Part shown: positions 1-64,000 of the stretch, piece by piece
How the letters are laid out: each line of letters begins with the position of its first letter
How positions within the stretch are numbered: the stretch's first letter is position 1
Assembly: GCF_016278385.1 (NCBI RefSeq)
Contig: NZ_JADQBY010000002.1
Span: 1-64,000, forward strand
From: Methanolobus sp.
GTDB lineage: Archaea; Halobacteriota; Methanosarcinia; Methanosarcinales; Methanosarcinaceae
Direction of reading: 5' to 3'
DNA: 64,000 nt
Position numbers and translations under genes: made by a program
Notes under the pieces: generated by a model
The model's input: only the letters and a program-made list of their open reading frames with translations
What the model was told of the DNA's origin: nothing
Database searches by the model: none

Positions 1-54
1 CTACGAGACTAGGCCCTCAACCTAGCGCCTTTGGCCTGGCTGGGCAACCCCCGC
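1..54 (-). tRNA. tRNA-Leu(GAG), 3' part outside the window
   Basis: The reverse strand reads as the 5' half of a tRNA. It has a 7-nt acceptor strand beginning GCGGGGG at 54, a D arm, and an anticodon stem CTAGG/CCTAG around the loop TTGAGGG, which gives anticodon GAG for leucine. The variable arm, T arm and 3' acceptor lie beyond position 1. It sits about 50 bp downstream of rpoD in the same direction, so it is probably co-transcribed with the rps13 operon. Confidence 0.85.
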
Positions 55-106
55 ATCAAGATGGATTTCCTATAAATTGAAGGAGAGGAAAATCTCCTAA
101 ACCACA

Positions 107-901
107 TCAGAGGGACTCTAAAATTTGGCCCAACTGGCTGGCTTTCTCCTTAATAGTTGTTCCTGCATTTATAATTAACTGTTGAACTGTGTAAGAACCA
201 TCGGATTCCATTGTGAAAATAAAAGAATTTTCATCTTCAGACACAGTAATAGCATCAATCTCACAGACCGTTGAACAGAGTTTGCACAGTATGCAGTCAA
301 GAATATCATCACCGGATATTTCTGCACCGTTTGGACCAAGGTGAATTATATCTTTAGGACATTCTTTCACACATGCGCCACACTGATCACAGTTTTCGAA
401 TTTGACAACCGGCATATTCTTGTAGCCACATGCCACACCTGCCTGCCATTTAGCATGATCGTGACCATAGCCCATATGAGCAATAGCCTCAAGCACTACT
501 TTCTGGCCTTCCTTCAGATCGATGATAGGAATATTTTGGTCAGCTGGTTGTACTTTTTCATCAGATGACACAAAATCACCTGAGTATACCATTCTTGGAC
601 CCTCAGCACTGAGAGTCAGAGATACCTTGCATGCAGGGCATTCTGAACCGCAGGTGCACTCTTCAACAGGTACGAACTCCCCAATGTCTGTTGTCAAAGG
701 AATAAGGCCAAGCCTTAAAGCTAACTGTTCGTCAAAGAGAACTGAAGTATTGTTGTAAATATTTACATCATCTATAGCAAGAGTTGGTACGTCAGAGAGC
801 GCTGCCCTCCTTATACCGTTAGCTAAAGCTGCACTTGCATTAGATAATATAAACTTTGCAGACCTCTCTGACAGCTCAAGTATGTCTACTTCCATTGTCA
901 T
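107..901 (-). CDS. rpoD: DNA-directed RNA polymerase subunit D (with ferredoxin-like domain)
   Basis: Archaeal Rpo3/RpoD, the alpha-like subunit that nucleates assembly of RNA polymerase with subunits L, N and P. The 264 residues include the family N-terminus (S-A-A-L-A-N-G-I-R-R near residues 22-32). A ferredoxin-like insert carries two complete CxxCxxCxxxC motifs, Cys171/174/177/181 and Cys203/206/209/213, as expected for two [4Fe-4S] clusters. A further cysteine-rich stretch (CTCGSECPAC) lies at 82-91. Only some archaeal lineages, including Methanosarcinales, keep two clusters. It is the last protein gene of the rps13-rps4-rps11-rpoD operon, 20 bp after rps11. An in-frame ATG two codons later (895) is an alternative start. 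Confidence 0.97.
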   Translation of the reverse strand: MTMEVDILELSERSAKFILSNASAALANGIRRAALSDVPTLAIDDVNIYNNTSVLFDEQLALRLGLIPLTTDIGEFVPVEECTCGSECPACKVSLTLSAEGPRMVYSGDFVSSDEKVQPADQNIPIIDLKEGQKVVLEAIAHMGYGHDHAKWQAGVACGYKNMPVVKFENCDQCGACVKECPKDIIHLGPNGAEISGDDILDCILCKLCSTVCEIDAITVSEDENSFIFTMESDGSYTVQQLIINAGTTIKEKASQLGQILESL

Positions 902-921
902 GAGTTCATATCCATTTCATA

Positions 922-1308
<387 letters not shown>

Positions 1309-1869
1309 TTACTCCCCCTTTCCTGCAACTGCTGAAGCAATCTGTGCTGGCCTTTCTGGGTGTGATTCACCTGTAAGTGGTGAATTTCCGTAGTAGTCGA
1401 TATTCATCTCATCTTCCTTTGAGACAAGTACACTAGGAATTGTCACTTTCTGCCCATTGATTGCAATGTGGCCATGTGTAATAAACTGTCTTGACTGCTT
1501 TGGAGTCCTTGCAAGACCAAGCCTGTATACCTGAGTCTGCAACCTGCGCTCCAGAATTACTTCAGCCTGCAGTGCAAGAATATCATCAATATTTGCATCA
1601 GATGAAAGGATTGAAAATCTTCTAAGTCTTTCAAGGATCTGGGTTGATTCAGTCTTGAGGTGACCTGAAAGCTCAGTTTCTGCTGATTCTGCAAGAATCC
1701 TACGAGCGTCGGCCCTGTATCTTCTAAGGACACTAACTGCCTTCCAAAGTTCCTTCTTATTACGAAGACCGTACTTTTTAAGGAGCTCTACTTCACTGGC
1801 CATCCTGGCTGCCTGCCAAGGATGCTTTGGAGTATCGTAACTCTTTCTTTTTTTACCTGGGAATCCCAT
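1309..1869 (-). CDS. rps4: 30S ribosomal protein S4 (uS4)
   Basis: uS4, a primary binder of the 16S rRNA 5' domain and part of the mRNA entry site. The 186-residue product starts [11 protein letters not shown]. It contains an S4 RNA-binding domain around residues 105-170 ([29 protein letters not shown]). In bacteria S4 represses its own alpha operon by binding the leader mRNA; the gene here lies in the matching archaeal operon, which has an unusual leader (see 2345-2510). Spacing is 12 bp to rps13 and 3 bp to rps11. Confidence 0.97.
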
Positions 1870-1881
1870 AAAATCACCTTA

Positions 1882-2328
1882 TTACTTTTTCTTGCTTACG
1901 CCAATGGTTGAGCCACGTCTTCCTGTGGACTTTGTTCTCTGGCCTCTGACCTTAAGACCTCTTTCGTGTCTAAGACCACGGTATGCCCTGACCTTCTTAA
2001 GGTTGTTCAGGTCTTCCCTGAGAGTCATTATTATGTCCTGTCCAAGGTGGTGTTTGTTTTCACCAGAGATAGGATCTGCACATCTGTTAAGCATCCAGGT
2101 TGGGATGTTTTGTTCGAAATCAGCAATAGCTACATCGACCTTTGCAACATCCTCATCGGAAAGGTAACCGATTGTTTCTTTCGGGTCAACACCCGCACTT
2201 TCAATGATAATTCGTGATGTTCTAAGCCCTATACCGCGAATACCTGTCAGCGCATACATTACGGGCTGACTACCCTGAAGGTCAGTATTCATGATACGGA
2301 CTAAGTGTCTTATTTCTTTGTCTGCCAT
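1882..2328 (-). CDS. rps13: 30S ribosomal protein S13 (uS13)
   Basis: uS13 of the small-subunit head, which bridges to the large subunit and contacts P-site tRNA through its basic tail. It has 148 residues: the N-terminal LVRI-N-TDLQG, a helix-hairpin-helix-like GIRGIG segment, and a C-terminal R-G-L-R-H-x-R-G-x-x-V-R-G-Q-R-T tail. It is the first gene of the operon. The start is supported by an AAGGAGG Shine-Dalgarno about 7 nt upstream, itself preceded by a chain of hairpins. Confidence 0.97.
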
Positions 2329-2540
2329 TATTTTTCCTCCTTAGGGACATCAAGTGTCCTGTAGCCTCGAAACATAAGTCTCGACACACCCCACTGTTAG
2401 TGGAGCAGGCAATTCTAAAGATTGATAGAATAATTCGCCTGTATTATACTATTGTTCTTATTTAGCGTTACTCACGCAACAGAGAATAGTGATACAAGTG
2501 AGCATTCTCTATAGGTTAATTACTTAAATACTTTCCTGTG
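2329..2540 (-). promoter_or_regulatory. promoter and structured leader of the rps13 operon
   Basis: A TATA-like box lies on the minus strand at 2523-2530 (TATTTAAG), preceded by a purine-rich BRE-like GGAAAG. The predicted start is near 2500, giving a leader of about 170 nt. Three consecutive stem-loops can form just before the AAGGAGG: 2389-2405 (7 bp, loop of 3), 2367-2384 (7 bp with one G-U, loop of 4) and 2345-2359 (5 bp, loop of 5). A further 7-bp inverted repeat (2481-2487/2504-2510) overlaps the predicted start site. Transcript ends are inferred, not measured. Confidence 0.6.
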
Positions 2541-2592
2541 AGTGAAACAAATTCTTTTCTGACTAGCACAGGAAAAACAATAATCATGAAGC

Positions 2593-3672
2593 TCATACAG
2601 CAAGATGTAAAGATGGCCTGTCAAGTATTTTGAATATAATAACTCCGGCAATAGAACAAATTACAGCAAATACCATTGTTTCTCTGTAACCATAAAACTG
2701 GAGCATTAAACCACCCAGAATAGCACCAACTATATTGCTTGCAGCTATTACAGAATTAAGAATACCTGCAGCTGTTGCCTTTTCAGCACTACGCTCCATG
2801 AGCAACTGGCTGGCACCAACAAACAGGAATGACCAGCCAAAAGCGACAAATACCATACCCGGAATTATAAAAACATAATTAGGCGATATGAAATATCCGA
2901 AGAAAGCCACCCCTGACATGATAAAACCCCATTTTATGAGCCATTCGTTCCTGAACCTGTCCAATCTTCGCATAATAAGAAACTGCAGAAATGGATTAAT
3001 AGCATAGATAAGTCCTATCCACATACTTGATGCTCCCAGAAACGCGAGATACAGAGGTAATATCGCCCATACAGCAGCTGCACCCGAATGCCTGATAAAA
3101 ACCGACAGGTAGGTTGCAATGTTCTTCCTGAATGTTTCAAGTGAAAAATAACTTACTTTCAAAGAAGGCTTTTCAATATCTTTTAGCCTCAATGCTGCCA
3201 GGAATGAAATAAAATAAAACAGGGAAGAGAGGATAAAGAGATACTTGATCTCACCCACAAACCCTGCAACCAGAAAACCGGCCATCCATCCAAGTGAGCC
3301 GAATGAGCTGAACTTGCCGATACTTTCCTTCTGATAATAAACATATACCGTAAGTGCTGCCGGATAGGTACCCATACAAAAGCCAACAAGTGCCCGGGCA
3401 GCAGCAAGCGTAAGAGTATCACTTGCAAAGATCTGGAGGAAAAAAGCAAGTGCTGATGTCAGCAGACCAACAAGAACAATTGGACGGAGACGATTTATAT
3501 CGGCAGCTTTTCCGAAAATAAAGGACGAAACGAAAGTGGCAAAACTGAAAAAGGCAGCAATGAGACCTACTTCGAAGAATGAAGCACCCAACGACCTGGC
3601 AAATATAGGAATAAAAACGTTGGACATCATATGAGAGGCATTTGCCAGAAACTGAATCGTATTTACTTTCAT
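2593..3672 (-). CDS. MFS-type transporter
   Basis: A hydrophobic protein of about 359 residues with around 12 predicted membrane spans and the layout of the major facilitator superfamily. The loop after span 2 (FGKAADINRLRP) resembles the family's conserved G-x-x-x-D-R-x-G-R-R signature. The substrate cannot be told. I prefer the ATG at 3672 because a TATA-like box (CTTAAAATA) lies about 35-40 bp upstream, fitting a short or leaderless mRNA; an in-frame ATG at 3696 is the alternative. Neither start has a clear Shine-Dalgarno. It stands alone between the two ribosomal blocks, on the same strand. Confidence 0.8.
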   Translation of the reverse strand: MKVNTIQFLANASHMMSNVFIPIFARSLGASFFEVGLIAAFFSFATFVSSFIFGKAADINRLRPIVLVGLLTSALAFFLQIFASDTLTLAAARALVGFCMGTYPAALTVYVYYQKESIGKFSSFGSLGWMAGFLVAGFVGEIKYLFILSSLFYFISFLAALRLKDIEKPSLKVSYFSLETFRKNIATYLSVFIRHSGAAAVWAILPLYLAFLGASSMWIGLIYAINPFLQFLIMRRLDRFRNEWLIKWGFIMSGVAFFGYFISPNYVFIIPGMVFVAFGWSFLFVGASQLLMERSAEKATAAGILNSVIAASNIVGAILGGLMLQFYGYRETMVFAVICSIAGVIIFKILDRPSLHLAV

Positions 3673-3994
3673 TATAGTGCAATGTGCAAAGACCATTTCA
3701 GGTATTTTAAGCTGTTGAATGTATCACTACAGAAAAATAATAGTGCTATAGGGCGGTAACAAAAAGATCATTGTTATCATCGCAATTGATAACCACTTTC
3801 AGAATCAGACATGAGGGGATTCAATTTTCTTATTGCAGTACGCATTTTCTTAAAGCCGCATACTTTAAAAACCATCTTTTCCAGGAACTGAATACAGAAT
3901 TACATTCTCCACTGGCAACTAATCACACAAACTGTCAAGCATTAATCTCCTAAGACCGGATTAATCGGATATTTTCTCATTCACCATCATATCA
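3673..3994. other. intergenic stretch with no gene seen
   Basis: The 320 bp between the MFS gene and the small zinc-binding protein gene hold the likely MFS promoter near 3700-3715 (minus strand). I see no RNA gene, repeat or convincing coding frame. A 60-codon open frame on the plus strand at 3771-3953 lacks a ribosome-binding site and protein-like composition. Confidence 0.5.
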
Positions 3995-4282
3995 TCAATT
4001 TTTAGACAATCCTTTGTTCAAATCCAGTTTAAGACCCTTTAACAATTCTTTTGCAACATAATCAGCTATTTTCGTGTTCAATGCCTGGGAAGGATGCACC
4101 TGATCAAGATGTCTGTTACAGAGAGGACATTCTATGTACTCGACAAGAGCCATGCTGTCATCTGCCACATTTGAGAATGCCACGGTTATTTCGTTATCGC
4201 ACTCAGGACATGTTACAACCGTGCTACCATCATCATTGACATCCATGTTTTGTTTTATGAGGAATATGTTTACATCAGACAT
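3995..4282 (-). CDS. small zinc-ribbon-like protein of unknown function
   Basis: A 95-residue soluble protein that I do not recognise as a named family. It carries two CxxC knuckles, CPEC near residue 25 and CPLC near residue 54, which could bind one zinc ion as a ribbon. A helical, Lys/Leu-rich C-terminus follows. The start at 4282 (MSDVNIF) is chosen over one 21 codons upstream because AAGGTGAT lies 6 nt before it. It is a single-gene unit downstream of the tRNA-Ser gene. Confidence 0.75.
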   Translation of the reverse strand: MSDVNIFLIKQNMDVNDDGSTVVTCPECDNEITVAFSNVADDSMALVEYIECPLCNRHLDQVHPSQALNTKIADYVAKELLKGLKLDLNKGLSKN

Positions 4283-4839
4283 GATTACATCACCTTGTTC
4301 TTTTAGTTCCGGAAGTAAATACAATTCAATGATATATACTTTCAACTATCAAACGTGCATCAATACACATGATAGAAATTGTGCAGGAATTGATTAAATA
4401 TCCTAGGCAGATGCAGATTCGAAAGTCTATATAGATTCCATAGCTCATAGCTAAATAAGATATGATGTCAGTATGTACCGGGTAACACATTACCCCATAA
4501 GTAACCCCAAAAAATCGCTTTTAAAAAACGTATTGGTTTGCAGTCCTGGGCGCCTGTTGTGGCATCTGGCGCCCTTGTTTATTAGTTCACCATGAACCAG
4601 AACGCATAAACCAGAACAAACTAAACAGATCTAACCAGCCTATGGTTTGAATTTTCTTGAAATGATGTTGATTTTATAGCAATGTTTGAATACCTGAAAT
4701 CAACCTGCACATTTTATACAAAATGCCCCATGCTTTACTTGCATCAACTGGCGCAACAACAACAGAGATAATCACACTTATTCTAATTTAGATTTGAAAT
4801 ATAAATCTGGCAACAGAATAACGCAAAATTAGAAAATTG
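4283..4839. other. long intergenic region with several inverted repeats
   Basis: These 557 bp between tRNA-Ser and the zinc-protein gene have no convincing coding frame. They contain three inverted repeats: GGGTAA/TTACCC at 4480-4495 (loop of 4), GGGCGCC/GGCGCCC at 4548-4574 (loop of 13), and GTTGATTT/AAATCAAC at 4667-4704. A TATA-like run (TTTTAAAAAA, 4519-4528) precedes the GC-rich hairpin by about 25 bp on the plus strand. T-rich sequence just left of 4840 probably ends the tRNA-Ser transcript. Confidence 0.6.
4545..4590 (+). ncRNA. candidate small RNA or orphan leader with a GC-rich hairpin
   Basis: The perfect 7-bp stem GGGCGCC/GGCGCCC (4548-4554 and 4568-4574) is much more GC-rich than its surroundings. 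It begins at the distance expected for a transcription start from the TATA-like TTTTAAAAAA at 4519-4528. It is followed by TTGTTTATTAG. No downstream plus-strand gene is visible, so it would be a free-standing RNA, or a hairpin read from the other strand. This is inference from sequence only. Confidence 0.25.
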
Positions 4840-4926
4840 TGGCGCCGAGAGGGGGATTCGAACTCCCGAGGGGCGGATGCCCCACAAGCTTTCCAGGCTT
4901 GCGCCCTACCGCTAGACTATCTCGGC
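4840..4926 (-). tRNA. tRNA-Ser(GGA)
   Basis: A complete type II tRNA on the minus strand: acceptor GCCGAGA/TCTCGGC, discriminator G, and the 3' CCA encoded at 4840-4842. The anticodon stem CAAGC/GCTTG frames anticodon GGA, the long variable arm is typical of serine tRNAs, and the T loop reads TTCGAAT. It begins 9 bp after the cbf5 stop codon, so it is likely processed from the secY-cbf5 transcript. T-rich sequence follows it. Confidence 0.95.
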
Positions 4927-4935
4927 ACACGTATT

Positions 4936-5946
4936 TCATTGTGTTTTTTCTGGCTTGCTGTGCCAGCCTTGCGGATAAGTGCCAGCATCCATTATTACTC
5001 TTTCGGTCGTTGCAGCAATTCCATTACTATTCAGGAGCATTTCTTCTGTGCTCATGACAGCTTTGCAAAGCGCCACACCCTCCCCTTTTAAACTAAAAAG
5101 GCAAATTTCATCATCTTTCTCGATATTGCTGTCAAGACTTACTATACCAGGTACCGCAATTGCCGCACCACGACATACAGCATCCACTGCGCTATCACGA
5201 ATGATGATTTTCGGAAGATGCGCAAGACCTTCTTCCATAGGCCTGACAACCTCTCGTAAGAATGATTCATCCCCATCTTCTTTCCAGAAGGTATAGGCAT
5301 CCTTCAGGTCATGGAGTGTAACAAGAGTGTCTTCCCTGAAAGGACCGGTTTTGGTCCTGCGAAGCTCCTGCATGTGCGCGCCACAACCAAGCGCAACACC
5401 AATATCATGGCATAACTTGCGCATATACGAACCTGCCTGACAACCAACTCGCATAAGAACTGATTTGTCCTTTACATCAAGAACTTCAATATAATAGATA
5501 GTTCTTACTCGCACCGCGCGTTTAACTGCAGAAATTATGGGCGGCATCTGGAATATAGGTCCCTCAAATTCCTTACAGACCTTACGAACCTTTCTTTCAG
5601 GAACTGCCTCATGCAAACTCATGAGGCATATATACTCTTTACCAGACAAACGAAGCGCTGCAACTGTCTTGGTTGCTCTGCCCAGCATTATTGGAAGCAC
5701 CCCCGTCACCACAGGATCCAGTGAACCGGAGTGTCCTGCCCTGTTCAGTTCAAGTATATCTTTGACCCAGGCAGTAACCTCATGACTTGTCGGACCTGCA
5801 GGTTTGTCAAGGTTGACAACACCCATCTCTATATGTAATCGAATTGGACGTTTATCAGGCGCACAACCATGAAAAGGACTTGTGTTCGCCTCTGCCTTAT
5901 GTACTAATTCACGTTTGTATTCAGAAGGTAAAATACCATAGTTCAT
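4936..5946 (-). CDS. cbf5: H/ACA RNP pseudouridine synthase Cbf5 (archaeal TruB homologue)
   Basis: Catalytic subunit of archaeal H/ACA guide ribonucleoproteins. It converts uridine to pseudouridine in rRNA and can act alone on tRNA U55. The protein has the GVVNLDKPAGPTSHEV core, the catalytic aspartate in HSGSLDPVVTGVLP, the Y-x-x-L-type loop, and a C-terminal PUA domain (about residues 250-325, RGAAIAVPGIV). The start is uncertain. ATG at 5946 gives 336 residues beginning MNYGILPSEYK; GTG at 5964 is possible. It lies 23 bp downstream of cmk and directly upstream of tRNA-Ser. Confidence 0.95.
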   Translation of the reverse strand: MNYGILPSEYKRELVHKAEANTSPFHGCAPDKRPIRLHIEMGVVNLDKPAGPTSHEVTAWVKDILELNRAGHSGSLDPVVTGVLPIMLGRATKTVAALRLSGKEYICLMSLHEAVPERKVRKVCKEFEGPIFQMPPIISAVKRAVRVRTIYYIEVLDVKDKSVLMRVGCQAGSYMRKLCHDIGVALGCGAHMQELRRTKTGPFREDTLVTLHDLKDAYTFWKEDGDESFLREVVRPMEEGLAHLPKIIIRDSAVDAVCRGAAIAVPGIVSLDSNIEKDDEICLFSLKGEGVALCKAVMSTEEMLLNSNGIAATTERVIMDAGTYPQGWHSKPEKTQ

Positions 5947-5969
5947 AAAAACCGCCAGAATCACTTGGA

Positions 5970-6497
5970 TCAGAAATAAGAATTATTATCAATCGCACAG
6001 GAGATAACTTTTGTTATCTGGAACTGATCCCACTTTTCTGAATCGATCACAAGATCGTAAACAGAAAGATCATTGATGTCAATTCCATATATTGTCTTGT
6101 ACCTTATAGCTTCTGAGGCTTCCCGCTCAATTGTTTCACTGAGCTTATACTCAAAAGACCCACTTTCCCTGTTGACAATTCGCTCCACCCGGACATCCAC
6201 TGAAGCCTTTATCCACACTTTAAAAGCCTTTTCAGCCATGTGGCCTGCAAGTCTGCCTTCAAGAATGATATTATCACGAGTATTGGATATCTCTTTCTGA
6301 CGCTCATCAATTTCGATATCAATACTATCATCAGATTCAGCCAGTTCACCAAACTCTGCTAGAGTCATACCATACTCTTTTGCAAGAGAACGAAAAACCT
6401 CTCCGGCAGAAACCACCTCAAGACCGTATTTTTCAGAAAGTAACCGAGATACAGTGGTAGTACCACTTCCCGGGAGACCGCTAATTGTCAGTAACAC
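5970..6497 (-). CDS. cmk: cytidylate kinase (archaeal type)
   Basis: Phosphorylates CMP/dCMP with ATP. The P-loop GLPGSGTTT opens the protein, as in short archaeal Cmk. A central lid and the RLAG...VWIKA segment follow, for a total of about 175 residues. I choose the GTG at 6497 because GGTGGAG lies 6 nt upstream and the resulting start (V-L-L-T-I-S-G) matches the family. A longer ATG start at 6515 would overlap the upstream gene by 17 bp. The gene begins immediately after the DUF106 stop codon, which suggests translational coupling. Confidence 0.93.
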   Translation of the reverse strand: MLLTISGLPGSGTTTVSRLLSEKYGLEVVSAGEVFRSLAKEYGMTLAEFGELAESDDSIDIEIDERQKEISNTRDNIILEGRLAGHMAEKAFKVWIKASVDVRVERIVNRESGSFEYKLSETIEREASEAIRYKTIYGIDINDLSVYDLVIDSEKWDQFQITKVISCAIDNNSYF

Positions 6498-6498
6498 T

Positions 6499-7119
6499 TT
6501 ATACTCCACCGACATCCAGAGCCTTTCTGATCAACTGACTTACAGCCAGTGAAGAAATGAAATACCAGAAGATCCAATGCTGGAAAGGACCAAGTACAGT
6601 ATCAGTCAATATTTGCTGTCCCCAGAATGGGAACACAAGTGAAGCACCCTCATGAGCTCTTATGTAATGATACGCCCACATGAACAGTGGCAGAGAGATT
6701 ATACTTATGTATGCCATTGGCTTGAACTGCTGCTTTGACATCTCCATCTGATCTTGCATCATATCCTTGCGCTCTTCTTCCATTTTCTTCGTTAGAGCGG
6801 TATTATTGGAAAGTTGGGCCTCCCTGAATTCTTTCTGGAATCCTTTCATCTTTTCCTGTGTGTTACGCATCAAATCCCAGTCAATAGTATATTTCTGGAT
6901 AAGTGAAGCGTAAAGCGCAGTAATGGATGCCATTATGAACAGAACAATATGGAAATTGCTTGCACCCAGAATGGTCACTACCGGATCCATGATAACGCTC
7001 ATAGCAGATCCAAGTGAGTCCCTGAAATCCTGCCCAAGTACCATGATACCAATCATGAGAGAAATACCGAAAGCCAGTAAAAATTGATCCAGCTTTTTCT
7101 TGAATTGTTCTGTAACCAT
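6499..7119 (-). CDS. DUF106 membrane protein (archaeal YidC/EMC3-like, Ylp1)
   Basis: A 206-residue membrane protein with spans near residues 15-35, 48-70, 130-150 and 175-195. A charged, coiled-coil-prone segment rich in Lys, Glu and Met lies at about 80-125. This layout fits DUF106, the archaeal branch of the Oxa1/YidC/Get1/EMC3 insertase superfamily. It is thought to insert short membrane proteins at the ribosome, and its location between adk and cmk, downstream of secY, is conserved in Euryarchaeota. The chosen ATG follows an AGAGGTTATTCC ribosome-binding region. Confidence 0.88.
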   Translation of the reverse strand: MVTEQFKKKLDQFLLAFGISLMIGIMVLGQDFRDSLGSAMSVIMDPVVTILGASNFHIVLFIMASITALYASLIQKYTIDWDLMRNTQEKMKGFQKEFREAQLSNNTALTKKMEEERKDMMQDQMEMSKQQFKPMAYISIISLPLFMWAYHYIRAHEGASLVFPFWGQQILTDTVLGPFQHWIFWYFISSLAVSQLIRKALDVGGV

Positions 7120-7141
7120 GGAATAACCTCTTTATATGGTT

Positions 7142-7789
7142 TTACTTGTATTGATCCATTATCTTGCAGACATCAGCAAGGACAGCGCCCACGGCACCTG
7201 AACCATCGATATTAACGAGAATTCCTGTATCGTCATAATAATTGATCAATGGTTTTGTTTTCTCATTATAGACAGCAAGTCTCTGTCGTATGACTTCTTC
7301 CTTGTCGTCATCCCTCTGGTAGAGTTCAGCACCACATGCATTACAAACCCCTTCCTTTACAGGAGGGTTGAACATCAGATGATAACTTTCACCACAGGTA
7401 CAGCTGCGACGTCCACTGAGCCTTTTTACAAGTGCTTCATCGCTTACCTCGATATTTATTACAGCATCAAGAGGTTTGCTTATGTCTTTAAGGATACCAG
7501 TAAGGGCGTCAGCCTGTGGAATGGTTCTTGGATAGCCATCCAGAAGATAACCTTTCTCACAGTCCGGCTCTGTTAGCCTGTTTCTGATAAGTCCAATAAG
7601 AACCTCATCAGGAACAAGTTCACCTTTGTCCATGTACTGCTTTGCCTTTAATCCAAGCTCAGTCCCATCACGGACATTTGCTCTTAGTATATCTCCCGTA
7701 GAGATATGAGGGATCTCATATTTTTTTGATAATTCCTTTGCCTGGGTGCCTTTGCCAGCACCCGGTGGACCAAATAATACAATATTCAT
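7142..7789 (-). CDS. adk: adenylate kinase (zinc-lid type)
   Basis: Converts AMP + ATP into two ADP. The 215 residues show P-loop GPPGAGKGTQ (near residue 7), the NMP-binding STGDILR segment, DGYPRT, and a lid with a four-cysteine zinc site (CTCG and CNACG about 20 residues apart). This is the long, bacterial-like form rather than the short archaeal AdkA. The start at 7789 is preceded by AAGGTG with 6 nt spacing; an upstream in-frame GTG lies inside that Shine-Dalgarno. It lies 10 bp after secY. Confidence 0.95.
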   Translation of the reverse strand: MNIVLFGPPGAGKGTQAKELSKKYEIPHISTGDILRANVRDGTELGLKAKQYMDKGELVPDEVLIGLIRNRLTEPDCEKGYLLDGYPRTIPQADALTGILKDISKPLDAVINIEVSDEALVKRLSGRRSCTCGESYHLMFNPPVKEGVCNACGAELYQRDDDKEEVIRQRLAVYNEKTKPLINYYDDTGILVNIDGSGAVGAVLADVCKIMDQYK

Positions 7790-7799
7790 AATCAACACC

Positions 7800-9278
7800 T
7801 TATTCTTGTCCGAAGAAGGACCTTACCATCGGATGCATTTCCATCATCTGCTCAGATGCTATATCCTCATATAAACGATACACAATACTTACCGTAAGCA
7901 GAAGACCAGTACCACCTGCACCTCCAAGGGTACCAAGCAGACTTGCAACAAGCGTAAGGAAACCTATGAAAGCACCACCAATAACGGTTACTTTCGGGAT
8001 GTACCTTAACATTACTTTTTCAATACTTCCGACATTCCTTCTGAAACCCGGTATCTGCATACCGGAATTAAATATCTTTTGGGCTGTTGGTTTTGCACCC
8101 ATTCCTGTTGTCTCGATCCAGAACAGAGCAAAGATAATACCTCCAACAATAAGGAATAGAGCATCAGTCAGCACATGCAGCCCGATCTGCCAGAGAGCAG
8201 GCACGGGAGCACCATAGCTAGTGAATGATTCCCTTACAAGGGAAGGTATCCAGTCATATGGACTGTGGATCGGAGCCAGATAATACATAATACCATTGAT
8301 AGGGGATGAACCACTGAACTCACCAAGGAATGTTATTCCCTTACTACTCAGCAAAAGACCTATCATCTGGATATTAGCCTGCAATGCCCTTACAAGAATC
8401 ATTGGCAGGACTGAAGCGTATATAAGTTTGACAGGGAACTTACCCCTTGCACCCCTTACTGCACTGTGTGCCAGAGGAATCTCAATACGAGTACTTTCCA
8501 CATATACGACAAGCAAGAAAATTACTACTGTACTTACCAGTGCAAGAATTCCACCGCTTATCAGCATAAACATTATACCATCGCCAGAGAAGAGGAAATC
8601 TGCTTCCACATTCTGCAGGATGTATATCCATTTAGGGAAGAAACCGGTTGGTAGACCAGCTGAATTTGTTGTCCAGTTGAACAGACCTGTAACTATCTGC
8701 TGGGAAACACCGGCCACAATAAAAAGACCGACACCAGAACCGATACCCCATTTGGAGACAACCTCATCCATGAAGAGTACGAGTACGCCGCCTATACATA
8801 TCTGTATAAAGATTATAAATGTAACTACACCTAGACCGACACCTAAAGTCGATGCAAGAACTGCATCCGGCTGTATATAACCACCGGCTATTTGTGGCAG
8901 AGCCTCAAGTATTATCATTACAAAGACCATAAACTTCTGTGCACCCTGGAAGAATGCCTGATCTGACGGATTTGACATATCTAGTTTGATAACATCAGCA
9001 CCGACCAATAGTTGAAGAACAATGGACGCGGTAACAATAGGACCGATACCCAGAAGCATCAGAGAACCTGAAGCTCCGGCAAAAAATGCTCTATAGGACT
9101 CGAAAAGGTCAATCGAATCCGCTGACAATCCAAACAACGGTACATTTGCAAGTGCAAAATAAAGTACGAGAATGCCAAATGTCCACATTAATTTATTTTT
9201 AAAATGAACATGACCCTCTGGACTTGCAACCGCCGGCAATTTATTGAAAATTGGTTCCAAACTATCCTTAAGACTCAT
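7800..9278 (-). CDS. secY: preprotein translocase subunit SecY (Sec61 alpha)
   Basis: Pore-forming subunit of the Sec translocon. The 492 residues form ten predicted membrane spans. The N-terminal MSLKDSLEPIFNKLPAV, the lateral-gate and plug region near residues 60-100, and the cytosolic loop V-E-S-T-R-I-E-I-P-L are all present. The start at 9278 was chosen because GGGTGG lies 5 nt upstream; an open extension of 28 codons upstream has no family similarity. It is the first gene after a terminator and an internal promoter that separate it from rpl15. Confidence 0.96.
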   Translation of the reverse strand: MSLKDSLEPIFNKLPAVASPEGHVHFKNKLMWTFGILVLYFALANVPLFGLSADSIDLFESYRAFFAGASGSLMLLGIGPIVTASIVLQLLVGADVIKLDMSNPSDQAFFQGAQKFMVFVMIILEALPQIAGGYIQPDAVLASTLGVGLGVVTFIIFIQICIGGVLVLFMDEVVSKWGIGSGVGLFIVAGVSQQIVTGLFNWTTNSAGLPTGFFPKWIYILQNVEADFLFSGDGIMFMLISGGILALVSTVVIFLLVVYVESTRIEIPLAHSAVRGARGKFPVKLIYASVLPMILVRALQANIQMIGLLLSSKGITFLGEFSGSSPINGIMYYLAPIHSPYDWIPSLVRESFTSYGAPVPALWQIGLHVLTDALFLIVGGIIFALFWIETTGMGAKPTAQKIFNSGMQIPGFRRNVGSIEKVMLRYIPKVTVIGGAFIGFLTLVASLLGTLGGAGGTGLLLTVSIVYRLYEDIASEQMMEMHPMVRSFFGQE

Positions 9279-9319
9279 TAATTCCACCCTTTGAATGGAA
9301 AAATCCATGCAATTATTAG

Positions 9320-9360
9320 GTAAAGTAAACCTTAATGGGTTTAAACATTTATAAATATAC
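9320..9360 (-). promoter_or_regulatory. internal promoter for secY-adk-DUF106-cmk-cbf5-tRNA-Ser
   Basis: The 131-bp gap between rpl15 and secY is the only large gap in the block. On the minus strand it carries a strong TATA-like element (TATTTATAAA, 9349-9358). That would place a start about 25 bp downstream, near 9325-9330, and a leader of about 50 nt before secY. Confidence 0.55.
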
Positions 9361-9374
9361 ACCCTTTAATTGCA

Positions 9375-9413
9375 CAAATATAAAATAAAATAGGTAATGC
9401 CAAGTGGCATTAC
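9375..9413 (-). terminator. hairpin terminator after rpl15
   Basis: A perfect inverted repeat with 9-bp arms (GTAATGCCA at 9394-9402, TGGCATTAC at 9405-9413) overlaps the rpl15 stop codon. On the minus strand it is followed by a T-rich run (CTATTTTATTTTATATTTG). It probably ends or attenuates the 23-gene rpl3-rpl15 transcript. Confidence 0.65.
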
Positions 9414-9853
9414 TCATTTATCTCAGTGCAAGATCCACCTGCACCTTCGATCTTTTCCTTAGCACTGGCAGAGAATTCAGCTGCTGATATTGAAAGTTTC
9501 TTAGACACCTTACCGGATCCAAGTACCTTATCGATATCAAGGACAGAAAGGTCGATGACATATGTGCCATCCTGAAGTTCTGCGAAACCGTCTTCTACAA
9601 GCTGATCTGCAAGTTCATCAAGTTCACCGACGTTTACAATGGAAGTGTCATTTAAGACCTTCAATGGACGTGTAAATCCTCTCTGATGTCCACGGAAGTA
9701 TCCAAGTAACAGAGCACGGGTTGCATGGTGAGCATTTTCACCACATCTACCCCTACCACCACGGTTACCTGCACCACGTCTGTTCTTGGTTGTTCCGCCA
9801 CCACATGTGCGTGAACCTCTGAACTTCTTTGTGTTGGTTTTCTTAGATGTCAT
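9410..9853 (-). CDS. rpl15: 50S ribosomal protein L15 (uL15)
   Basis: Late-assembly large-subunit protein with a long glycine- and arginine-rich N-terminal tail ([20 protein letters not shown] at residues 17-36) that threads into 23S rRNA. A globular C-terminal domain (about 75-145) follows. The 147 residues are normal for archaea. Its stop codon lies inside a hairpin (9394-9413). It starts 4 bp after rpl30 with a GAGGTAAT ribosome-binding site. Confidence 0.96.
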
Positions 9854-9857
9854 GGGA

Positions 9858-10319
9858 TTACCTCATTTTCTTCAACAACTTGTTGATGTCTTCACCATGG
9901 TTACCAAGTACACCGCCCTGCTGAACTGTCCTCTTCATTCCGGAGTGGCCTTTCCTTGGTGGGTGGAGCCTGAATACCGGCTTGAGTTTTGGAACATCTT
10001 TCAGAGTTGCGTTACCTTCACAGACAGCCTGTGCAAGAACCTTGATGGAATCATAGTCTGTGTTCTCAGCTATATATTCCTCGGTGAGCCTTACATCGCC
10101 TTCAAGTCTTCCACGGTTTGTAAGCATTTCTGCAAGTGTGTCAGCATCAATGATACCGTATGCCACGTAGTCCTTTACTTTCTGGATCATTCCTGCATTA
10201 TGAGGATTGTCATTAAGGAGAACACAGTGGTTCACTTTGTGCATACGAAGCATTTTAAGGGTATCCTTGATGGTACCCCTTACATTTACGTCTCCACGTA
10301 CTCTGACCAAAGCGTACAT
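9858..10319 (-). CDS. rpl30: 50S ribosomal protein L30 (uL30)
   Basis: A 153-residue archaeal uL30 that opens with Y-A-L-V-R-V-R-G and [10 protein letters not shown]. Its extended C-terminal half (from about residue 60) is absent from the roughly 60-residue bacterial protein. It binds 23S rRNA domain II. The ribosome-binding site AAGGAGG lies 6 nt before the ATG and overlaps the end of rps5. Confidence 0.96.
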
Positions 10320-10320
10320 T

Positions 10321-10956
10321 TTAAGCCTCCTTGTTCTCCAGATGCATTGGCATTCTTATAGTACCTGCATTTTCCAGTGCACTAAATGTAGCCTTTGCGA
10401 AGTTCAGGGTTGTCCTTGTGGTACCTTCTGTCCTTGTCCAGACATCCTTGATACCTGCCTTCTCAAGTACTTTTCTTGCAGTATCTCCTGCAGCAAGACC
10501 AAGTCCGCGAGGTGCTGGTTTCAGTTCGACAATGACACTGCCGGCCTTGCCACGTACCTCTGAAGGTACTGTGTGCTCAAGTCCGCATGCACATTCCCAT
10601 GAACCGCATCCGCGCTTTACCTTAATAATATTAATCTTAGCATTGCTGATAGCTTTCCTGATTGCCGGTCCTACCTGAACGTCCTTTGCCTGCCCAAGAC
10701 CGACAAAACCGTTTCCATTACCAACAATAACAGTTGCTCTGAACTTTACACGACGTCCAGAGTCAGTCATCCTCTGAACCATGTTGATATCGAGAACCTC
10801 ATCTTCAAGATCAGGTAACAGGATATCGATAATATTTGATTCCCTTATAGGAAGACCTGACTCGATAACCTCGTCCATGGAAGTAATCTGCCCTTCCCGA
10901 ACTAGTTTTCCAAGCCTTGTCTGTGGAACCCACTCTTCTTCATATTGATATGCCAT
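10321..10956 (-). CDS. rps5: 30S ribosomal protein S5 (uS5)
   Basis: uS5 forms part of the mRNA entry channel and influences decoding accuracy. The 211 residues show a dsRBD-like N-terminal domain ([13 protein letters not shown]-x-G-x-V-G-x-G, residues 68-90) and a C-terminal domain with the [18 protein letters not shown] segment. The length is typical for Euryarchaeota. It lies 8 bp after rpl18 and 1 bp before rpl30. Confidence 0.97.
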
Positions 10957-10964
10957 GTAATCAC

Positions 10965-11486
10965 CTAGTTGAACTCAGCAGAGATCTTTTCCTTAACTGC
11001 ATCAAACAGTTCAGGCAAATTTGAGCCTTCCATATACCCTGCTACGTGTTCTCCTCTTACTCTCTCATCTGAAGGAAGAACAGATGAGTCATGAGGAATC
11101 TCGAATCCTGCATCTACAATACCTTTCAAGGTTGCATACACACGTGATCCGGATGATGATGCCTGGAGCCCTATGTCAAGAACGCCGTAATCATATCCTT
11201 TGCTCAGTGCCCTGTAACCGAATAACAGTCCTGTAAGGTAGGCAGCTGTTGTGTTTCCTGTAGATGCATCGTATCCGTACTTCGCAAGTTCTTTTGAAAC
11301 TGCAGCTGAAAGGGTCACATCCCCTTCATGTTTTGGAGCTACAAGCTGGACCTGCATGTGCCTTGAGCTCTTGCGTACTACCACACGGTCTTCCTTTGAA
11401 AGAAGTAACCTCAATCTCTGGTGGTAATCAGTACGCCCTTCTCTTCGTCGCCTGAATGCGACTTTATATCTGGGTCCTGTTGCCAT
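10965..11486 (-). CDS. rpl18: 50S ribosomal protein L18 (uL18)
   Basis: 5S rRNA-binding protein of the central protuberance. The 173 residues match archaeal L18/eukaryotic L5: start [21 protein letters not shown], then R-L-L-L-S and V-R-K-S-S-R-H, and a conserved D-I-G-L-Q-A-S segment. It lies 2 bp downstream of rpl19e and 8 bp upstream of rps5, inside the long rpl3 operon. Confidence 0.97.
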
Positions 11487-11488
11487 GA

Positions 11489-11947
11489 TTATTCCTCGTG
11501 CTTTATGAGTTTCTCTGACTCAAGATGTGCCTTAAGGTGAGCTACACTACGGTATTCTCCACCCTTTGCCTTACGGTATACTTTACAGTAAGTGGATCTG
11601 TCAAGTGAGCCATCTTCACGCATTTGTTTAAGTTCCTTCCTCAGAGCACGGATTTTCTTCATCCATTGCTCTTTGCGAGGGTTACGTGCGCCCTTTGTAC
11701 CTTTCCTCTTACCGTGTCCTTTACGGTGACCATACTTACGCTTAGCATCTCTTTCTCTTGCACGACCACGGCTTACTCCTTTAACCGGAATAGCTTTGAT
11801 ACTGCCAGCTGTTACAAGCTCACGTATGTCAGCTCTAGTGATAGCCACTGCAATGTCAGCTGCTGCTTCAGGGTCAAGCCAGACCCTGTGGAAGCCACAG
11901 CCCAATACTTCAGAAGCAATCCTTTTCTGGTTAGTCAGATCAGTCAT
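11489..11947 (-). CDS. rpl19e: 50S ribosomal protein L19e (eL19)
   Basis: A long helical protein found in archaea and eukaryotes that forms intersubunit contacts. The 152 residues have an N-terminal globular part ([12 protein letters not shown]), a basic linker ([20 protein letters not shown]) and a charged C-terminal helix. The ATG at 11947 has GGGGTGA 5 nt upstream; a GTG three codons earlier lies inside this Shine-Dalgarno and is less likely. It starts 1 bp after rpl32e ends. Confidence 0.96.
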
Positions 11948-11948
11948 C

Positions 11949-12338
11949 TTACTCACCCCTTGTCGGGTTGAGGACCTTTATTGAAAGCTCTGCAGCTTTT
12001 GCCTCAATGATTGCCTTCTTTCTTCCGCCAACCTTTGCAGATATTCTGATAGCTTCTTCAGTTGCTTTTACAGCGTCAAGTTGTCCAACTGTGCATACAA
12101 AGACTTCTGCATATCCAGATGGGTGTAAACCTTTTACAGCAGCAGGGCTTCCATAGCCCACCTGAGCAAGAGCACCTTTTGCTTTTATGTGCTTGCGCTG
12201 TTTACCCTGAAGACCTCTTGGACGCCTCCAGTTGGAATCCAGACGCTTGTACTTGTGACTATCTGTCCTCTTGAAATCAGGTTTTTTGTGCTTCTGGATT
12301 TTCCTTACCTTAAAAAGGCGTTTAATTTTGTCATCCAT
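11949..12338 (-). CDS. rpl32e: 50S ribosomal protein L32e (eL32)
   Basis: Archaeal/eukaryotic large-subunit protein. The 129 residues contain the hallmark F-K-R-x-D-S-H-K-Y-K-R-L and [12 protein letters not shown] motifs (residues 23-46), followed by V-G-Y-G-S-P and a compact C-terminal domain. It sits 9 bp downstream of rpl6 and just upstream of rpl19e, the usual archaeal insertion between L6 and L18. Confidence 0.96.
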
Positions 12339-12347
12339 TCAAATCAC

Positions 12348-12881
12348 CTACACTATCTTCTCCACTATGTATATTCCGTCCTGGAATACACGCGGGTCGA
12401 ATCTCTTGATCCTGGTCGCCTGCTCAATGTTGGCTGCTGTTTGTCCGACATCCTCCTTGTTGATACCGGTAACAATTACCTCATCAGCTGTGGCCTTTAC
12501 CTTGGACTCACCAAGAATATTGGCAGACCTTGGTTTTTTCTCTCCAAGGAAATTGCTGATCGTTAACTTCTTTCCGTCAACCTTCAGTTGCATAGGAAAG
12601 TGAGCATAAACAACCTTCATACGATATTCGAATCCCTCGGCGACACCTTTTATCATGTTAGTAACATGTGATGCAAAGGTTCCGACCATTGCCTTCTGGG
12701 TCTTTTTCACGACTGACGAGTCCACAATGATCTCAGATCCTACAATCTCGATCTTAATACCAGGGTACCAGAAATTCCTTTCATTCTTGCCCTTTGGACC
12801 TGATGCTGTAAGGAGCTGGCCCTGTAATGTGACCGTCACACCTTCAGGGATTGGGATTATTTTCATTATTTCTTTTGCCAT
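12348..12881 (-). CDS. rpl6: 50S ribosomal protein L6 (uL6)
   Basis: uL6 lies near the sarcin-ricin loop and GTPase centre. It is built from two copies of the same fold, visible here as residues 1-85 and 90-177, and the 177 residues are a normal length. Recognisable motifs are I-P-I-P-E-G-V-T-V, the GPKG turn, and N-F-L-G-E-K in the second half. It is separated from rps8 by 15 bp. Confidence 0.96.
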
Positions 12882-12896
12882 GCGACATCACATCCA

Positions 12897-13289
12897 TCAG
12901 TACACATATGCAAGTAACTGTCCACCAGTGTTATTCTCACGAGCTTCATACTGTGATACTACACCATATGAGGTTGTCAATATCAATGTTCCGAAGTTCT
13001 TTGCTGGAAGGAACTGCTTTTCCCATCTTTCGAAGTCTGCAGCACCCACTGAATAACGTGGTTTGATAGCACCACACTTGTTGATTCTACCAATAAGCTC
13101 TACCTTATAAATCCCGGCCTTACCATCTTCGACGAACTCAAATTCACCGACATAGCCACGGTCCTTCATTACTTTCAGGACAGTGCCGATAAGTTTTGAT
13201 GCGGGTTTAATGATACAGGAATCTTTACCAATTGCCTCTGCGTTCTTTATAGTAGACAAAGCATCTGCAAGCGGATCTAATAATACCAT
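12897..13289 (-). CDS. rps8: 30S ribosomal protein S8 (uS8)
   Basis: Primary 16S rRNA-binding protein of the central domain. The 130 residues open with [18 protein letters not shown] and end near [13 protein letters not shown]...GGQLLAYVY, as in archaeal S8. The start at 13289 is set by GAGGTGA 5 nt upstream; the frame stays open 27 codons further but that overlaps rps14 and is not conserved. In bacteria S8 represses the spc operon. I see no copy of its rRNA target in the leader here, but this was not tested computationally. Confidence 0.96.
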
Positions 13290-13299
13290 TTCTTTCACC

Positions 13300-13452
13300 T
13301 CACGTATACTTTTCAAATCCCATATCGTGGGCAACCTCACGGAAACAATGCCTGCAAAGGTAAATACCATATTTCCTTACAAGGCCTTGCTTTCTGCCAC
13401 ATCTCTTGCATTCACTTGCCCCTCTTCCAAAGCTCTTAGTGGTTTGAACCAT
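13300..13452 (-). CDS. rps14: 30S ribosomal protein S14, zinc-binding (uS14)
   Basis: A 50-codon gene between rps8 and rpl5, found by translating the gap: it begins [11 protein letters not shown] and ends G-F-E-K-Y-T. Cysteines 15, 18, 33 and 36 form the two CxxC pairs of the zinc-binding form of S14 (like yeast S29). The start codon follows the rpl5 stop codon directly, and GGAGGT lies 7 nt upstream within the end of rpl5. The product binds 16S rRNA in the head next to uS3 and uS10. Confidence 0.95.
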
Positions 13453-13962
13453 TTATAATACCTCCACGGAGTATGTGTCTTTGAAGAAAGCAATTGTATC
13501 CTCTTTTGTGATCTTATGAGATGTAGGAATTTTTCTCTTGACTATCCTTCTTTTGTTGATCCTGTAACCTGGACGGTTGACAACAACGTTAACATCCATA
13601 CCAAAGATACCGATGTTAGGATCATATTTCATACCTGGGAAGTCAGTATGTTCCTCAATACCAAAGGCAACATTCCCGTACTTATCGAACTGGGATGATC
13701 TAAGTTTGCTCTCTACAATATCAAGTGTTGTCCTAAGGAACTCTTCTGCGCGGTCAGACCTGAGTGTGACCTTGCAACCAATTGGTTCATTTTTCTTGAT
13801 ACCAAATGCAGGGAGAGTTCTCTTTGAATAAGTCCTTACAACGGACTGTCCGGTAATCTCGCTAAGAATGCTTTCAGCATCTACAAGGTGCTGACCACTT
13901 TCTCCGACACCCATGTGAACAACCACCTTTTCAACAACAGGTGTTCTCATTGGATTACTCAA
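13453..13962 (-). CDS. rpl5: 50S ribosomal protein L5 (uL5)
   Basis: 5S rRNA-associated protein that touches P-site tRNA. The 169 residues include [26 protein letters not shown] and [10 protein letters not shown]. The start is probably the TTG at 13962, overlapping the end of rps4e by 8 bp with GAGGT just upstream. The ATG four codons later is the alternative. Overlap suggests translation coupled to rps4e. Confidence 0.95.
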
Positions 13963-14665
13963 CTACCTCACCACCTAGTTTTATTTCAGGTTCCTTCCTG
14001 CCTATGACAACAACGAACTCCTCGATGGTTTCAAACTCATAGTCACCGGTAATTGAAACTGTGTTGTGCTTGGAACTTCTGACAGTGTTGATCTCTTTGA
14101 TAGACCCAATTTCGCCAGTGTGCCTTCCACCAACTATCATAGCAAGGTTACCAACTTCATACCTGATGTGCTTAACAACATTCTTGTCAGGCAGTGAGAG
14201 GATGAGTGAATCCTTAGTCTTATAATCATTGGAACCCAGGAGGTTTGTACCATCATTAAGGTTGAGCTGCACTGCTCCGCCATTTAAGATTGTCTTACCA
14301 TCGATCCTGCAAAGTTTGTTTGCATTTATGTCTTCAAGCTTATGAACTTCAAGTCTTCCCTTACGGTCCAACAACATACGGTATGCTGCATTCTCAAGAG
14401 GGATTGTTATTACATCTAAAAGGCCTACAGGGAACCTGAGGTCTTTTCTGATAACTCCATCAACAAGTACATTGCCTTCTGAAAGAACGCGTTTTGCTTC
14501 TGCACGGGTGTCTACGATACCCAGCATATCCCTGAGAAGGACAACCAGAGGAATACTCTGCTGCTTGTTATGTGGACCCGGTCTTGTTGCTGTGACCCAT
14601 TTGTTGGATTTCTTTGATACCTGCCAGCTGTTAGGGACAGATATTCTTTTCTGATGTTTGCCCAC
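13955..14665 (-). CDS. rps4e: 30S ribosomal protein S4e (eS4)
   Basis: Archaeal/eukaryotic small-subunit protein unrelated to uS4. The 236 residues contain an S4-like RNA-binding region (about 40-100, [14 protein letters not shown]), a central eS4 domain, and a KOW motif near residue 170 ([14 protein letters not shown]). It lies 4 bp after rpl24 and overlaps rpl5. Confidence 0.96.
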
Positions 14666-14669
14666 AAAA

Positions 14670-15023
14670 TCACCTGTTACTGATTACTTTTTCTCTGCGT
14701 TTGTCCTTCATTTCCAGGGTCATGATCATCACATTTGAAGGGTAGACTGGTCTTGCGACTTCCGTTCCGTCTGCTTTAGAAACGGTTACACCTTCTACAA
14801 CGATCGTTCCGTGCTTAAGTGAAATTGCTTCCACTATACCGGAAGTACCTGCATGATCTCCACGCATTACTTTTACGGTGTCACCAACAATTACATTAGC
14901 ACTGCGGGAACCGTATTTCTCCCGAAGATCCTTCGAAAGGGGACAACCCATGTACTTCTGTTTGATGTGCAGAGGAGCATTATATCTTGCTTTTCTCTGT
15001 TTTCTTGGTTGATTTGATACCAT
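14670..15023 (-). CDS. rpl24: 50S ribosomal protein L24 (uL24)
   Basis: Assembly initiator that binds the 5' end of 23S rRNA, near the exit tunnel. The 117 residues carry [12 protein letters not shown] and a KOW motif ([14 protein letters not shown], about residues 45-60). The ATG at 15023 has GAGGTG 5 nt upstream; a GTG two codons earlier lies inside that site. Located 9 bp after rpl14. Confidence 0.96.
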
Positions 15024-15032
15024 TTTCACACC

Positions 15033-15431
15033 TCACACTACCGTAGATGCAGTTGTGCCGATCTTTGGGAACCTTTCTGCAGCTTCCCTGGCTACCGGAC
15101 CTTTAATGTCAGTTCCTTTTGGGATACCGTCTGCGTCAACAATGACAACTGCGTTATCTTCAAAGGAGACCCTTAAACCATCAGGACGGCGTAATTCCTG
15201 TTTCTGGCGTACGATAACTGCAAGAAGAATCTGCTTGCGCATTTCCGGAGTTCCTTTCTTCACGGAAACCACACACATATTACCTACACCAGCTCTAGGA
15301 TGTCTGTTCTTAACGCCTCTGTAGCCCTTTACGGAAATAATTTCAACTACACGTGCACCTGTATTGTCCACGCAGTCAATCTTAGCACCAGCATTGAGTG
15401 CACGTGGAACTGTGGATTTAATTCCCCTCAT
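15033..15431 (-). CDS. rpl14: 50S ribosomal protein L14 (uL14)
   Basis: uL14 contacts 16S rRNA at an intersubunit bridge. The 132 residues show [16 protein letters not shown] and [11 protein letters not shown] motifs. The start codon overlaps the rps17 stop codon (ATGA), a typical sign of coupled translation. Confidence 0.97.
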
Positions 15432-15757
15432 TCCTGCGCCTCCGCTTTCACTACTACATAGGATTTAGTCTTACTAAGAGGTCTGCATTCAGCCACTGTA
15501 ACAACGTCCCCTACCTTTGCATCAATGCAGGGAGGATTGTGTGCGTGAATCTTAGATTGCCTCTTTTCATATCTCTGATATTTCTTAATTAGCATCTCAT
15601 GCCTACGCTGGATGACCACTGTCTTGTCCATTTTGTCGCTGACAACAGTCCCTACAAGGACCTGTCCACGAACAGGAAGTTCTCCATGGAAGGGACAATT
15701 GACATCGTCACACTCTTTTTCAGGAGCGGGGACATCCAATCCAATATCTTTAACCAT
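15428..15757 (-). CDS. rps17: 30S ribosomal protein S17 (uS17)
   Basis: Small OB-fold protein that binds the 5' domain of 16S rRNA. The 109 residues have an archaeal N-terminal extension with two cysteines ([10 protein letters not shown]), then [14 protein letters not shown] and H-A-H-N-P-P. It ends within the rpl14 start codon and begins 5 bp after the Rpp29 gene. Confidence 0.97.
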
Positions 15758-15762
15758 GATTA

Positions 15763-16074
15763 TTACCTCATGTGTATTTTTCTTATATTCTTTGTTCTGT
15801 TCTCAGGTTGTGAGAGCAGAAGGTTCCCATTCACTTTAACATACCTCTCAGCATGCTTACCGGATAATTGGGCCGGTATCTGAAACACAAAGGATGTACC
15901 CTTTTTCGGAATCTTTTTTTCAGTTCCGTCCTTTGTCTGAACAATTATCATGTTCTTTGTCTCGTCAACCACTTTGCCACATATATCGTTTAGTGTTGGA
16001 TTCGTAGCACCTATAATAGTTGCTCCTAATCCAATCAGTTCATGGAATACCAGTTTAGAAGGAGTGATCTCCAA
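15763..16074 (-). CDS. rnp1: ribonuclease P protein component 1 (Rpp29/Pop4)
   Basis: Protein subunit of archaeal RNase P, which trims the 5' leaders of tRNAs. The 103 residues form an Sm-like barrel. Recognisable segments are [20 protein letters not shown] and [12 protein letters not shown]. Its position between rpl29 and rps17 is the conserved archaeal location and links tRNA processing to ribosome synthesis. Confidence 0.95.
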
Positions 16075-16075
16075 A

Positions 16076-16279
16076 TCAGATCTCCTTCATTTCCCTCTGG
16101 ATGGTCTTTATCCGGGCAATGGTTCTCCTGAGTTCGCCAATCCTACCGGGATTGTCAGGAGCTCCTCCCGCGGATGAAAGAGCACGCTCGCGAATGAGTT
16201 CAGCACCCATTTTATCGAGTTCGTCCATCCTTTCTTCAGGGGACATATCCCTTATCTCGTTCAGTCGAAGAATAGCCAT
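16076..16279 (-). CDS. rpl29: 50S ribosomal protein L29 (uL29)
   Basis: Small two-helix protein at the exit of the peptide tunnel, part of the docking site for SRP and chaperones. The 67 residues begin [17 protein letters not shown] and include the conserved [11 protein letters not shown]. It follows rps3 directly with no gap; GGAGGAGAAATA before the ATG lies within the end of rps3. Confidence 0.96.
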
Positions 16280-17206
16280 TTATTTCTCCTCCTTATGAAC
16301 ACGTGAGACTGGATGCCAGTAATCATAGCTGTCATGTTTATGCTGCCATACATCGTCAACCAGCCTGCGTTCTTCTCCGAGTCCTTCTGTAGGGACTGAA
16401 TCATCAGTAGCTGATACCTCTTCTGCACAGGATTCTTCTTCAACTTCCTCAGCTGAAGCTTCTTCAGTGACTCCTGTTTCTGCAACCTCTTCGGTAACTT
16501 CTACTATTTCCTCCTCATCTGCAACCTCGCCTTCTGATTTCTTGTCTACGAGTTCTGCGATATCAGCTTTTGCAGCTTCCGGTGCAACAGCTTCAACCAC
16601 TTCAGCCTCTACGACTTCTCTGATATCAAAGGCGTCAGGTAATGCTACACCAGGAGGAATGATTCTAACTTTGCAGCCAAGAGTTCCCAGCTTCTTTATA
16701 GCTGTTGCAAAACCCTCGTCTACCATATCATCAGCAGGTTTTCCAGCGTGCTTTATGTATCCGTCAACAAGTTTTTCAACCCTTGACCTTGCACCTGTCA
16801 ATTTACCTGAAATAACTATCTCACAGCCCAGTGCGCCTGAGTTCATAATAGCCCTAAGGGTATTATGACCGGCTTTCCTGAAATACCAGCCTCGTTCAAT
16901 TGAAGAGGCAAGGCGACTAGCCATCATCTGGGCATTAAGCTCTGGTCTTCTGACCTCCTGAGCATCTATCTGGGGGTTATCGATATCGTACATCCTGTCG
17001 ATGTCGCGTGTAAGTTTGCGGATAACCTTACCAGCTTTACCAATGACCATTCCTGGCTTTTCAGCGTATACAGTGATCTGAGTACCCATTGGAGTACGGT
17101 TGATCTCCATTCCGCCATAGCCTGCTTTGCTGAGCTGTTTTGCGAAATATTCGTCCATTGAAGCTTTAACGTAGCCTTCCTGAACGAATTTCTTCTCTAT
17201 TGCCAT
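16280..17206 (-). CDS. rps3: 30S ribosomal protein S3 (uS3) with acidic C-terminal extension
   Basis: Forms the mRNA entry site with uS4 and uS5 and has helicase-related residues. Residues 1-200 contain the KH domain ([14 protein letters not shown]) and the S3 C-terminal domain. The last 110 residues are very rich in Glu, Asp, Ala and Val, then end in a Trp/His/Lys/Arg tail. Bacterial S3 lacks this extension; acidic tails occur in methanosarcinal S3. Its ATG overlaps the rpl22 stop by one base (TAATG). Confidence 0.96.
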
Positions 17207-17661
17207 TAGCGCACCTCATTCAAAATAATCTCAATGTTCACAGTTTCTGTGTTCTTGGGACTTCCACGTCCACGAGCTCTTGGCCTCATGCCATGAATCA
17301 CGCGTCCGCGCTTTGAAGCAACATGTGCAATAAACATGTGCTCAGGGTTGAGTCCCTTGTATTCAGCATTGTTTCTGGCATTCTCAAGAATCTTGAGGAA
17401 AGCCTCAGCAACCTTCACAGGGTATCTACCGTTTGCCATTGGACCTTTTCTGTGCCCTGAACCATCACTGTGCCTCTTGAAAGGTACTGCCTGTTTCATT
17501 ATCACGACATCTTCAAGGTACTTCTGTGCTACAGTGGTACGCATGCCTTTGATCGCTTTACCAAGTTCGCGTGACTTCTTCGGAGAGATATGAAGTTCAG
17601 CACCCATAGCTTTTGAACTTGCTTTTGGGTCCATTTCAATAGAATATCCAATTCTTGCCAT
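17206..17661 (-). CDS. rpl22: 50S ribosomal protein L22 (uL22)
   Basis: Binds all 23S rRNA domains and lines the peptide exit tunnel with uL4. The 151 residues have the archaeal pattern [12 protein letters not shown]-x-D-x-S-G-H-R-K-G and the tunnel loop region [12 protein letters not shown]. It overlaps rps3 by one base and lies 8 bp after rps19. Confidence 0.97.
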
Positions 17662-17669
17662 AATCTCAC

Positions 17670-18083
17670 CTACTTAAGTGGCACGAACTTACTTGAACGG
17701 GTTGCTCCTACACCAGCGCTTCCGTGGGAAACTTTTGGCCTGGTTGGGGAGAACTCTCCGAACCTGTGTCCGATCATTTCAGGCTGAATCTCAAATGCCA
17801 CAAATGACTTGCCGTTATATACTTCTACATTTTTGCCGACCATTTCAGGGAATATAATAATATCCCTGTAGTGGGTCCTCAAATTGTCCCTACCATCTCT
17901 GAGCTGTTGAACAACGTTCTTCCTGCCTTCTGTATAGCCCCTCTTAAGAGTGCGGCGTTCACGTGCAGGCAACATCTCAACAAACCCATCATTGCCAATG
18001 GCCTGGAGTTCTGCTACCGTTTTACCACGGTAGGTATATTCACCTTTTCGTTTTGGTAATCTGGATGATGTTTTCTTTGCCAT
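17670..18083 (-). CDS. rps19: 30S ribosomal protein S19 (uS19)
   Basis: uS19 sits at the top of the head near uS13 and the A-site finger. The 137 residues include the archaeal N-terminal extension ([12 protein letters not shown]), then [16 protein letters not shown] and the conserved [11 protein letters not shown]. It lies 14 bp after rpl2. Confidence 0.97.
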
Positions 18084-18097
18084 GTAATAACCTCCGG

Positions 18098-18811
18098 TTA
18101 ACGCTTTCCGGTCCTGCGTGCTGCTATCTGACCTACCTTACGACCAGGAGGCGCATTCCTTCCAACTGTTGTTGGCTTACCAGGATGCTTACGATTACCT
18201 CCACCGAATGGGTGGTCAATGGCGTTCATAGCAATACCTGATACACGAGGATACTTTGCAGCTCTTGTCTTCATCTTGTGGTACTTCTTACCTGCCTTAA
18301 GGAAAGGCCTGTCAACCCTGCCGCCACCTGCAACGATACCGATTGTTGCGCGGCATTTAGGATTTAACCACTTCATCTCGCCTGATGGCATTTGAACAAC
18401 TGTCTTACCACGATCATGGGATACAACTGTTCCATAGACACCGGATGCACGTGCGAACTGTCCGCCATCGTTTGGCTTGGACTCTATGTTACAGACTGGA
18501 ATACCTTCCGGAATCTCTGCAAGAGGCAGGATGTTACCGGGTTTAATCTCAGCTGAAATTCCGCATGCTATCTGTTCGCCTACTGATATACCTTCGGGCG
18601 CAATGATCAGGCGTTCCTCACCATTGTCAAAGGAAACCTTAACAATAGGTGCTGAACGAGCCGGATCGTGTGTAATCTCAATAACTGTACCATAAACTGT
18701 GCCACCTTCATCGACACGTGGGTGTTTAAGTGCAGCTTTGTACTTGTGTGATGGAGCCCTGTATGTAGGTGATCCACGACCTCTGTTCTGTGATATGATT
18801 CTCTTTGTCAT
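18098..18811 (-). CDS. rpl2: 50S ribosomal protein L2 (uL2)
   Basis: One of the most conserved ribosomal proteins, essential for subunit joining and the peptidyl transferase region. The 237 residues include [21 protein letters not shown], and the functionally important histidine in [16 protein letters not shown] (residues 197-212). It lies 11 bp after rpl23. Confidence 0.97.
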
Positions 18812-18822
18812 GTAAATTCACC

Positions 18823-19071
18823 TCACATAAGACCTATTCGGGTCGCGATCTCATGAGCTGCGTCCGTACCTTCAAAAGTAACGATTGCTTTCTTCAGGCC
18901 TTTCATCGTGCTCATTGTACATACGGATACCACAGGGAATCCATACATCTGCTTCACATCAGTCATGATCTGCTTTTTGTTTGCACGAGTATCAACAATG
19001 AACTGAAGTTTATTGTCTTCCAGCAGCATCATTGCCTTTTCAGTAATAAATGGATATTTAATGACGCTCAT
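18823..19071 (-). CDS. rpl23: 50S ribosomal protein L23 (uL23)
   Basis: Exit-tunnel protein and main docking site for SRP and chaperones. The 82 residues start [12 protein letters not shown] and include [11 protein letters not shown]. The ATG at 19071 overlaps the rpl4 stop (ATGA), with GGAGGA 9 nt upstream. The 14-codon upstream extension of the frame lies inside rpl4 and is not conserved. Confidence 0.96.
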
Positions 19072-19829
19072 TCGAACATTCCTCCAAGTGAGGATATTGC
19101 AGATTCCGTCCATACAGTCAATCTGCCTGCATGTGTTCCAGGTGCAAGAAGCTCAGCGTTAAGTGAATCAACGGATACTACATCCACACCGGAAAGGTTC
19201 TTTGCGGACCTCATCAGTGGACTGTCGCATGTTGCAACAATAAGAAGACTCTTCTTATTCTTGAATCTCCTGCCACGTATCTTACCCTTTCCTGCACGGA
19301 TATTTCTTCCGTCTTTTGCACGGAGCACGTCATCATAAACACCTGCATTCTGCAGGAAGCTTACAACATCCTTTGTCTTTACGACGTCTTCAAGCTCATC
19401 TGCAGCGACCAAAGGAAGCTGTGCGTCGAACCTGTGTCCACGGCCTTTTACGAGTTCTGCATCGATTGTTGCAGCGATTGCAGAGCGTATAGCCATACGT
19501 CTTTCTTTCTTGTTAACCTTTTCAGTTCTGTCTGCTTCAGGCTTTGGAGGATGTGCTCTCCTACCACCTACAGCCTGAGGAACTCTTGCTGCACGGCTTC
19601 CGTTAGCAATCCTTGGGATCTGAGCAGCGCCTCTGCCTGAACCCCATGAACGTGCAGACGTATCCATACCGGAGTACATCCTTGGACCATATGGCTGGTA
19701 CCTGTTAGACTGAGCTGAAAGAACTGCTCTTTTGATAAGGTCAGGTCTGTATGTCTCGTTGAATACTTCAGGAAGTTCAACCTCTCCTTTAGCATTTCCT
19801 GATAAATCTATAATTTTTGCTGTAACCAT
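19068..19829 (-). CDS. rpl4: 50S ribosomal protein L4 (uL4)
   Basis: Lines the exit tunnel through a long basic loop (P-Y-G-P-R-x-Y-S-G to A-A-Q-I-P-R, about residues 45-85). The 253 residues match the longer archaeal/eukaryotic form. In Escherichia coli L4 represses the S10 operon by binding its leader; here it is the second gene after a leader with a long hairpin (21032-21067), so similar control is conceivable but unproven. Confidence 0.96.
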
Positions 19830-19834
19830 TCAGT

Positions 19835-20848
19835 TCACCCCTGCTTGGACTGTGTACTTATGTGAACGATCTGTGGTTCACTAACAGCAGGTACTTTTGA
19901 CCTCATTGGATCTCTGAGTCTTACAAGTCTCTTTGAAGGTCCCGGAATGCTTCCTTTAATGAGGATATATTCACCACGGACAACACCGTAGTTAAGGAAA
20001 CCACCTGCAGGAGTTACATCAGCTCCATCAGTACCTACCTTAAGGATACGCTTGTTGTATTCTGTCCTCTGGTGGTAACCCATCTGACCCATCTGTGGTA
20101 CGGTCCATCTGACAACTGCCGGATGCCATGGACCAAGAGTACCGATCTGCCTGAGACTTCCCTGACGAGAGTGCTTGTTCTTCATCAAATTGATACCCCA
20201 TCTCTTAACAGGACCCTGAGTACCCTTGCCAGTTGTAATAGCTGCTACGTCAACAAATGCGCCTTCGCCAAAAACATCGCTAATCTTTATCTCTGAGCCG
20301 AGCACGGACTTTGCATACTCGAGCTTTGCTTTTACGTCAGATCCACTTACTGCTGTTTCCATGATATCAGCGTTCTTCTTTGGAACACCTGTAAGCTTTT
20401 TTGGTAAAGTGTATGTGATGACCTTGATATCTGAGACTTTACCCTCATCTACCAGACCCTCAATCTTTGCAAGAGCTGCTTCAGTGTTTGATTCCTTTGG
20501 AAGTGCAATTGTCTTCCCAAGGCTTTCATCAAGATCAGCGGCCCATGCTTCAGAAAGTGTTTTCTCACCATCTGTAGAACTACCGTAGGCACGAACTGCA
20601 GCAACACGTACAGCAGGAGTTTCTACAACAGTTACAGGAACTGATACCTCCATACCTTCTGTGAGACTGTACTTAACGTCATCAATCATTACCACATGAG
20701 TCATACCTACCTTGTAGCCTGCAAAGTCCTGGAGCTTTGGTTCTCCAGCAGTCAGCGGCCATGAGTTAAACCTTGGTATGTGGCTTTTTGCTCTTACGCG
20801 TGGACTGAAAGCGAGTGATCCTCGTTTTGGTCTGTGTCCTTTTGCCAT
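19835..20848 (-). CDS. rpl3: 50S ribosomal protein L3 (uL3)
   Basis: uL3 extends to the peptidyl transferase centre and helps start 50S assembly. The 337 residues follow the archaeal/eukaryotic form: N-terminal [26 protein letters not shown]-x-G-S-L-R-Q-I-G-T and [11 protein letters not shown]. It is the first gene of the block, with AGGAGA 8 nt before its ATG. Confidence 0.97.
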
Positions 20849-21110
20849 TATTATTCTCCTAATTTATACATTTCTTCTTGGCAGGCCAATGCAATTTTGC
20901 ATAGACCAGTTTACGCGAGAAAGTCAGGAAGGAACCGCTATTGAAAAAGAAGTAGACATGATAGAGCGGACTCCACGTACTCTCATAGTACGCATTCAAC
21001 GCCAAACCTGTACATCCCTCCAGTCATCAACGGACCTTAGTATGCCCTAAGGCATTACTGAGTGGTCATCTCGAAAAGATTTAAACATCCCAGTATTTTA
21101 ACACATTGTT
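20849..21110 (-). promoter_or_regulatory. promoter and leader of the rpl3 operon
   Basis: Two TATA-like elements lie on the minus strand: TTAAAATA at about 21097-21104 and TTTAAATC at 21079-21086. Starts near 21075 or 21057 would give a leader of about 210-225 nt. A long imperfect hairpin spans 21032-21067 (GACC and TGCC stem segments with small bulges, loop CTAA). A short palindrome (ATGCAAAATTGCAT) lies about 50 nt before the start codon. Confidence 0.5.
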
Positions 21111-21240
21111 GTGTAAACGGGCATTCTTGAAGAGGCCCAATTATACTTCATGTTAAATCCGACTTTTTCGCACTGTAATCTTAATACATTCTAGCACGTC
21201 CAGATTCCCATATATCGATGGAATCTAACGTTGCGCCATT

Positions 21241-21343
21241 AAAGGGACATATTATATATAAACCCTTTGCAAGCATACCGATGAAAAAGAGAACGAATAT
21301 CGTAATTCGGCCCTTACACAGGGCATCACTATTGAAGGTAACA
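21241..21343 (+). promoter_or_regulatory. TATA element framed by an inverted repeat, with a possible leaderless 21-residue ORF
   Basis: AAAGGG (21241-21246) and CCCTTT (21263-21268) frame a strong ATTATATATAAA promoter-like core. An ATG lies about 25 bp downstream at 21281, the distance expected for a leaderless mRNA. It opens a 21-codon frame beginning M-K-K-R-T-N-I-V-I-R that ends at a TAG at 21344-21346. A small perfect hairpin (GCCCT/AGGGC, 21310-21324) lies inside it. It may instead be a distal promoter of galU or a small RNA. Confidence 0.25.
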
Positions 21344-21555
21344 TAGAACTGGCACTATAAATAGAGCACACATTAGAAATACAATTTTCACCATATGCAG
21401 AATTTCGATGCAAATGAAGATCCCCGCATACTTGCATACATAGTGAAAGTACAAATATATATATTGTATATAGATATTATACGATAAGTACTTCTAGAAA
21501 ATGTGGCATCAAGTCACATTGGAAATTACGCAGAATAGCAGAATGGGGTAAAAAA
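21344..21555 (+). promoter_or_regulatory. upstream region of galU
   Basis: This region is AT-rich. TATA-like sequence at about 21457-21485 (ATATATATATTGTATATAGATATTAT) lies 70-100 bp before galU on its strand. GGGGT 6 nt before the galU ATG may be the ribosome-binding site. I see no gene here. Confidence 0.4.
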
Positions 21556-22419
21556 ATGGAAATTAAAAAAGCTGTGATACCTGTTGCAGGAATGGGGACC
21601 AGATTCTTACCGGCAACTAAATCCATGCCAAAGGAAATGCTACCAATTATTGACAAACCAGTAATACACTATGTCGTGGAAGAAGCCATAGCTTCAGGAA
21701 TTGATGATATTATATTCATAACCGGAAGAAGTAAACGATCCATTGAGGACTATTTTGATGACTCCCCTGAACTGGAAAACCATCTCAAGAAAAAAGGAAA
21801 TGAGAAATTACTGAAAATAGTACAGGACATTTCCTCAATGGTCGACATCCACTACATTAGACAAAAGGAAGCAAGAGGACTTGGCGATGCAATCCTTACT
21901 GCAAAAAAACATATCAATGAAGAACCTTTTGCAGTCCTGCTCGGTGACGACATCATCGTAAACGATAAACCGTGTACGAAACAGTTGATCGATAACTTCC
22001 AGAAATATGGTCGCTCTACAATAGCAGTAGAAGAGGTACCCCTTGAAAAGACTGGAAGCTACGGAATAATTAAAGGGCAACTGCTCAATGAGTCACTGTA
22101 TGCACTTGAAGACATCGTTGAGAAACCTGCTCCGGAAGATGCCCCATCAAATATAGGTGCCATCGGCAGATATGTATTCACACCGGAAATACTTGACTGC
22201 ATCAAGGAAACTACTGCAGGTGTTGGCAATGAAATTCAGCTTACTGACGGTATTCGCCTTTTGAATGAGGAACAAAAAGTATATGCATACAAATTCACAG
22301 GCAAGAGATATGACACCGGTGATAAAGTAGAATACGTAAAAGCAATTATTGATTTTGCACTGTGCAATGAAGAAATGAAAGACCAGATAAAAGAACACAT
22401 CACAGGCATAAAACTGTGA
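21556..22419 (+). CDS. galU: UTP-glucose-1-phosphate uridylyltransferase
   Basis: Makes UDP-glucose from UTP and glucose 1-phosphate for glycan and S-layer sugar synthesis. The 287 residues are typical of GalU: nucleotide-binding G-M-G-T-R-F-L-P-A-T-K and P-K-E-M-L-P at residues 12-32, R-G-L-G-D-A-I, the metal-binding L-G-D-D, and E-K-P. It is a single gene on the plus strand, 72 bp from the convergent ior operon. Confidence 0.95.
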   Translation: MEIKKAVIPVAGMGTRFLPATKSMPKEMLPIIDKPVIHYVVEEAIASGIDDIIFITGRSKRSIEDYFDDSPELENHLKKKGNEKLLKIVQDISSMVDIHYIRQKEARGLGDAILTAKKHINEEPFAVLLGDDIIVNDKPCTKQLIDNFQKYGRSTIAVEEVPLEKTGSYGIIKGQLLNESLYALEDIVEKPAPEDAPSNIGAIGRYVFTPEILDCIKETTAGVGNEIQLTDGIRLLNEEQKVYAYKFTGKRYDTGDKVEYVKAIIDFALCNEEMKDQIKEHITGIKL

Positions 22420-22464
22420 TATTTACTCTTTTTTCGTTTTACAACTTAGTAGATTTAGGTAAAA

Positions 22465-22497
22465 ATCATGGGTAAAAAGAGGATGATAAAATCATCC
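22465..22497 (-). terminator. hairpin terminator of the ior operon
   Basis: GGATGAT (22481-22487) and ATCATCC (22491-22497) form a perfect 7-bp stem with loop AAA, overlapping the iorB stop codon. On the minus strand it is followed by TCTTTTTACCC, giving an intrinsic-type terminator. Read from the other strand it could also help end galU transcription. Confidence 0.6.
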
Positions 22498-23088
22498 CTT
22501 TGTAACATACCTGCCCATCTCAAATGCTTTTACATTGATATTAATTGTCTTTGGAGGAACAAGTTCCCTGACGCATTCAACCAGAGTATCAACAGATACA
22601 GGAAGGTAGTTTGACACTGCACCTACCATGACAACATTCATGGACTGGACATGTCCTGCTTCTTTTGCAAGCTCAGTTGCATTGAAGGCTTTTACCTTGT
22701 GGGTCTCTTCCAGTTTTGCAATAATAGCATCAACATCAGGATAAGTACAAAGCCCGGATGTCACCGTTACCGGAAGTATCGGATCGGTGTTTACTATTAT
22801 AGTACCATCATCGGAAAGAAATTCGAGATATCTGAGAGCCTCGCTTGGTTCAAGGGAAAGCAATACATCCGCACCCTTCATTGGAATCATGGAACCAAGT
22901 TCACAACCAAGCCTTATGTGATTAACAACAGAACCGCCACGTTGTGCCATTCCATGTGTCTCTGCTGCACGCACAAACATATTTTCCTTAACTGCCGCCT
23001 TACCTATTATGTCTGATGCAAGGATGGTACCCTGTCCACCCACACCGGCAATGACAAGATCGAAAATTGATATTCCTTCAGCGCTCAT
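22492..23088 (-). CDS. iorB: indolepyruvate ferredoxin oxidoreductase, beta subunit
   Basis: With IorA it oxidatively decarboxylates aryl pyruvates (indolepyruvate, phenylpyruvate) to aryl-acetyl-CoA and reduces ferredoxin; the reverse reaction can serve aromatic amino-acid synthesis from aryl acids. The 198 residues form the gamma-type domain of 2-oxoacid oxidoreductases: G-V-G-G-Q-G-T-I near residue 16, H-G-M-A-Q-R-G-G-S-V, and a nucleotide-fold core. Its ATG overlaps the iorA stop (ATGA). Confidence 0.95.
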   Translation of the reverse strand: MSAEGISIFDLVIAGVGGQGTILASDIIGKAAVKENMFVRAAETHGMAQRGGSVVNHIRLGCELGSMIPMKGADVLLSLEPSEALRYLEFLSDDGTIIVNTDPILPVTVTSGLCTYPDVDAIIAKLEETHKVKAFNATELAKEAGHVQSMNVVMVGAVSNYLPVSVDTLVECVRELVPPKTININVKAFEMGRYVTKG

Positions 23089-24914
23089 TTCTTCACCTCC
23101 GTGATGGAATCGAACTTACACAAGGCTGCACATACTCCACAGCCGGTGCACATTGCATTGATAGATGCTTTTTTGGTCGTTGTGTCAAACTCAATTGCAG
23201 GACAGCCTAGATTTACACATAGCCTACACCCTACACACTTCTCGGCATCGATGCTAAATGGTTTCCTGCGAATACCAGAACGCTTTGCATCAATAACACA
23301 GAGCTGTCTTGTGATAACAACAGATGTACCTTTGTAGTCCTTTGCTCTTTTAAAGACCTCTTCTGTCTGCTTAAGGTCATAAGGATCAACGGTTTCAACG
23401 AACTCTGCACCAAGTGCATGACATAATGCTTCGAGGGAAACCTCTACAGTCTCCTCGCCTATGGCAGTTCTGCCCATCCCCGGATTCGGCTGGTGACCAG
23501 TCATTGCAGTGATACGATTATCTACTATAGTTACTGTGATATTTGCTTTATTATAGATAGAATTAAGAAGACCATTCATTCCGGTGTGGAAGAAAGTTGA
23601 ATCCCCTATTGAGCAGCAGATTGGTTTTTTCTCTCCTGCCTGATACATCCCACTTGCTACGGTTATGCTTCCACCCATGCAGAGTGTCGTATCAACTGTA
23701 CCACTCTGTATCCCCAGTGTGTAGCAGCCAATGTCACTTGGGAATATGGCATTCTTGCCGTAGACCTTTTTCATGACATGGAATGTTGCCCTGTGGGAGC
23801 ATCCCGGACACATGACAGGGGGACGCATTGGCAGGTCGATTCTGCATGCATTGTAATCGAAATCCTCTGTGACTTCTGCAGGGACATCTTGTCTTTCAAG
23901 TTTAAGGACTTCTGCAAGGATATCAGCACAAATATCGGTGTTCAGTTCGTAGACTCTTGGGACAGAACCCTGGAGCTTACCGATTATCTCTACCGTTGAA
24001 CCGGTTTCCTGTGCTATGACCCTCACCTGCTCTTCAACTACAGGCTCCATTTCCTCAAAGACTATTATCATCTCTGTGTTCGCCATGAGGGTGCGAATTT
24101 TGTTCTCCGGAACAGGATACGTTCCAATCTTGAGGAATGAGACGTTAATTCCCTGCTTGATGATGGCTTCCTTTGCATAGACAGAAGCAATACCTGATGC
24201 TATGACCCCAACCTTTGCACCATCACTTGTTTCAAGTGAATTCCAGGGTGAGTTCTCAAGCTCTTCCTGAATGATCTTCTGGATTTCAAGGAGATGAACA
24301 TGTTGTACCCTTGCATTCTTCGGGACCATAACCCATCGTTCGAGTTCTTTCACGAACTCTGCAGCAGGTATTGACTCATTTACAGGCCCAAGCTCGACAT
24401 CAGATTTACCATGAGAGATGCGCGTTGTGGGTCTGAAAATAACTGGCATCTGGACCTTGTTGGAGAATTCGAATGCGTAAGAAATCATGTCCTTGGCTTC
24501 CTGTGGTGTGGAAGGATCAAGACATGGTATGAGTGAGAATTGTGAGTATCGGCGAGTGTCCTGTTCATTCTGTGACGAGTGGCATGACGGATCGTCTGCA
24601 ACGATGATTATCATGCTGCCTTTGATACCTGTGTATGCGAGAGTCATTAACGGATCTGCTGCTACGTTAAGCCCGACATGTTTCATGGTAACTACCGAAC
24701 GCACACCAGTCATTGCAGCACCAGCTGCCACTTCAAGCGCAACCTTCTCATTGACCGACCACTCTACGTAAAAGTCCCTTTCCACCATTGCTGCCAGTGT
24801 ACCAATAATCTCAGAGGAAGGTGTTCCGGGATATCCGGATATTACCTGTCCGCCTCCTTCAACGATACCGCGTGCAATTGCAACGTTACCCAGCATGTAC
24901 TCGCGTGTGCTCAT
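23085..24914 (-). CDS. iorA: indolepyruvate ferredoxin oxidoreductase, alpha subunit
   Basis: Large catalytic subunit of about 609 residues. The N-terminal pyrimidine-binding domain (G-Y-P-G-T-P-S-S-E) is followed by a transketolase-like domain and the TPP-binding domain (G-D-S-T-F-F-H-T-G, about residues 435-445). Two C-terminal ferredoxin motifs follow: a C-x2-C-x2-C-x4-C-P cluster and a C-x2-C-x2-C-x3-C cluster. The ATG at 24914 is preceded by AGGAGAT; an ATG 7 codons upstream lacks a good site. Operon iorA-iorB. Confidence 0.95.
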   Translation of the reverse strand: MSTREYMLGNVAIARGIVEGGGQVISGYPGTPSSEIIGTLAAMVERDFYVEWSVNEKVALEVAAGAAMTGVRSVVTMKHVGLNVAADPLMTLAYTGIKGSMIIIVADDPSCHSSQNEQDTRRYSQFSLIPCLDPSTPQEAKDMISYAFEFSNKVQMPVIFRPTTRISHGKSDVELGPVNESIPAAEFVKELERWVMVPKNARVQHVHLLEIQKIIQEELENSPWNSLETSDGAKVGVIASGIASVYAKEAIIKQGINVSFLKIGTYPVPENKIRTLMANTEMIIVFEEMEPVVEEQVRVIAQETGSTVEIIGKLQGSVPRVYELNTDICADILAEVLKLERQDVPAEVTEDFDYNACRIDLPMRPPVMCPGCSHRATFHVMKKVYGKNAIFPSDIGCYTLGIQSGTVDTTLCMGGSITVASGMYQAGEKKPICCSIGDSTFFHTGMNGLLNSIYNKANITVTIVDNRITAMTGHQPNPGMGRTAIGEETVEVSLEALCHALGAEFVETVDPYDLKQTEEVFKRAKDYKGTSVVITRQLCVIDAKRSGIRRKPFSIDAEKCVGCRLCVNLGCPAIEFDTTTKKASINAMCTGCGVCAALCKFDSITEVKK

Positions 24915-25246
24915 GTTAATCTCCTGCCAAGTCATACTTAATGATTATTGATAAAGATATCTAAGAAAAATCAGAATCGTGTTACTGTGTGACAATGAAT
25001 GTTGATTTGATTGTATTTTCAAAAAATAGAACAATATGAAGGGATTAATTAGTTTGTACTATCAATTTAAAGCAAATTGCACTGTTGCTTTCGAAGATTT
25101 GCCCTGCTTAAAGCAGTGAATTCCTGCTTTTTGCCCATAAACCGATACTGGATTATGCGTCGGCCATCATCGTTGCTCTGGCCGAGCCGAAGTCTTTCTA
25201 GCAGAAAAGAATATAATAAAGATAGGAAGTTGAGGAGTGCGAGTTA
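24915..25246. other. intergenic region with a short coding-like remnant
   Basis: This region separates the start of iorA from the end of the FGE-like gene. On the minus strand, directly after the FGE-like gene's TGA-TAA double stop, the same frame stays open for about 58 codons (to about 25068). Its product is protein-like, including a basic stretch G-R-R-I-I-Q-Y-R-F-M-G-K-K-Q, but has no start codon context. It may be a decayed gene end or chance. The iorA promoter should lie near 24940-24990. Confidence 0.35.
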
Positions 25247-26101
25247 TCACACTTCCATGAGAAGACGTAAACCGATGCTCACGCTGCAGTATTCGGGACT
25301 GCTGCGACCGCGATTTGCCGACTTACAGCAACTGGAGAAGCGGCCCCAGCCGCCACCACGAATTACCCGGAATAAGCTATAATCAACTTTCTTATCATCA
25401 GAACCAGAAGGCTCGGAAGAAAACTCCTCCTTGTTTTCGGATTGCGAATCTGTATCTTTTTCCCAGGCATTGCCATCTATCGGGGCATTCTCATAAGTAT
25501 CATGCCAATTGTCCTGTAGCCATTCCCATACATTCCCATGCATATCATAAAGTCCCCATGGATTTGGTTTTTTCATACCTACCGGATGAGTACTGCCCTT
25601 TTCATAAATTTTATCGATGTTCTCATTCGACTCTTCAAAGGTTTGATACCCATTGTACCAGGCATATTCCCCCAGCTTAGATGAATCATCACCGAAAGAA
25701 TAGTTCGCGGTCGTGCCCGCCCTGCAGGCATATTCCCACTCGGCCTCAGATGGTAGGCGATACTTGTCTGTACCCTCCATTGCATTCAGTTTCCTGATAA
25801 AATTCTGCACATCATTCCATGATACAGATTCAACAGGATTTTTGTCATCCTTGAAACGTGAAGGATTGGTGCCCATCACAGCAATCCATTCTTTTTGGGT
25901 TACAAGATACTTGCCAAAGTATAATGGCTTTGAGATTTTCACCTTATGAAAAGGTATTTGAGATCTTTTCACCTTCTCAGGAGATGTTTCTGAATTATAC
26001 TCATTTGAACCCATCATGAACTCACCGGCAGGGATCTTTATGAACTGCATCCCAATGGAGTTCGTATAATCTGCTTTTTTCAGCTGCTTCCGTTCAGCCA
26101 T
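25247..26101 (-). CDS. FGE-sulfatase (SUMF1) domain protein, probably not a true formylglycine-generating enzyme
   Basis: About 284 residues, mostly a formylglycine-generating-enzyme-like domain: F-I-K-I-P-A-G-E-F-M-M-G-S, V-S-W-N-D-V, R-L-P-S-E-A-E-W-E-Y-A-C-R-A-G, M-H-G-N-V-W-E-W and R-G-G-G-W. In authentic aerobic FGE two cysteines bind copper. Aligning by eye, the second is present in S-S-C-C-K but the first is replaced by Arg. No sulfatase gene is nearby. It is soluble with no signal peptide seen. I chose the ATG at 26101 with a G-rich site upstream; a longer frame begins at 26167. Confidence 0.85.
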   Translation of the reverse strand: MAERKQLKKADYTNSIGMQFIKIPAGEFMMGSNEYNSETSPEKVKRSQIPFHKVKISKPLYFGKYLVTQKEWIAVMGTNPSRFKDDKNPVESVSWNDVQNFIRKLNAMEGTDKYRLPSEAEWEYACRAGTTANYSFGDDSSKLGEYAWYNGYQTFEESNENIDKIYEKGSTHPVGMKKPNPWGLYDMHGNVWEWLQDNWHDTYENAPIDGNAWEKDTDSQSENKEEFSSEPSGSDDKKVDYSLFRVIRGGGWGRFSSCCKSANRGRSSPEYCSVSIGLRLLMEV

Positions 26102-26430
26102 TTTATCCAACCCCCAAGACTTTACGTCCCTCTTCCGCAATAATACTAGGGCTAGCATTGACCACATGCTTATTAAATCGGGTGCATTCCCGGCATAATT
26201 CCGATTCCCTCGTTATGAGGAGAGAAGATTCCAATCCATCACCACTTAATGTAATATAACATACTCCTCGGCTGTACATCTTTATAGTTTTTATGTATTA
26301 CGAGTGTATTATACATATGACCGTCATTATATTTATACAGTACTAATAATATATTAATAATAGGAGTTTATCCACACCCATTAAGAACATACTGCACAAT
26401 ATTGATAAAGAACTTCATACAATTCTCAGC

Positions 26431-26613
26431 ATGCTCAGGAAGAAAAGCATATACAATCCAAAAGAGATTGAAGAATCATCTGGTAAAACATGGAATTTTG
26501 CTATTGATGACAGGACTTTGCAGACAAGATCAGAAAGGCATTGGGATCAGGAGATTTATTTCAATTTTGAAACTGGTATGATTTTTAAATGTAAACGTTT
26601 TAGCGTTTCTTAA
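26431..26613 (+). CDS. possible small protein of unknown function
   Basis: A 60-codon frame rich in Lys, Glu and Ser, beginning M-L-R-K-K-S-I-Y-N-P-K-E-I-E-E-S. The frame is open upstream for another 25 codons, back to near 26350. GGAG at 26363-26366 would suit a start near 26375-26380, where only non-standard codons such as ATT occur. I do not recognise the family. It may be a short real gene with an unusual start or a decayed one. Confidence 0.35.
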   Translation: MLRKKSIYNPKEIEESSGKTWNFAIDDRTLQTRSERHWDQEIYFNFETGMIFKCKRFSVS

Positions 26614-26738
26614 AATCCCACACATTTTCAATCATTTTTGCCGATGCCCACATCTGCATGAACAGAATCCTGTAAAGGTTTATAAGCTAACACCATGGAA
26701 GTATTAAATGGATACATTTCTGCAGGAGACAACAATAT

Positions 26739-27800
26739 ATGATAGCACTTCGGTTTTACAGGATCTATGACATAGGACTGGAAATAGATCTTGACTGGCT
26801 GGAAAAAGAACTTTCCAACAGTTTCCTTACGGCAAGGACCAGTTTTCTGCGTGTCAAGCCGAAATCCATCATAATGGATATGCCACCTTTGCTGATCAGG
26901 ATGGGAAAATCCAGCGTTGAAAAAGGAGGTATTACCTACGAGTTCTCCGTGTTTGCCCGCATATTTGATATAGGTGCCATCAGCCTGTGTCTTGTTTATG
27001 AAAGACCGGAGAAGGATTTTAATATCCTTGAAGAAACTGCACTTATTTTTACAGAGCAGGAAGGGCTTTCCGATATATTTGTGTCACACCTGAAAACACT
27101 CACAGACATACTCAAACCCCATATCAGAAGTTTTGCGCTAAACCCTGATTTCTTTGAAGATTACACAATATATCTCATGGACTGGATGGACAAATCAATT
27201 GACCCAGTACCCTTGCTGGCCGGGGAAAAAAGAAATTTCTCCCCTCAGATGAGGGAAGAGATACTCAGAGGCACCCAAAGCTATACCAGTGATGATCTTG
27301 CGATTCTTTCATGGGACTCTGCACTACTCTGCAATCCAGACAGCCCCACTGATTTTTTTGACCTGATTGAATTTGCAAATGTGCAGGTCTTCGAACTGCG
27401 TTACTACGACAGAGAACTGAGCCGCCAGATGGAAAAGATGTATGATGAAATTGTTCTTGTCGACAAGCTACCTAAATTCAGAAGAAAGCATAAGTATCGA
27501 CTTATCATGATGCAGCTGATGCAGAATAGCGCAGAGCTGTCAGAAGTAACCGAGAAGGTAAACAACCTTATCAAAGTCACAGAGGATGTATACTATGCCA
27601 GAGTATATGCATCTGCCCTGAAAATGCTGAGAAGCAGCCAGTGGAGCGAGAGTGTGAGCCACAAAATAGACGTGATCAGAGACAATTATTCCATGCTCTC
27701 CGAAGAAGTTCACATTCAGCACTCACATAACCTTGAATGGATAGTGATTATTCTGATAGCTTTTGAGGTTGTGATGGCAGTGATGGAAAGATTGGTTTGA
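26739..27800 (+). CDS. RMD1/YagE (RMND1, DUF155) family membrane-anchored protein
   Basis: A 353-residue protein whose layout fits the DUF155/RMND1 family: a mixed alpha/beta N-terminal region, a long charged helical region (about 225-310), and a single C-terminal transmembrane segment (L-E-W-I-V-I-I-L-I-A-F-E-V-V). The motif D-L-A-I-L-S-W-D-S-A-L (near residue 186) and the E-F-A-N-V-Q-V-F-E-L-R-Y-Y-D segment support this. In eukaryotes the family acts in mitochondria (RMND1 in mitochondrial translation); prokaryotic roles are unknown. GGAG 10 nt upstream supports the start. Confidence 0.75.
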   Translation: MIALRFYRIYDIGLEIDLDWLEKELSNSFLTARTSFLRVKPKSIIMDMPPLLIRMGKSSVEKGGITYEFSVFARIFDIGAISLCLVYERPEKDFNILEETALIFTEQEGLSDIFVSHLKTLTDILKPHIRSFALNPDFFEDYTIYLMDWMDKSIDPVPLLAGEKRNFSPQMREEILRGTQSYTSDDLAILSWDSALLCNPDSPTDFFDLIEFANVQVFELRYYDRELSRQMEKMYDEIVLVDKLPKFRRKHKYRLIMMQLMQNSAELSEVTEKVNNLIKVTEDVYYARVYASALKMLRSSQWSESVSHKIDVIRDNYSMLSEEVHIQHSHNLEWIVIILIAFEVVMAVMERLV

Positions 27801-27847
27801 GTTAGGACGGACGTTAGTTTGCGTTTTTTGCCCAAATTATAATTTGC

Positions 27848-27895
27848 TTTACTTAGAATGGAAGACTGGATTCTAAGTAAAGGATACTTTACTTA
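27848..27895. repeat. three-arm inverted repeat (two mutually exclusive hairpins)
   Basis: TTTACTTAGAAT (27848-27859) and ATTCTAAGTAAA (27870-27881) are perfect 12-bp arms with a 10-nt spacer. The right arm overlaps AAGTAAAG (27876-27883), which pairs perfectly with CTTTACTT (27888-27895) over a 4-nt loop. The middle arm can therefore pair left or right, not both. It lies 48 bp after the DUF155 gene and 200 bp before the Bax-inhibitor gene. Confidence 0.7.
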
Positions 27896-28096
27896 AAGTT
27901 GAAAAGCTCTATTTTAAGAATTCATGCTATTTGATTAATTGATCTGCTATTCGAAAGTCCTCTTGCGAGTAATAAAAACGTTATAGATAAGTTAATATGT
28001 TCCTTGAAAATATATATATATGCATATGTGCATTAGTCTTTTGATTATAACCCCATCCCACTCATCCACATACATAAGAAACAAAGAGCGATTTAT

Positions 28097-28825
28097 ATGA
28101 TGCGTACTGCAAACCCAGCTTTGAACAAAAATACATTTACTGAGTTAGAATCTTCTGATAACGTCATGACTTTGGGAGGAACTGCTAATAAATCAACCCT
28201 CTTGCTTTGCATATTACTTGCTACCGCCACATACACGTGGGGCCTTGGAGCTGATGGCCGGATGCTTATGATGCTCGGTATTTTTGGAGGATTTATTACT
28301 GCCATTATCACCATCTTCAAAAAGACTGCATCACCCATCACTGCGCCTATATATGCTGCATTTGAAGGACTTTTCCTTGGAGGAATATCATCTGTTTTCG
28401 AAGTAATGTACCCGGGGATTGTTTCACAGGCAGTTTTTCTTACATTAGGCATATTCCTTGCACTTTTATTTGCCTATAAATCACGTATCATTAAACCAAC
28501 TGAAAACTTCAAATTAGGAGTCTTCGCTGCTACTGCAGGAATTGCAGCCGTCTATATTATTAACCTGTTCTTGAGCTTTTTTGGTAGCTCCATACCTGTA
28601 CTTCAAATAGATAATGCAAGTCCATTGAGCATTGGTATTAGCATCTTTGTTATTATTATCGCTGCCCTTAACCTCGTACTTGACTTTGACTTCATTGAGA
28701 GTGGAGTTGAATCCCACGCTCCAAAATATATGGAATGGTACAGTGCATTTGGACTTCTGGTAACACTCGTATGGCTCTACATTGAAATACTTCGTTTACT
28801 TGCAAAATTGAACTCGCGTAGATAA
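28097..28825 (+). CDS. Bax inhibitor-1/YccA family membrane protein
   Basis: A 242-residue protein with about seven predicted membrane spans. The N-terminus M-R-T-A-N-P-A-L-N matches the subgroup of Bax inhibitor-1 proteins that starts R-S-x-N-P-A-L. Glycine-rich spans (A-P-I-Y-A-A-F-E-G-L-F-L-G-G) and a conserved acidic pair near the end (D-F-D-F-I-E-S-G) also fit. The family includes calcium-leak channels such as bacterial YetJ. The ATG may be at 28097 or 28100. Upstream is AT-rich with TATA-like runs near 28010-28025. Confidence 0.85.
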   Translation: MMRTANPALNKNTFTELESSDNVMTLGGTANKSTLLLCILLATATYTWGLGADGRMLMMLGIFGGFITAIITIFKKTASPITAPIYAAFEGLFLGGISSVFEVMYPGIVSQAVFLTLGIFLALLFAYKSRIIKPTENFKLGVFAATAGIAAVYIINLFLSFFGSSIPVLQIDNASPLSIGISIFVIIIAALNLVLDFDFIESGVESHAPKYMEWYSAFGLLVTLVWLYIEILRLLAKLNSRR

Positions 28826-29063
28826 TCAACTAGATGTAGGCATATCATATAGCGATCAAGAACAAAATACTGTAACAAATTGCTGTATGATATCTTTTTA
28901 ATTTTTAATTTGATTTTAAGGTCAGCAGTTAAGATAGACATTAATACTGATTCCATAATCGACAAATATAAAACCAAAGAACTATGTGCAATATCACTAT
29001 ATTACATAGTAACTTTTAATAATCTCACATCACTCTTTTAAAAAAACCCAAGGTGGTTTATTC

Positions 29064-30419
29064 ATGGTTCTGGAAATTGAAGAAAAGGTCATTGAGGCAA
29101 AGAAAGCATCTATTATCCTTGCAAGTGTCAACACGGAAACAAAGAATACTGCTCTTGAAGCAATGGCACAGGCACTTGACAATAATCGCGATAAGATACT
29201 TAAAGCAAACCAGAAGGACGTTGAGACTGCTGAAAAGCTGAAAAGGAAAGGAGAACTTTCTCAGGCCCTTGTGGAAAGACTCAAGGTCAGCGACAGCAAA
29301 ATCAGTGGAATGATAGACGGTATTCGTGACGTTATCAACCTCGAAGACCCTGTGGGTAAGACCATTGATGCCCTCGAACTTGACCAGGGACTTGAACTCT
29401 ATCAAGTAAGCGCCCCTATAGGACTTATCGGAGTAATATTTGAAGCACGTCCTGATGTTGTGCCACAGGTAATGGCATTGTGCCTTAAAAGCGGGAATGC
29501 CACCATATTCAAAGGCGGAAGCGAGGCACTCAACTCCAACCGCGTGATATTTGATCTCCTTAATAATGCAGCTGAATCCGTGAAAGGAATGCCAGAAGGC
29601 GCATTCCAGTTAATGGAAACAAGGGAAGAGGTCAACGACATACTACGTCTGGACGCATACATCGACCTGCTCATCCCAAGAGGTTCCAATGCATTTGTAA
29701 AATACATGCAGGACAACACAAAGATACCAGTCCTCGGACATGCAGACGGTATCTGTCACGTATATGTTGACGATGAAGCAGACCTTGGAAAAGCGTATGA
29801 TGTATGTTTTGACTCAAAAACCCAGTATCCTGCAGTCTGTAATGCAATGGAGACCCTGCTCATCAACGAAAAGATAGCCGGCAAATTCCTTCCTAAAATG
29901 GCAAGGATGTACGGCGATGCAAATGTAGAAATGCGCTGTGATGACAGCTCCTTTAAGATACTTGAAGAGATAGATTTCCTCAAAAAAGTGGGAAGAGCCA
30001 CAGAAGATGACTGGAAGACTGAGTACAATGACCTGATACTCTCCATAAAGATAGTCGGTTCTATAGAAGAGGCCATGGAACATATCAACAATTATGGCTC
30101 CCATCACACCGATGCCATCATAACGGAAAGCGACCTCAAAAAAAAGAGATTCACTGACTTGATAGACTCATCAAGTGTGATGATCAACGCATCCACCAGA
30201 TTCGCAGATGGTTTCCGTTATGGAAAAGGTGCAGAAGTCGGCATCAGTACCAACAAGATACACGCACGTGGTCCGGTTGGCATGGAAGGACTGCTGATCT
30301 ACAAATACATACTCGTGGGCAATGGTGACAAAGTTGCAGATTATGCAGGATCTGATGCGAAGAAATTCACGCACCGCAGACTCAACAAAACTGCATCAAA
30401 TGCTATTTCCAGAAAGTAA
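29064..30419 (+). CDS. proA: gamma-glutamyl phosphate reductase
   Basis: Second enzyme of proline synthesis: reduces gamma-glutamyl phosphate to glutamate semialdehyde with NADPH. The 451 residues show G-L-I-G-V-I-F-E-A-R-P-D-V, the P-R-G-S-N segment, the catalytic cysteine in Q-Y-P-A-V-C-N-A and G-R-G-P/A-R-G-P-V-G near the end. It is followed 12 bp later by proB, so the order is proA-proB, the reverse of many bacterial operons. AAGGTGG lies about 9 nt upstream. Confidence 0.95.
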   Translation: MVLEIEEKVIEAKKASIILASVNTETKNTALEAMAQALDNNRDKILKANQKDVETAEKLKRKGELSQALVERLKVSDSKISGMIDGIRDVINLEDPVGKTIDALELDQGLELYQVSAPIGLIGVIFEARPDVVPQVMALCLKSGNATIFKGGSEALNSNRVIFDLLNNAAESVKGMPEGAFQLMETREEVNDILRLDAYIDLLIPRGSNAFVKYMQDNTKIPVLGHADGICHVYVDDEADLGKAYDVCFDSKTQYPAVCNAMETLLINEKIAGKFLPKMARMYGDANVEMRCDDSSFKILEEIDFLKKVGRATEDDWKTEYNDLILSIKIVGSIEEAMEHINNYGSHHTDAIITESDLKKKRFTDLIDSSSVMINASTRFADGFRYGKGAEVGISTNKIHARGPVGMEGLLIYKYILVGNGDKVADYAGSDAKKFTHRRLNKTASNAISRK

Positions 30420-30431
30420 CTGATACAAAAA

Positions 30432-31583
30432 ATGGAACGAAATGCAGGAGCATCACTTTTGAACGACAGGAAAGAGCTCTTTAAAGATGTGAACAGGATA
30501 GTTGTAAAAATAGGTACATCGTCCATCAACACCGAAGACGGTAAGCTTAACCACCAGTTCATGGACAACATGGCTGCACAGGTAGCTGAACTGCACGAAA
30601 TAGGTAAAAAGGTCATCCTTGTAAGCTCAGGTGCCATCGGTATAGGAATAGACATACTGGACTTTGACAGGAGGCCAAAGGAAATACCTGTCAGACAGGC
30701 ATGTGCCGCTGTGGGTCAGAGTGTACTCATGCAGGAATGGAGCAATTCCTTTGCAAAACACAACCTAAAAGTAGCCCAGATACTCCTCACTTACGAATCA
30801 TTCTCCAACAGGCTGACCTATCTAAACCTCAGGAACAGCATTTCCACCCTCCTGAGCTACGGTGTCATACCAATCATCAACGAAAACGACACTACATCTG
30901 TTAATGAGATAGAAGCAACATTCGGTGATAACGACAAACTTTCCGCAATGGTTGCCAGCAAGACAGAGGCGGACCTTCTCATCATCCTTTCAGACATTGA
31001 CGGCCTTTATGATAAAAACCCAAAACGCAACAATGATGCGACATTCCTGAGCCTTGTGGAAGAGATTACACCGGAGGTGGAAAGCTATGGTGGCAGCCCC
31101 ACAAGCATGAAAGGTGTAGGCGGCATGAGAACTAAGATTGAGGCTGCAAAGATATGCCACATGTCAGGATGTTACCTTGTCATCACGAACAGCGCTATCG
31201 AGAACGTGGTTACAAATGTGTTGAAAGGGGAAGAGATTGGAACACTATTCCTTGCAAACCAGGATGTACAAAAGAACAGGATACGCTGGATACTGCTTTC
31301 CAGATCATGTGGTTCCATTGAAGTTGATTCCGGTGCCATGGAAGCAATACTTAACAGCATGAGTTTGTTACCATCTGGCGTTACAAGAGTTCAAGGCAAA
31401 TTTGACAGAGGAGAGATAGTTGAAATTGTCTGTGAAGGTAAGGTCTTTGCAAAAGGAATAACCGACTACACTTCTGAGGAACTGGAAAAAGTCAAGGGAC
31501 AACATACCGATATGATAGCTGATATACTTGGTTACAAGAACTATAACCATGTCATCAAGAAAGAGAACATAGGAATTTGTTAA
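30432..31583 (+). CDS. proB: glutamate 5-kinase
   Basis: Phosphorylates glutamate with ATP, the first and usually feedback-inhibited step of proline synthesis. The 383 residues carry an amino-acid-kinase domain (V-V-K-I-G-T-S-S, V-S-S-G-A-I-G, N-E-N-D, F-G-D-N-D-K-L-S, G-G-M-R-T-K) and a C-terminal PUA domain (about 290-375, S-L-L-P-S-G-V and G-K-F-D-R-G-E). Co-transcribed with proA. Confidence 0.95.
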   Translation: MERNAGASLLNDRKELFKDVNRIVVKIGTSSINTEDGKLNHQFMDNMAAQVAELHEIGKKVILVSSGAIGIGIDILDFDRRPKEIPVRQACAAVGQSVLMQEWSNSFAKHNLKVAQILLTYESFSNRLTYLNLRNSISTLLSYGVIPIINENDTTSVNEIEATFGDNDKLSAMVASKTEADLLIILSDIDGLYDKNPKRNNDATFLSLVEEITPEVESYGGSPTSMKGVGGMRTKIEAAKICHMSGCYLVITNSAIENVVTNVLKGEEIGTLFLANQDVQKNRIRWILLSRSCGSIEVDSGAMEAILNSMSLLPSGVTRVQGKFDRGEIVEIVCEGKVFAKGITDYTSEELEKVKGQHTDMIADILGYKNYNHVIKKENIGIC

Positions 31584-31699
31584 ACAGTCACCGATGTTTT
31601 CAAGGCGTAGCAGGATGTTTCATATTTTAGAAAATATTCATTAGTATTTTATAACCTGCTCACATATATTATATTTAGGATTATATTGAATGATCAAAT

Positions 31700-33046
31700 A
31701 TGACACTGGAAGAACAGGTACTTGAAAGGATAAAACCCAGTACTGACGAAAAACAGAAGCTTGAAGAAGTGACTTCTGAGTTGCTGGCAAAGGTAAGTAA
31801 ATCAGCCGCATCACTTGGAGTAAGTAATATTATTCCCAAACTCGTTGGCTCTGCTGCAAGGAATACCTGGATATCCGGTACTCATGACCTTGATATTTTT
31901 ATTGCATTTCCCGCAGACACACGTCGTGAAGACCTGGAAAAGAATGGACTCCGTATTGCCAGGAATGTTGCAAATGAAGGGCAGAATATAGAAGAGCGCT
32001 ATGCTGAACACCCATATTTAAAAATGGAGTACAAAGGATTTGATGTTGATCTCGTTCCCTGTTTTGCAGTTGACTCTGCATCTGAGATCATATCTGCGGT
32101 GGACAGGACACCTTTCCACAACGAATTCATCAAAAAGACTATACCTGGCCGTGAAGATGATGTGTTGATCATGAAACAATTCATGAAAGGCACTGGAACA
32201 TACGGTTCTGAGCTTCGGACCCAGGGATTTTCAGGATATCTCACAGAGCTTCTAATAGTACATTATGGTTCATTCCGCAATGTCATCAGGAACGTCTGCA
32301 ACTGGAAACCCGGACTGACAATAGATATGCTTGAACATGGAACTATCAAACACCATGACTCCCTTATTGTAATCGATCCCACTGACCCTAAACGAAATGT
32401 AGCTGCTGCACTTTCCCTGAACCAGTTTGCACAATTCATTGATGGCTGCCGAGCATATTCAGAAGAGCCATCAGAAGAGTTTTTCTTCCCGAAGGAAAAG
32501 GAACCCATGAATGAAGATGATATCATCCATATGATGAATTCAAGAAGGAGTTCCTTCATTGCAATTGTTTTTAAAGCTCCACATCTTGTGGACGATATAC
32601 TGTACCCACAGCTGGATAAAATGGAGCAATCAATTCGTGCATTGTTCGAAGAATATGAATTCCAGGTACTTAATTCAGGATACTGGGCAAAGGAGGAGGT
32701 CATCGTCCTGATAGAGCTCATCTCATCCCAGCTTCCTCTTGTCAAAAAGCACAGAGGACCACCTGTATGGGTATGCGGACATGCAAAAGGTTTCAAGGAT
32801 AAATATGTATATTCCGATGATCTTTTCTCTCTATACATCGAGGATGGATTCTATATTGCCGATATCCGCCGAAAGTTCGCAACTGCAAAAGAACTTATTG
32901 AAGCTAAAATAGAAAGCTGCTCTCTGGGCAAACACCTTGGAAAAGCTGTTTCATCGGGTTTTGTAACCGTCGAAGATACAGATATTGCCAAAATAAAGGA
33001 TCCCGGTTTCAGGAGATTCCTTCGCAAATGGGAACATGGAAAGTAA
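31700..33046 (+). CDS. cca: CCA-adding tRNA nucleotidyltransferase (archaeal class I)
   Basis: Adds or repairs the 3' CCA of tRNAs without a nucleic-acid template. The 448 residues show the nucleotidyltransferase signature G-S-A-A-R-N-T-W with D-L-D-I-F (residues 51-70), the V-D-L-V-P-C-F strand bearing the third carboxylate, and tRNA-binding domains typical of the archaeal class. Although tRNA-Ser in this window encodes CCA, the enzyme would still be needed for repair and for other tRNAs. It ends 25 bp from the convergent ogg gene. Confidence 0.95.
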   Translation: MTLEEQVLERIKPSTDEKQKLEEVTSELLAKVSKSAASLGVSNIIPKLVGSAARNTWISGTHDLDIFIAFPADTRREDLEKNGLRIARNVANEGQNIEERYAEHPYLKMEYKGFDVDLVPCFAVDSASEIISAVDRTPFHNEFIKKTIPGREDDVLIMKQFMKGTGTYGSELRTQGFSGYLTELLIVHYGSFRNVIRNVCNWKPGLTIDMLEHGTIKHHDSLIVIDPTDPKRNVAAALSLNQFAQFIDGCRAYSEEPSEEFFFPKEKEPMNEDDIIHMMNSRRSSFIAIVFKAPHLVDDILYPQLDKMEQSIRALFEEYEFQVLNSGYWAKEEVIVLIELISSQLPLVKKHRGPPVWVCGHAKGFKDKYVYSDDLFSLYIEDGFYIADIRRKFATAKELIEAKIESCSLGKHLGKAVSSGFVTVEDTDIAKIKDPGFRRFLRKWEHGK

Positions 33047-33071
33047 AAAAAGTGAAGCATACTTGATAGAT

Positions 33072-33908
33072 TCAGATGCCTTCAAGCCTTTTCTGATAAA
33101 AGAAATACTGCTGCGCATACCCACAGTAGTCACCAAAATACATACGTCCCCAGCTACCTATCTTACTCTTTGTTGCTTTCCCGTTAAAAAAATCATGATT
33201 ACCGTAGATTGTCTTTACTACCTTTTCCACATGAGTATCTACGGGAAAAGCCTCCATTTTTTCAAAAGCAAAGAGTAGTATACAGTCTGCAACCTTCTCC
33301 CCGATGCCTTCAAGGAACATCAGTCGCTGTTTTGCAGCTTCGTAATCCAGTTTGAAGATGTCGTCAAGGACGAGATTACCTTCCTCAACATGCCTTGCAG
33401 CCTTGATAACACGCCCGGAGCGAAAACCAAGTTTACACCCCCTCAAATCATCATCGCATGCATGGACAAGTGAGTTTGGTTCAGGAAAACTGTAATATCC
33501 ATTCTCAATTTCCTCTCCGTAGTTGCTGCATATCATGGAAATCCCCCTTTTGATATTTGGAATACTCCATGCCGTTGCAAGCATATAGGATATAAGGCAC
33601 TCCCATGGATCCTGTCTGATAAGACGTAGACCCATGTACTTGCTGATAGCCTCGTCCATGAACTCATCTTTATTGATCTCCTGCATGATGGCATCAAGAT
33701 CATCATCAAAACGGAAGTAATCCTCAAAAAACTTTCCTGGCAGCTTTGAATCTACCAGTATCTCACCACTTTTATTGTCCTGCTGCAAGCGTGCAACATG
33801 ACCATTCACAACCCCGGTCCACCAGCTATCAATATAGTCCCACCGAAATACCTGGCCGCAATCAAGAGTGTAATTCAGGTTAAAGTTTTCTGAGAAAAGA
33901 GTGTACAT
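33072..33908 (-). CDS. ogg: 8-oxoguanine DNA glycosylase / AP lyase (OGG1 family)
   Basis: Excises oxidised guanine and cleaves the abasic site. The 278 residues have the OGG N-terminal domain (D-C-G-Q-V-F-R-W), then a helix-hairpin-helix G-I-G-E-K-V-A-D-C with catalytic Lys205, and the P-V-D-T-H-V loop with Asp224. The ATG at 33908 follows the preceding sugar-kinase stop codon by one base and has no clear Shine-Dalgarno, so translation may depend on re-initiation. A TTG six codons upstream would overlap that gene. Confidence 0.93.
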   Translation of the reverse strand: MYTLFSENFNLNYTLDCGQVFRWDYIDSWWTGVVNGHVARLQQDNKSGEILVDSKLPGKFFEDYFRFDDDLDAIMQEINKDEFMDEAISKYMGLRLIRQDPWECLISYMLATAWSIPNIKRGISMICSNYGEEIENGYYSFPEPNSLVHACDDDLRGCKLGFRSGRVIKAARHVEEGNLVLDDIFKLDYEAAKQRLMFLEGIGEKVADCILLFAFEKMEAFPVDTHVEKVVKTIYGNHDFFNGKATKSKIGSWGRMYFGDYCGYAQQYFFYQKRLEGI

Positions 33909-33909
33909 G

Positions 33910-35262
33910 TTAGGAGTTGAGTTCAAGCTCCTTTAAAAAAATGGCGGCTGAGATAGTATCCCCGAGTCCAACTGTTGATACAGGCTCATCGCATATACGA
34001 GTTGGAACTATGCTTACCTGATAAGACATATGTATGCCACATGTGCTGCTACACTGCCATTCCTCATCCATGTGTTTTGCCAATCGTGCAGATTCTGCTT
34101 TTCCAAACTCACTTTCTTTAATTCCTGAAGCTATATCCAGCAGTATTTCCCTGTCATCAAGCTTTCCGGAGCATGCAAATGCGGCTGCACAATTGACTCC
34201 AAAATCCATTGCCCTGATTATTACTTCAGGGTCATCATTCTTCATACATGATACAGAAAGTGCAAATTCCCTTGTATGCACAAGCATCCTGCAGAGTCCG
34301 AAATCACTGCAAAGTACAATTGCAGCTTCTGCTATGGCCACCGAATCCATTGCAAGTATAGGTTTGGGATCTATCCCATTAATACGGGCTAGCATGGCAA
34401 GTTCATCCTCATTCATGCCTATGCGGTCAACAACGGGAGAAAAGAGTGAGAATGCTTCGGATGCTATTTTTTCAGAGGAGAAATGTCCAAATTCAATATG
34501 AATATGAAGGTCTGGCCTGACATTTTTCCAGCTTTGAAGCTGTTTCAGGGATATATCCAACCGCTCCTTATAATCGGACATATCAGAACAGTCTTCCTGT
34601 AACATGTGAAAACCGGAAATTATAGCACCATCCATCTCTCCTGCATGTTTTATGGAATAATACCTGAAATTAGCATCAATATGAAGCCGGAAGTTTAACG
34701 GATCATACGTTGCAATAAACCGGTTCTCCCTTGGAACCTGAATGTTTTCACCCGAAAGTGTGATAACATCATCTTTTTTAAAATCAAACACAAAATGAAT
34801 CAGTTCAGGCCGGTCATTGTCGCTTGAGATAATATTTACGATTTCATCACTGCGGTACAATTGTCCTTTATACGGATGATAAATAGCCCTTGTAGAAAAA
34901 AAGGATGCCTGTAATTTCGAGAGACTGGCAACATTTGGTACCACCTTTGAAGCACCGAGTTCTGAAAGAACATTGGACATAATACCCATATTGCCACCCA
35001 TTCTCATCAGAGAATCACTGAGAAAAGTACTTTTTAACCACTCAAAGACTTCCCTGTCGTGGATAAGCCATTCAGCACCTGTGCCATCACGCATGCAAAG
35101 GGCAAGACCTGCAAGAAAATCAGATTTTGAGGATATTGAACCCGGAGGATCGTTTATCTTTCCCAGAATATCAGAGTGTCCTTCAAGCATTCTGGAAAAA
35201 TCACGGCCTTTGATATGAGATATGGAATCTATGTTTGCATTGTAGGCACAGAGAATGTTCAT
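33910..35262 (-). CDS. second ADP-dependent phosphofructokinase/glucokinase-family protein
   Basis: A 450-residue divergent paralogue of the upstream PfkC. It retains C-A-Y-N-A-N-I-D at the start, the H-I-E-F substrate-binding strand, a canonical N-x-x-E motif (G-M-N-E-D-E-L-A-M-L) and the catalytic G-L-G-D near residue 435. An active kinase is plausible, but the substrate may differ from fructose 6-phosphate or glucose. The ATG at 35262 overlaps the pfkC stop codon by one base (TAATG); an ATG at 35286 is possible but would overlap by 25 bp. Confidence 0.85.
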   Translation of the reverse strand: MNILCAYNANIDSISHIKGRDFSRMLEGHSDILGKINDPPGSISSKSDFLAGLALCMRDGTGAEWLIHDREVFEWLKSTFLSDSLMRMGGNMGIMSNVLSELGASKVVPNVASLSKLQASFFSTRAIYHPYKGQLYRSDEIVNIISSDNDRPELIHFVFDFKKDDVITLSGENIQVPRENRFIATYDPLNFRLHIDANFRYYSIKHAGEMDGAIISGFHMLQEDCSDMSDYKERLDISLKQLQSWKNVRPDLHIHIEFGHFSSEKIASEAFSLFSPVVDRIGMNEDELAMLARINGIDPKPILAMDSVAIAEAAIVLCSDFGLCRMLVHTREFALSVSCMKNDDPEVIIRAMDFGVNCAAAFACSGKLDDREILLDIASGIKESEFGKAESARLAKHMDEEWQCSSTCGIHMSYQVSIVPTRICDEPVSTVGLGDTISAAIFLKELELNS

Positions 35263-36755
35263 TAAGCTACTTCCGTTATTTTGCATTCATTGATCTTTGG
35301 CATTTTTGCCAGCAGAGCAATGAAGGCACCTGCTGATATAGCATCGCCAATCCCCACCGTTGCAACAGGATCATTTACAACCTTAGAGGGGACGATGATA
35401 AGATCATGATCATAGACGCTTATGCAGCCATCTTCAAAATCTTCTGCTGAACAGATACCTCTTCTTACAAGATACTTTTCAAGTTCTATAAGGTCTTCGT
35501 ATCCCTGATCATAGACTGGAACTTCCAGGCCTACGGAAATATCATCAATATCTCTGATTGAACCAAGGGTTGCCTGTGTTGCTGCAAGTGCCGAGGCAAA
35601 TAACAGGGCCTGCCTCTGGTCATCTACACTTAGAGGATGATCTTTTGCTGCCACACATATATAGTATCCCAGCGAGTGAATATGCACCCTTTGCAGTTCC
35701 AGTTCTTTCAGAAGCCTGACAGCACCTTCGTAGAGTGATACAATACTGTCTTCCCCTTTGTTGATCACAGAATATGCCAGTTCCTCGTGTCCAAGCACAT
35801 TCAGGGCATTAGCAACCTCCACGGTATCAAGTCCAAGAGAAGTTACATGCTTTTTCACAATATCGGTAAGTAACGCCTTGCGTATGACCTTATTCTGTAT
35901 GGATGTGAATTCAACATGGATACGCATCAAAGGATTACAGCCTTTGAGCCGCTCGATCACATTGACCGCATGCTCCACATAATCACGGTATGTTGTGCCA
36001 TCCTCATATTCTTCCTTTATCATCTGATAACCTGCGAGTATAGCACCATCTATATCCTCTCTTATATCGGACAGCTGCTCATACATCTCAGGCATCATAT
36101 CGATACGTATCCATTTAGGACGTGAGGAGATGATCAGCCTGTTATCTCTGGGAACCACATATTCCTCTCCTGCACAGCCGAATTTTAAGCCTTTTGAGAA
36201 TTCAAGTATCCAGTTGATCTTTGGCTTCTGGTCTGGATTATATGCTTCCTTTGGGTGCTTGAGTACAAGTGTTCCATTTTCGAGAACGGGGTGCCACAGG
36301 TTTGGTGAATCCACAAAGTATTCGGCCTGCTCCCTTGCAAGCCAGGGTACATAGGTAATGATATTCTTCACGCCAATTGTGGCAAGAAGATTGGAGATGA
36401 TACCTGCCTGCCCGCCCATACGTGCAGAATCAAAAACGAGGTTGTCCATGAGCCAGTCATGGATATCAGTTGTATAGGTTGGTACCTCAGCAGCCTTCCC
36501 ATCCCGCATTGCAATTATAAGGCGGGCCATGAAATCCACGGGGTCCTTTATCTCCCTTGGATACTGAGAGATGCGTGCATGTATTTCCCTGCACCCGACA
36601 ATACTAATCAGCTTTTTTATATCAGATTCCCTGATATGTTTCATGGCATCAACATTACTGTTGTAGGCCACGAACACTCCCTGCACATTCCCAAGCTGTT
36701 CCTTCACAGTGGAAACTGCTTCATCATACCGTTTCTCCCAATCGGCTATTTCCAT
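35262..36755 (-). CDS. pfkC: ADP-dependent phosphofructokinase (PfkC family)
   Basis: Phosphorylates fructose 6-phosphate (and in some methanogens glucose) with ADP as donor in the modified Embden-Meyerhof pathway. The 497 residues show V-A-Y-N-S-N-V-D-A near residue 30, R-M-G-G-Q-A-G-I, H-V-E-F-T-S, and the catalytic V-G-I-G-D with Asp at about 471. At the N-x-x-E metal-binding position this copy reads L-D-T-V-E, with Asp for Asn. The ATG at 36755 follows GGGTGA by 5 nt. First gene of a pfkC-paralogue-ogg operon. Confidence 0.93.
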   Translation of the reverse strand: MEIADWEKRYDEAVSTVKEQLGNVQGVFVAYNSNVDAMKHIRESDIKKLISIVGCREIHARISQYPREIKDPVDFMARLIIAMRDGKAAEVPTYTTDIHDWLMDNLVFDSARMGGQAGIISNLLATIGVKNIITYVPWLAREQAEYFVDSPNLWHPVLENGTLVLKHPKEAYNPDQKPKINWILEFSKGLKFGCAGEEYVVPRDNRLIISSRPKWIRIDMMPEMYEQLSDIREDIDGAILAGYQMIKEEYEDGTTYRDYVEHAVNVIERLKGCNPLMRIHVEFTSIQNKVIRKALLTDIVKKHVTSLGLDTVEVANALNVLGHEELAYSVINKGEDSIVSLYEGAVRLLKELELQRVHIHSLGYYICVAAKDHPLSVDDQRQALLFASALAATQATLGSIRDIDDISVGLEVPVYDQGYEDLIELEKYLVRRGICSAEDFEDGCISVYDHDLIIVPSKVVNDPVATVGIGDAISAGAFIALLAKMPKINECKITEVA

Positions 36756-36851
36756 TATTTCACCCAATGGATATTAATTATGTTTATACAGTATTTATAT
36801 GCGATGGATGAGGAAGGAGAAGGGAAACAAAATTTCAATAACAGAACCGGC

Positions 36852-37793
36852 CTACAAAAGACCGGTCGTCTCATCCATGCCAAGCATGATGTTCATGTTC
36901 TGTATGGCTGCACCTGATGCACCTTTTCCAAGATTGTCCAGACGGGAGATGACCTGTATCTGATCCTTGTTACCATAGATATAAAGATCATGATAATTAG
37001 TGTCATTACTTCCCTGAACATCGAAGGCATTGTCCACCAGGTCGTCCGTCTCATCCACATTGTGAACACGGATGAAGATGGAATCTCCATAATATTTCTG
37101 GTAAAGCTCATACATATCAGTTTTTGTCATGGGTTTTTCCAGATCCTTGACTGACAGAGGCAATGTGACCGCCAGTCCCCTCGGATAATTGGAAACCACC
37201 GGCATAAACATTGGATTCACATTAAGACCGGAGTGTACCCTGATCTCAGGCACATGCTTATGGTTCAGGCCAAGAGCATACTGCCTTGGAGCCTTATAGG
37301 CACGTTCTTCCGTGGTCTCGTATGTCTGGATCATTTGTTTGCCGCCACCGGTATATCCGGTGATGGAGAACAATGGAACTGCTGTTTCCCTTGTAATGAT
37401 GCCTTCCTCCACAAGTGGATAAAGAGCTACAATGGAAGCCGTGGCATGACAACCCGGATTGGAGACTTTGCTTGCTCCGGTTATCTTCTCCTTGTGTCCG
37501 GCAGAGAGTTCAGGTAATCCGTAAGCCCATACTTCATTTATACGATTGGCTGTGGATGCATCGATAATTTTCGTGTTCGGATTTATAATAAGACTTACAG
37601 TATCCTCAACCGCTTCATCCGGCAGGCACAGGAACACCAGATCTGCCTCATTGAGTAGTTTCTCTCTCAATTCCCTGTTATGACGCTCCTCATAGGGAAT
37701 CTCAAGTATTTCCACCTGCGGGTGTTCTGCCAGACGCTCATTCACCAGTAAGCCAGTCGTTCCGTGTTGGCCATCCACATATATCTTGTACAT
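36852..37793 (-). CDS. argC: N-acetyl-gamma-glutamyl-phosphate reductase, uncommon (type 2) form
   Basis: Reduces N-acetylglutamyl phosphate in arginine synthesis. The 313 residues follow the short ArgC form: start Y-K-I-Y-V-D-G-Q-H-G-T-T-G-L, catalytic Cys115 in S-N-P-G-C-H-A-T, the G-Y-T-G-G-G-K-Q segment, and the end L-D-N-L-G-K-G-A-S-G-A-A. This form is best known from proteobacteria; the common ArgC begins with a G-A-S-G-Y-T-G-like motif. GAGGAAG precedes the ATG. It lies 47 bp downstream of argJ. A GC-rich inverted repeat (ACCGG/CCGGT) overlaps the stop codon. Confidence 0.93.
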   Translation of the reverse strand: MYKIYVDGQHGTTGLLVNERLAEHPQVEILEIPYEERHNRELREKLLNEADLVFLCLPDEAVEDTVSLIINPNTKIIDASTANRINEVWAYGLPELSAGHKEKITGASKVSNPGCHATASIVALYPLVEEGIITRETAVPLFSITGYTGGGKQMIQTYETTEERAYKAPRQYALGLNHKHVPEIRVHSGLNVNPMFMPVVSNYPRGLAVTLPLSVKDLEKPMTKTDMYELYQKYYGDSIFIRVHNVDETDDLVDNAFDVQGSNDTNYHDLYIYGNKDQIQVISRLDNLGKGASGAAIQNMNIMLGMDETTGLL

Positions 37794-37840
37794 TATCTTC
37801 CTCAAATCACTAATAAGTGTCAAATTCAAATTCTTATAGA

Positions 37841-39025
37841 TCAGGTAGTATACTCGGCATTGATCCTGACATAATCATACGTCAAATCACAACCCCATGC
37901 TGTGGCACTCTCATGTCCCATGCCAAGGTCGGTTATGATGAATATTTCATCCTCTGCCATTATGGATTTCAACTGAGAGAGAGTTTCTTTGTCATTTTTG
38001 ACGACCTCACCATCTTTGACAAGCTCAACGACCTCAGTTCCTGCGGAGAAGGACAGGGAGATTTTGGTCTGATCCATATTGGCTCCGGAATATCCGGCTG
38101 CAACTATGATACGACCCCAGTTCGGGTCCTGACCGAAAATAGCAGACTTTACAAGCGGAGAGCGAACTATTGCCTTGGTTACAAGACGGGCATCCTCTGC
38201 TGTGGCTGCACCAGTTACCTTGGATTCTATGAGCTTGGTGGCACCTTCACCATCGATAGCTATCATTTTGGCAAGCTCGATGAGTATATAATCAAGACCT
38301 GCCTGAAGATCGGCTATCTCAGGAGTGATGCCGGACTGTCCTGTGGCTGTTACAAGAACCATGTCATTGGTGCTTGTGTCACCATCAACCACTATCATAT
38401 TGAAACTCTTGTCCACGGATGTGGTAAGGCATGACTGTAATACATCTGAAGGAACTTCTGCATCGGTGTACACAAAGGCAAGCATGGTACCCATATTGGG
38501 TTCGATCATACCTGAACCCTTGGCAATGCCTGCTATGCGAATACCACAGTCCAGCTCGATGGCTATCTCCTTGGGAACGGTGTCAGTGGTCATGATGGCA
38601 CGTGCTGCCCTCATGCTGGCATCGGCATCCTCACCCATTGAAGCCAGAGCCTCGTCAAGATGGGTGGTTATCCATGAAGTATCAAGTTTACGTCCAACGA
38701 CACCTGTAGAAGCCACACCTATAAGCTCCTCGCTGACACCAAGTTTGGATGCGAGAGATGATGCCATTATTCTTGCATCAGCAAGACCCTGCACACCTGT
38801 AAAAGCATTTGCATTGCCACTGTTGACGATAACCCCGGCAAGCCTTCCGGTCCCGTTGATATGCTCCCTGGTAACAACCAGAGGAGCTGCAATGACCTTG
38901 TTCCTGGTATAGGCTCCGGCAGCGTTTCCTTCTGCCTGGATGATCGCCAATCCCATCTTTCCGGGTTTAATGCCACCGGCACTCACACCCTTTATCGCAC
39001 AGATACCGCCTTCAATATATTTCAT
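37841..39025 (-). CDS. argJ: ornithine acetyltransferase / N-acetylglutamate synthase (ArgJ)
   Basis: Transfers the acetyl group from N-acetylornithine to glutamate, recycling it in arginine synthesis. It is made as one chain that cleaves itself before a catalytic threonine. The 394 residues show the K-G-S-G-M-I-E-P-N-M-G-T-M-L site with Thr180 as the expected nucleophile; here Gly rather than the common Ala precedes it. It begins 11 bp after the CBS protein and is followed by argC. Confidence 0.94.
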   Translation of the reverse strand: MKYIEGGICAIKGVSAGGIKPGKMGLAIIQAEGNAAGAYTRNKVIAAPLVVTREHINGTGRLAGVIVNSGNANAFTGVQGLADARIMASSLASKLGVSEELIGVASTGVVGRKLDTSWITTHLDEALASMGEDADASMRAARAIMTTDTVPKEIAIELDCGIRIAGIAKGSGMIEPNMGTMLAFVYTDAEVPSDVLQSCLTTSVDKSFNMIVVDGDTSTNDMVLVTATGQSGITPEIADLQAGLDYILIELAKMIAIDGEGATKLIESKVTGAATAEDARLVTKAIVRSPLVKSAIFGQDPNWGRIIVAAGYSGANMDQTKISLSFSAGTEVVELVKDGEVVKNDKETLSQLKSIMAEDEIFIITDLGMGHESATAWGCDLTYDYVRINAEYTT

Positions 39026-39036
39026 AACATTCCTTC

Positions 39037-39504
39037 TTACAATTTTCCAAGACCGTTAATAATGTCTCCACGTGTTACAATACCCACAAGTGTACCATCC
39101 TCCACCACAACCGGAAGGCGATTTATCCTGTGTTTGCTTATTACAGTGGAAGCGTCCTCAATGGAGGCATCAGGGCCTATTGCGTAAACATTTTTTGTCA
39201 TTATTTCCTTAATTGGTTTTGAACCTACGTCATCAAGCATGTTCTTGGTATCTTCCCAGTTGAGCAGCTCGCGGATAGGAACTTCAATAACCTCGAACGG
39301 ACTTGGCAACCAGAGCCCTCCATGTTCGGGAACTGCCAGTAACTTAAGGATATCTCCTTCGGAAACAATACCGACTACCTTGCCCTCATCCACAACAGGA
39401 AGACCACTGATACTTTCCTGCTTCATGAGTTGTGCTACTTCTCTTATCGGAGTTTCCGGAGAGCAGGTAACAACTTCAGTGTTCATTACATCTTTTACGT
39501 CCAT
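39037..39504 (-). CDS. CBS-domain pair protein
   Basis: A 155-residue protein made almost entirely of two CBS domains (about 1-60 and 90-150). Typical boundary motifs are V-M-N-T-E-V-V-T, V-V-D-E-G-K-V-V-G-I-V-S-E-G-D-I and I-M-T-K-N-V. Such pairs bind AMP, ATP or S-adenosylmethionine and act as energy or metabolite sensors. Being the first gene before argJ-argC with an 11-bp gap suggests, but does not prove, a link to arginine synthesis. Confidence 0.9.
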   Translation of the reverse strand: MDVKDVMNTEVVTCSPETPIREVAQLMKQESISGLPVVDEGKVVGIVSEGDILKLLAVPEHGGLWLPSPFEVIEVPIRELLNWEDTKNMLDDVGSKPIKEIMTKNVYAIGPDASIEDASTVISKHRINRLPVVVEDGTLVGIVTRGDIINGLGKL

Positions 39505-39611
39505 GAGTATACCTTACTTTACTATAATATTTCAGGATTTGCACCTTACGGAAAGGTTGCAGCGTCCCACAGAATTCTACTTTATCAAATATATGATGAA
39601 AAAGTGATTGT

Positions 39612-39680
39612 AGGGGTATAATGGTTGCGCTTTGGTAGGAGAGAGGATTCTCTACCGACTACCCATAATAAAGGAAATAA
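39612..39680. repeat. nested inverted repeat and copy 1 of the CCCATRATAAAGGAAA repeat
   Basis: GGTA-GAGA/TTCTC-TACC segments around 39635-39655 form an imperfect hairpin. It is enclosed by GGGTA (about 39615) and TACCC (about 39660). The direct repeat ACCCATAATAAAGGAAA at 39661-39677 recurs with one mismatch at 40382-40398. It lies just downstream of the small membrane-protein gene at 39695-40222 and upstream of the CBS-argJ-argC operon. Confidence 0.5.
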
Positions 39681-39694
39681 TATTTTGTATTTGA

Positions 39695-40222
39695 TTAATC
39701 GAACTCTTTTTTTAATTTGTCTTCAAGTACTCCAATGTCCAAATTAACTTTGTGTAAAATTGCTGATTTCGTTTTGTTTGAGCAGCTATCTAAAACTCTA
39801 TGTTTTTCAGGGTTCTTAATTTTGTCAAAAAAACATTCCATGTCTTTTTTTGTAAGATGGATAGCTAGAAGATAGCAATGATCTATGAAATATTCCAAAT
39901 CTACTTCTTGTGTATTCTTGCTGAGTAATTGTTTTCTTAGTGGTATATAATAGCAATCAAGTTGTTTTTGAATGAATTCAACTTTTGTTTGATTGGGCGA
40001 TAAATAGTTCATAATTGAAACATATACTGAAAAAAGAGCTATAGATGCCGTTATTATATAAAGTCCTACAATGTGGAACTGATTATCAATTGTAATATGA
40101 TACTGATCATCAATTATTACATATCCAGGAAATGCATTTAAAAGGAATGCTAACAATAATACTATTATTCCAAAAAATATGCAATCTATTAAAATCTTTT
40201 TATTTATTGTTTGTTTTTTCAA
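39695..40222 (-). CDS. hypothetical membrane protein (two transmembrane segments)
   Basis: A 175-residue protein I cannot assign. Two N-terminal membrane spans (about 10-32 and 53-75) frame a short external loop rich in Asp, Tyr and His. A cytosolic, Lys/Glu/Leu-rich helical C-terminus follows, with several cysteines. I choose the TTG at 40222, 9 nt after GGAGAGGG; a GTG at 40255 is the alternative. Base composition is markedly AT-rich compared with the metabolic genes, suggesting recent acquisition. Short repeats frame it on both sides. Confidence 0.65.
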   Translation of the reverse strand: MKKQTINKKILIDCIFFGIIVLLLAFLLNAFPGYVIIDDQYHITIDNQFHIVGLYIITASIALFSVYVSIMNYLSPNQTKVEFIQKQLDCYYIPLRKQLLSKNTQEVDLEYFIDHCYLLAIHLTKKDMECFFDKIKNPEKHRVLDSCSNKTKSAILHKVNLDIGVLEDKLKKEFD

Positions 40223-40332
40223 ATAAAAACCCTCTCCTATTGCGATTGTGAACACTTTTTAGTAATACTTGTTATGTTTTTTCAGTTAAAAATTGTTTGT
40301 TTTTATTTTCATGACGATTATTCATTCGATAT

Positions 40333-40398
40333 AACTGGTCTGTTCTTAAACTGCCAAGTAGAGGAAAACAAGACGAAGATAACCCATGATAAAGGAAA
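40333..40398. repeat. short direct repeats between the two small membrane-protein genes
   Basis: TAAACTGCCAAGTA followed by RAGGAAAA at 40347-40368 recurs at 40711-40732. Similarity extends leftward through AAC-GGTC (40333-40340 versus 40696-40703). Beside it, ACCCATGATAAAGGAAA at 40382-40398 recurs at 39661-39677. The repeats therefore frame the genes at 39695-40222 and 40430-40618 in the same order and direction. Confidence 0.6.
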
Positions 40399-40429
40399 GA
40401 TACCCATAGAGAGAGAAAGGTGTCAAAAA

Positions 40430-40618
40430 CTACTTATCCTCTTCTTCATTATGATTTTTATGTTTATAATACAATCGCAAATTCAAAGAACCAATACAAA
40501 TATAGAGTGCTCCTAATGCCACATATACGCTGTTTTTACCGATTCCTGCAGCGGCAAAAAAGAATATTGCTGCCACATACCATAAAACCGCTATAATTGA
40601 ATAAGACTTTTTTTTCAT
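40430..40618 (-). CDS. small two-span membrane protein of unknown function
   Basis: About 62 residues: a short Lys-rich start (M-K-K-K-S-Y-S), two hydrophobic segments (about 8-28 and 31-49) with a G-I-G-K turn, and a charged His/Lys/Glu tail. I do not recognise a named family. GAGGGG 10 nt upstream supports the ATG at 40618; an ATG at 40627 is possible. It has the same orientation and AT-rich composition as its neighbour at 39695-40222, and copies of the same repeats lie on both sides. Confidence 0.6.
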   Translation of the reverse strand: MKKKSYSIIAVLWYVAAIFFFAAAGIGKNSVYVALGALYICIGSLNLRLYYKHKNHNEEEDK

Positions 40619-41052
40619 ATTACTCATTCCCCTCTTATTTTTATTGTATAAATATCTCACATCAAATATGAGATTGTGATAAGATTCATAGTATAAACAG
40701 GTCGGTAACCTAAACTGCCAAGTAAAGGAAAAACGTCCAACAGCATTTTAAAAACATCTTTTTCTTTTTATGCAATCTCTGTTTTTGTCGTATCTATCGG
40801 CAGCGTGGAAATTAATTTCCTATTAGTTTGACTAATCGGAAGTCAAATATCTCTTGGCTAGCCCTCACCTAAATCAGTGATTGTGATGATTGTATAAATT
40901 ATAGCCAAATGTTGTAATATACTAGTGTTTGTAACATACAAAGAGGAAAAAAGAATAGAATGATATTATGTTCGAGTTCGAAATCACTCTGCCGACAATT
41001 CAAAAAATAGAACTCGGATGGTAAACTTAACCATCCTCTCAAATACAGTCCA
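40619..41052. other. AT-rich intergenic region with repeat copy and terminator
   Basis: It holds the upstream region of the small membrane-protein gene (TATA-like ATATTTATAC near 40645-40655 on the minus strand), a 6-bp hairpin ATCTCA/TGAGAT (40654-40674), the second TAAACTGCCAAGTA repeat (40711-40724), and the terminator of the next gene (41016-41036). I see no gene between 40740 and 41010. Confidence 0.5.
41000..41036 (-). terminator. hairpin terminator of the SCP2-like secreted protein gene
   Basis: GGATGGT (41016-41022) and ACCATCC (41030-41036) form a perfect 7-bp stem with a 7-nt loop. On the minus strand it is followed by CGAGTTCTATTTTTTG. It lies 17 bp after the stop codon at 41053. 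Confidence 0.7.
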
Positions 41053-41511
41053 TTAAAATCCAAACAATGACGATACTTTCATCACAACATTTACTACGGT
41101 ATATTTCGCAGTATTGATAAGCCCAACAGGCTCAATTACAATTTCCCCATTTTCCTTTGCAGCGATGAACTCAGCCAGTGGATCAGATGATCTGAGAATG
41201 GTCCTTACCGTGGCTTCATTTGCCCCTACGATCATAGTTGCATCGAACTCCTCGTCATCATCTACTTCTTCAAATGTAGTGATCAATCCATCTTCAGTGA
41301 TTGCTTTTACGTATACTTCATCTCCCTCATCAGTGACGATTGCCAATTTGGTAATCTCATTACCAAGCAGAGATGTCAGGTAAGAAGGCACATAATCAAC
41401 ATTATTGTTGTACTCGGTAACCTTGTTATCCATATCATCGATTATATCAGCACTTGCCAGAGGCACGAGCATCGCTAAAAGTAACATTAATGTGAATACT
41501 ATCTTTTTCAT
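41053..41511 (-). CDS. secreted SCP2-like protein
   Basis: A 152-residue protein with a clear N-terminal signal peptide (K-K-I-V-F-T-L-M-L-L-L-A-M-L-V-P, likely cut after L-A-S-A, residues 18-21). The mature part has the alternating pattern of SCP2/sterol-carrier-like domains: an acidic strand, D-A-T-M-I-V-G, then T-V-R-T-I-L-R-S-S-D-P-L-A-E-F-I and N-G-E-I-V-I-E-P-V-G. It may bind a hydrophobic ligand outside the membrane; this is inference from pattern. AAGGAGG 7 nt upstream makes the start firm. It has its own hairpin terminator. Confidence 0.7.
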   Translation of the reverse strand: MKKIVFTLMLLLAMLVPLASADIIDDMDNKVTEYNNNVDYVPSYLTSLLGNEITKLAIVTDEGDEVYVKAITEDGLITTFEEVDDDEEFDATMIVGANEATVRTILRSSDPLAEFIAAKENGEIVIEPVGLINTAKYTVVNVVMKVSSLFGF

Positions 41512-41843
41512 TCACTTCCTCCTTTCTTAACTTTCTTTCAATTACTATCTCTGTGGAATAGATATACCAGAGCAATTATGTAATATCCAGTGCACCCCGT
41601 ACCTGCACATATGCTATAATTCTAGTTATACATTTTCGTATGGATTAAAAATATTAAGAGAGAGTAATACTAAAGAAGAGCCTTCCTTAACTACAAGTAA
41701 ATTCATCATGTTTGATGGACACATGTAACTTTTTACTTTGTAGAAGGCATGTTATTATAGATACAGGAAGAGAAATAGAATTAGAATAGATGCTGATTCA
41801 AAATACAGCATCATTCACTGATAATATCAAATTCATCGGTTAA
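41512..41843. other. intergenic region with no gene seen
   Basis: About 330 bp between the TauE/SafE gene end and the secreted protein start, both on the minus strand. It is AT-rich and should carry the promoter of the secreted protein. No RNA gene, strong inverted repeat or coding frame stands out. Confidence 0.5.
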
Positions 41844-42596
41844 TCATATCAATCCGGATACTATTTTCACAGCCATTATCCACAAGACTACGCCAAACAT
41901 CTGCTTGATTGTCTTTGACTTCATTTTACTGTGCATCAAATGTGAACCTACCTGACCACCTATAAATGCAGCTATAGCCGTATAGACCATAAGTGTCACA
42001 TCCAGATGTCCTGTACCCATATGACCAAAGAATCCCGAGAATGATGAGAACAACACGATGAAAGTCGAAGTTGCAAAAGCACGTTTTGTCTCATAGCCCA
42101 GTGCGATCAGGAGAGGCACAATGAAAACACCGCCACCGAGTCCAAGAAGTCCGGCAAAAACACCGATCATAAATCCAAGACATATACCGATTATAAATCT
42201 CTTTTTCTTGACCACGGACTCATTACTACCCTCTGCTCCCTTATTTCCAGACAATAACATCCGTGTCCCTGCAAGCAGCAACACAATGCTGAGTATCCAC
42301 AGTAGTGCTCCAGTAGAGACGAACTTTGTGAAATAAGCACCAATAGGAGCACCAATGGTAGAAGTCAATACAAAAGGAGTTGCCATATGCAGATCGATCA
42401 TTTTTTTCCTGTAATATGTGATCGCTGCAGAACTGGAAGTTATACCATTAAGTAGCAATGCTGTGGGGATAGCTACCAGCATATCGATACCCAGCCAGTA
42501 GAACAGCGGCACATATACCAGAGAACCGCCATGACCCAGCATTGAGAATATTATAGCCAAGAAAAAGATTATAACTGCAACAATGATCGGGTCCAT
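41844..42596 (-). CDS. TauE/SafE family transporter (sulfite exporter-like)
   Basis: A 250-residue membrane protein with about eight spans in two repeats, marked by G-H-G-G-S-L-V-Y-V-P-L near residue 22 and G-L-G-G-G-V-F-I-V-P-L near residue 153. Members export sulfite, sulfoacetate or other organic anions, or have unknown substrates. The gene is 60 bp downstream of the FmdE-like gene on the same strand and may share its transcript. Confidence 0.9.
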   Translation of the reverse strand: MDPIIVAVIIFFLAIIFSMLGHGGSLVYVPLFYWLGIDMLVAIPTALLLNGITSSSAAITYYRKKMIDLHMATPFVLTSTIGAPIGAYFTKFVSTGALLWILSIVLLLAGTRMLLSGNKGAEGSNESVVKKKRFIIGICLGFMIGVFAGLLGLGGGVFIVPLLIALGYETKRAFATSTFIVLFSSFSGFFGHMGTGHLDVTLMVYTAIAAFIGGQVGSHLMHSKMKSKTIKQMFGVVLWIMAVKIVSGLI

Positions 42597-42656
42597 TTGT
42601 ATCAGTCCAGGAGTTTGAAATTACAGGAGGAATAAAGAAAAGTGGTACTACCGCAC

Positions 42657-43145
42657 CTACAATTTATGAACCTCTTCCATACATGGGCGGCAGACTATCT
42701 CCTCATCAAGTATGTTAGCATACTTCCCAATTACCATTTCCTGACATTTGGAACATTTCACACGCTTAAATTGCACAACAAGAGAGTCAAGCTCATAGTC
42801 AAATACATCAGTTACTTCGATGAAAGCTGAATCAGGCATTGACATTACCATGTCTATTGAAGGTTGTGAGATATCGCAAGATGCCTGAGATGCTGGAACT
42901 CCGGGCTTCCTTTGCTGCATAAAAGGAGACTGCTCCATCTTTACGAAGGATGCAGGCACTACGTATGATCTGACTGCTTTGTTGTCCTTGCTAGAAATAA
43001 GTGTCATTGCTATTTTTCCGTAATGGGTCTTCTTTATGTTACCTTTTCCCACCGTACATCCAGTGGCAACCTGTACTCCATCTCCAAAGCAACCTGCACA
43101 GTGAGCATCTCCGAGGTCAAGCATTTCTTCTTTTGTCATTTCCAT
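42657..43145 (-). CDS. FmdE-like protein with C-terminal zinc ribbon
   Basis: 162 residues. The N-terminal part (A-H-C-A-G-C-F-G-D-G-V-Q-V-A-T-G-C-T-V-G-K-G-N) matches the core of FmdE, a family named after a gene co-transcribed with formylmethanofuran dehydrogenase. The C-terminus has two CxxC pairs (C-S-K-C and C-R-P-C) typical of a zinc ribbon. The usual longer N-terminal FmdE segment is missing, so this is a short variant. AAGGTGAT lies 5 nt upstream. Its neighbours are a DUF2148 protein and a COG0523 GTPase; a metal-related role is plausible but unproven. Confidence 0.8.
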   Translation of the reverse strand: MEMTKEEMLDLGDAHCAGCFGDGVQVATGCTVGKGNIKKTHYGKIAMTLISSKDNKAVRSYVVPASFVKMEQSPFMQQRKPGVPASQASCDISQPSIDMVMSMPDSAFIEVTDVFDYELDSLVVQFKRVKCSKCQEMVIGKYANILDEEIVCRPCMEEVHKL

Positions 43146-43344
43146 TTATATCACCTTAATAAGTTGTTTTGTGTGGTTTTGTCAGTATTGCACAATACCC
43201 GTATTAAAATATAAAATATTGATACTGAAACAGAGAAGTTTCAAATATATTTGAAATACACGTGCAAAACAATATCTGAAAATCTGTTATTGAATGGTAT
43301 CAGAAAAATTATAGAAGAAAATGAAAGGATGGTCAAACTACCGC

Positions 43345-43893
43345 CTACCTGGTAGACGATCTGTCAAAGAAGATGTTCTTCCCCTTGACACTCAACGGAA
43401 CAGCCATTGCAACATCTGCATCTATCATATCAAAGTAGCATGCAGCAGCACCTGCTGAATACATGATTCTGTTATCGACGCACAGGTCTTTTGCTTTTGC
43501 AACCGCAGAGCCAACAGCAATTCCAAGGTCCACGTATTTTATCATGCAATGCGGACCTGTAAACTCTACCTTGACCTTTTTGTTCTCAAGCATTTCCTTA
43601 CATGTCTTAAATCCGCATGCTCCGCAGTTAAGTGAGCTAACACCAGAAGACTTCAGGCCGATAAGAACCAATAAATCAGCATCCCTTACATTCTTTGCAT
43701 CCCGTATCAGGAACTTCATATCCTTGATTTCGCTGAGCTCTTCCATTTTATCCGCAAGATACATTCTTTCATCATCATGCACCAGAAAGGTAACGATATC
43801 ATCGACACCTTTTCCCTTGGGTGCGGTCCTTGCAGCTACAAGAATAGTCTTTGCAAGTGATTCAAGTACCTCGTTTTCAGGATTTTGTTTCAT
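43345..43893 (-). CDS. DUF2148 iron-sulfur protein
   Basis: 182 residues of the DUF2148 (ferredoxin-domain-containing) family. It opens with A-K-T-I-L-V-A-A-R-T-A-P-K-G-K-G. It has the cysteine cluster N-C-G-A-C-G-F-K-T-C near residue 110 followed by P-H-C about 22 residues later, and the second half contains A-K-D-L-C-V-D-N-R-I-M-Y-S. The family is widespread in anaerobes and uncharacterised; an Fe-S cluster is likely. Located between the COG0523 GTPase and the FmdE-like gene, all in one direction. Confidence 0.88.
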   Translation of the reverse strand: MKQNPENEVLESLAKTILVAARTAPKGKGVDDIVTFLVHDDERMYLADKMEELSEIKDMKFLIRDAKNVRDADLLVLIGLKSSGVSSLNCGACGFKTCKEMLENKKVKVEFTGPHCMIKYVDLGIAVGSAVAKAKDLCVDNRIMYSAGAAACYFDMIDADVAMAVPLSVKGKNIFFDRSSTR

Positions 43894-43985
43894 AAAAAAG
43901 AAAACGTTTCAATGATATTTATTCATTGAGATGAAAATAGTAATACATGACAGAAATTATTTGTCCTGCCAAAAAACTATGCCAG

Positions 43986-45038
43986 TTAAATATCCAAAGT
44001 TATCAATTTGGGTTCATCATGTGCCTGGAAACTGATTTTCTCAAAAGAAATACTTTCCTTTTCCAGAATATCCTGTATGCATTCATCAACAATCCCCACA
44101 AGTTCTTCCTTCTGGACTTTCGTTACCGCACTGAGGAACTTGAGATGCTCTTCCCCATCTCCTTTTTCATCAAGTATTTCAACAACCGGTTCACCTTCGG
44201 AAGATGTCAGGCTGCCCTTGATAAGACCGTCCTTGAACTTGAAACTGATCTTAACATGACCTATGAACTCAGGATTTATCAGTTTCACTTTATCCCTTAT
44301 ATCCATTAAAATATGGACCAGCATTGTTGTGGCATTATCAGGATGCATAGCTTCCGACTTGATGGAATACTCACCTGCATAGGCACCCACACCTGAAACC
44401 TCCATGGAGTTCAGGTCCTCACGTTCCTGATGTATCTCACTTTCACCTGTCAGCAGGTCCATGAATCTCTCGAATTTCTCATCTGCATTCTTTGCTGAGA
44501 ATTCAACAACAATTGCATCAGGATTTATTCCAAGGACCATCTGAGTTGAAGTTGCAATGGCTTCACTGTCAACAAGGTCTATCTTATTGATACAAACAAT
44601 TTCGGATTCCTTAATCTGGCTTTCAATAAACCTTGGGATCTGTTTCCATTCAACACCAAACCTGCTGGCATCAACTATGGAAACCACCGGAGCGAATGAG
44701 ACCTCACCCAGATCCATGAGTTCTATATGCTCCTTGATCTGAAGAGGGAAAGCAATTCCCGTCGGCTCGATAATAACAACATCAGGCTCATAATCCTCAA
44801 TAATGGTTTGCAGTGTGAATTCCATGCTTATTTTAAGGGAACAGCAAATACAGCCACTTGTAAGCTCTTTTGTCACAAGACCACTGCTTGATATTGTCTC
44901 ACCATCTACTCCAACCTCACCAACCTCATTAACAATTATGGCTAGTTTGTGCCCTTTATCGATCAGATGTTTAGCAAGATTCCTTAAAGTAGTTGTTTTT
45001 CCGCTGCCGAGAAAACCACCTATGATTATCACTTTCAT
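43986..45038 (-). CDS. CobW/COG0523 family GTPase (metallochaperone-like)
   Basis: A 350-residue G3E-family GTPase: P-loop G-G-F-L-G-S-G-K-T-T at 6-15, the metal-binding C-I-C-C motif in T-S-G-C-I-C-C-S-L near residue 64, I-E-P-T-G and the guanine-recognition N-K-I-D. Such proteins deliver metals or cofactors to target enzymes. The long C-terminal half (200-350) differs from CobW and may recognise the target. The start at 45038 follows GGTGAAAAT. Probably the first gene of the group ending in TauE/SafE. Confidence 0.9.
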   Translation of the reverse strand: MKVIIIGGFLGSGKTTTLRNLAKHLIDKGHKLAIIVNEVGEVGVDGETISSSGLVTKELTSGCICCSLKISMEFTLQTIIEDYEPDVVIIEPTGIAFPLQIKEHIELMDLGEVSFAPVVSIVDASRFGVEWKQIPRFIESQIKESEIVCINKIDLVDSEAIATSTQMVLGINPDAIVVEFSAKNADEKFERFMDLLTGESEIHQEREDLNSMEVSGVGAYAGEYSIKSEAMHPDNATTMLVHILMDIRDKVKLINPEFIGHVKISFKFKDGLIKGSLTSSEGEPVVEILDEKGDGEEHLKFLSAVTKVQKEELVGIVDECIQDILEKESISFEKISFQAHDEPKLITLDI

Positions 45039-45180
45039 ATTTTCACCATGAATTAGCAGATATGAGAATTGTTGTCTGATCAAAGATACGATCCAAAGTA
45101 ATGATCAGATACCAGAACATACACCTATACTAAAAGAACTTACAAATAAATAGCCATTGAAATCTATCCGGATATAGGAG

Positions 45181-48100
45181 CTACTGATGTAAAGGAAGTC
45201 GAATGTGAATTATCGTTCCTTTTCCTTCCTTGCTTGTGGCATGGATATCACCTTTGTGGTCTTCAATTATCTTCTTGCAGATATAAAGACCAAGTCCGGT
45301 TCCCCCATACCTTCTTTTTACGGATGAATCCACCTGATAGAAGCGTTCGAAGAGTTTATGGATCTTGTCTGTGGGGATACCGATACCAGTGTCCTCCACA
45401 TTCACATAAAGAGAATCCTCTGTGGCATGTGCCGAAATAGTCACCTTGCCATTCTGCGGTGTGAATTTAATAGCATTATCTATCAGGTTGACAAAGACAT
45501 CCATCATCTTATCACGATCAGCAGGTACAGTGGGAAGGTCTGCAGAAATATCTTTTATCAGTTTAATACCCTTCCCTTCTGCCTGAAGTGCAAGATCCTG
45601 CATTGAATTATCAATAACATCCGACAGATTTATGTCCTCAAATGAATAATTCAGCTTTCCGGACTGTGCCCTGCTAAGATACAGCAGGGAATCCACAAGT
45701 CTGCGCAGACGTTCAGAGTTCCTGATAACAGTATCTTCAGCCTTTTTCTGCTGCTCGTTAACAGAACCCAGTGTCTCATCAGCTATCAACTGGCTATATC
45801 CCTGAATAGATGTAAGCGGTGTTTTGAACTCATGGCTTACATTGGACAGGAAATCATCTTTCATCCTGTCAAGGGACTTCAGTTCTTCATTCGCCTCTGA
45901 AAGCTCAGTATTTGCCTTTGATAATTTGGCATTTACCCTGGACAGCTCATCGGCATATTCCCGCAATGTCTCCTCGGCTCTTTTACGCTGTATAAGTCTC
46001 CACATGCCTTCCATGAACAATGTAAGCTGCCTTACATCGGATTTATCGTATTCTTCTTCTTTGTTCCCGACCCCTGCCGCACCAACTATTTTCTTGCCAT
46101 CGAATATGGGGATGTTCATGTAGCGTTTCATCCTGATATGCCCTTCAGGATAACCATGTTTCAACAAGTTAGGAGCATCAAAATCATTGATAACTATAGG
46201 CTTTTTCTGCCGAATGGACTCTCCCCAAAGACCTGTTTCCTCAAGTGGATATTCCAGCTTCTTTCCCCTGACCTTACATTCCTTCATTATATTCTTTGAC
46301 CAGGAATACACAGTAAGGACAGTCCCTTCATCATTCAGGAAAGCGAGATAACCAATCTTACTCTGGGTAAGCCTGACGGCCTCCTCCTGTACAAAATCAG
46401 CAATTTCCTTAAGAGAAGTACCAGTCAGCTGATTGATCTTCAAAAGGGCTTCAAGTCTCGATTCATCAAGACGTAAAGCCTCTTCTGCCTTTTTACGTAT
46501 GGAGATATCCCCAAAGATACCGATACCTCCAAGAAAAGTACCATCTTCTGCAACATTCGGACTGTAATCAGCCTTTAGATAGACATCCTTTCCACTGATG
46601 ACAGTACGATATTTCCCTTCAAAATGACCTGTTTTTCGGAAAAGAGCATCATTAATCGCCTTTTTCATCATCTTGTCAGTTATCTGTGTGACCATATTAA
46701 AACCGATGATATCTTCCTTATTCTGCAGACCTATTATCTGCAGGAATTTCTCATTGCAGTGAGTTACGATCCCTTCAGCATTGAACTGGAATATTCCCAG
46801 GGGAGAATTCTCAAAGATAAGGCGGTATTTTTTCTCAGCCTCAAGAACAGCGTCTTCTGCCTTTTTGCGTTCAGAAATGTCCTCAAATACCCCTATACCT
46901 CCAAGGAAAGTACCATCATCTGCAACATTCGGACTGTAGTCAGCCTTAATGTAAATAGTTACATCACTTGAAACTGTGTGGTATTCACCTTCAAAGTGTC
47001 CGACCTTCCTTGAGAGAACATCATCCACAGCTTTTTTCATCTTTGACTCTACAATTGACGCAACCATATCAAAACCTATAATGTCCTCTTTCTTCTGGAG
47101 TTGCATTATTTTCAGAAACTTCTCGTTGCAGTGGGTTATGATACCATTTTCATTAAAGTGAAAAAGCCCAAGTGGAGAATTTTCGAATATCATACGATAT
47201 TTTTTCTCAGAATCTAGTGCAGCTTCTTCAGCTTTTTTCCTTTCTGTGATATCAATGATTATACCCTGGTAATATGCAGGGTTGCCTTTTTCATCCCTTA
47301 TAAGGTACGACCTCTCCGTAACCCATCTGACTTCCTTGGATTTTGTTAGTAAGCGATACTCTTTTGAAAAGAACATTTTACCCTGGACCTCGAGCTGGGA
47401 AATATCTGTTCGGACATAATGCAGATCATCCGGATGAATTATGTCGCCATATTTCATTTGACCAGATATAAGATCATCAGAACTGAAACCGAACTGGGAA
47501 ATATTTTCGGAAACAAAAACCACTGGCCAATCCTCTTCAGCAATCCAGAGAAAAGCAACAACCGGACTTTCCCGGTAAATATCATCCAGCTTTTGAATGG
47601 ATTTGAACTTATCCCGCAGAATCTTATGATCGATCTTTTGTTCCACAAGCTTACCAACAGTACCGAGCATACCCTCATAATTACCTTCATCATCCGTTAG
47701 TGGAAGTAGAAAACCACTGTGATATATGAACTGGCCGTCTGGTTTCATGAAAGGGAAAATATCATAACTCCTTGAGTGAAGATTTTCCTTTGCTATCTGG
47801 AAAATATCGATGAAACTTAACTCACCCCCATCTGTATGAGGAGGTATGAAACTTGCCAGCTTTTTCCCGAGCACATCACTTTTTGATAGGCCAGAGATAG
47901 ATTCCATACCCTTGTTGAAGTAGACGATGTTATCATGCTTATCCACAGTCCAGACACCTGTCCAGACACTCTCAAGCATGTCATCAGGGAAGTGGGTTTC
48001 TTTCATGACTGTCTTGCATGAGGAGGAGCTTTGAAGCAGAGTCCACTTATCTTTCTTTTTTACGATCGTGCCATCGTGCATACCGATGACCGCAATTATC

Positions 48101-48624
48101 TCAGATCGTGTACGTGCTTCAAGTAAAAAAGCGAACAGACCAATAATGCCCTTCATTTTGATAAGTTCCATGGCCTTTTTTTCGTATTCAACAAAATGCT
48201 GCCAGGCATTTTCCCCCACAATGGTAAACTTATCGACTATCCGCAGACCATCATAACCTTCGGCTATTGCAATATCGTAGATCTCCTGCCATTTATTCAG
48301 ATCATGTTCTGAAACCGCACCTTCCCCTGCGATGTAACATTCATTGCAGGAGGTTAGCATAAGCTGTCCGCTTTCCAGATACTTATCCACATCCAGACCC
48401 GCATCCTTTAGTAACTTTTTTGCATTATCAGTGTCAAGCTGACCTGAAACTCCCCACAGGCAACACTCATTGTTACTAAAACCGGCATCAAAGAATGAAG
48501 CCACTATATCCACAAAATCTTCTGTTTTTTCGTACAGCAGGGAAAAAGAACTCCCCCGTGTTATATCTTCTATGAAATCAATTTCTGAATTGATAGTCTG
48601 GATGCTGATATTATAACCCCGCAT
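45181..48624 (-). CDS. MEDS-PAS(4)-GAF sensor histidine kinase
   Basis: A 1147-residue soluble kinase with no membrane span. Order: MEDS domain (about 20-180), PAS 1 (about 210-330), PAS 2 (350-470), PAS 3 (475-590), PAS 4 (600-720), GAF (735-880), coiled coil (880-920), HisKA with S-N-V-S-H-E-F-K-T-P-L (near 925), then HATPase with N-A-I-K-F-T, D-T-G-I-G-I and G-G-T-G-L-G-L. MEDS domains were named from methanogen and methylotroph sensors (DcmR, MsmS, RdmS). PAS 3 and 4 are near-copies, a recent internal duplication. No response regulator lies nearby. There is no strong Shine-Dalgarno before the ATG. Confidence 0.92.
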   Translation of the reverse strand: MRGYNISIQTINSEIDFIEDITRGSSFSLLYEKTEDFVDIVASFFDAGFSNNECCLWGVSGQLDTDNAKKLLKDAGLDVDKYLESGQLMLTSCNECYIAGEGAVSEHDLNKWQEIYDIAIAEGYDGLRIVDKFTIVGENAWQHFVEYEKKAMELIKMKGIIGLFAFLLEARTRSEIIAVIGMHDGTIVKKKDKWTLLQSSSSCKTVMKETHFPDDMLESVWTGVWTVDKHDNIVYFNKGMESISGLSKSDVLGKKLASFIPPHTDGGELSFIDIFQIAKENLHSRSYDIFPFMKPDGQFIYHSGFLLPLTDDEGNYEGMLGTVGKLVEQKIDHKILRDKFKSIQKLDDIYRESPVVAFLWIAEEDWPVVFVSENISQFGFSSDDLISGQMKYGDIIHPDDLHYVRTDISQLEVQGKMFFSKEYRLLTKSKEVRWVTERSYLIRDEKGNPAYYQGIIIDITERKKAEEAALDSEKKYRMIFENSPLGLFHFNENGIITHCNEKFLKIMQLQKKEDIIGFDMVASIVESKMKKAVDDVLSRKVGHFEGEYHTVSSDVTIYIKADYSPNVADDGTFLGGIGVFEDISERKKAEDAVLEAEKKYRLIFENSPLGIFQFNAEGIVTHCNEKFLQIIGLQNKEDIIGFNMVTQITDKMMKKAINDALFRKTGHFEGKYRTVISGKDVYLKADYSPNVAEDGTFLGGIGIFGDISIRKKAEEALRLDESRLEALLKINQLTGTSLKEIADFVQEEAVRLTQSKIGYLAFLNDEGTVLTVYSWSKNIMKECKVRGKKLEYPLEETGLWGESIRQKKPIVINDFDAPNLLKHGYPEGHIRMKRYMNIPIFDGKKIVGAAGVGNKEEEYDKSDVRQLTLFMEGMWRLIQRKRAEETLREYADELSRVNAKLSKANTELSEANEELKSLDRMKDDFLSNVSHEFKTPLTSIQGYSQLIADETLGSVNEQQKKAEDTVIRNSERLRRLVDSLLYLSRAQSGKLNYSFEDINLSDVIDNSMQDLALQAEGKGIKLIKDISADLPTVPADRDKMMDVFVNLIDNAIKFTPQNGKVTISAHATEDSLYVNVEDTGIGIPTDKIHKLFERFYQVDSSVKRRYGGTGLGLYICKKIIEDHKGDIHATSKEGKGTIIHIRLPLHQ

Positions 48625-48709
48625 ATCTGAAACGGATTAACAATTAATAATTTAAATCCCTATAAGTAAGAGTATTCAACTCTTATATTTAATTAATTAC
48701 ATCAGGCGC

Positions 48710-49894
48710 TTAGCCTGTGTAATATATCCTGTATATTTTCCCTGCATTGTCATCACTGACAAAAAGCGAGCCATCATCAGCAACTACAACATCAACTGGT
48801 CTGCCGCTGATCGTTGCAGCCCTGAGCCATCCTGTTGCGAAATCACTTACCTCCCGAGTGTCCATATCTATACTTACCACCTTGTAACCCGTGGGTTCCT
48901 GCCGGTTCCACGAACCGTGGAAACAGACGAAGAGATCACCCTGATACTCTTCCGGGAAACTGTCGCCGTCATAGAAAGTAAGACCAAGAGGTGCTGAATG
49001 TGCCTGCAGGTCTACAAAGCTCGGAATCTTCCCAGTATCATTACACAGGTTGCCGGTGTACTCGCCGGTATTAAAGTCGGTGTCATAGATGTTCTTACCA
49101 TAACATTCGGGCCAGCCATAGTCGCCACCTTCTGTTATATGGTTTATTTCATCAGGCGGCAAATCGTCACCAAGCCAGTCTCTTCCATTATCAGTGCCAT
49201 ACAGATCCCCGGTGAGCGGATGGAATGCCAGCCCGACCGAGTTTCGAAGCCCTTTTGCAAATACCGTAAAGTTGCTGCCGTCAAGATCACTCTTTGATAT
49301 GGCGGCTCTCATATCATTAGATTCATAACAGACATTACACGATGAACCAAGACTCAGGTAGAGTTCTCCATTATGGACCTTCACAGTCCTTGTATAATGT
49401 CCTCCTGTGGGAAGAGTGTCGATAAGCACTTGCAGACTACCCTCGTCTGCAACAAGGTCATTGTCATCATCTCTCACCCTAATGACCCTGCTTTCCTCTG
49501 CTATGTAAAACCAGCCATCATAATAGTCGGTACTGTGTGGATAATCGAGGTCCGATATGAACACCTGCACCTCGTCAGCCAAATTATCCCCGTTACGGTC
49601 CGGCAGTACAGCTATCAATCCTTTGTTAGGAATTGAAACGAAAAGAAGATCATCTTTTATCATCATCATACGAGGACCTGGAGATGGACCACCAAATGAA
49701 AGCAGTGTGCTTCCAAGGTCATCTGCATAAACATCAATAGCAAAAGCCGGTGGCAGGTCTATACCTTCAACCCCCGAACCCGTAACTGTCGGCCTCAATC
49801 CGAGATAGTTTGCCGAGAACACAACAAGAAAGACGATCACTATGAAAACAACAGCGATCCACCAAACCCTCAAACCGATCAATAATCGTGACAT
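48710..49894 (-). CDS. membrane-anchored PQQ-type sugar/sorbosone dehydrogenase-like beta-propeller protein
   Basis: 394 residues. An N-terminal transmembrane anchor (about 8-30) is followed by an extracytoplasmic beta-propeller of the soluble glucose/sorbosone dehydrogenase type: L-P-P-A-F-A-I-D-V-Y-A, G-L-R-N-S-V-G-L-A-F-H-P, G-D-Y-G-W-P-E-C-Y-G and C-F-H-G-S-W-N-R. PQQ is not known to be made by methanogens, so substrate and cofactor are open. A C-N-V-C pair near residue 185 could form a disulfide. The start at 49894 is preferred to a GTG at 49903. A 5-bp hairpin (CAGGC/GCCTG) overlaps the stop. Confidence 0.85.
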   Translation of the reverse strand: MSRLLIGLRVWWIAVVFIVIVFLVVFSANYLGLRPTVTGSGVEGIDLPPAFAIDVYADDLGSTLLSFGGPSPGPRMMMIKDDLLFVSIPNKGLIAVLPDRNGDNLADEVQVFISDLDYPHSTDYYDGWFYIAEESRVIRVRDDDNDLVADEGSLQVLIDTLPTGGHYTRTVKVHNGELYLSLGSSCNVCYESNDMRAAISKSDLDGSNFTVFAKGLRNSVGLAFHPLTGDLYGTDNGRDWLGDDLPPDEINHITEGGDYGWPECYGKNIYDTDFNTGEYTGNLCNDTGKIPSFVDLQAHSAPLGLTFYDGDSFPEEYQGDLFVCFHGSWNRQEPTGYKVVSIDMDTREVSDFATGWLRAATISGRPVDVVVADDGSLFVSDDNAGKIYRIYYTG

Positions 49895-50079
49895 TACAAC
49901 CACTGATAATTGTTATCGCTTGTAGAATAAAAAGGTTTCAGGAAATTAAGGAGAAAGTAACTGCCAATCATGTAGATATGCATGCGATCAGACGCATGCC
50001 AGATCGCTAACGTCATTACAAATAATTTTACAAAACAAAAAGTAATATATATACCTGGTACAAATTTTAAGATAGGATC

Positions 50080-53000
50080 ATGCCAAGAGATAAGAAGAAA
50101 CTAGAAAGTATCTTCAAAGTAGCACCCATCGGAATAGGTGTTGTAAAAGATCGCATACTTACAGAAGTAAATTCCCGAATATGCGAAATGATAGGATATG
50201 ACTACGATGAACTCGTAGGGTCCAGTTCCCGCATTTTGTACCCCAACCAGGAAGAATATGAATACGTAGGAAATGAAAAATATCAGCAGATATCAGAAAA
50301 TGAGACAGGTACCGTTGAGACAAAATGGAAGAGAAAGGACGGAAGAATTATAGATATCCTGTTATCTTCAACGCCAATCGATATTTCTAATCTCTCAGAA
50401 GGAATAACATTTACAGCCCTCGATATCACTGACCGTAAACAAGCAGAAGCCGAATTAATTAACAGGGAACAAAAATTCAGAGCACTTTACGACAATGCAC
50501 CTCTGCCATACCAATCACTTGATGAGAATGGACGTTTCATCGATGTGAATCCCGCATGGTTGGAAAAACTCGGTTACAAAAAGGGAGAAATCGTCGGCAG
50601 ATTATTTTCAGAATTACTGCATCCGGACTGGGCATCTGATTTTCACACAATTTTTGCACGATTCAAACTCATAGGGCATGGCAGTGACATACAGTACAAG
50701 GTCAGGCATAAAGATGGACACTATCTGCACGTTTCGTTCGAGGGAAGAATAGGATATCATCAGGATGGAACTTTTAAGCAGACATATTGTGTGTTCAAGG
50801 ATGTTACTGAACAAATCGAGTCCCAAGAGAAGATGCTGATGCTGGCAGGTGTGCTGAAAACGTCCCCTGCATCCATCATAATCCACGACTTTGAAGGAAA
50901 TATTCTGTTTGCAAATCAACGTATGTATATACTCCATGGATACCTGGAAAGTGAAATTGAGAATCTGAATCTGCAACTTATGTATGATCCGGATACTATC
51001 AGAAAGATACCGGAGAGAATACAGGAGACCAAAGATAAAGGTACAGTATCTTTTGAAGTATGTCATATTAAGAAAGATGGGACTAAATTTCCATTAAGTG
51101 TGAGTGCAAAAGTCATACCCTGGCATGGAAAGGAAGCTATTTTGAGCATTGCACTGGATATGACGGAACAAAAAAGGGTTGAAAATGAACTACAGGATGC
51201 CAGCGAACGTCTTCAGCTGGCCACTCGTGCCGGTGGTGTGGGTGTCTGGGACTACGACATTGTCAATAATAAAATAATTTATGATGAACAAATGACCAGT
51301 CTTTACAGAATCAATCGGGATGAATTTGATAACACATTAGAATCCTGGCTGGCACTTATTCATCCTGATGATCGTCTGGAAACGGAAAATGCCATGAAAA
51401 TGGCCCTTTATGGAGAAAATGAATACGACATCGAGTTCCGCATTGTACGACCGGACGATTCTATCCGTAATATCCGTGCTCTGGCCACCGTCCATCGTGA
51501 CGATTCCGGAATACCTGTACGTATGATCGGTACTAACTGGGACATTACAGCTCAGAAACATGCAGAAGAAGAACTGCGGGCAAGTGAGGAAAAGTTCAGG
51601 TTACTTGTCACCCAGATGCAACAGGGTATGGCTGTTCATGAAGTAATATGTGATGAATCCGGGGCGGTTGTAGATTACCGTTTCCTTGATGTTAATGAAG
51701 CTTTTGAAGATCTGACAGGTCTCAAAAAGGAAAGTATTCTTGGTAAGACAGTACTCGAGGTATTGCCAAATATAAAAGCATCCTTGATTGAAAAATACGG
51801 CCATGTTGCCCTGACCGGAGAGCCGCTATACCTCGAAGACTATGTATCCGAACTCGACCGATATTACGATGTGGTCGCCTATCAGACAGTTCCCGGGCAG
51901 TTTGCAAGCATTATTTCAGATATAAGTGAAAATAAAAAATATGAAGATGCTATGCGAGTAATTGCCGAGACATCTTCCTCTCGCGATGAGGACCTTTTTG
52001 CCGTACTTGTTCACCAGCTTGCACTCTCCCAAAAGCTGTACTGCGTATTCATTTCCAGTCTGGATACAGTGAGACCCGATACTGCTACAACACTTGCCGT
52101 ATGGATGGATGGAAAACTTTGTGATAATTTCAGTTATTCTCTTGAAGGAACCCCATGTCACGATGTTATGAATGGAGAAATGTGTTTCTATCCCTCAGAC
52201 ATCTACAAAAAATTCCCTGAGGACCATATGCTAGAGGAAATGAAAGCAGAGAGCTATTGGGGTACACCCTTGAGGGATAGTAAAGGAAAAACAATCGGAC
52301 TGATATCCGTTATCGACAACAAACCGTTAGACAAAAGTTCACACCTCCTATCACTTCTTAGTAGTTTTGCCTCTCGTGCAGCAGCTGAAATGGAACTTCA
52401 AATAGCTGAAAAAGAGATTGAAAAAAATGAGAAAGTGTTCAAACTGTTCTTTGACCAGGCAGCAGTAGGTGTTGCCCAGATATCCCTGGATGGACATTTC
52501 CTCAGGACCAACAAACGCTTCAGTGAAATAACCGGTTATTCGGTCGACGAGCTAATATCAGCAAATTTCAGAGATATAACTCATCCTGATGACCTGCACC
52601 TGGAAGATACATATATCCGGCAGATCATGGCAAAAGAAATGGATTCATATGAGATCGAAAAGCGCTACATTCATAAAGAAGGTCATATAGTATGGATTAA
52701 ATTATATTCGAATGTTATCAGAGGTAAAGATGATTCTGTACTTTATGCCACTGCAGTCATTGTTGACATAACTGATCAGAGAAAAGCAGAGGAAGCTCTA
52801 ATATATGCAAAAACCATTGCAGACGAATCGAACCGCATTAAAAGTGAAATGTTGAATAATGTCAGTCATGAACTCAGAACACCTTTGACTGCGGTAATAG
52901 GTTTTTCAGACCAGCTTCTTCATGGAACTCACAATAATCTTGATGAACAGCAAAAGACATATTTAGGATACATTCAGCAGAGCGGTGAAAACCTGCTATC

Positions 53001-53529
53001 CGTAATAAACAGGATGCTTGATTTTGCGAATCTGGAACATAACATATTGGAATCCCTAAAACTACAACCTGTAAACATAAGCAATATTGTTCATGATACA
53101 ACCAGTGTCCTGTTTGCAAAAGCATCAAAGAAAAATATCCAGATAAATACCACGCTGGATCATAACCTGGATACTGTTATCGCAGACAAAGGAAAGATGG
53201 AAAGCATCCTGTACAATCTTGTGGAAAACGCCATTAAATTCACAGATGACAGCGGTACTGTAACGATCAGGGTAAATACCGGTAATGATGATACCGTTCT
53301 TTTTTCAATTCAGGATACCGGAATAGGTATCGAAAAAGAAAGGCTTGGCAGTATCTTTGAAGCTTTTATACAGATAGATGGTTCTATGAACAGAAGGTAC
53401 GGCGGAACAGGGCTTGGACTTGCGCTGGTCAGGAAGCTCGTAGAGATGCATGGCGGTAGTATATGGGTGGAAAGCGAACCATGGAAGGGCAGTAAGTTCT
53501 CCTTTAGGATACCAATCAATCCCAAATGA
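50080..53529 (+). CDS. multi-PAS sensor histidine kinase
   Basis: A 1149-residue soluble kinase with about six PAS domains (roughly 1-120, 125-245, 250-370, 375-500, 505-620 and 780-905). A GAF domain lies between the fifth and sixth PAS (about 625-775). HisKA follows with N-N-V-S-H-E-L-R-T-P-L near 925, then HATPase with V-E-N-A-I-K-F, D-T-G-I-G-I and G-G-T-G-L-G-L. No membrane span is seen, so the signal is probably cytosolic (redox, gas or small molecule). AGGATC precedes the ATG closely. It is divergent from the PQQ-type gene and has no receiver-domain partner in the window. Confidence 0.93.
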   Translation: MPRDKKKLESIFKVAPIGIGVVKDRILTEVNSRICEMIGYDYDELVGSSSRILYPNQEEYEYVGNEKYQQISENETGTVETKWKRKDGRIIDILLSSTPIDISNLSEGITFTALDITDRKQAEAELINREQKFRALYDNAPLPYQSLDENGRFIDVNPAWLEKLGYKKGEIVGRLFSELLHPDWASDFHTIFARFKLIGHGSDIQYKVRHKDGHYLHVSFEGRIGYHQDGTFKQTYCVFKDVTEQIESQEKMLMLAGVLKTSPASIIIHDFEGNILFANQRMYILHGYLESEIENLNLQLMYDPDTIRKIPERIQETKDKGTVSFEVCHIKKDGTKFPLSVSAKVIPWHGKEAILSIALDMTEQKRVENELQDASERLQLATRAGGVGVWDYDIVNNKIIYDEQMTSLYRINRDEFDNTLESWLALIHPDDRLETENAMKMALYGENEYDIEFRIVRPDDSIRNIRALATVHRDDSGIPVRMIGTNWDITAQKHAEEELRASEEKFRLLVTQMQQGMAVHEVICDESGAVVDYRFLDVNEAFEDLTGLKKESILGKTVLEVLPNIKASLIEKYGHVALTGEPLYLEDYVSELDRYYDVVAYQTVPGQFASIISDISENKKYEDAMRVIAETSSSRDEDLFAVLVHQLALSQKLYCVFISSLDTVRPDTATTLAVWMDGKLCDNFSYSLEGTPCHDVMNGEMCFYPSDIYKKFPEDHMLEEMKAESYWGTPLRDSKGKTIGLISVIDNKPLDKSSHLLSLLSSFASRAAAEMELQIAEKEIEKNEKVFKLFFDQAAVGVAQISLDGHFLRTNKRFSEITGYSVDELISANFRDITHPDDLHLEDTYIRQIMAKEMDSYEIEKRYIHKEGHIVWIKLYSNVIRGKDDSVLYATAVIVDITDQRKAEEALIYAKTIADESNRIKSEMLNNVSHELRTPLTAVIGFSDQLLHGTHNNLDEQQKTYLGYIQQSGENLLSVINRMLDFANLEHNILESLKLQPVNISNIVHDTTSVLFAKASKKNIQINTTLDHNLDTVIADKGKMESILYNLVENAIKFTDDSGTVTIRVNTGNDDTVLFSIQDTGIGIEKERLGSIFEAFIQIDGSMNRRYGGTGLGLALVRKLVEMHGGSIWVESEPWKGSKFSFRIPINPK

Positions 53530-53928
53530 AATAATAGAACTATTCTGGCCCTTATCTCTTTTATATCAAATTTGTAAATCTAGAATTTGGAATTAAAACC
53601 TCTACCTTCGTTTCTGTAAAAATTCGCCTCTACTAAAAAATAGTGATTAAGTCAATCGATTCATGTAGCATCAACTTGGTCAGTCCCATGGAGAATATCT
53701 ATGCGATGCAAAAAGGAGTTCTCTTTGAGTACTACATTCAGAACCATGTTGCAAATAGAATGTATCAGCTTACCGAAGAGACAAAAAGAATGATTAAAAA
53801 AACAGTGAGCTTCGAAAATATGAATATTCAGAGATTAAAAGAAATCATTATAAGTATTGAACCTGTTTTTAAGAATTAGATATATACGCTAGGACATAGT
53901 TAGATGCGTGTTTGAGGGAGGAATGTAG
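53530..53928. other. intergenic region with one doubtful small ORF
   Basis: About 400 bp between the sensor kinase and aglB. It contains the doubtful ORF at 53643-53879 and, just before 53929, a strong GGGAGG ribosome-binding site. No RNA gene or repeat is seen. Confidence 0.5.
53643..53879 (+). CDS. possible small helical protein, perhaps a gene remnant
   Basis: A 78-codon frame opening with GTG. The part from residue 16 (M-E-N-I-Y-A-M-Q-K-G-V-L-F-E-Y-Y) has protein-like composition and predicted helices, but no ribosome-binding site stands out at any start. I do not recognise a family. It may be a genuine small gene or the end of a decayed one. Confidence 0.3.
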   Translation: MIKSIDSCSINLVSPMENIYAMQKGVLFEYYIQNHVANRMYQLTEETKRMIKKTVSFENMNIQRLKEIIISIEPVFKN

Positions 53929-56286
53929 ATTAATCTGAAAAAAGTAACCGATGGAAAATTACCTCTTCTGTTTCTGGTAATATTTGCTTTTCTAGTAAGG
54001 ATGATATCCTGGTTCAATATTAGTGCAAATGGTAGAATAATGTTCACAGGAACTGATTCTTTTTACCATGTCAGACGGGTTGTTTACACGGTACAACATT
54101 TTCCAGATACAATCACTTTTGACTCCTACATCAACTTTCCTTACGGTTATGAAATTGGATGGCCTCCTCTTTATGACCAGGCAATAGCAGGCTTAGCTCT
54201 GATAGCAGGCGGTGGAAATCCAGGTATAGCTACTATAGAAATGGTGGCTGCAATTTTCCCTGTAATACTGGGAACTCTGACAGTTATACCAGTCTATTTT
54301 GTAGCTTCAAACATTTTTGATAAAAGAACTGCAATTTTAAGTGCAGTAATAATCTCACTGATACCCGCACACCTGATGATATCCCAGGCAGGTGCTACTG
54401 ACCACCACGCAGCAGAAGTTTTGTTATCAACTGCTGCATTCACCCTGTTCATACTGGCCTTAAAATACAGCCATGAAATGAAACTCACTATTTCAAACAT
54501 CAAAGAAATTGACAAAAAACTTGTTCTTAAACCGATTTTTTACTCAATTGCTACCGGATTGATACTTACACTCACAATATTTACATGGATTGGAGCACCA
54601 ATCTTCCTAGGTCTTTTGGTTTTGTATTCTTTTGTTCAGTTCACCTTTGACCTCAAAGAAAAAAGGCAATCTCAATACATGCTGATCAACGTGATCATAA
54701 CTTACATCACAATTCTTCTTTTAATAGTACCTCTCATTGAAATAGGACTCCGGCCAGGACTTGAAATGAGTGGGATGTTCCTTTCAGAATTCCACATCAT
54801 ATACGTGGTATTTTTACTTGCAGCAACCGCAATATGCGGAATAATTGCTAGCACATTCAGTAAAAAAGACGTGAAATGGACATATTATCCTGCAGCTATC
54901 ATAACCATTGGTATTATTGGAATAGCACTGCTTAATCTCATTGCCCCCGATTTTTACCATCAGGCAATGACCGGTATACAATACCTGAGCGGTGACAGCG
55001 GCGTACTTGGAACGATAACTGAAGCACAACCCATATTGTTCGACGGAGCATTTACGACAAAATACGTGTGGAGCGGATTCACAATATTTAGTTTAACAGC
55101 TATTATTGGCTTGTTTGTTGCTGCAGTGGAAATGAATAGAAAGAAATACCCTGCTGAGATGGTATTTTTCGTTACATGGACCATAGTTATTCTGGTTTTA
55201 ACTCTTTCACAGAGAAGATTTTCCTATATGCTTGCAATCAACTTCGCAGTCTTATCCGGATTTATCATCGATATGTTGTACAAGCAATGGAAAAAAGAAC
55301 AGGAAAAAGAGAAAAAACCACAGAAACTGTCAAAAAAGAAGCCTGAAAAGACCCCTCTAAGGGAAACCATTGTCAGTACAGGAATTATACTACTGTTTGT
55401 CAGCATTGTTTCAATTTTTGCATTTTCACCTCTTGTGGATACACTCATTACTCCCAATACACCATCTTCGGACTGGCAGGAAACACTTGAATGGCTTGGA
55501 TCAAACAGCCCGGACACTTCATATTACCTTGAGCCGGAACAAACACCGGAATACGGTGTGTTAAGTTGGTGGGATTATGGAAACTGGATAGTTTACATTG
55601 CAAAAAGACCAGTGGTTGCAAACAATTTCCAGACAGGAATTGAAGATGCAGCTCGCTTTTATGTTACATCGGATGAAGATGAGATTGTGCCCATTCTTCA
55701 AAAAAGAAATGTCAAATACGTAATTACCGATACATGGGTAACTACCGGGAAGCTCGGATACATATACGATATTGCAGGAGAAGAATTCCTTGGGGCACAG
55801 CAGTATGAGGATTTTGTATGGGGAGATGAGAAACTTCGACCAAACATAATTAATCTGCACTTCTTTAGTGGAAACAAAGTTGATAACCTTCGGTTGATTC
55901 ATGAATCAGAAGGAGCAGATCTGAACGTAAAATTAGACAATCGTTCTGATAACTCCACTGAGATTAGCAATATAAAGATATTTGAATATGTACCGGGAGC
56001 CACTATTTATGGACTTGCCAATGCCAATGAAATGGTATCTGCAAGGGCGAATGTTACTTTGAGCAGCGGAAGAAGCTTCGAATATGAAAACGAAGCAATA
56101 GCAAATGAATCCGGCTGGTATGAACTGACTGTACCATATTCAACAACAGAAATACCATATGATTCAATTGTAGAACCTTACTATGTCAGCATGAGCGAAA
56201 ATACAGAGGATATAGAAATAATATCAATTGATGAAAAAGACGTAACTGAAGGTAATAATATAAGACTTGATCTCATTCAGCAATGA
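53929..56286 (+). CDS. aglB: oligosaccharyltransferase AglB (STT3 family), probable ATT start
   Basis: Transfers lipid-linked oligosaccharide to Asn in N-x-S/T sequons on the outer face of the membrane. It has an N-terminal membrane domain of about 13 spans with the acidic G-T-D-S-F-Y-H motif after span 1 and T-D-H-H in a later loop. The soluble C-terminal domain carries the catalytic W-W-D-Y-G. The first ATG (54001) would remove span 1 (L-P-L-L-F-L-V-I-F-A-F-L-V-R). The frame is open back to ATT at 53929, 7 nt after GGAGG, so that start (785 residues) is preferred; CTG at 53935 is the alternative. Confidence 0.93.
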   Translation: MNLKKVTDGKLPLLFLVIFAFLVRMISWFNISANGRIMFTGTDSFYHVRRVVYTVQHFPDTITFDSYINFPYGYEIGWPPLYDQAIAGLALIAGGGNPGIATIEMVAAIFPVILGTLTVIPVYFVASNIFDKRTAILSAVIISLIPAHLMISQAGATDHHAAEVLLSTAAFTLFILALKYSHEMKLTISNIKEIDKKLVLKPIFYSIATGLILTLTIFTWIGAPIFLGLLVLYSFVQFTFDLKEKRQSQYMLINVIITYITILLLIVPLIEIGLRPGLEMSGMFLSEFHIIYVVFLLAATAICGIIASTFSKKDVKWTYYPAAIITIGIIGIALLNLIAPDFYHQAMTGIQYLSGDSGVLGTITEAQPILFDGAFTTKYVWSGFTIFSLTAIIGLFVAAVEMNRKKYPAEMVFFVTWTIVILVLTLSQRRFSYMLAINFAVLSGFIIDMLYKQWKKEQEKEKKPQKLSKKKPEKTPLRETIVSTGIILLFVSIVSIFAFSPLVDTLITPNTPSSDWQETLEWLGSNSPDTSYYLEPEQTPEYGVLSWWDYGNWIVYIAKRPVVANNFQTGIEDAARFYVTSDEDEIVPILQKRNVKYVITDTWVTTGKLGYIYDIAGEEFLGAQQYEDFVWGDEKLRPNIINLHFFSGNKVDNLRLIHESEGADLNVKLDNRSDNSTEISNIKIFEYVPGATIYGLANANEMVSARANVTLSSGRSFEYENEAIANESGWYELTVPYSTTEIPYDSIVEPYYVSMSENTEDIEIISIDEKDVTEGNNIRLDLIQQ

Positions 56287-56346
56287 CTTCAGTAAAGAAT
56301 ATTTGAGCGAAACTAAAAAGTAACATCACATACAACCCTGCGACCC

Positions 56347-57477
56347 ATGCCCACGATTTCCATAGTAATACCCTCGATGAATGAGGAAAAAACAATACGC
56401 ATATGCCTTGAGAAGGCGCATAGTGTCTTTAAGCACTATGGAGTTGAAGGCGAAATTATTGTTGTTGATAACTCCTCAGACTCCACACCCGAAATTGCTA
56501 AGGAAATGGGAGCAATACTAATACCTGCGATACAGGGTTATGGGAATGCTTACAAAATAGGTCTTTCACAGGCAAAAGGGGATTATGTAGCCATTGCTGA
56601 TGCAGATGATACCTATGATTTCAATGAGCTTACTAAATTCTTAGATATACTGATGGCTGGAGACGCAGATTTTGTAATTGGTAGCCGGCTTAAAGGAGAT
56701 ATCAAAAAAGGAGCAATGCCCTGGCTGCACCGTTACATCGGAAATCCTTTTCTCACATGGTTACTGGACATATTATTCAAAACAAAAATATCAGATGCTC
56801 ACTGCGGTATGAGGGCATTTACAAAAGAAGCATTGCAGAAAATGGATCTTAAAAGCAGGGGAATGGAAATGGCTTCTGAAATGATCATTGATGCATTACA
56901 TAAAGGCTTACGTGTCAAAGAAGTTCCAATTTCATATTACAAACGAAATGCCCCATCAAACCTGCGTTCTTTCCAGGATGGATGGAGACATGTACGTTTC
57001 ATGATGCTGTATTGTCCTGTGCCTTTCTTATATATTCCCGGTGCATTCGTATTCTTACTTGGTTTCCTAGTTACCAGTGTCCTCCTGCTAAAAGGGGATG
57101 TGGCTGATACAGGACTCCATTCTTTCATATTAGGTAGTATGCTATTGATAATCGGTGGACAGACTCTGGCAACTGGCGTATATCTGAAAACATACGGCTT
57201 AATACATGGAATCTATGAAAAGAAAAGTATCAGTGATTACAAGATCTTAAGTTATCACTCTCTTGAGAAAGAACTTATTGCTGGTTCCATAATACTTCTG
57301 ATGGGGCTAAGCCTTGGAACACGATTAATTTATCAATGGATGAGTTCAGGATATGGTTCCCTTTCAGAAATAGAGTCTGCAGTCATTTCAATGGTACTTG
57401 TTGCCATTGGTATGCAGCTAATATTCAGTGCAATATTCCTGAGCGTAATGCTGCTGGATACCGATCAGGACGAGTGA
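56347..57477 (+). CDS. family 2 glycosyltransferase with C-terminal membrane segments (dolichol-phosphate sugar synthase-like)
   Basis: 376 residues. A GT-A domain (I-V-I-P-S-M-N-E-E at 7, V-V-D-N-S-S, and the metal-binding D-A-D-D near 82) is followed by about four membrane spans (225-370). This matches enzymes that load a sugar onto dolichol phosphate or build lipid-linked glycans. It lies 60 bp downstream of aglB and 4 bp upstream of a GT4 gene, so a role in assembling the N-glycan is likely. The sugar is unknown. Confidence 0.9.
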   Translation: MPTISIVIPSMNEEKTIRICLEKAHSVFKHYGVEGEIIVVDNSSDSTPEIAKEMGAILIPAIQGYGNAYKIGLSQAKGDYVAIADADDTYDFNELTKFLDILMAGDADFVIGSRLKGDIKKGAMPWLHRYIGNPFLTWLLDILFKTKISDAHCGMRAFTKEALQKMDLKSRGMEMASEMIIDALHKGLRVKEVPISYYKRNAPSNLRSFQDGWRHVRFMMLYCPVPFLYIPGAFVFLLGFLVTSVLLLKGDVADTGLHSFILGSMLLIIGGQTLATGVYLKTYGLIHGIYEKKSISDYKILSYHSLEKELIAGSIILLMGLSLGTRLIYQWMSSGYGSLSEIESAVISMVLVAIGMQLIFSAIFLSVMLLDTDQDE

Positions 57478-57481
57478 ACGG

Positions 57482-58612
57482 ATGAAAATCGCATTTGTTT
57501 ATGATGCTGTTTATCCATGGATCAAAGGTGGCGCAGAGAAGCGAATATTTGAGATGGGAAAACTTCTTGCTGAAAAAGGGAATGATGTCCACCTGTTTGG
57601 AATCAAATGGTGGGATGGAGATAATATAATTGAGTATGAAGGTATGACACTGCATGGCGTTTGTGGAAAACAGGACCTTTATATTAATGGTAAACGTTCC
57701 ATACGTGAGGCTTTGATTTTCTCTGTTAAATTGTTTCTGCCTCTGAATAAGGAAAAATTCGATATTATAGATGTAAGTGTTTTCCCATATTTTTCCTGTT
57801 TTACTGTAAAAGTGATTTCACTCCTGAGGAGAACTACTGCGGTTCTGACATGGCATGAATTCTGGGGAGATTACTGGTATGAATACATGGGGAAAAAAGG
57901 ATTTTTTGGGAAAAATATTGAAAAACTGGTTTATTTAATTTCTCCAAACAACATTGCTGTTTCGGAGATGACAAAAAACTATCTTGAATCTCTGGGATAT
58001 AAAAGAAATGGCGTTAAAGTGGTCTCAAATGGGATAAACATTGGATATATTGAGAGCATTCCGCCTTTTAATGAAGAGTATGATGTTCTTTTTGCCGGGA
58101 GAATGATTAAAGAAAAGCATGTTGATGTTCTTCTAAAATCTATTGCAGAACTAAAGGACAGAATTCCGTATATCAGACTATGCATTATAGGTGACGGACC
58201 TGAAAGAGATGATCTTACAGCCCTTATAGAAGCACTTGATATTGCTGATAACATCACAATGACTGGCTTTCTTGAATACGACGAAGTAATTGCCAGAATA
58301 AAAGCATCCAAGATCTTTGTATTACCTTCAAGCAGGGAAGGTTTTGGAATTGTTGTAATCGAAGCTTTTACATGTGAAACCCCGGTCATTACTGTAAAGG
58401 AAGAAAGAAATGCATCACAATATCTTGTGGATGAGACCTGCGGCATACTTACTGAATTGAATGAAGGTCAAATTACCGAAGCCATTGAAAAACTCCTGAA
58501 TGATGATAAAATACATCTTGAAATGTCAGAAAATGCAGCCCTGAAGTCAAAAGATTATGATTGGGACAGCATTGTTATAAAATATCTACAGATATGTGAA
58601 GAGTTGATGTGA
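57482..58612 (+). CDS. family 4 glycosyltransferase
   Basis: 376 residues of the GT-B fold. The N-terminal acceptor domain contains K-G-G-A-E-K-R near residue 13; the C-terminal nucleotide-sugar domain contains G-D-G-P-E-R-D-D and the E-x7-E type motif in R-E-G-F-G-I-V-V-I-E-A-F (near 285). Probably adds a sugar to a lipid carrier in the cytoplasm for AglB. The spacing of 4 bp from the GT2 gene indicates one operon. Confidence 0.9.
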   Translation: MKIAFVYDAVYPWIKGGAEKRIFEMGKLLAEKGNDVHLFGIKWWDGDNIIEYEGMTLHGVCGKQDLYINGKRSIREALIFSVKLFLPLNKEKFDIIDVSVFPYFSCFTVKVISLLRRTTAVLTWHEFWGDYWYEYMGKKGFFGKNIEKLVYLISPNNIAVSEMTKNYLESLGYKRNGVKVVSNGINIGYIESIPPFNEEYDVLFAGRMIKEKHVDVLLKSIAELKDRIPYIRLCIIGDGPERDDLTALIEALDIADNITMTGFLEYDEVIARIKASKIFVLPSSREGFGIVVIEAFTCETPVITVKEERNASQYLVDETCGILTELNEGQITEAIEKLLNDDKIHLEMSENAALKSKDYDWDSIVIKYLQICEELM

Positions 58613-58753
58613 ATAGCAACTTCAGTTTTTGTAAGGAGCTCCTCATCTAAAAACAATCCATTCTGAACTAGACATATTATTTTCACCCTGCTCACAACAC
58701 CATTATTAAGCATCCCGACTATCTAGATATCCCAAAGTTGAGGATGATAGACA

Positions 58754-59182
58754 ATGGACGAGAAAAAACAAATATACCTGGCAGGCCCTCTTTTTTCACA
58801 GGCAGAGAGGGATTTTAACGTAATGCTCAGGGACAGATTAGTTGAGATGGGTTTTTCAGTATTTCTGCCACAGGAAGATGGCAACGATACAGAATCAAGT
58901 CGCCGGGAAGACAGGCAGAAAAATATATTTGAGAATGATGTCCGTGGAATTGATGAATCAGATATAGTGCTGGCAGTATTGGATGGTGGCAGTGATGTGG
59001 ACTCAGGGACTGCATGGGAAATGGGATATGCCTACGCAAAAGGAATTCCGGTTTTTGGACTGAAAACTGATTTCAGGACATTTGGAGATGAAGGTATCGT
59101 TAACCTCATGATGGAAATAGCAGTGGATGCGCTTGAAAGAGATGTAGATGGAATCCTTAAGGTACTTGAAAATTATCTTTAA
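58754..59182 (+). CDS. nucleoside 2-deoxyribosyltransferase-like protein
   Basis: 142 residues with Y-L-A-G-P-L-F at the start, D-I-V-L-A-V-L-D-G in the middle, and the catalytic glutamate region S-G-T-A-W-E-M-G-Y-A-Y-A-K-G. This family moves deoxyribose between bases or hydrolyses nucleotide N-glycosidic bonds (nucleotide sanitation). The true substrate cannot be told. GAGGATGATAGAC precedes the ATG. It stands alone and converges with the AMMECR1 gene. Confidence 0.88.
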   Translation: MDEKKQIYLAGPLFSQAERDFNVMLRDRLVEMGFSVFLPQEDGNDTESSRREDRQKNIFENDVRGIDESDIVLAVLDGGSDVDSGTAWEMGYAYAKGIPVFGLKTDFRTFGDEGIVNLMMEIAVDALERDVDGILKVLENYL

Positions 59183-59221
59183 AACAAAAATGACAATTTG
59201 AAGAAAAGCAGAGCGATTTGT

Positions 59222-59857
59222 TTATTTGCTGGAACATGTTTTATCGTTGAAATCTTTTTCAACGATCTCACCTTTTGGTTCTTTTTCTGAGAATATCTGT
59301 CCCTCAAAAGCATAAACTTCAACCCCTGTTACCCAGGCATCATGTGGCAGACCGGCTTTCATACATGTATGGTTGAGGAACTCGATCTCATCAAAATTAT
59401 TTTCCGGTGCTACCTGTGGTAAAAGCAAACCTTGCCTATATCCACTTTTGACTATAAGCCCATGTCTTCCAATCTTGATCGAAGATGGTAGGTCTTTTGG
59501 AGGAACGTCAAGCAACTCCGGCCTTGTCAGGATTGTTACCTCTACTGTGATACTGTCCATTTCAGCAATGCTTACTGGAGGAAAACGAGGGTCCCTCAGA
59601 GCAGCAGACAAGGCAGAATCAGCTATAGCATATCTGAGATGTGAATCTGCATATGGATGACCTATGCAACCACGCAGGTCCCCATCTTCAGTCAAAGTCA
59701 CAAAAACTCCCCGGACCTCATTGAATATTGAAGGTAATTGTATCTCTGAACCGTCCATCATCTCACCAGTTCTCAAATACACTTCAATAGCATCTCTGGC
59801 AAGCTGAACGGCTGCCTGACCATCGGTATATGAAAGTAATTTGACCCCTTCACTCAT
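59222..59857 (-). CDS. AMMECR1 domain protein
   Basis: A 211-residue protein of the AMMECR1 family, with the signature L-R-G-C-I-G near residue 59 and further conserved D-P-R-F-P-P-V and G-L-L-L-P-Q-V segments. The biochemical role is unknown. In archaea a fused form occurs with MEMO-like and radical SAM partners, absent here. It begins 38 bp after pgk, probably in one transcript. Confidence 0.92.
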
Positions 59858-59895
59858 GACATTACTCCTGTTATTCCTTACAGGAAACTAGTCTT

Positions 59896-61128
59896 TTATC
59901 TATTAAGTCTGTATCGTTTAGCTGCAGTTTTAAGGGCTTCTATGCCCGGCAGGACCTCACCTGCAAGGTAATCAATACAAGCTCCACCACCTGTGCTTAG
60001 ATGAGAGAACTTATCCTCATAACCTAGATTTCTTACCTCTGCAGAGATATGTCCGCCACCGGCGATAGAATACTCAGAATCAACTGCTGCTTTAATAATT
60101 TCATGCGTACCAAGTGCAAACTCATCGATCTCTGAAAGCCCTGCCGGACCATTCAGAATAACAGTCTTTGCATTCTTGATATCTTCTGAAAAAGCAACAA
60201 TCGTTTCAAGACCAATATCATTTATTGGAAGGTTTCCCCCCGGGAGTTCACTGACCCGCACCTCAACCCTTTTTCCACCATCATTAAAGGCAACATCAAT
60301 GGGAAGACCTATTTTTCCATTGAACCTTTCAAGGACATGTTTTCCTCTTTCGATCTGATCCGTATAACCTTGTGATTCAATGAAATCCAGATTGACTTTG
60401 CCTATATCCACACCTGATGCTGCAAGCATTACGTTTGCTACAACACCGGTGACAAGCACTTTATCAGCACCCCCGTTGATCAGGACATTTTCTGCAACTT
60501 TAAGGGAATCATCGACCTTTGCACCACCAAGAACAAAGATGCATGGTCTTTCACCGCCTTTGATACCCCTATCAAGAGATTTAATTTCTTTTTCCATTAC
60601 CCTGCCAGCACCTGTTGGCAGAATTTCAGTGAAACCCATAATAGAGAGGTGGCTTCTGTGGGAAACTGCAAATGCATCATTCAGAAAGATATCGATCAAA
60701 GGACAGAGTTTGCGTACCATGTGCGTGCCCGCATGGTCCTTAGCAGTTCTTTCTATATTTTCCTCGGAGTAGAACCTGACATTCTCAAGTAATATTACAT
60801 CGCCTTTTTCCATAGAAGAAATAGAAGACCTGGCATATGTACCAAATATATCATCAATATATCGTACTTCTTTTCCAAGATACTGGGACATGAGCTGAGC
60901 ATGAGGCTTCATGGTGGTAAAGTCTTTTTTCCCTGCCCTGCTCTGGTGAGCCAGAAGCACAACCTTTGCATCATCGAGGTCCTTTATAGTAGGTATATGG
61001 CTCTTTATTCTCATATCATCGAGAATATTACCATCAGGATCCATAGGGGTGTTCAAATCCACTCGAACAAGTATGGTTTTTCCGTCAATATCAAAATCAT
61101 CAATAGTAAGATAGTCCCTGGTAGTCAA
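59896..61128 (-). CDS. pgk: phosphoglycerate kinase
   Basis: Interconverts 3-phosphoglycerate and 1,3-bisphosphoglycerate, mainly for gluconeogenesis in methanogens. The 410 residues show R-V-D-L-N-T-P near residue 22, H-Q-S-R, G-G-A-K-V-D-D-S, N-G-P-A-G and a C-terminal S-T-G-G-G-A. The start codon is TTG at 61128, with a strong GGTGAT site 6 nt upstream. Carbohydrate neighbours in the window are galU and pfkC, though unlinked. Confidence 0.96.
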   Translation of the reverse strand: MTTRDYLTIDDFDIDGKTILVRVDLNTPMDPDGNILDDMRIKSHIPTIKDLDDAKVVLLAHQSRAGKKDFTTMKPHAQLMSQYLGKEVRYIDDIFGTYARSSISSMEKGDVILLENVRFYSEENIERTAKDHAGTHMVRKLCPLIDIFLNDAFAVSHRSHLSIMGFTEILPTGAGRVMEKEIKSLDRGIKGGERPCIFVLGGAKVDDSLKVAENVLINGGADKVLVTGVVANVMLAASGVDIGKVNLDFIESQGYTDQIERGKHVLERFNGKIGLPIDVAFNDGGKRVEVRVSELPGGNLPINDIGLETIVAFSEDIKNAKTVILNGPAGLSEIDEFALGTHEIIKAAVDSEYSIAGGGHISAEVRNLGYEDKFSHLSTGGGACIDYLAGEVLPGIEALKTAAKRYRLNR

Positions 61129-61310
61129 AATTCCATCACCGCTTCTTTAACCTGAATGACCATTGATCAATATATAGATTCTATATGAATATAAAGGAAA
61201 TATTAATTTAATTTTTTGTCATTATGAACTAATCTTATTATACCTTTTCCATAAAAGGACCTAAGCCAAAAACTAATATCCCTTGCTTCCAATTCCACAG
61301 TGGTGATCAT

Positions 61311-61874
61311 ATGAAGATACTTGGAATATCAGGAAGCCCTAAAGCTGGTCAGAATAATGATACATTGATTAAAAAAGTACTGGATATAGCAAGTGAAAGA
61401 GGTTTTGAAACAGATGCTGTATTTCTGTCAGAATCAAATATCGGACCATGCACTGCATGTGGAGTCTGTGCCACTGGCGAAAAATGTGTAATCTGCGACG
61501 ACATGCAGCCAGTCTACGATAAACTTGTAGAGGCTGATGCAATCGTGGTATCCTCACCGGTCTACTTCGGAACCATGACAGCACAGCTTAAAGCTCTCTG
61601 TGACAGAAGTGTTGTGCACAGGAGACAGGGATTTAAACTCAGCAACAAGCTCGGTGCAGCAATGGCAATAGGCGGCTCAAGGAACGGCGGTCAGGAGAAG
61701 ACTATCCAGTCCATACATGAATGGATGCATATCCACGGAATGATAGTGGTCGGAGATGGCGGACATTTCGGTGGTATACTCAAAAAGCCAGCCGCAGAAG
61801 ATGAAGAAGGTATGAAGACCGCAGTTGATACAATCAACAAGGTTTGTGATGTCCTCGAGATGATGAGGAAATAG
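61311..61874 (+). CDS. iron-sulfur flavoprotein (Isf-like, NADPH-dependent FMN reductase family)
   Basis: 187 residues with a flavodoxin-like FMN site (G-I-S-G-S-P-K near residue 5, S-S-P-V-Y-F-G near 85). A compact cluster motif has cysteines at 47, 50, 53 and 59, with another at 62. Methanosarcinal Isf proteins bind FMN and a [4Fe-4S] cluster and can reduce O2 or H2O2 with electrons from ferredoxin. GGTGATC just before the ATG supports the start. A hairpin terminator follows. Confidence 0.9.
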   Translation: MKILGISGSPKAGQNNDTLIKKVLDIASERGFETDAVFLSESNIGPCTACGVCATGEKCVICDDMQPVYDKLVEADAIVVSSPVYFGTMTAQLKALCDRSVVHRRQGFKLSNKLGAAMAIGGSRNGGQEKTIQSIHEWMHIHGMIVVGDGGHFGGILKKPAAEDEEGMKTAVDTINKVCDVLEMMRK

Positions 61875-61895
61875 ATATTCTTTCATCCCTATCTC

Positions 61896-61922
61896 AGGGT
61901 CTTAGCACCCTTTCTTTTTTAT
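61896..61922 (+). terminator. terminator after the iron-sulfur flavoprotein gene
   Basis: AGGGT (61896-61900) and ACCCT (61907-61911) form a 5-bp stem with a 6-nt loop, followed directly by TTCTTTTTTATTT. It is 21 bp after the stop codon. Confidence 0.6.
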
Positions 61923-62009
61923 TTCATCCATATTCCCACACAACAAACCATATAAACAAATTGATACAATTCTATTACAGGAATATTTTTCCTTTATGTG
62001 GGTGCTATT

Positions 62010-63956
62010 ATGGGAGAAAAAGCAAATAAGTCTAAAAAAGACATGACCGTTTTCAGACCACCGGAAGACTTTGCAGAAAACGCCATTGTCAATGACCCTG
62101 ATATATACAGGAAAGCTGAAGACGACCCGGAAGGTTTTTGGGAGGAGAATGCAAACAGTATCCATTGGTACCGTAAATGGGACAGTGTACTGGAATGGGA
62201 ACCACCTCACTCAAAATGGTTCATCGGAGGAAAACTAAATGCATGTTACAACTGTCTTGATGCGAATATTGAGAAGCGTGCTAATAAAACTGCTCTCATA
62301 TGGGAGGCAGAAAGCGGTGAAATACGCAAATATACCTATAGGGAACTGCTGGAAGAGGTTTGCAGGCTCTCAAATGTTCTTAAGGAAGCAGGGGTAAAAA
62401 AAGGAGACATCGTAACCATATATCTTCCCATGATTCCGGAGGTTATTATATCCATGCTTGCATGTGCCCGTATTGGGGCACCGCATAGTGTGGTCTTTGC
62501 CGCGTTCTCCGGTGATTCTCTTGCCACACGCATAGGAAATGCGAATAGTAAAGTGCTCATAACCTGTGATGGATATTCACGCAGGGGTAAAGTGGTGGAA
62601 CAAAAGAACAAAGTTGACGAAGGTATTCGTTCCTGTGGACTTGTAGAGAAAGTAATTGTTGTCAAGCACGGTGGAAATGAAATATCCATGATGAAAGAAA
62701 GAGATGTCTGGTGGCATGAGATCATGAAAGATTCAGATATTTCATGTGAACCAGAGGTCATGGATTCTGAAGATATGCTCTTTTTGATGTACACAAGTGG
62801 CACCACAGGAAAACCAAAGGGAATTGTTCACACTACTGGTGGCTACATGGTAGCAACACACACCACAACAAAATTAGTTTTCGACTTGAAAGAAGAGGAC
62901 ATATACTGGTGTACGGCAGACTGCGGATGGATAACCGGACATTCCTACCTTGTCTACGGCCCTCTGTCCAATGGTACCACCCTTGTTGCCTACGAAGGTG
63001 CCCCGGATTATCCTGATAAAGACAGGTACTGGGATATTATTGAAAGACACAAAGTAACAATTCTGTACACGGCACCTACGGCAATTAGAACATTTATGAA
63101 ATGGGGAGTTTCCTGGCCGCAAATGCATGACATATCTACACTGAGACTCATAGGCTCTGTGGGAGAACCAATTAACCCAGGTGCATGGTTGTGGTATCAT
63201 GAAAATATAGGAATGGGGAAATGTCCGATAGTCGATACCTGGTGGCAGACTGAAACAGGTATGATCATGATATCACCACTGCCTGGAGTCACGACAACTA
63301 AACCTGGAAGTGCTACCATGCCTTTGCCTGGAATTAAGGCGGCAGTCCTGGATGAGAAAGGAAATGAAGTTGCCCCCGGGCAGGACGGCTACCTTGCAAT
63401 CCTCAAACCCTGGCCCAGCATGGTACGAACTGTTTTTGGTAATGAGGAACGTTTTATTGAGACATACTGGAGCAAGTGGGACAATAAGACCTATTTTGCA
63501 GGTGACGGTGCCAAAAGGGATGAGGATGGTTATTTCTGGATAATCGGACGTGTGGATGATGTAATCAAAGTATCGGGTCACCGCATAGGAAGTGCTGAAT
63601 TTGAAAGCATAATGGTATCACATCCTTCAGTTGCAGAAGCCGGTGTTGTAGGAAAGGAAGATGAACTAAGAGGTGAAGTGATATACTGCTATGTTACTCT
63701 CAAATCCGGCGCTCAGGAAAGTGAAGAACTTAAAAAGGAACTCAGAGGCTATGCTGAAAAGAACATTGGGCCCTTTGCACGTCCAAAACAGATAATATTC
63801 TCAGATGACCTACCCAAAACAAGAAGCGGGAAGATCATGCGGAGAGTACTCAAAGCTATTGCAAATGAAAAGGATCCCGGTGATGTAACCACTTTGCAGG
63901 ATCCTTCTGTAGTAGACATGCTAAAACAGAAAACAAAAGAACTGGAATCTTCATAA
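62010..63956 (+). CDS. acs: acetyl-CoA synthetase (AMP-forming)
   Basis: Makes acetyl-CoA from acetate, CoA and ATP. The 648 residues have the full adenylating-enzyme set: Y-T-S-G-T-T-G-K-P-K-G near residue 255, the D-T-W-W-Q-T-E-T-G motif near 410 and the C-terminal lysine in K-T-R-S-G-K-I-M-R-R (near 612) that can be acetylated for control. The ATG at 62010 is chosen over a GTG four codons upstream, which lies at the edge of the GGGTG site. In a methylotrophic methanogen the enzyme would serve carbon assimilation from acetate. Confidence 0.95.
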   Translation: MGEKANKSKKDMTVFRPPEDFAENAIVNDPDIYRKAEDDPEGFWEENANSIHWYRKWDSVLEWEPPHSKWFIGGKLNACYNCLDANIEKRANKTALIWEAESGEIRKYTYRELLEEVCRLSNVLKEAGVKKGDIVTIYLPMIPEVIISMLACARIGAPHSVVFAAFSGDSLATRIGNANSKVLITCDGYSRRGKVVEQKNKVDEGIRSCGLVEKVIVVKHGGNEISMMKERDVWWHEIMKDSDISCEPEVMDSEDMLFLMYTSGTTGKPKGIVHTTGGYMVATHTTTKLVFDLKEEDIYWCTADCGWITGHSYLVYGPLSNGTTLVAYEGAPDYPDKDRYWDIIERHKVTILYTAPTAIRTFMKWGVSWPQMHDISTLRLIGSVGEPINPGAWLWYHENIGMGKCPIVDTWWQTETGMIMISPLPGVTTTKPGSATMPLPGIKAAVLDEKGNEVAPGQDGYLAILKPWPSMVRTVFGNEERFIETYWSKWDNKTYFAGDGAKRDEDGYFWIIGRVDDVIKVSGHRIGSAEFESIMVSHPSVAEAGVVGKEDELRGEVIYCYVTLKSGAQESEELKKELRGYAEKNIGPFARPKQIIFSDDLPKTRSGKIMRRVLKAIANEKDPGDVTTLQDPSVVDMLKQKTKELESS

Positions 63957-63959
63957 AAC

Positions 63960-63998
63960 AGGAGATTTAAAATCTCCTTCTACTGTTTTAACTTTTTA
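63960..63998 (+). terminator. terminator after acs
   Basis: GGAGATTT (63961-63968) and AAATCTCC (63970-63977) form a nearly uninterrupted palindrome, extended by one A-T pair. T-rich sequence follows (ACTGTTTTAACTTTTT). Confidence 0.65.
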
Positions 63999-64000
63999 GT

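Follow-up and report, generated by a model that had tools for sequence, protein, structure and literature searches.

The four consecutive genes found at positions 41844 to 45038 of the window, the 64,000-nucleotide stretch of Methanolobus DNA analyzed here, are two unrelated gene pairs lying side by side and having different histories. One pair encodes a COG0523-type GTPase and a DUF2148 protein, the other an FmdE-family protein and a TauE/SafE-family permease. The site occupied by the second pair is probably a decayed metalloid (arsenic) resistance site, and the intact pair is proposed to act as a binder with its exporter. The gene order, a deletion within FmdE, a missing ACR3 gene and intact copies elsewhere in the same genome, a 2.88 Mb draft of 52 contigs, were all observed directly.

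Two gene pairs with different distributions

The genes of this locus are all encoded on the minus strand. A MEDS/PAS/GAF sensor histidine kinase (45181–48624; PF14417 at 1.5e-27, HisKA and HATPase_c) precedes the COG0523/G3E-type GTPase (43986–45038; PF02492, 2.2e-41, 141.8 bits), whose start is placed at 45038 and whose ORF is extendable to 45083. The DUF2148 protein (43345–43893; PF09918, 2.2e-32), a 162-aa FmdE deletion derivative (42657–43145; PF02663 positions 37–130 of 133 only, 2.6e-15) and TauE (41844–42596; PF01925, 6.6e-49) come next. These Pfam profile matches bear out the sequence-only reading as far as the four genes and the upstream MEDS kinase are real ORFs, share one strand and belong to the families assigned. 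The intergenic gaps of about 90 nt between GTPase and DUF2148, 199 nt between DUF2148 and FmdE and 60 nt between FmdE and TauE do not force the assumption of a single operon.

The GTPase carries a Walker A motif, GGFLGSGKTT, and a GCICC motif, both read from the sequence. It shares with the COG0523 G3E GTPase metallochaperones (PMC2770081) the GTPase domain and these two motifs and differs by lacking a CobW C-terminal domain in the Pfam search, a metal-transfer role being putative. The possibility of a selenoprotein was rejected, as its best NCBIfam match, CobW_rel_Se, reached 114.7 bits for a cut-off of 180 and the frame contains no in-frame stop. The DUF2148 protein has an N-terminal domain and a putative Fe-S motif, CGACGxxTC, with an additional weak Fe-S profile match, and its cysteines are largely invariant in an alignment of 13 homologues. 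Its predicted structure is poor (mean pLDDT 58), and sequence searches of DUF2148 and TauE against solved structures returned nothing significant.

Among 120 genomes of the order, DUF2148 was encountered in 46, all within the family of the window. In each of the 13 same-genus genomes sampled, no more than 1.3 kb separates it from the orthologous GTPase, encoded on the same strand, a linkage not seen in other genera of the 120-genome set. In the same-genus regions examined, a MEDS kinase homologue is positioned as in the window. Kinase, GTPase and DUF2148 form a fixed block of the genus Methanolobus that is separate from FmdE-TauE. In G087, which belongs to another genus, the MEDS kinase is also joined to the GTPase (L098:9043-11691) and DUF2148 is located elsewhere; kinase-GTPase may therefore be the older link. 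Three relatives carry a 132-aa ORF between GTPase and DUF2148 (L090:8086-8484, L092:7533-7931 and L093:7925-8323), for which the L090 copy gave no NCBIfam match.

The distribution of FmdE-TauE follows other lines. FmdE proteins of the window-type clade (74–83% identity) were found within the 120-genome set in the same-genus relative G075 and in another family, where three genomes have them, with further members in other public archaeal genomes (L106–L108). TauE is the next gene in members of this clade, and DUF2148 adjoins only in the window and G075, the only two places where the four families occur together. A check of gene order and family co-occurrence in other genomes, put forward in the sequence-only reading, thus gave a negative answer for the four-gene set. 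In the other 11 same-genus regions the FmdE-TauE pair is missing from the site though GTPase-DUF2148 persist. Because GTPase-DUF2148, confined to the genus, and FmdE-TauE, spread over many phyla, occur apart, the two pairs have different histories, and FmdE-TauE is a mobile pair. Values of dS between the window and G075 are 0.28–0.39 over the four genes and reach 1.3 in some flanking genes, which suggests that the block was recently exchanged.

Arsenic genes at the variable site

A comparison set of 12 same-genus regions around GTPase-DUF2148 delimits the insertion site. Common to these regions are the kinase, the GTPase, DUF2148 and, with few exceptions, a downstream gene for a conserved 152-aa secreted-type protein (41053–41511 in the window), which gave no Pfam family above cut-off, lies on this side in the majority of the relatives and marks the far side of the site. 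The variable part is the stretch between DUF2148 and this gene. Arsenic genes, ACR3 and/or ArsC-like, occupy this gap behind DUF2148 in 10 of the 12 regions. ACR3 is present in eight (G075, G033, G089, G049, G037, G095, G079 and G112; by coordinates, eight of 13 relatives), with scores of 377–379 bits against the equivalog model, whose cut-off is 282.8. One or two ArsC-like proteins occur in five, namely G037, G095, G112 and the ACR3-less G065 and G069. These low-molecular-weight proteins scored 100–118 bits in several relatives, below the curated cut-offs, and are therefore called ArsC-like only.

In G075 the order is GTPase-DUF2148-FmdE-TauE-ACR3-downstream gene, and the window shows the same order minus ACR3, with 332 bp left (41512–41843) at the position that ACR3 occupies in G075 and seven further relatives. 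Neither ACR3 nor an ArsC-like gene was detected at the window site. In the same genome, contig C47 encodes two ArsC-like proteins and ACR3 in the order ArsC-ArsC-ACR3. The site thus resembles ars operons (ACR3, ArsC, ArsR, ArsP, ArsD) in that its relatives hold ACR3 and/or ArsC-like genes, and many bacterial FmdE-TauE pairs sit inside such clusters; the window differs in having no ars gene left. The earlier suggestion of a sulfur-anion detoxification pathway came close for its anion part and for the FmdE-TauE half, given the ACR3 and ArsC-like genes held by this site in relatives and the metalloid-resistance clusters that contain the pair in bacteria, and failed as a pathway of four genes.

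Probable decay of FmdE

FmdE had been described as a short variant with a zinc ribbon. The C-terminal CxxC...CxxC ribbon is present and intact (CSKC...CRPC, 42681–42755), its aligned cysteines being invariant, whereas the shortness is no natural variation: compared with the closest homologue, 126 nt have been deleted in frame. DNA alignment with G075 reveals a single clean gap between two GGA triplets, a microhomology present at both deletion ends in G075, and the protein resumes in frame across the junction CTC-GGA-GAT (43110–43115). The window protein has 162 aa versus 204 aa for the intact homologue, and the 42 lost residues include FKFHGHRCPGMPLG. In FmdE structures, the N-terminal metal ligands are His16, His18, Cys20 and Cys61 (Axelrod et al. 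2010, PMC2954224). Full-length homologues match the Thermoplasma Ta1109 type of that work (PDB 2GVI) over nearly the whole length with 157 bits, and likewise possess the N-terminal HGHxC, Cys61 and a C-terminal treble-clef zinc finger. The window FmdE differs from this type by the deletion of the equivalents of His16, His18 and Cys20, three of the four ligands; the HGHxC ligands absent here are present in every other aligned homologue. What follows HGHxC in the core domain (GCTxGKGN..., with the Cys61 equivalent) is kept, at 57 bits against the PF02663 cut-off of 22.9, as is the treble-clef zinc ribbon, an optional element of that family.

Substitution patterns point in the same direction. The dN/dS ratio is highest for FmdE (0.25–0.30), followed by TauE (0.14–0.18) and by GTPase and DUF2148 (0.06–0.09). 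At otherwise invariant sites, private changes number seven in the window FmdE versus three in that of G075, and three versus none for TauE in a comparison with six homologues. The window-only TauE changes are L22H, A73T and S176F, the first falling within the otherwise invariant MLGLGG. TauE matches the PF01925 profile over its full length (positions 2–236 of 237, 167 bits) with predicted anion transport.

The short FmdE is best read as a decaying gene, with TauE loosening. As the deletion removes His, His and Cys of a His2Cys2 metal site, we infer that this FmdE is probably non-functional; the frames of FmdE and TauE are still open and their dN/dS is below 1, so the decay would be recent or partial. 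A residual function of the zinc ribbon is possible. It is improbable that the protein represents a functional new variant, such as a zinc-ribbon regulator or a dimer partner needing no N-terminal metal site: an intact frame and ribbon, the dN/dS below 1 and the altered N-terminal metal ligands of the FmdE protein Q2LQ23 (PMC2954224) would agree with it, but the core domain is partly removed, changes have accumulated at otherwise invariant sites and a search of 27 genus genomes found the deletion in no second genome. Slightly less probable still is an assembly or sequencing artefact concealing an intact gene in the organism. The 52-contig draft state of the genome leaves room for such an error, against which speak a clean in-frame event at a GGA microhomology without Ns, the window-only substitutions in both FmdE and TauE and the adjoining loss of ACR3.

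Decay of FmdE also occurred elsewhere. In G003 (L190:9066-9683), an FmdE gene next to TauE is broken by one TAA stop into two ORFs of 77 and 116 aa, a second and independent case. In the genome of the window itself, an intact second FmdE-TauE pair resides at C2 (L103). Its FmdE belongs to another clade (39% identity to that of the window) and its TauE is 82% identical to the window TauE. The two genes are separated by the decayed remains of a window-type FmdE, a C-terminal fragment (C2:99041-99145; L103:9042-9146); its match containing TGA was considered as recoding and rejected in favor of a decayed fragment. A similar FmdE remnant exists in G033 (L188:8803-8957). The FmdE preceding TauE at C2 thus appears to have been exchanged for a different one, an argument for this TauE acting together with an FmdE partner.

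FmdE and its permease across archaea and bacteria

A scan of named genomes recovered 481 FmdE relatives, and neighborhoods were counted for the best 80 of 481, which come from archaea and from a broad set of bacterial phyla. In 36 of these 80, a TauE gene on the same strand is no more than 400 bp away, the assignments being confirmed on representatives, and the chromate transporter ChrA takes its place in eight. Frequent neighbors are ArsR-family regulators, ACR3, ArsP, cation diffusion facilitators, thioredoxins, DsbD-like proteins, DGC and Porin_O_P; ArsD is occasional. Neither a COG0523 GTPase nor DUF2148 was detected in the best 80 of 481 loci. As a control, ACR3 was counted in 50 host genomes (38 matches): 15 of 50 loci contain it, 14 of these 15 on the same strand, against an expectation of 0.14 under random placement. 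In f3 archaea the pair is accompanied by ArsP, DGC, a methyltransferase and a CDF transporter. Arsenic genes do not accompany every pair: none were found near the other Methanolobus pair, the f2 archaeal pairs (L100–L102) or the pairs of enterobacterial plasmids, and on these plasmids, in Sulfuricella and in Halorubrum the pair has metal, redox or ArsR-type neighbors and no ACR3. A 16-member neighbor family in GC-rich loci (e.g. L179_1) was set aside as a likely antisense shadow ORF of FmdE. FmdE with its anion exporter is a widespread companion of metalloid-resistance clusters, apparently unrecognized so far.

We propose that FmdE and its exporter form an accessory metalloid/anion efflux module, and infer the role of the intact pair as follows. 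The surface His2Cys2 site of the intact FmdE would serve to bind or modify a metalloid or sulfur anion that reacts with thiols, and the neighboring permease, TauE or ChrA in its place, would export the product. In the published structure 2GVI, Cys61 carried an unidentified ligand at covalent distance. The arrangement may be likened to arsenate extrusion by GAPDH and ArsJ (PMC6205960), in which a soluble protein is likewise encoded beside a dedicated permease in ars operons; those proteins are unrelated to FmdE and TauE, and the FmdE chemistry is putative. Our proposal is tentative in its specific form, an unrecognized two-part metalloid/thio-oxyanion detoxification module in which an FmdE of the HGHxCPxMPLG type converts or sequesters and the permease exports, and somewhat short of an even chance; arsenic or thioarsenic as the substrate is a comparably guarded suggestion. 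As for the window, the genus block kinase-GTPase-DUF2148 is followed by a variable insertion site, occupied in most relatives by ArsC-like genes and/or ACR3. The mobile FmdE-TauE pair probably entered this site during the history that this genome shares with G075, ACR3 was probably then lost from it in this genome, and the 126-nt in-frame deletion cost FmdE its metal site.

Two other functions have to be weighed against metalloid efflux. FmdE-TauE could handle reactive sulfur (sulfite, persulfide or thiosulfate) and be recruited by arsenic clusters on account of the thiol stress that metalloids bring with them. The TauE/SafE family bears the name of a sulfite exporter, the neighbors include thioredoxins, DsbD-like proteins, rhodanese, OsmC and CcdA, and ArsR-family regulators comprise persulfide sensors as well. 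We regard this as somewhat less likely than arsenic or thioarsenic as the substrate; against it, ACR3, ArsP and ArsD are metalloid-specific, the presence of ACR3 exceeds chance about 100-fold and the substitution of ChrA for TauE in eight loci points to oxyanions more widely. Far less credible is the metal-cofactor pathway suggested by the sequence-only reading, in which the four genes would assemble a molybdenum, tungsten or cobalt cofactor. COG0523 GTPases are metallochaperone candidates, formylmethanofuran dehydrogenase operons contain FmdE genes and, in f5 archaea (L191, L192 and L196, from G052, G090 and G072), a distant FmdE-TauE pair is located directly beside MoeA and near nitrate-reductase-type genes, with MobB downstream in L196, a hint that the pair may serve a molybdenum-related purpose. 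At the window locus this pathway finds no support: the four-gene order is confined to the window and G075 and is not kept in the other 11 regions, from which FmdE-TauE is absent, and the window FmdE is without its metal site. The missing co-occurrence largely refutes it.

Metalloid efflux remains our preferred reading of the pair, and the full-text literature searched, outside which most subscription journals lie, contained no paper joining FmdE to TauE or to ars operons and arsenic; on account of this coverage, the silence is weak evidence of novelty. Neither FmdE nor TauE appears in a survey of genes for arsenic resistance (PMC6205960), and the structural study of the FmdE family (PMC2954224) draws no link to arsenic. 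The window itself, a broken copy, has small direct biological weight. Its interest lies in a family routinely annotated 'formylmethanofuran dehydrogenase subunit E', also in bacteria that are not methanogens, and tightly paired with an anion exporter, often in arsenic-resistance clusters. The pairing supplies a concrete function that can be tested for a family with solved structures and no assigned role, and it cautions that not every FmdE is a methanogenesis marker. If the detoxification module is real, proteins spread over archaea, many bacterial phyla and enterobacterial plasmids are misnamed as formylmethanofuran dehydrogenase subunits. On large Citrobacter and Klebsiella plasmids (L197 and L200), a recombinase and transposases adjoin the pair, additional TauE genes and an ArsR/SmtB regulator accompany it, and matches of equal identity were obtained for 20 plasmid records.
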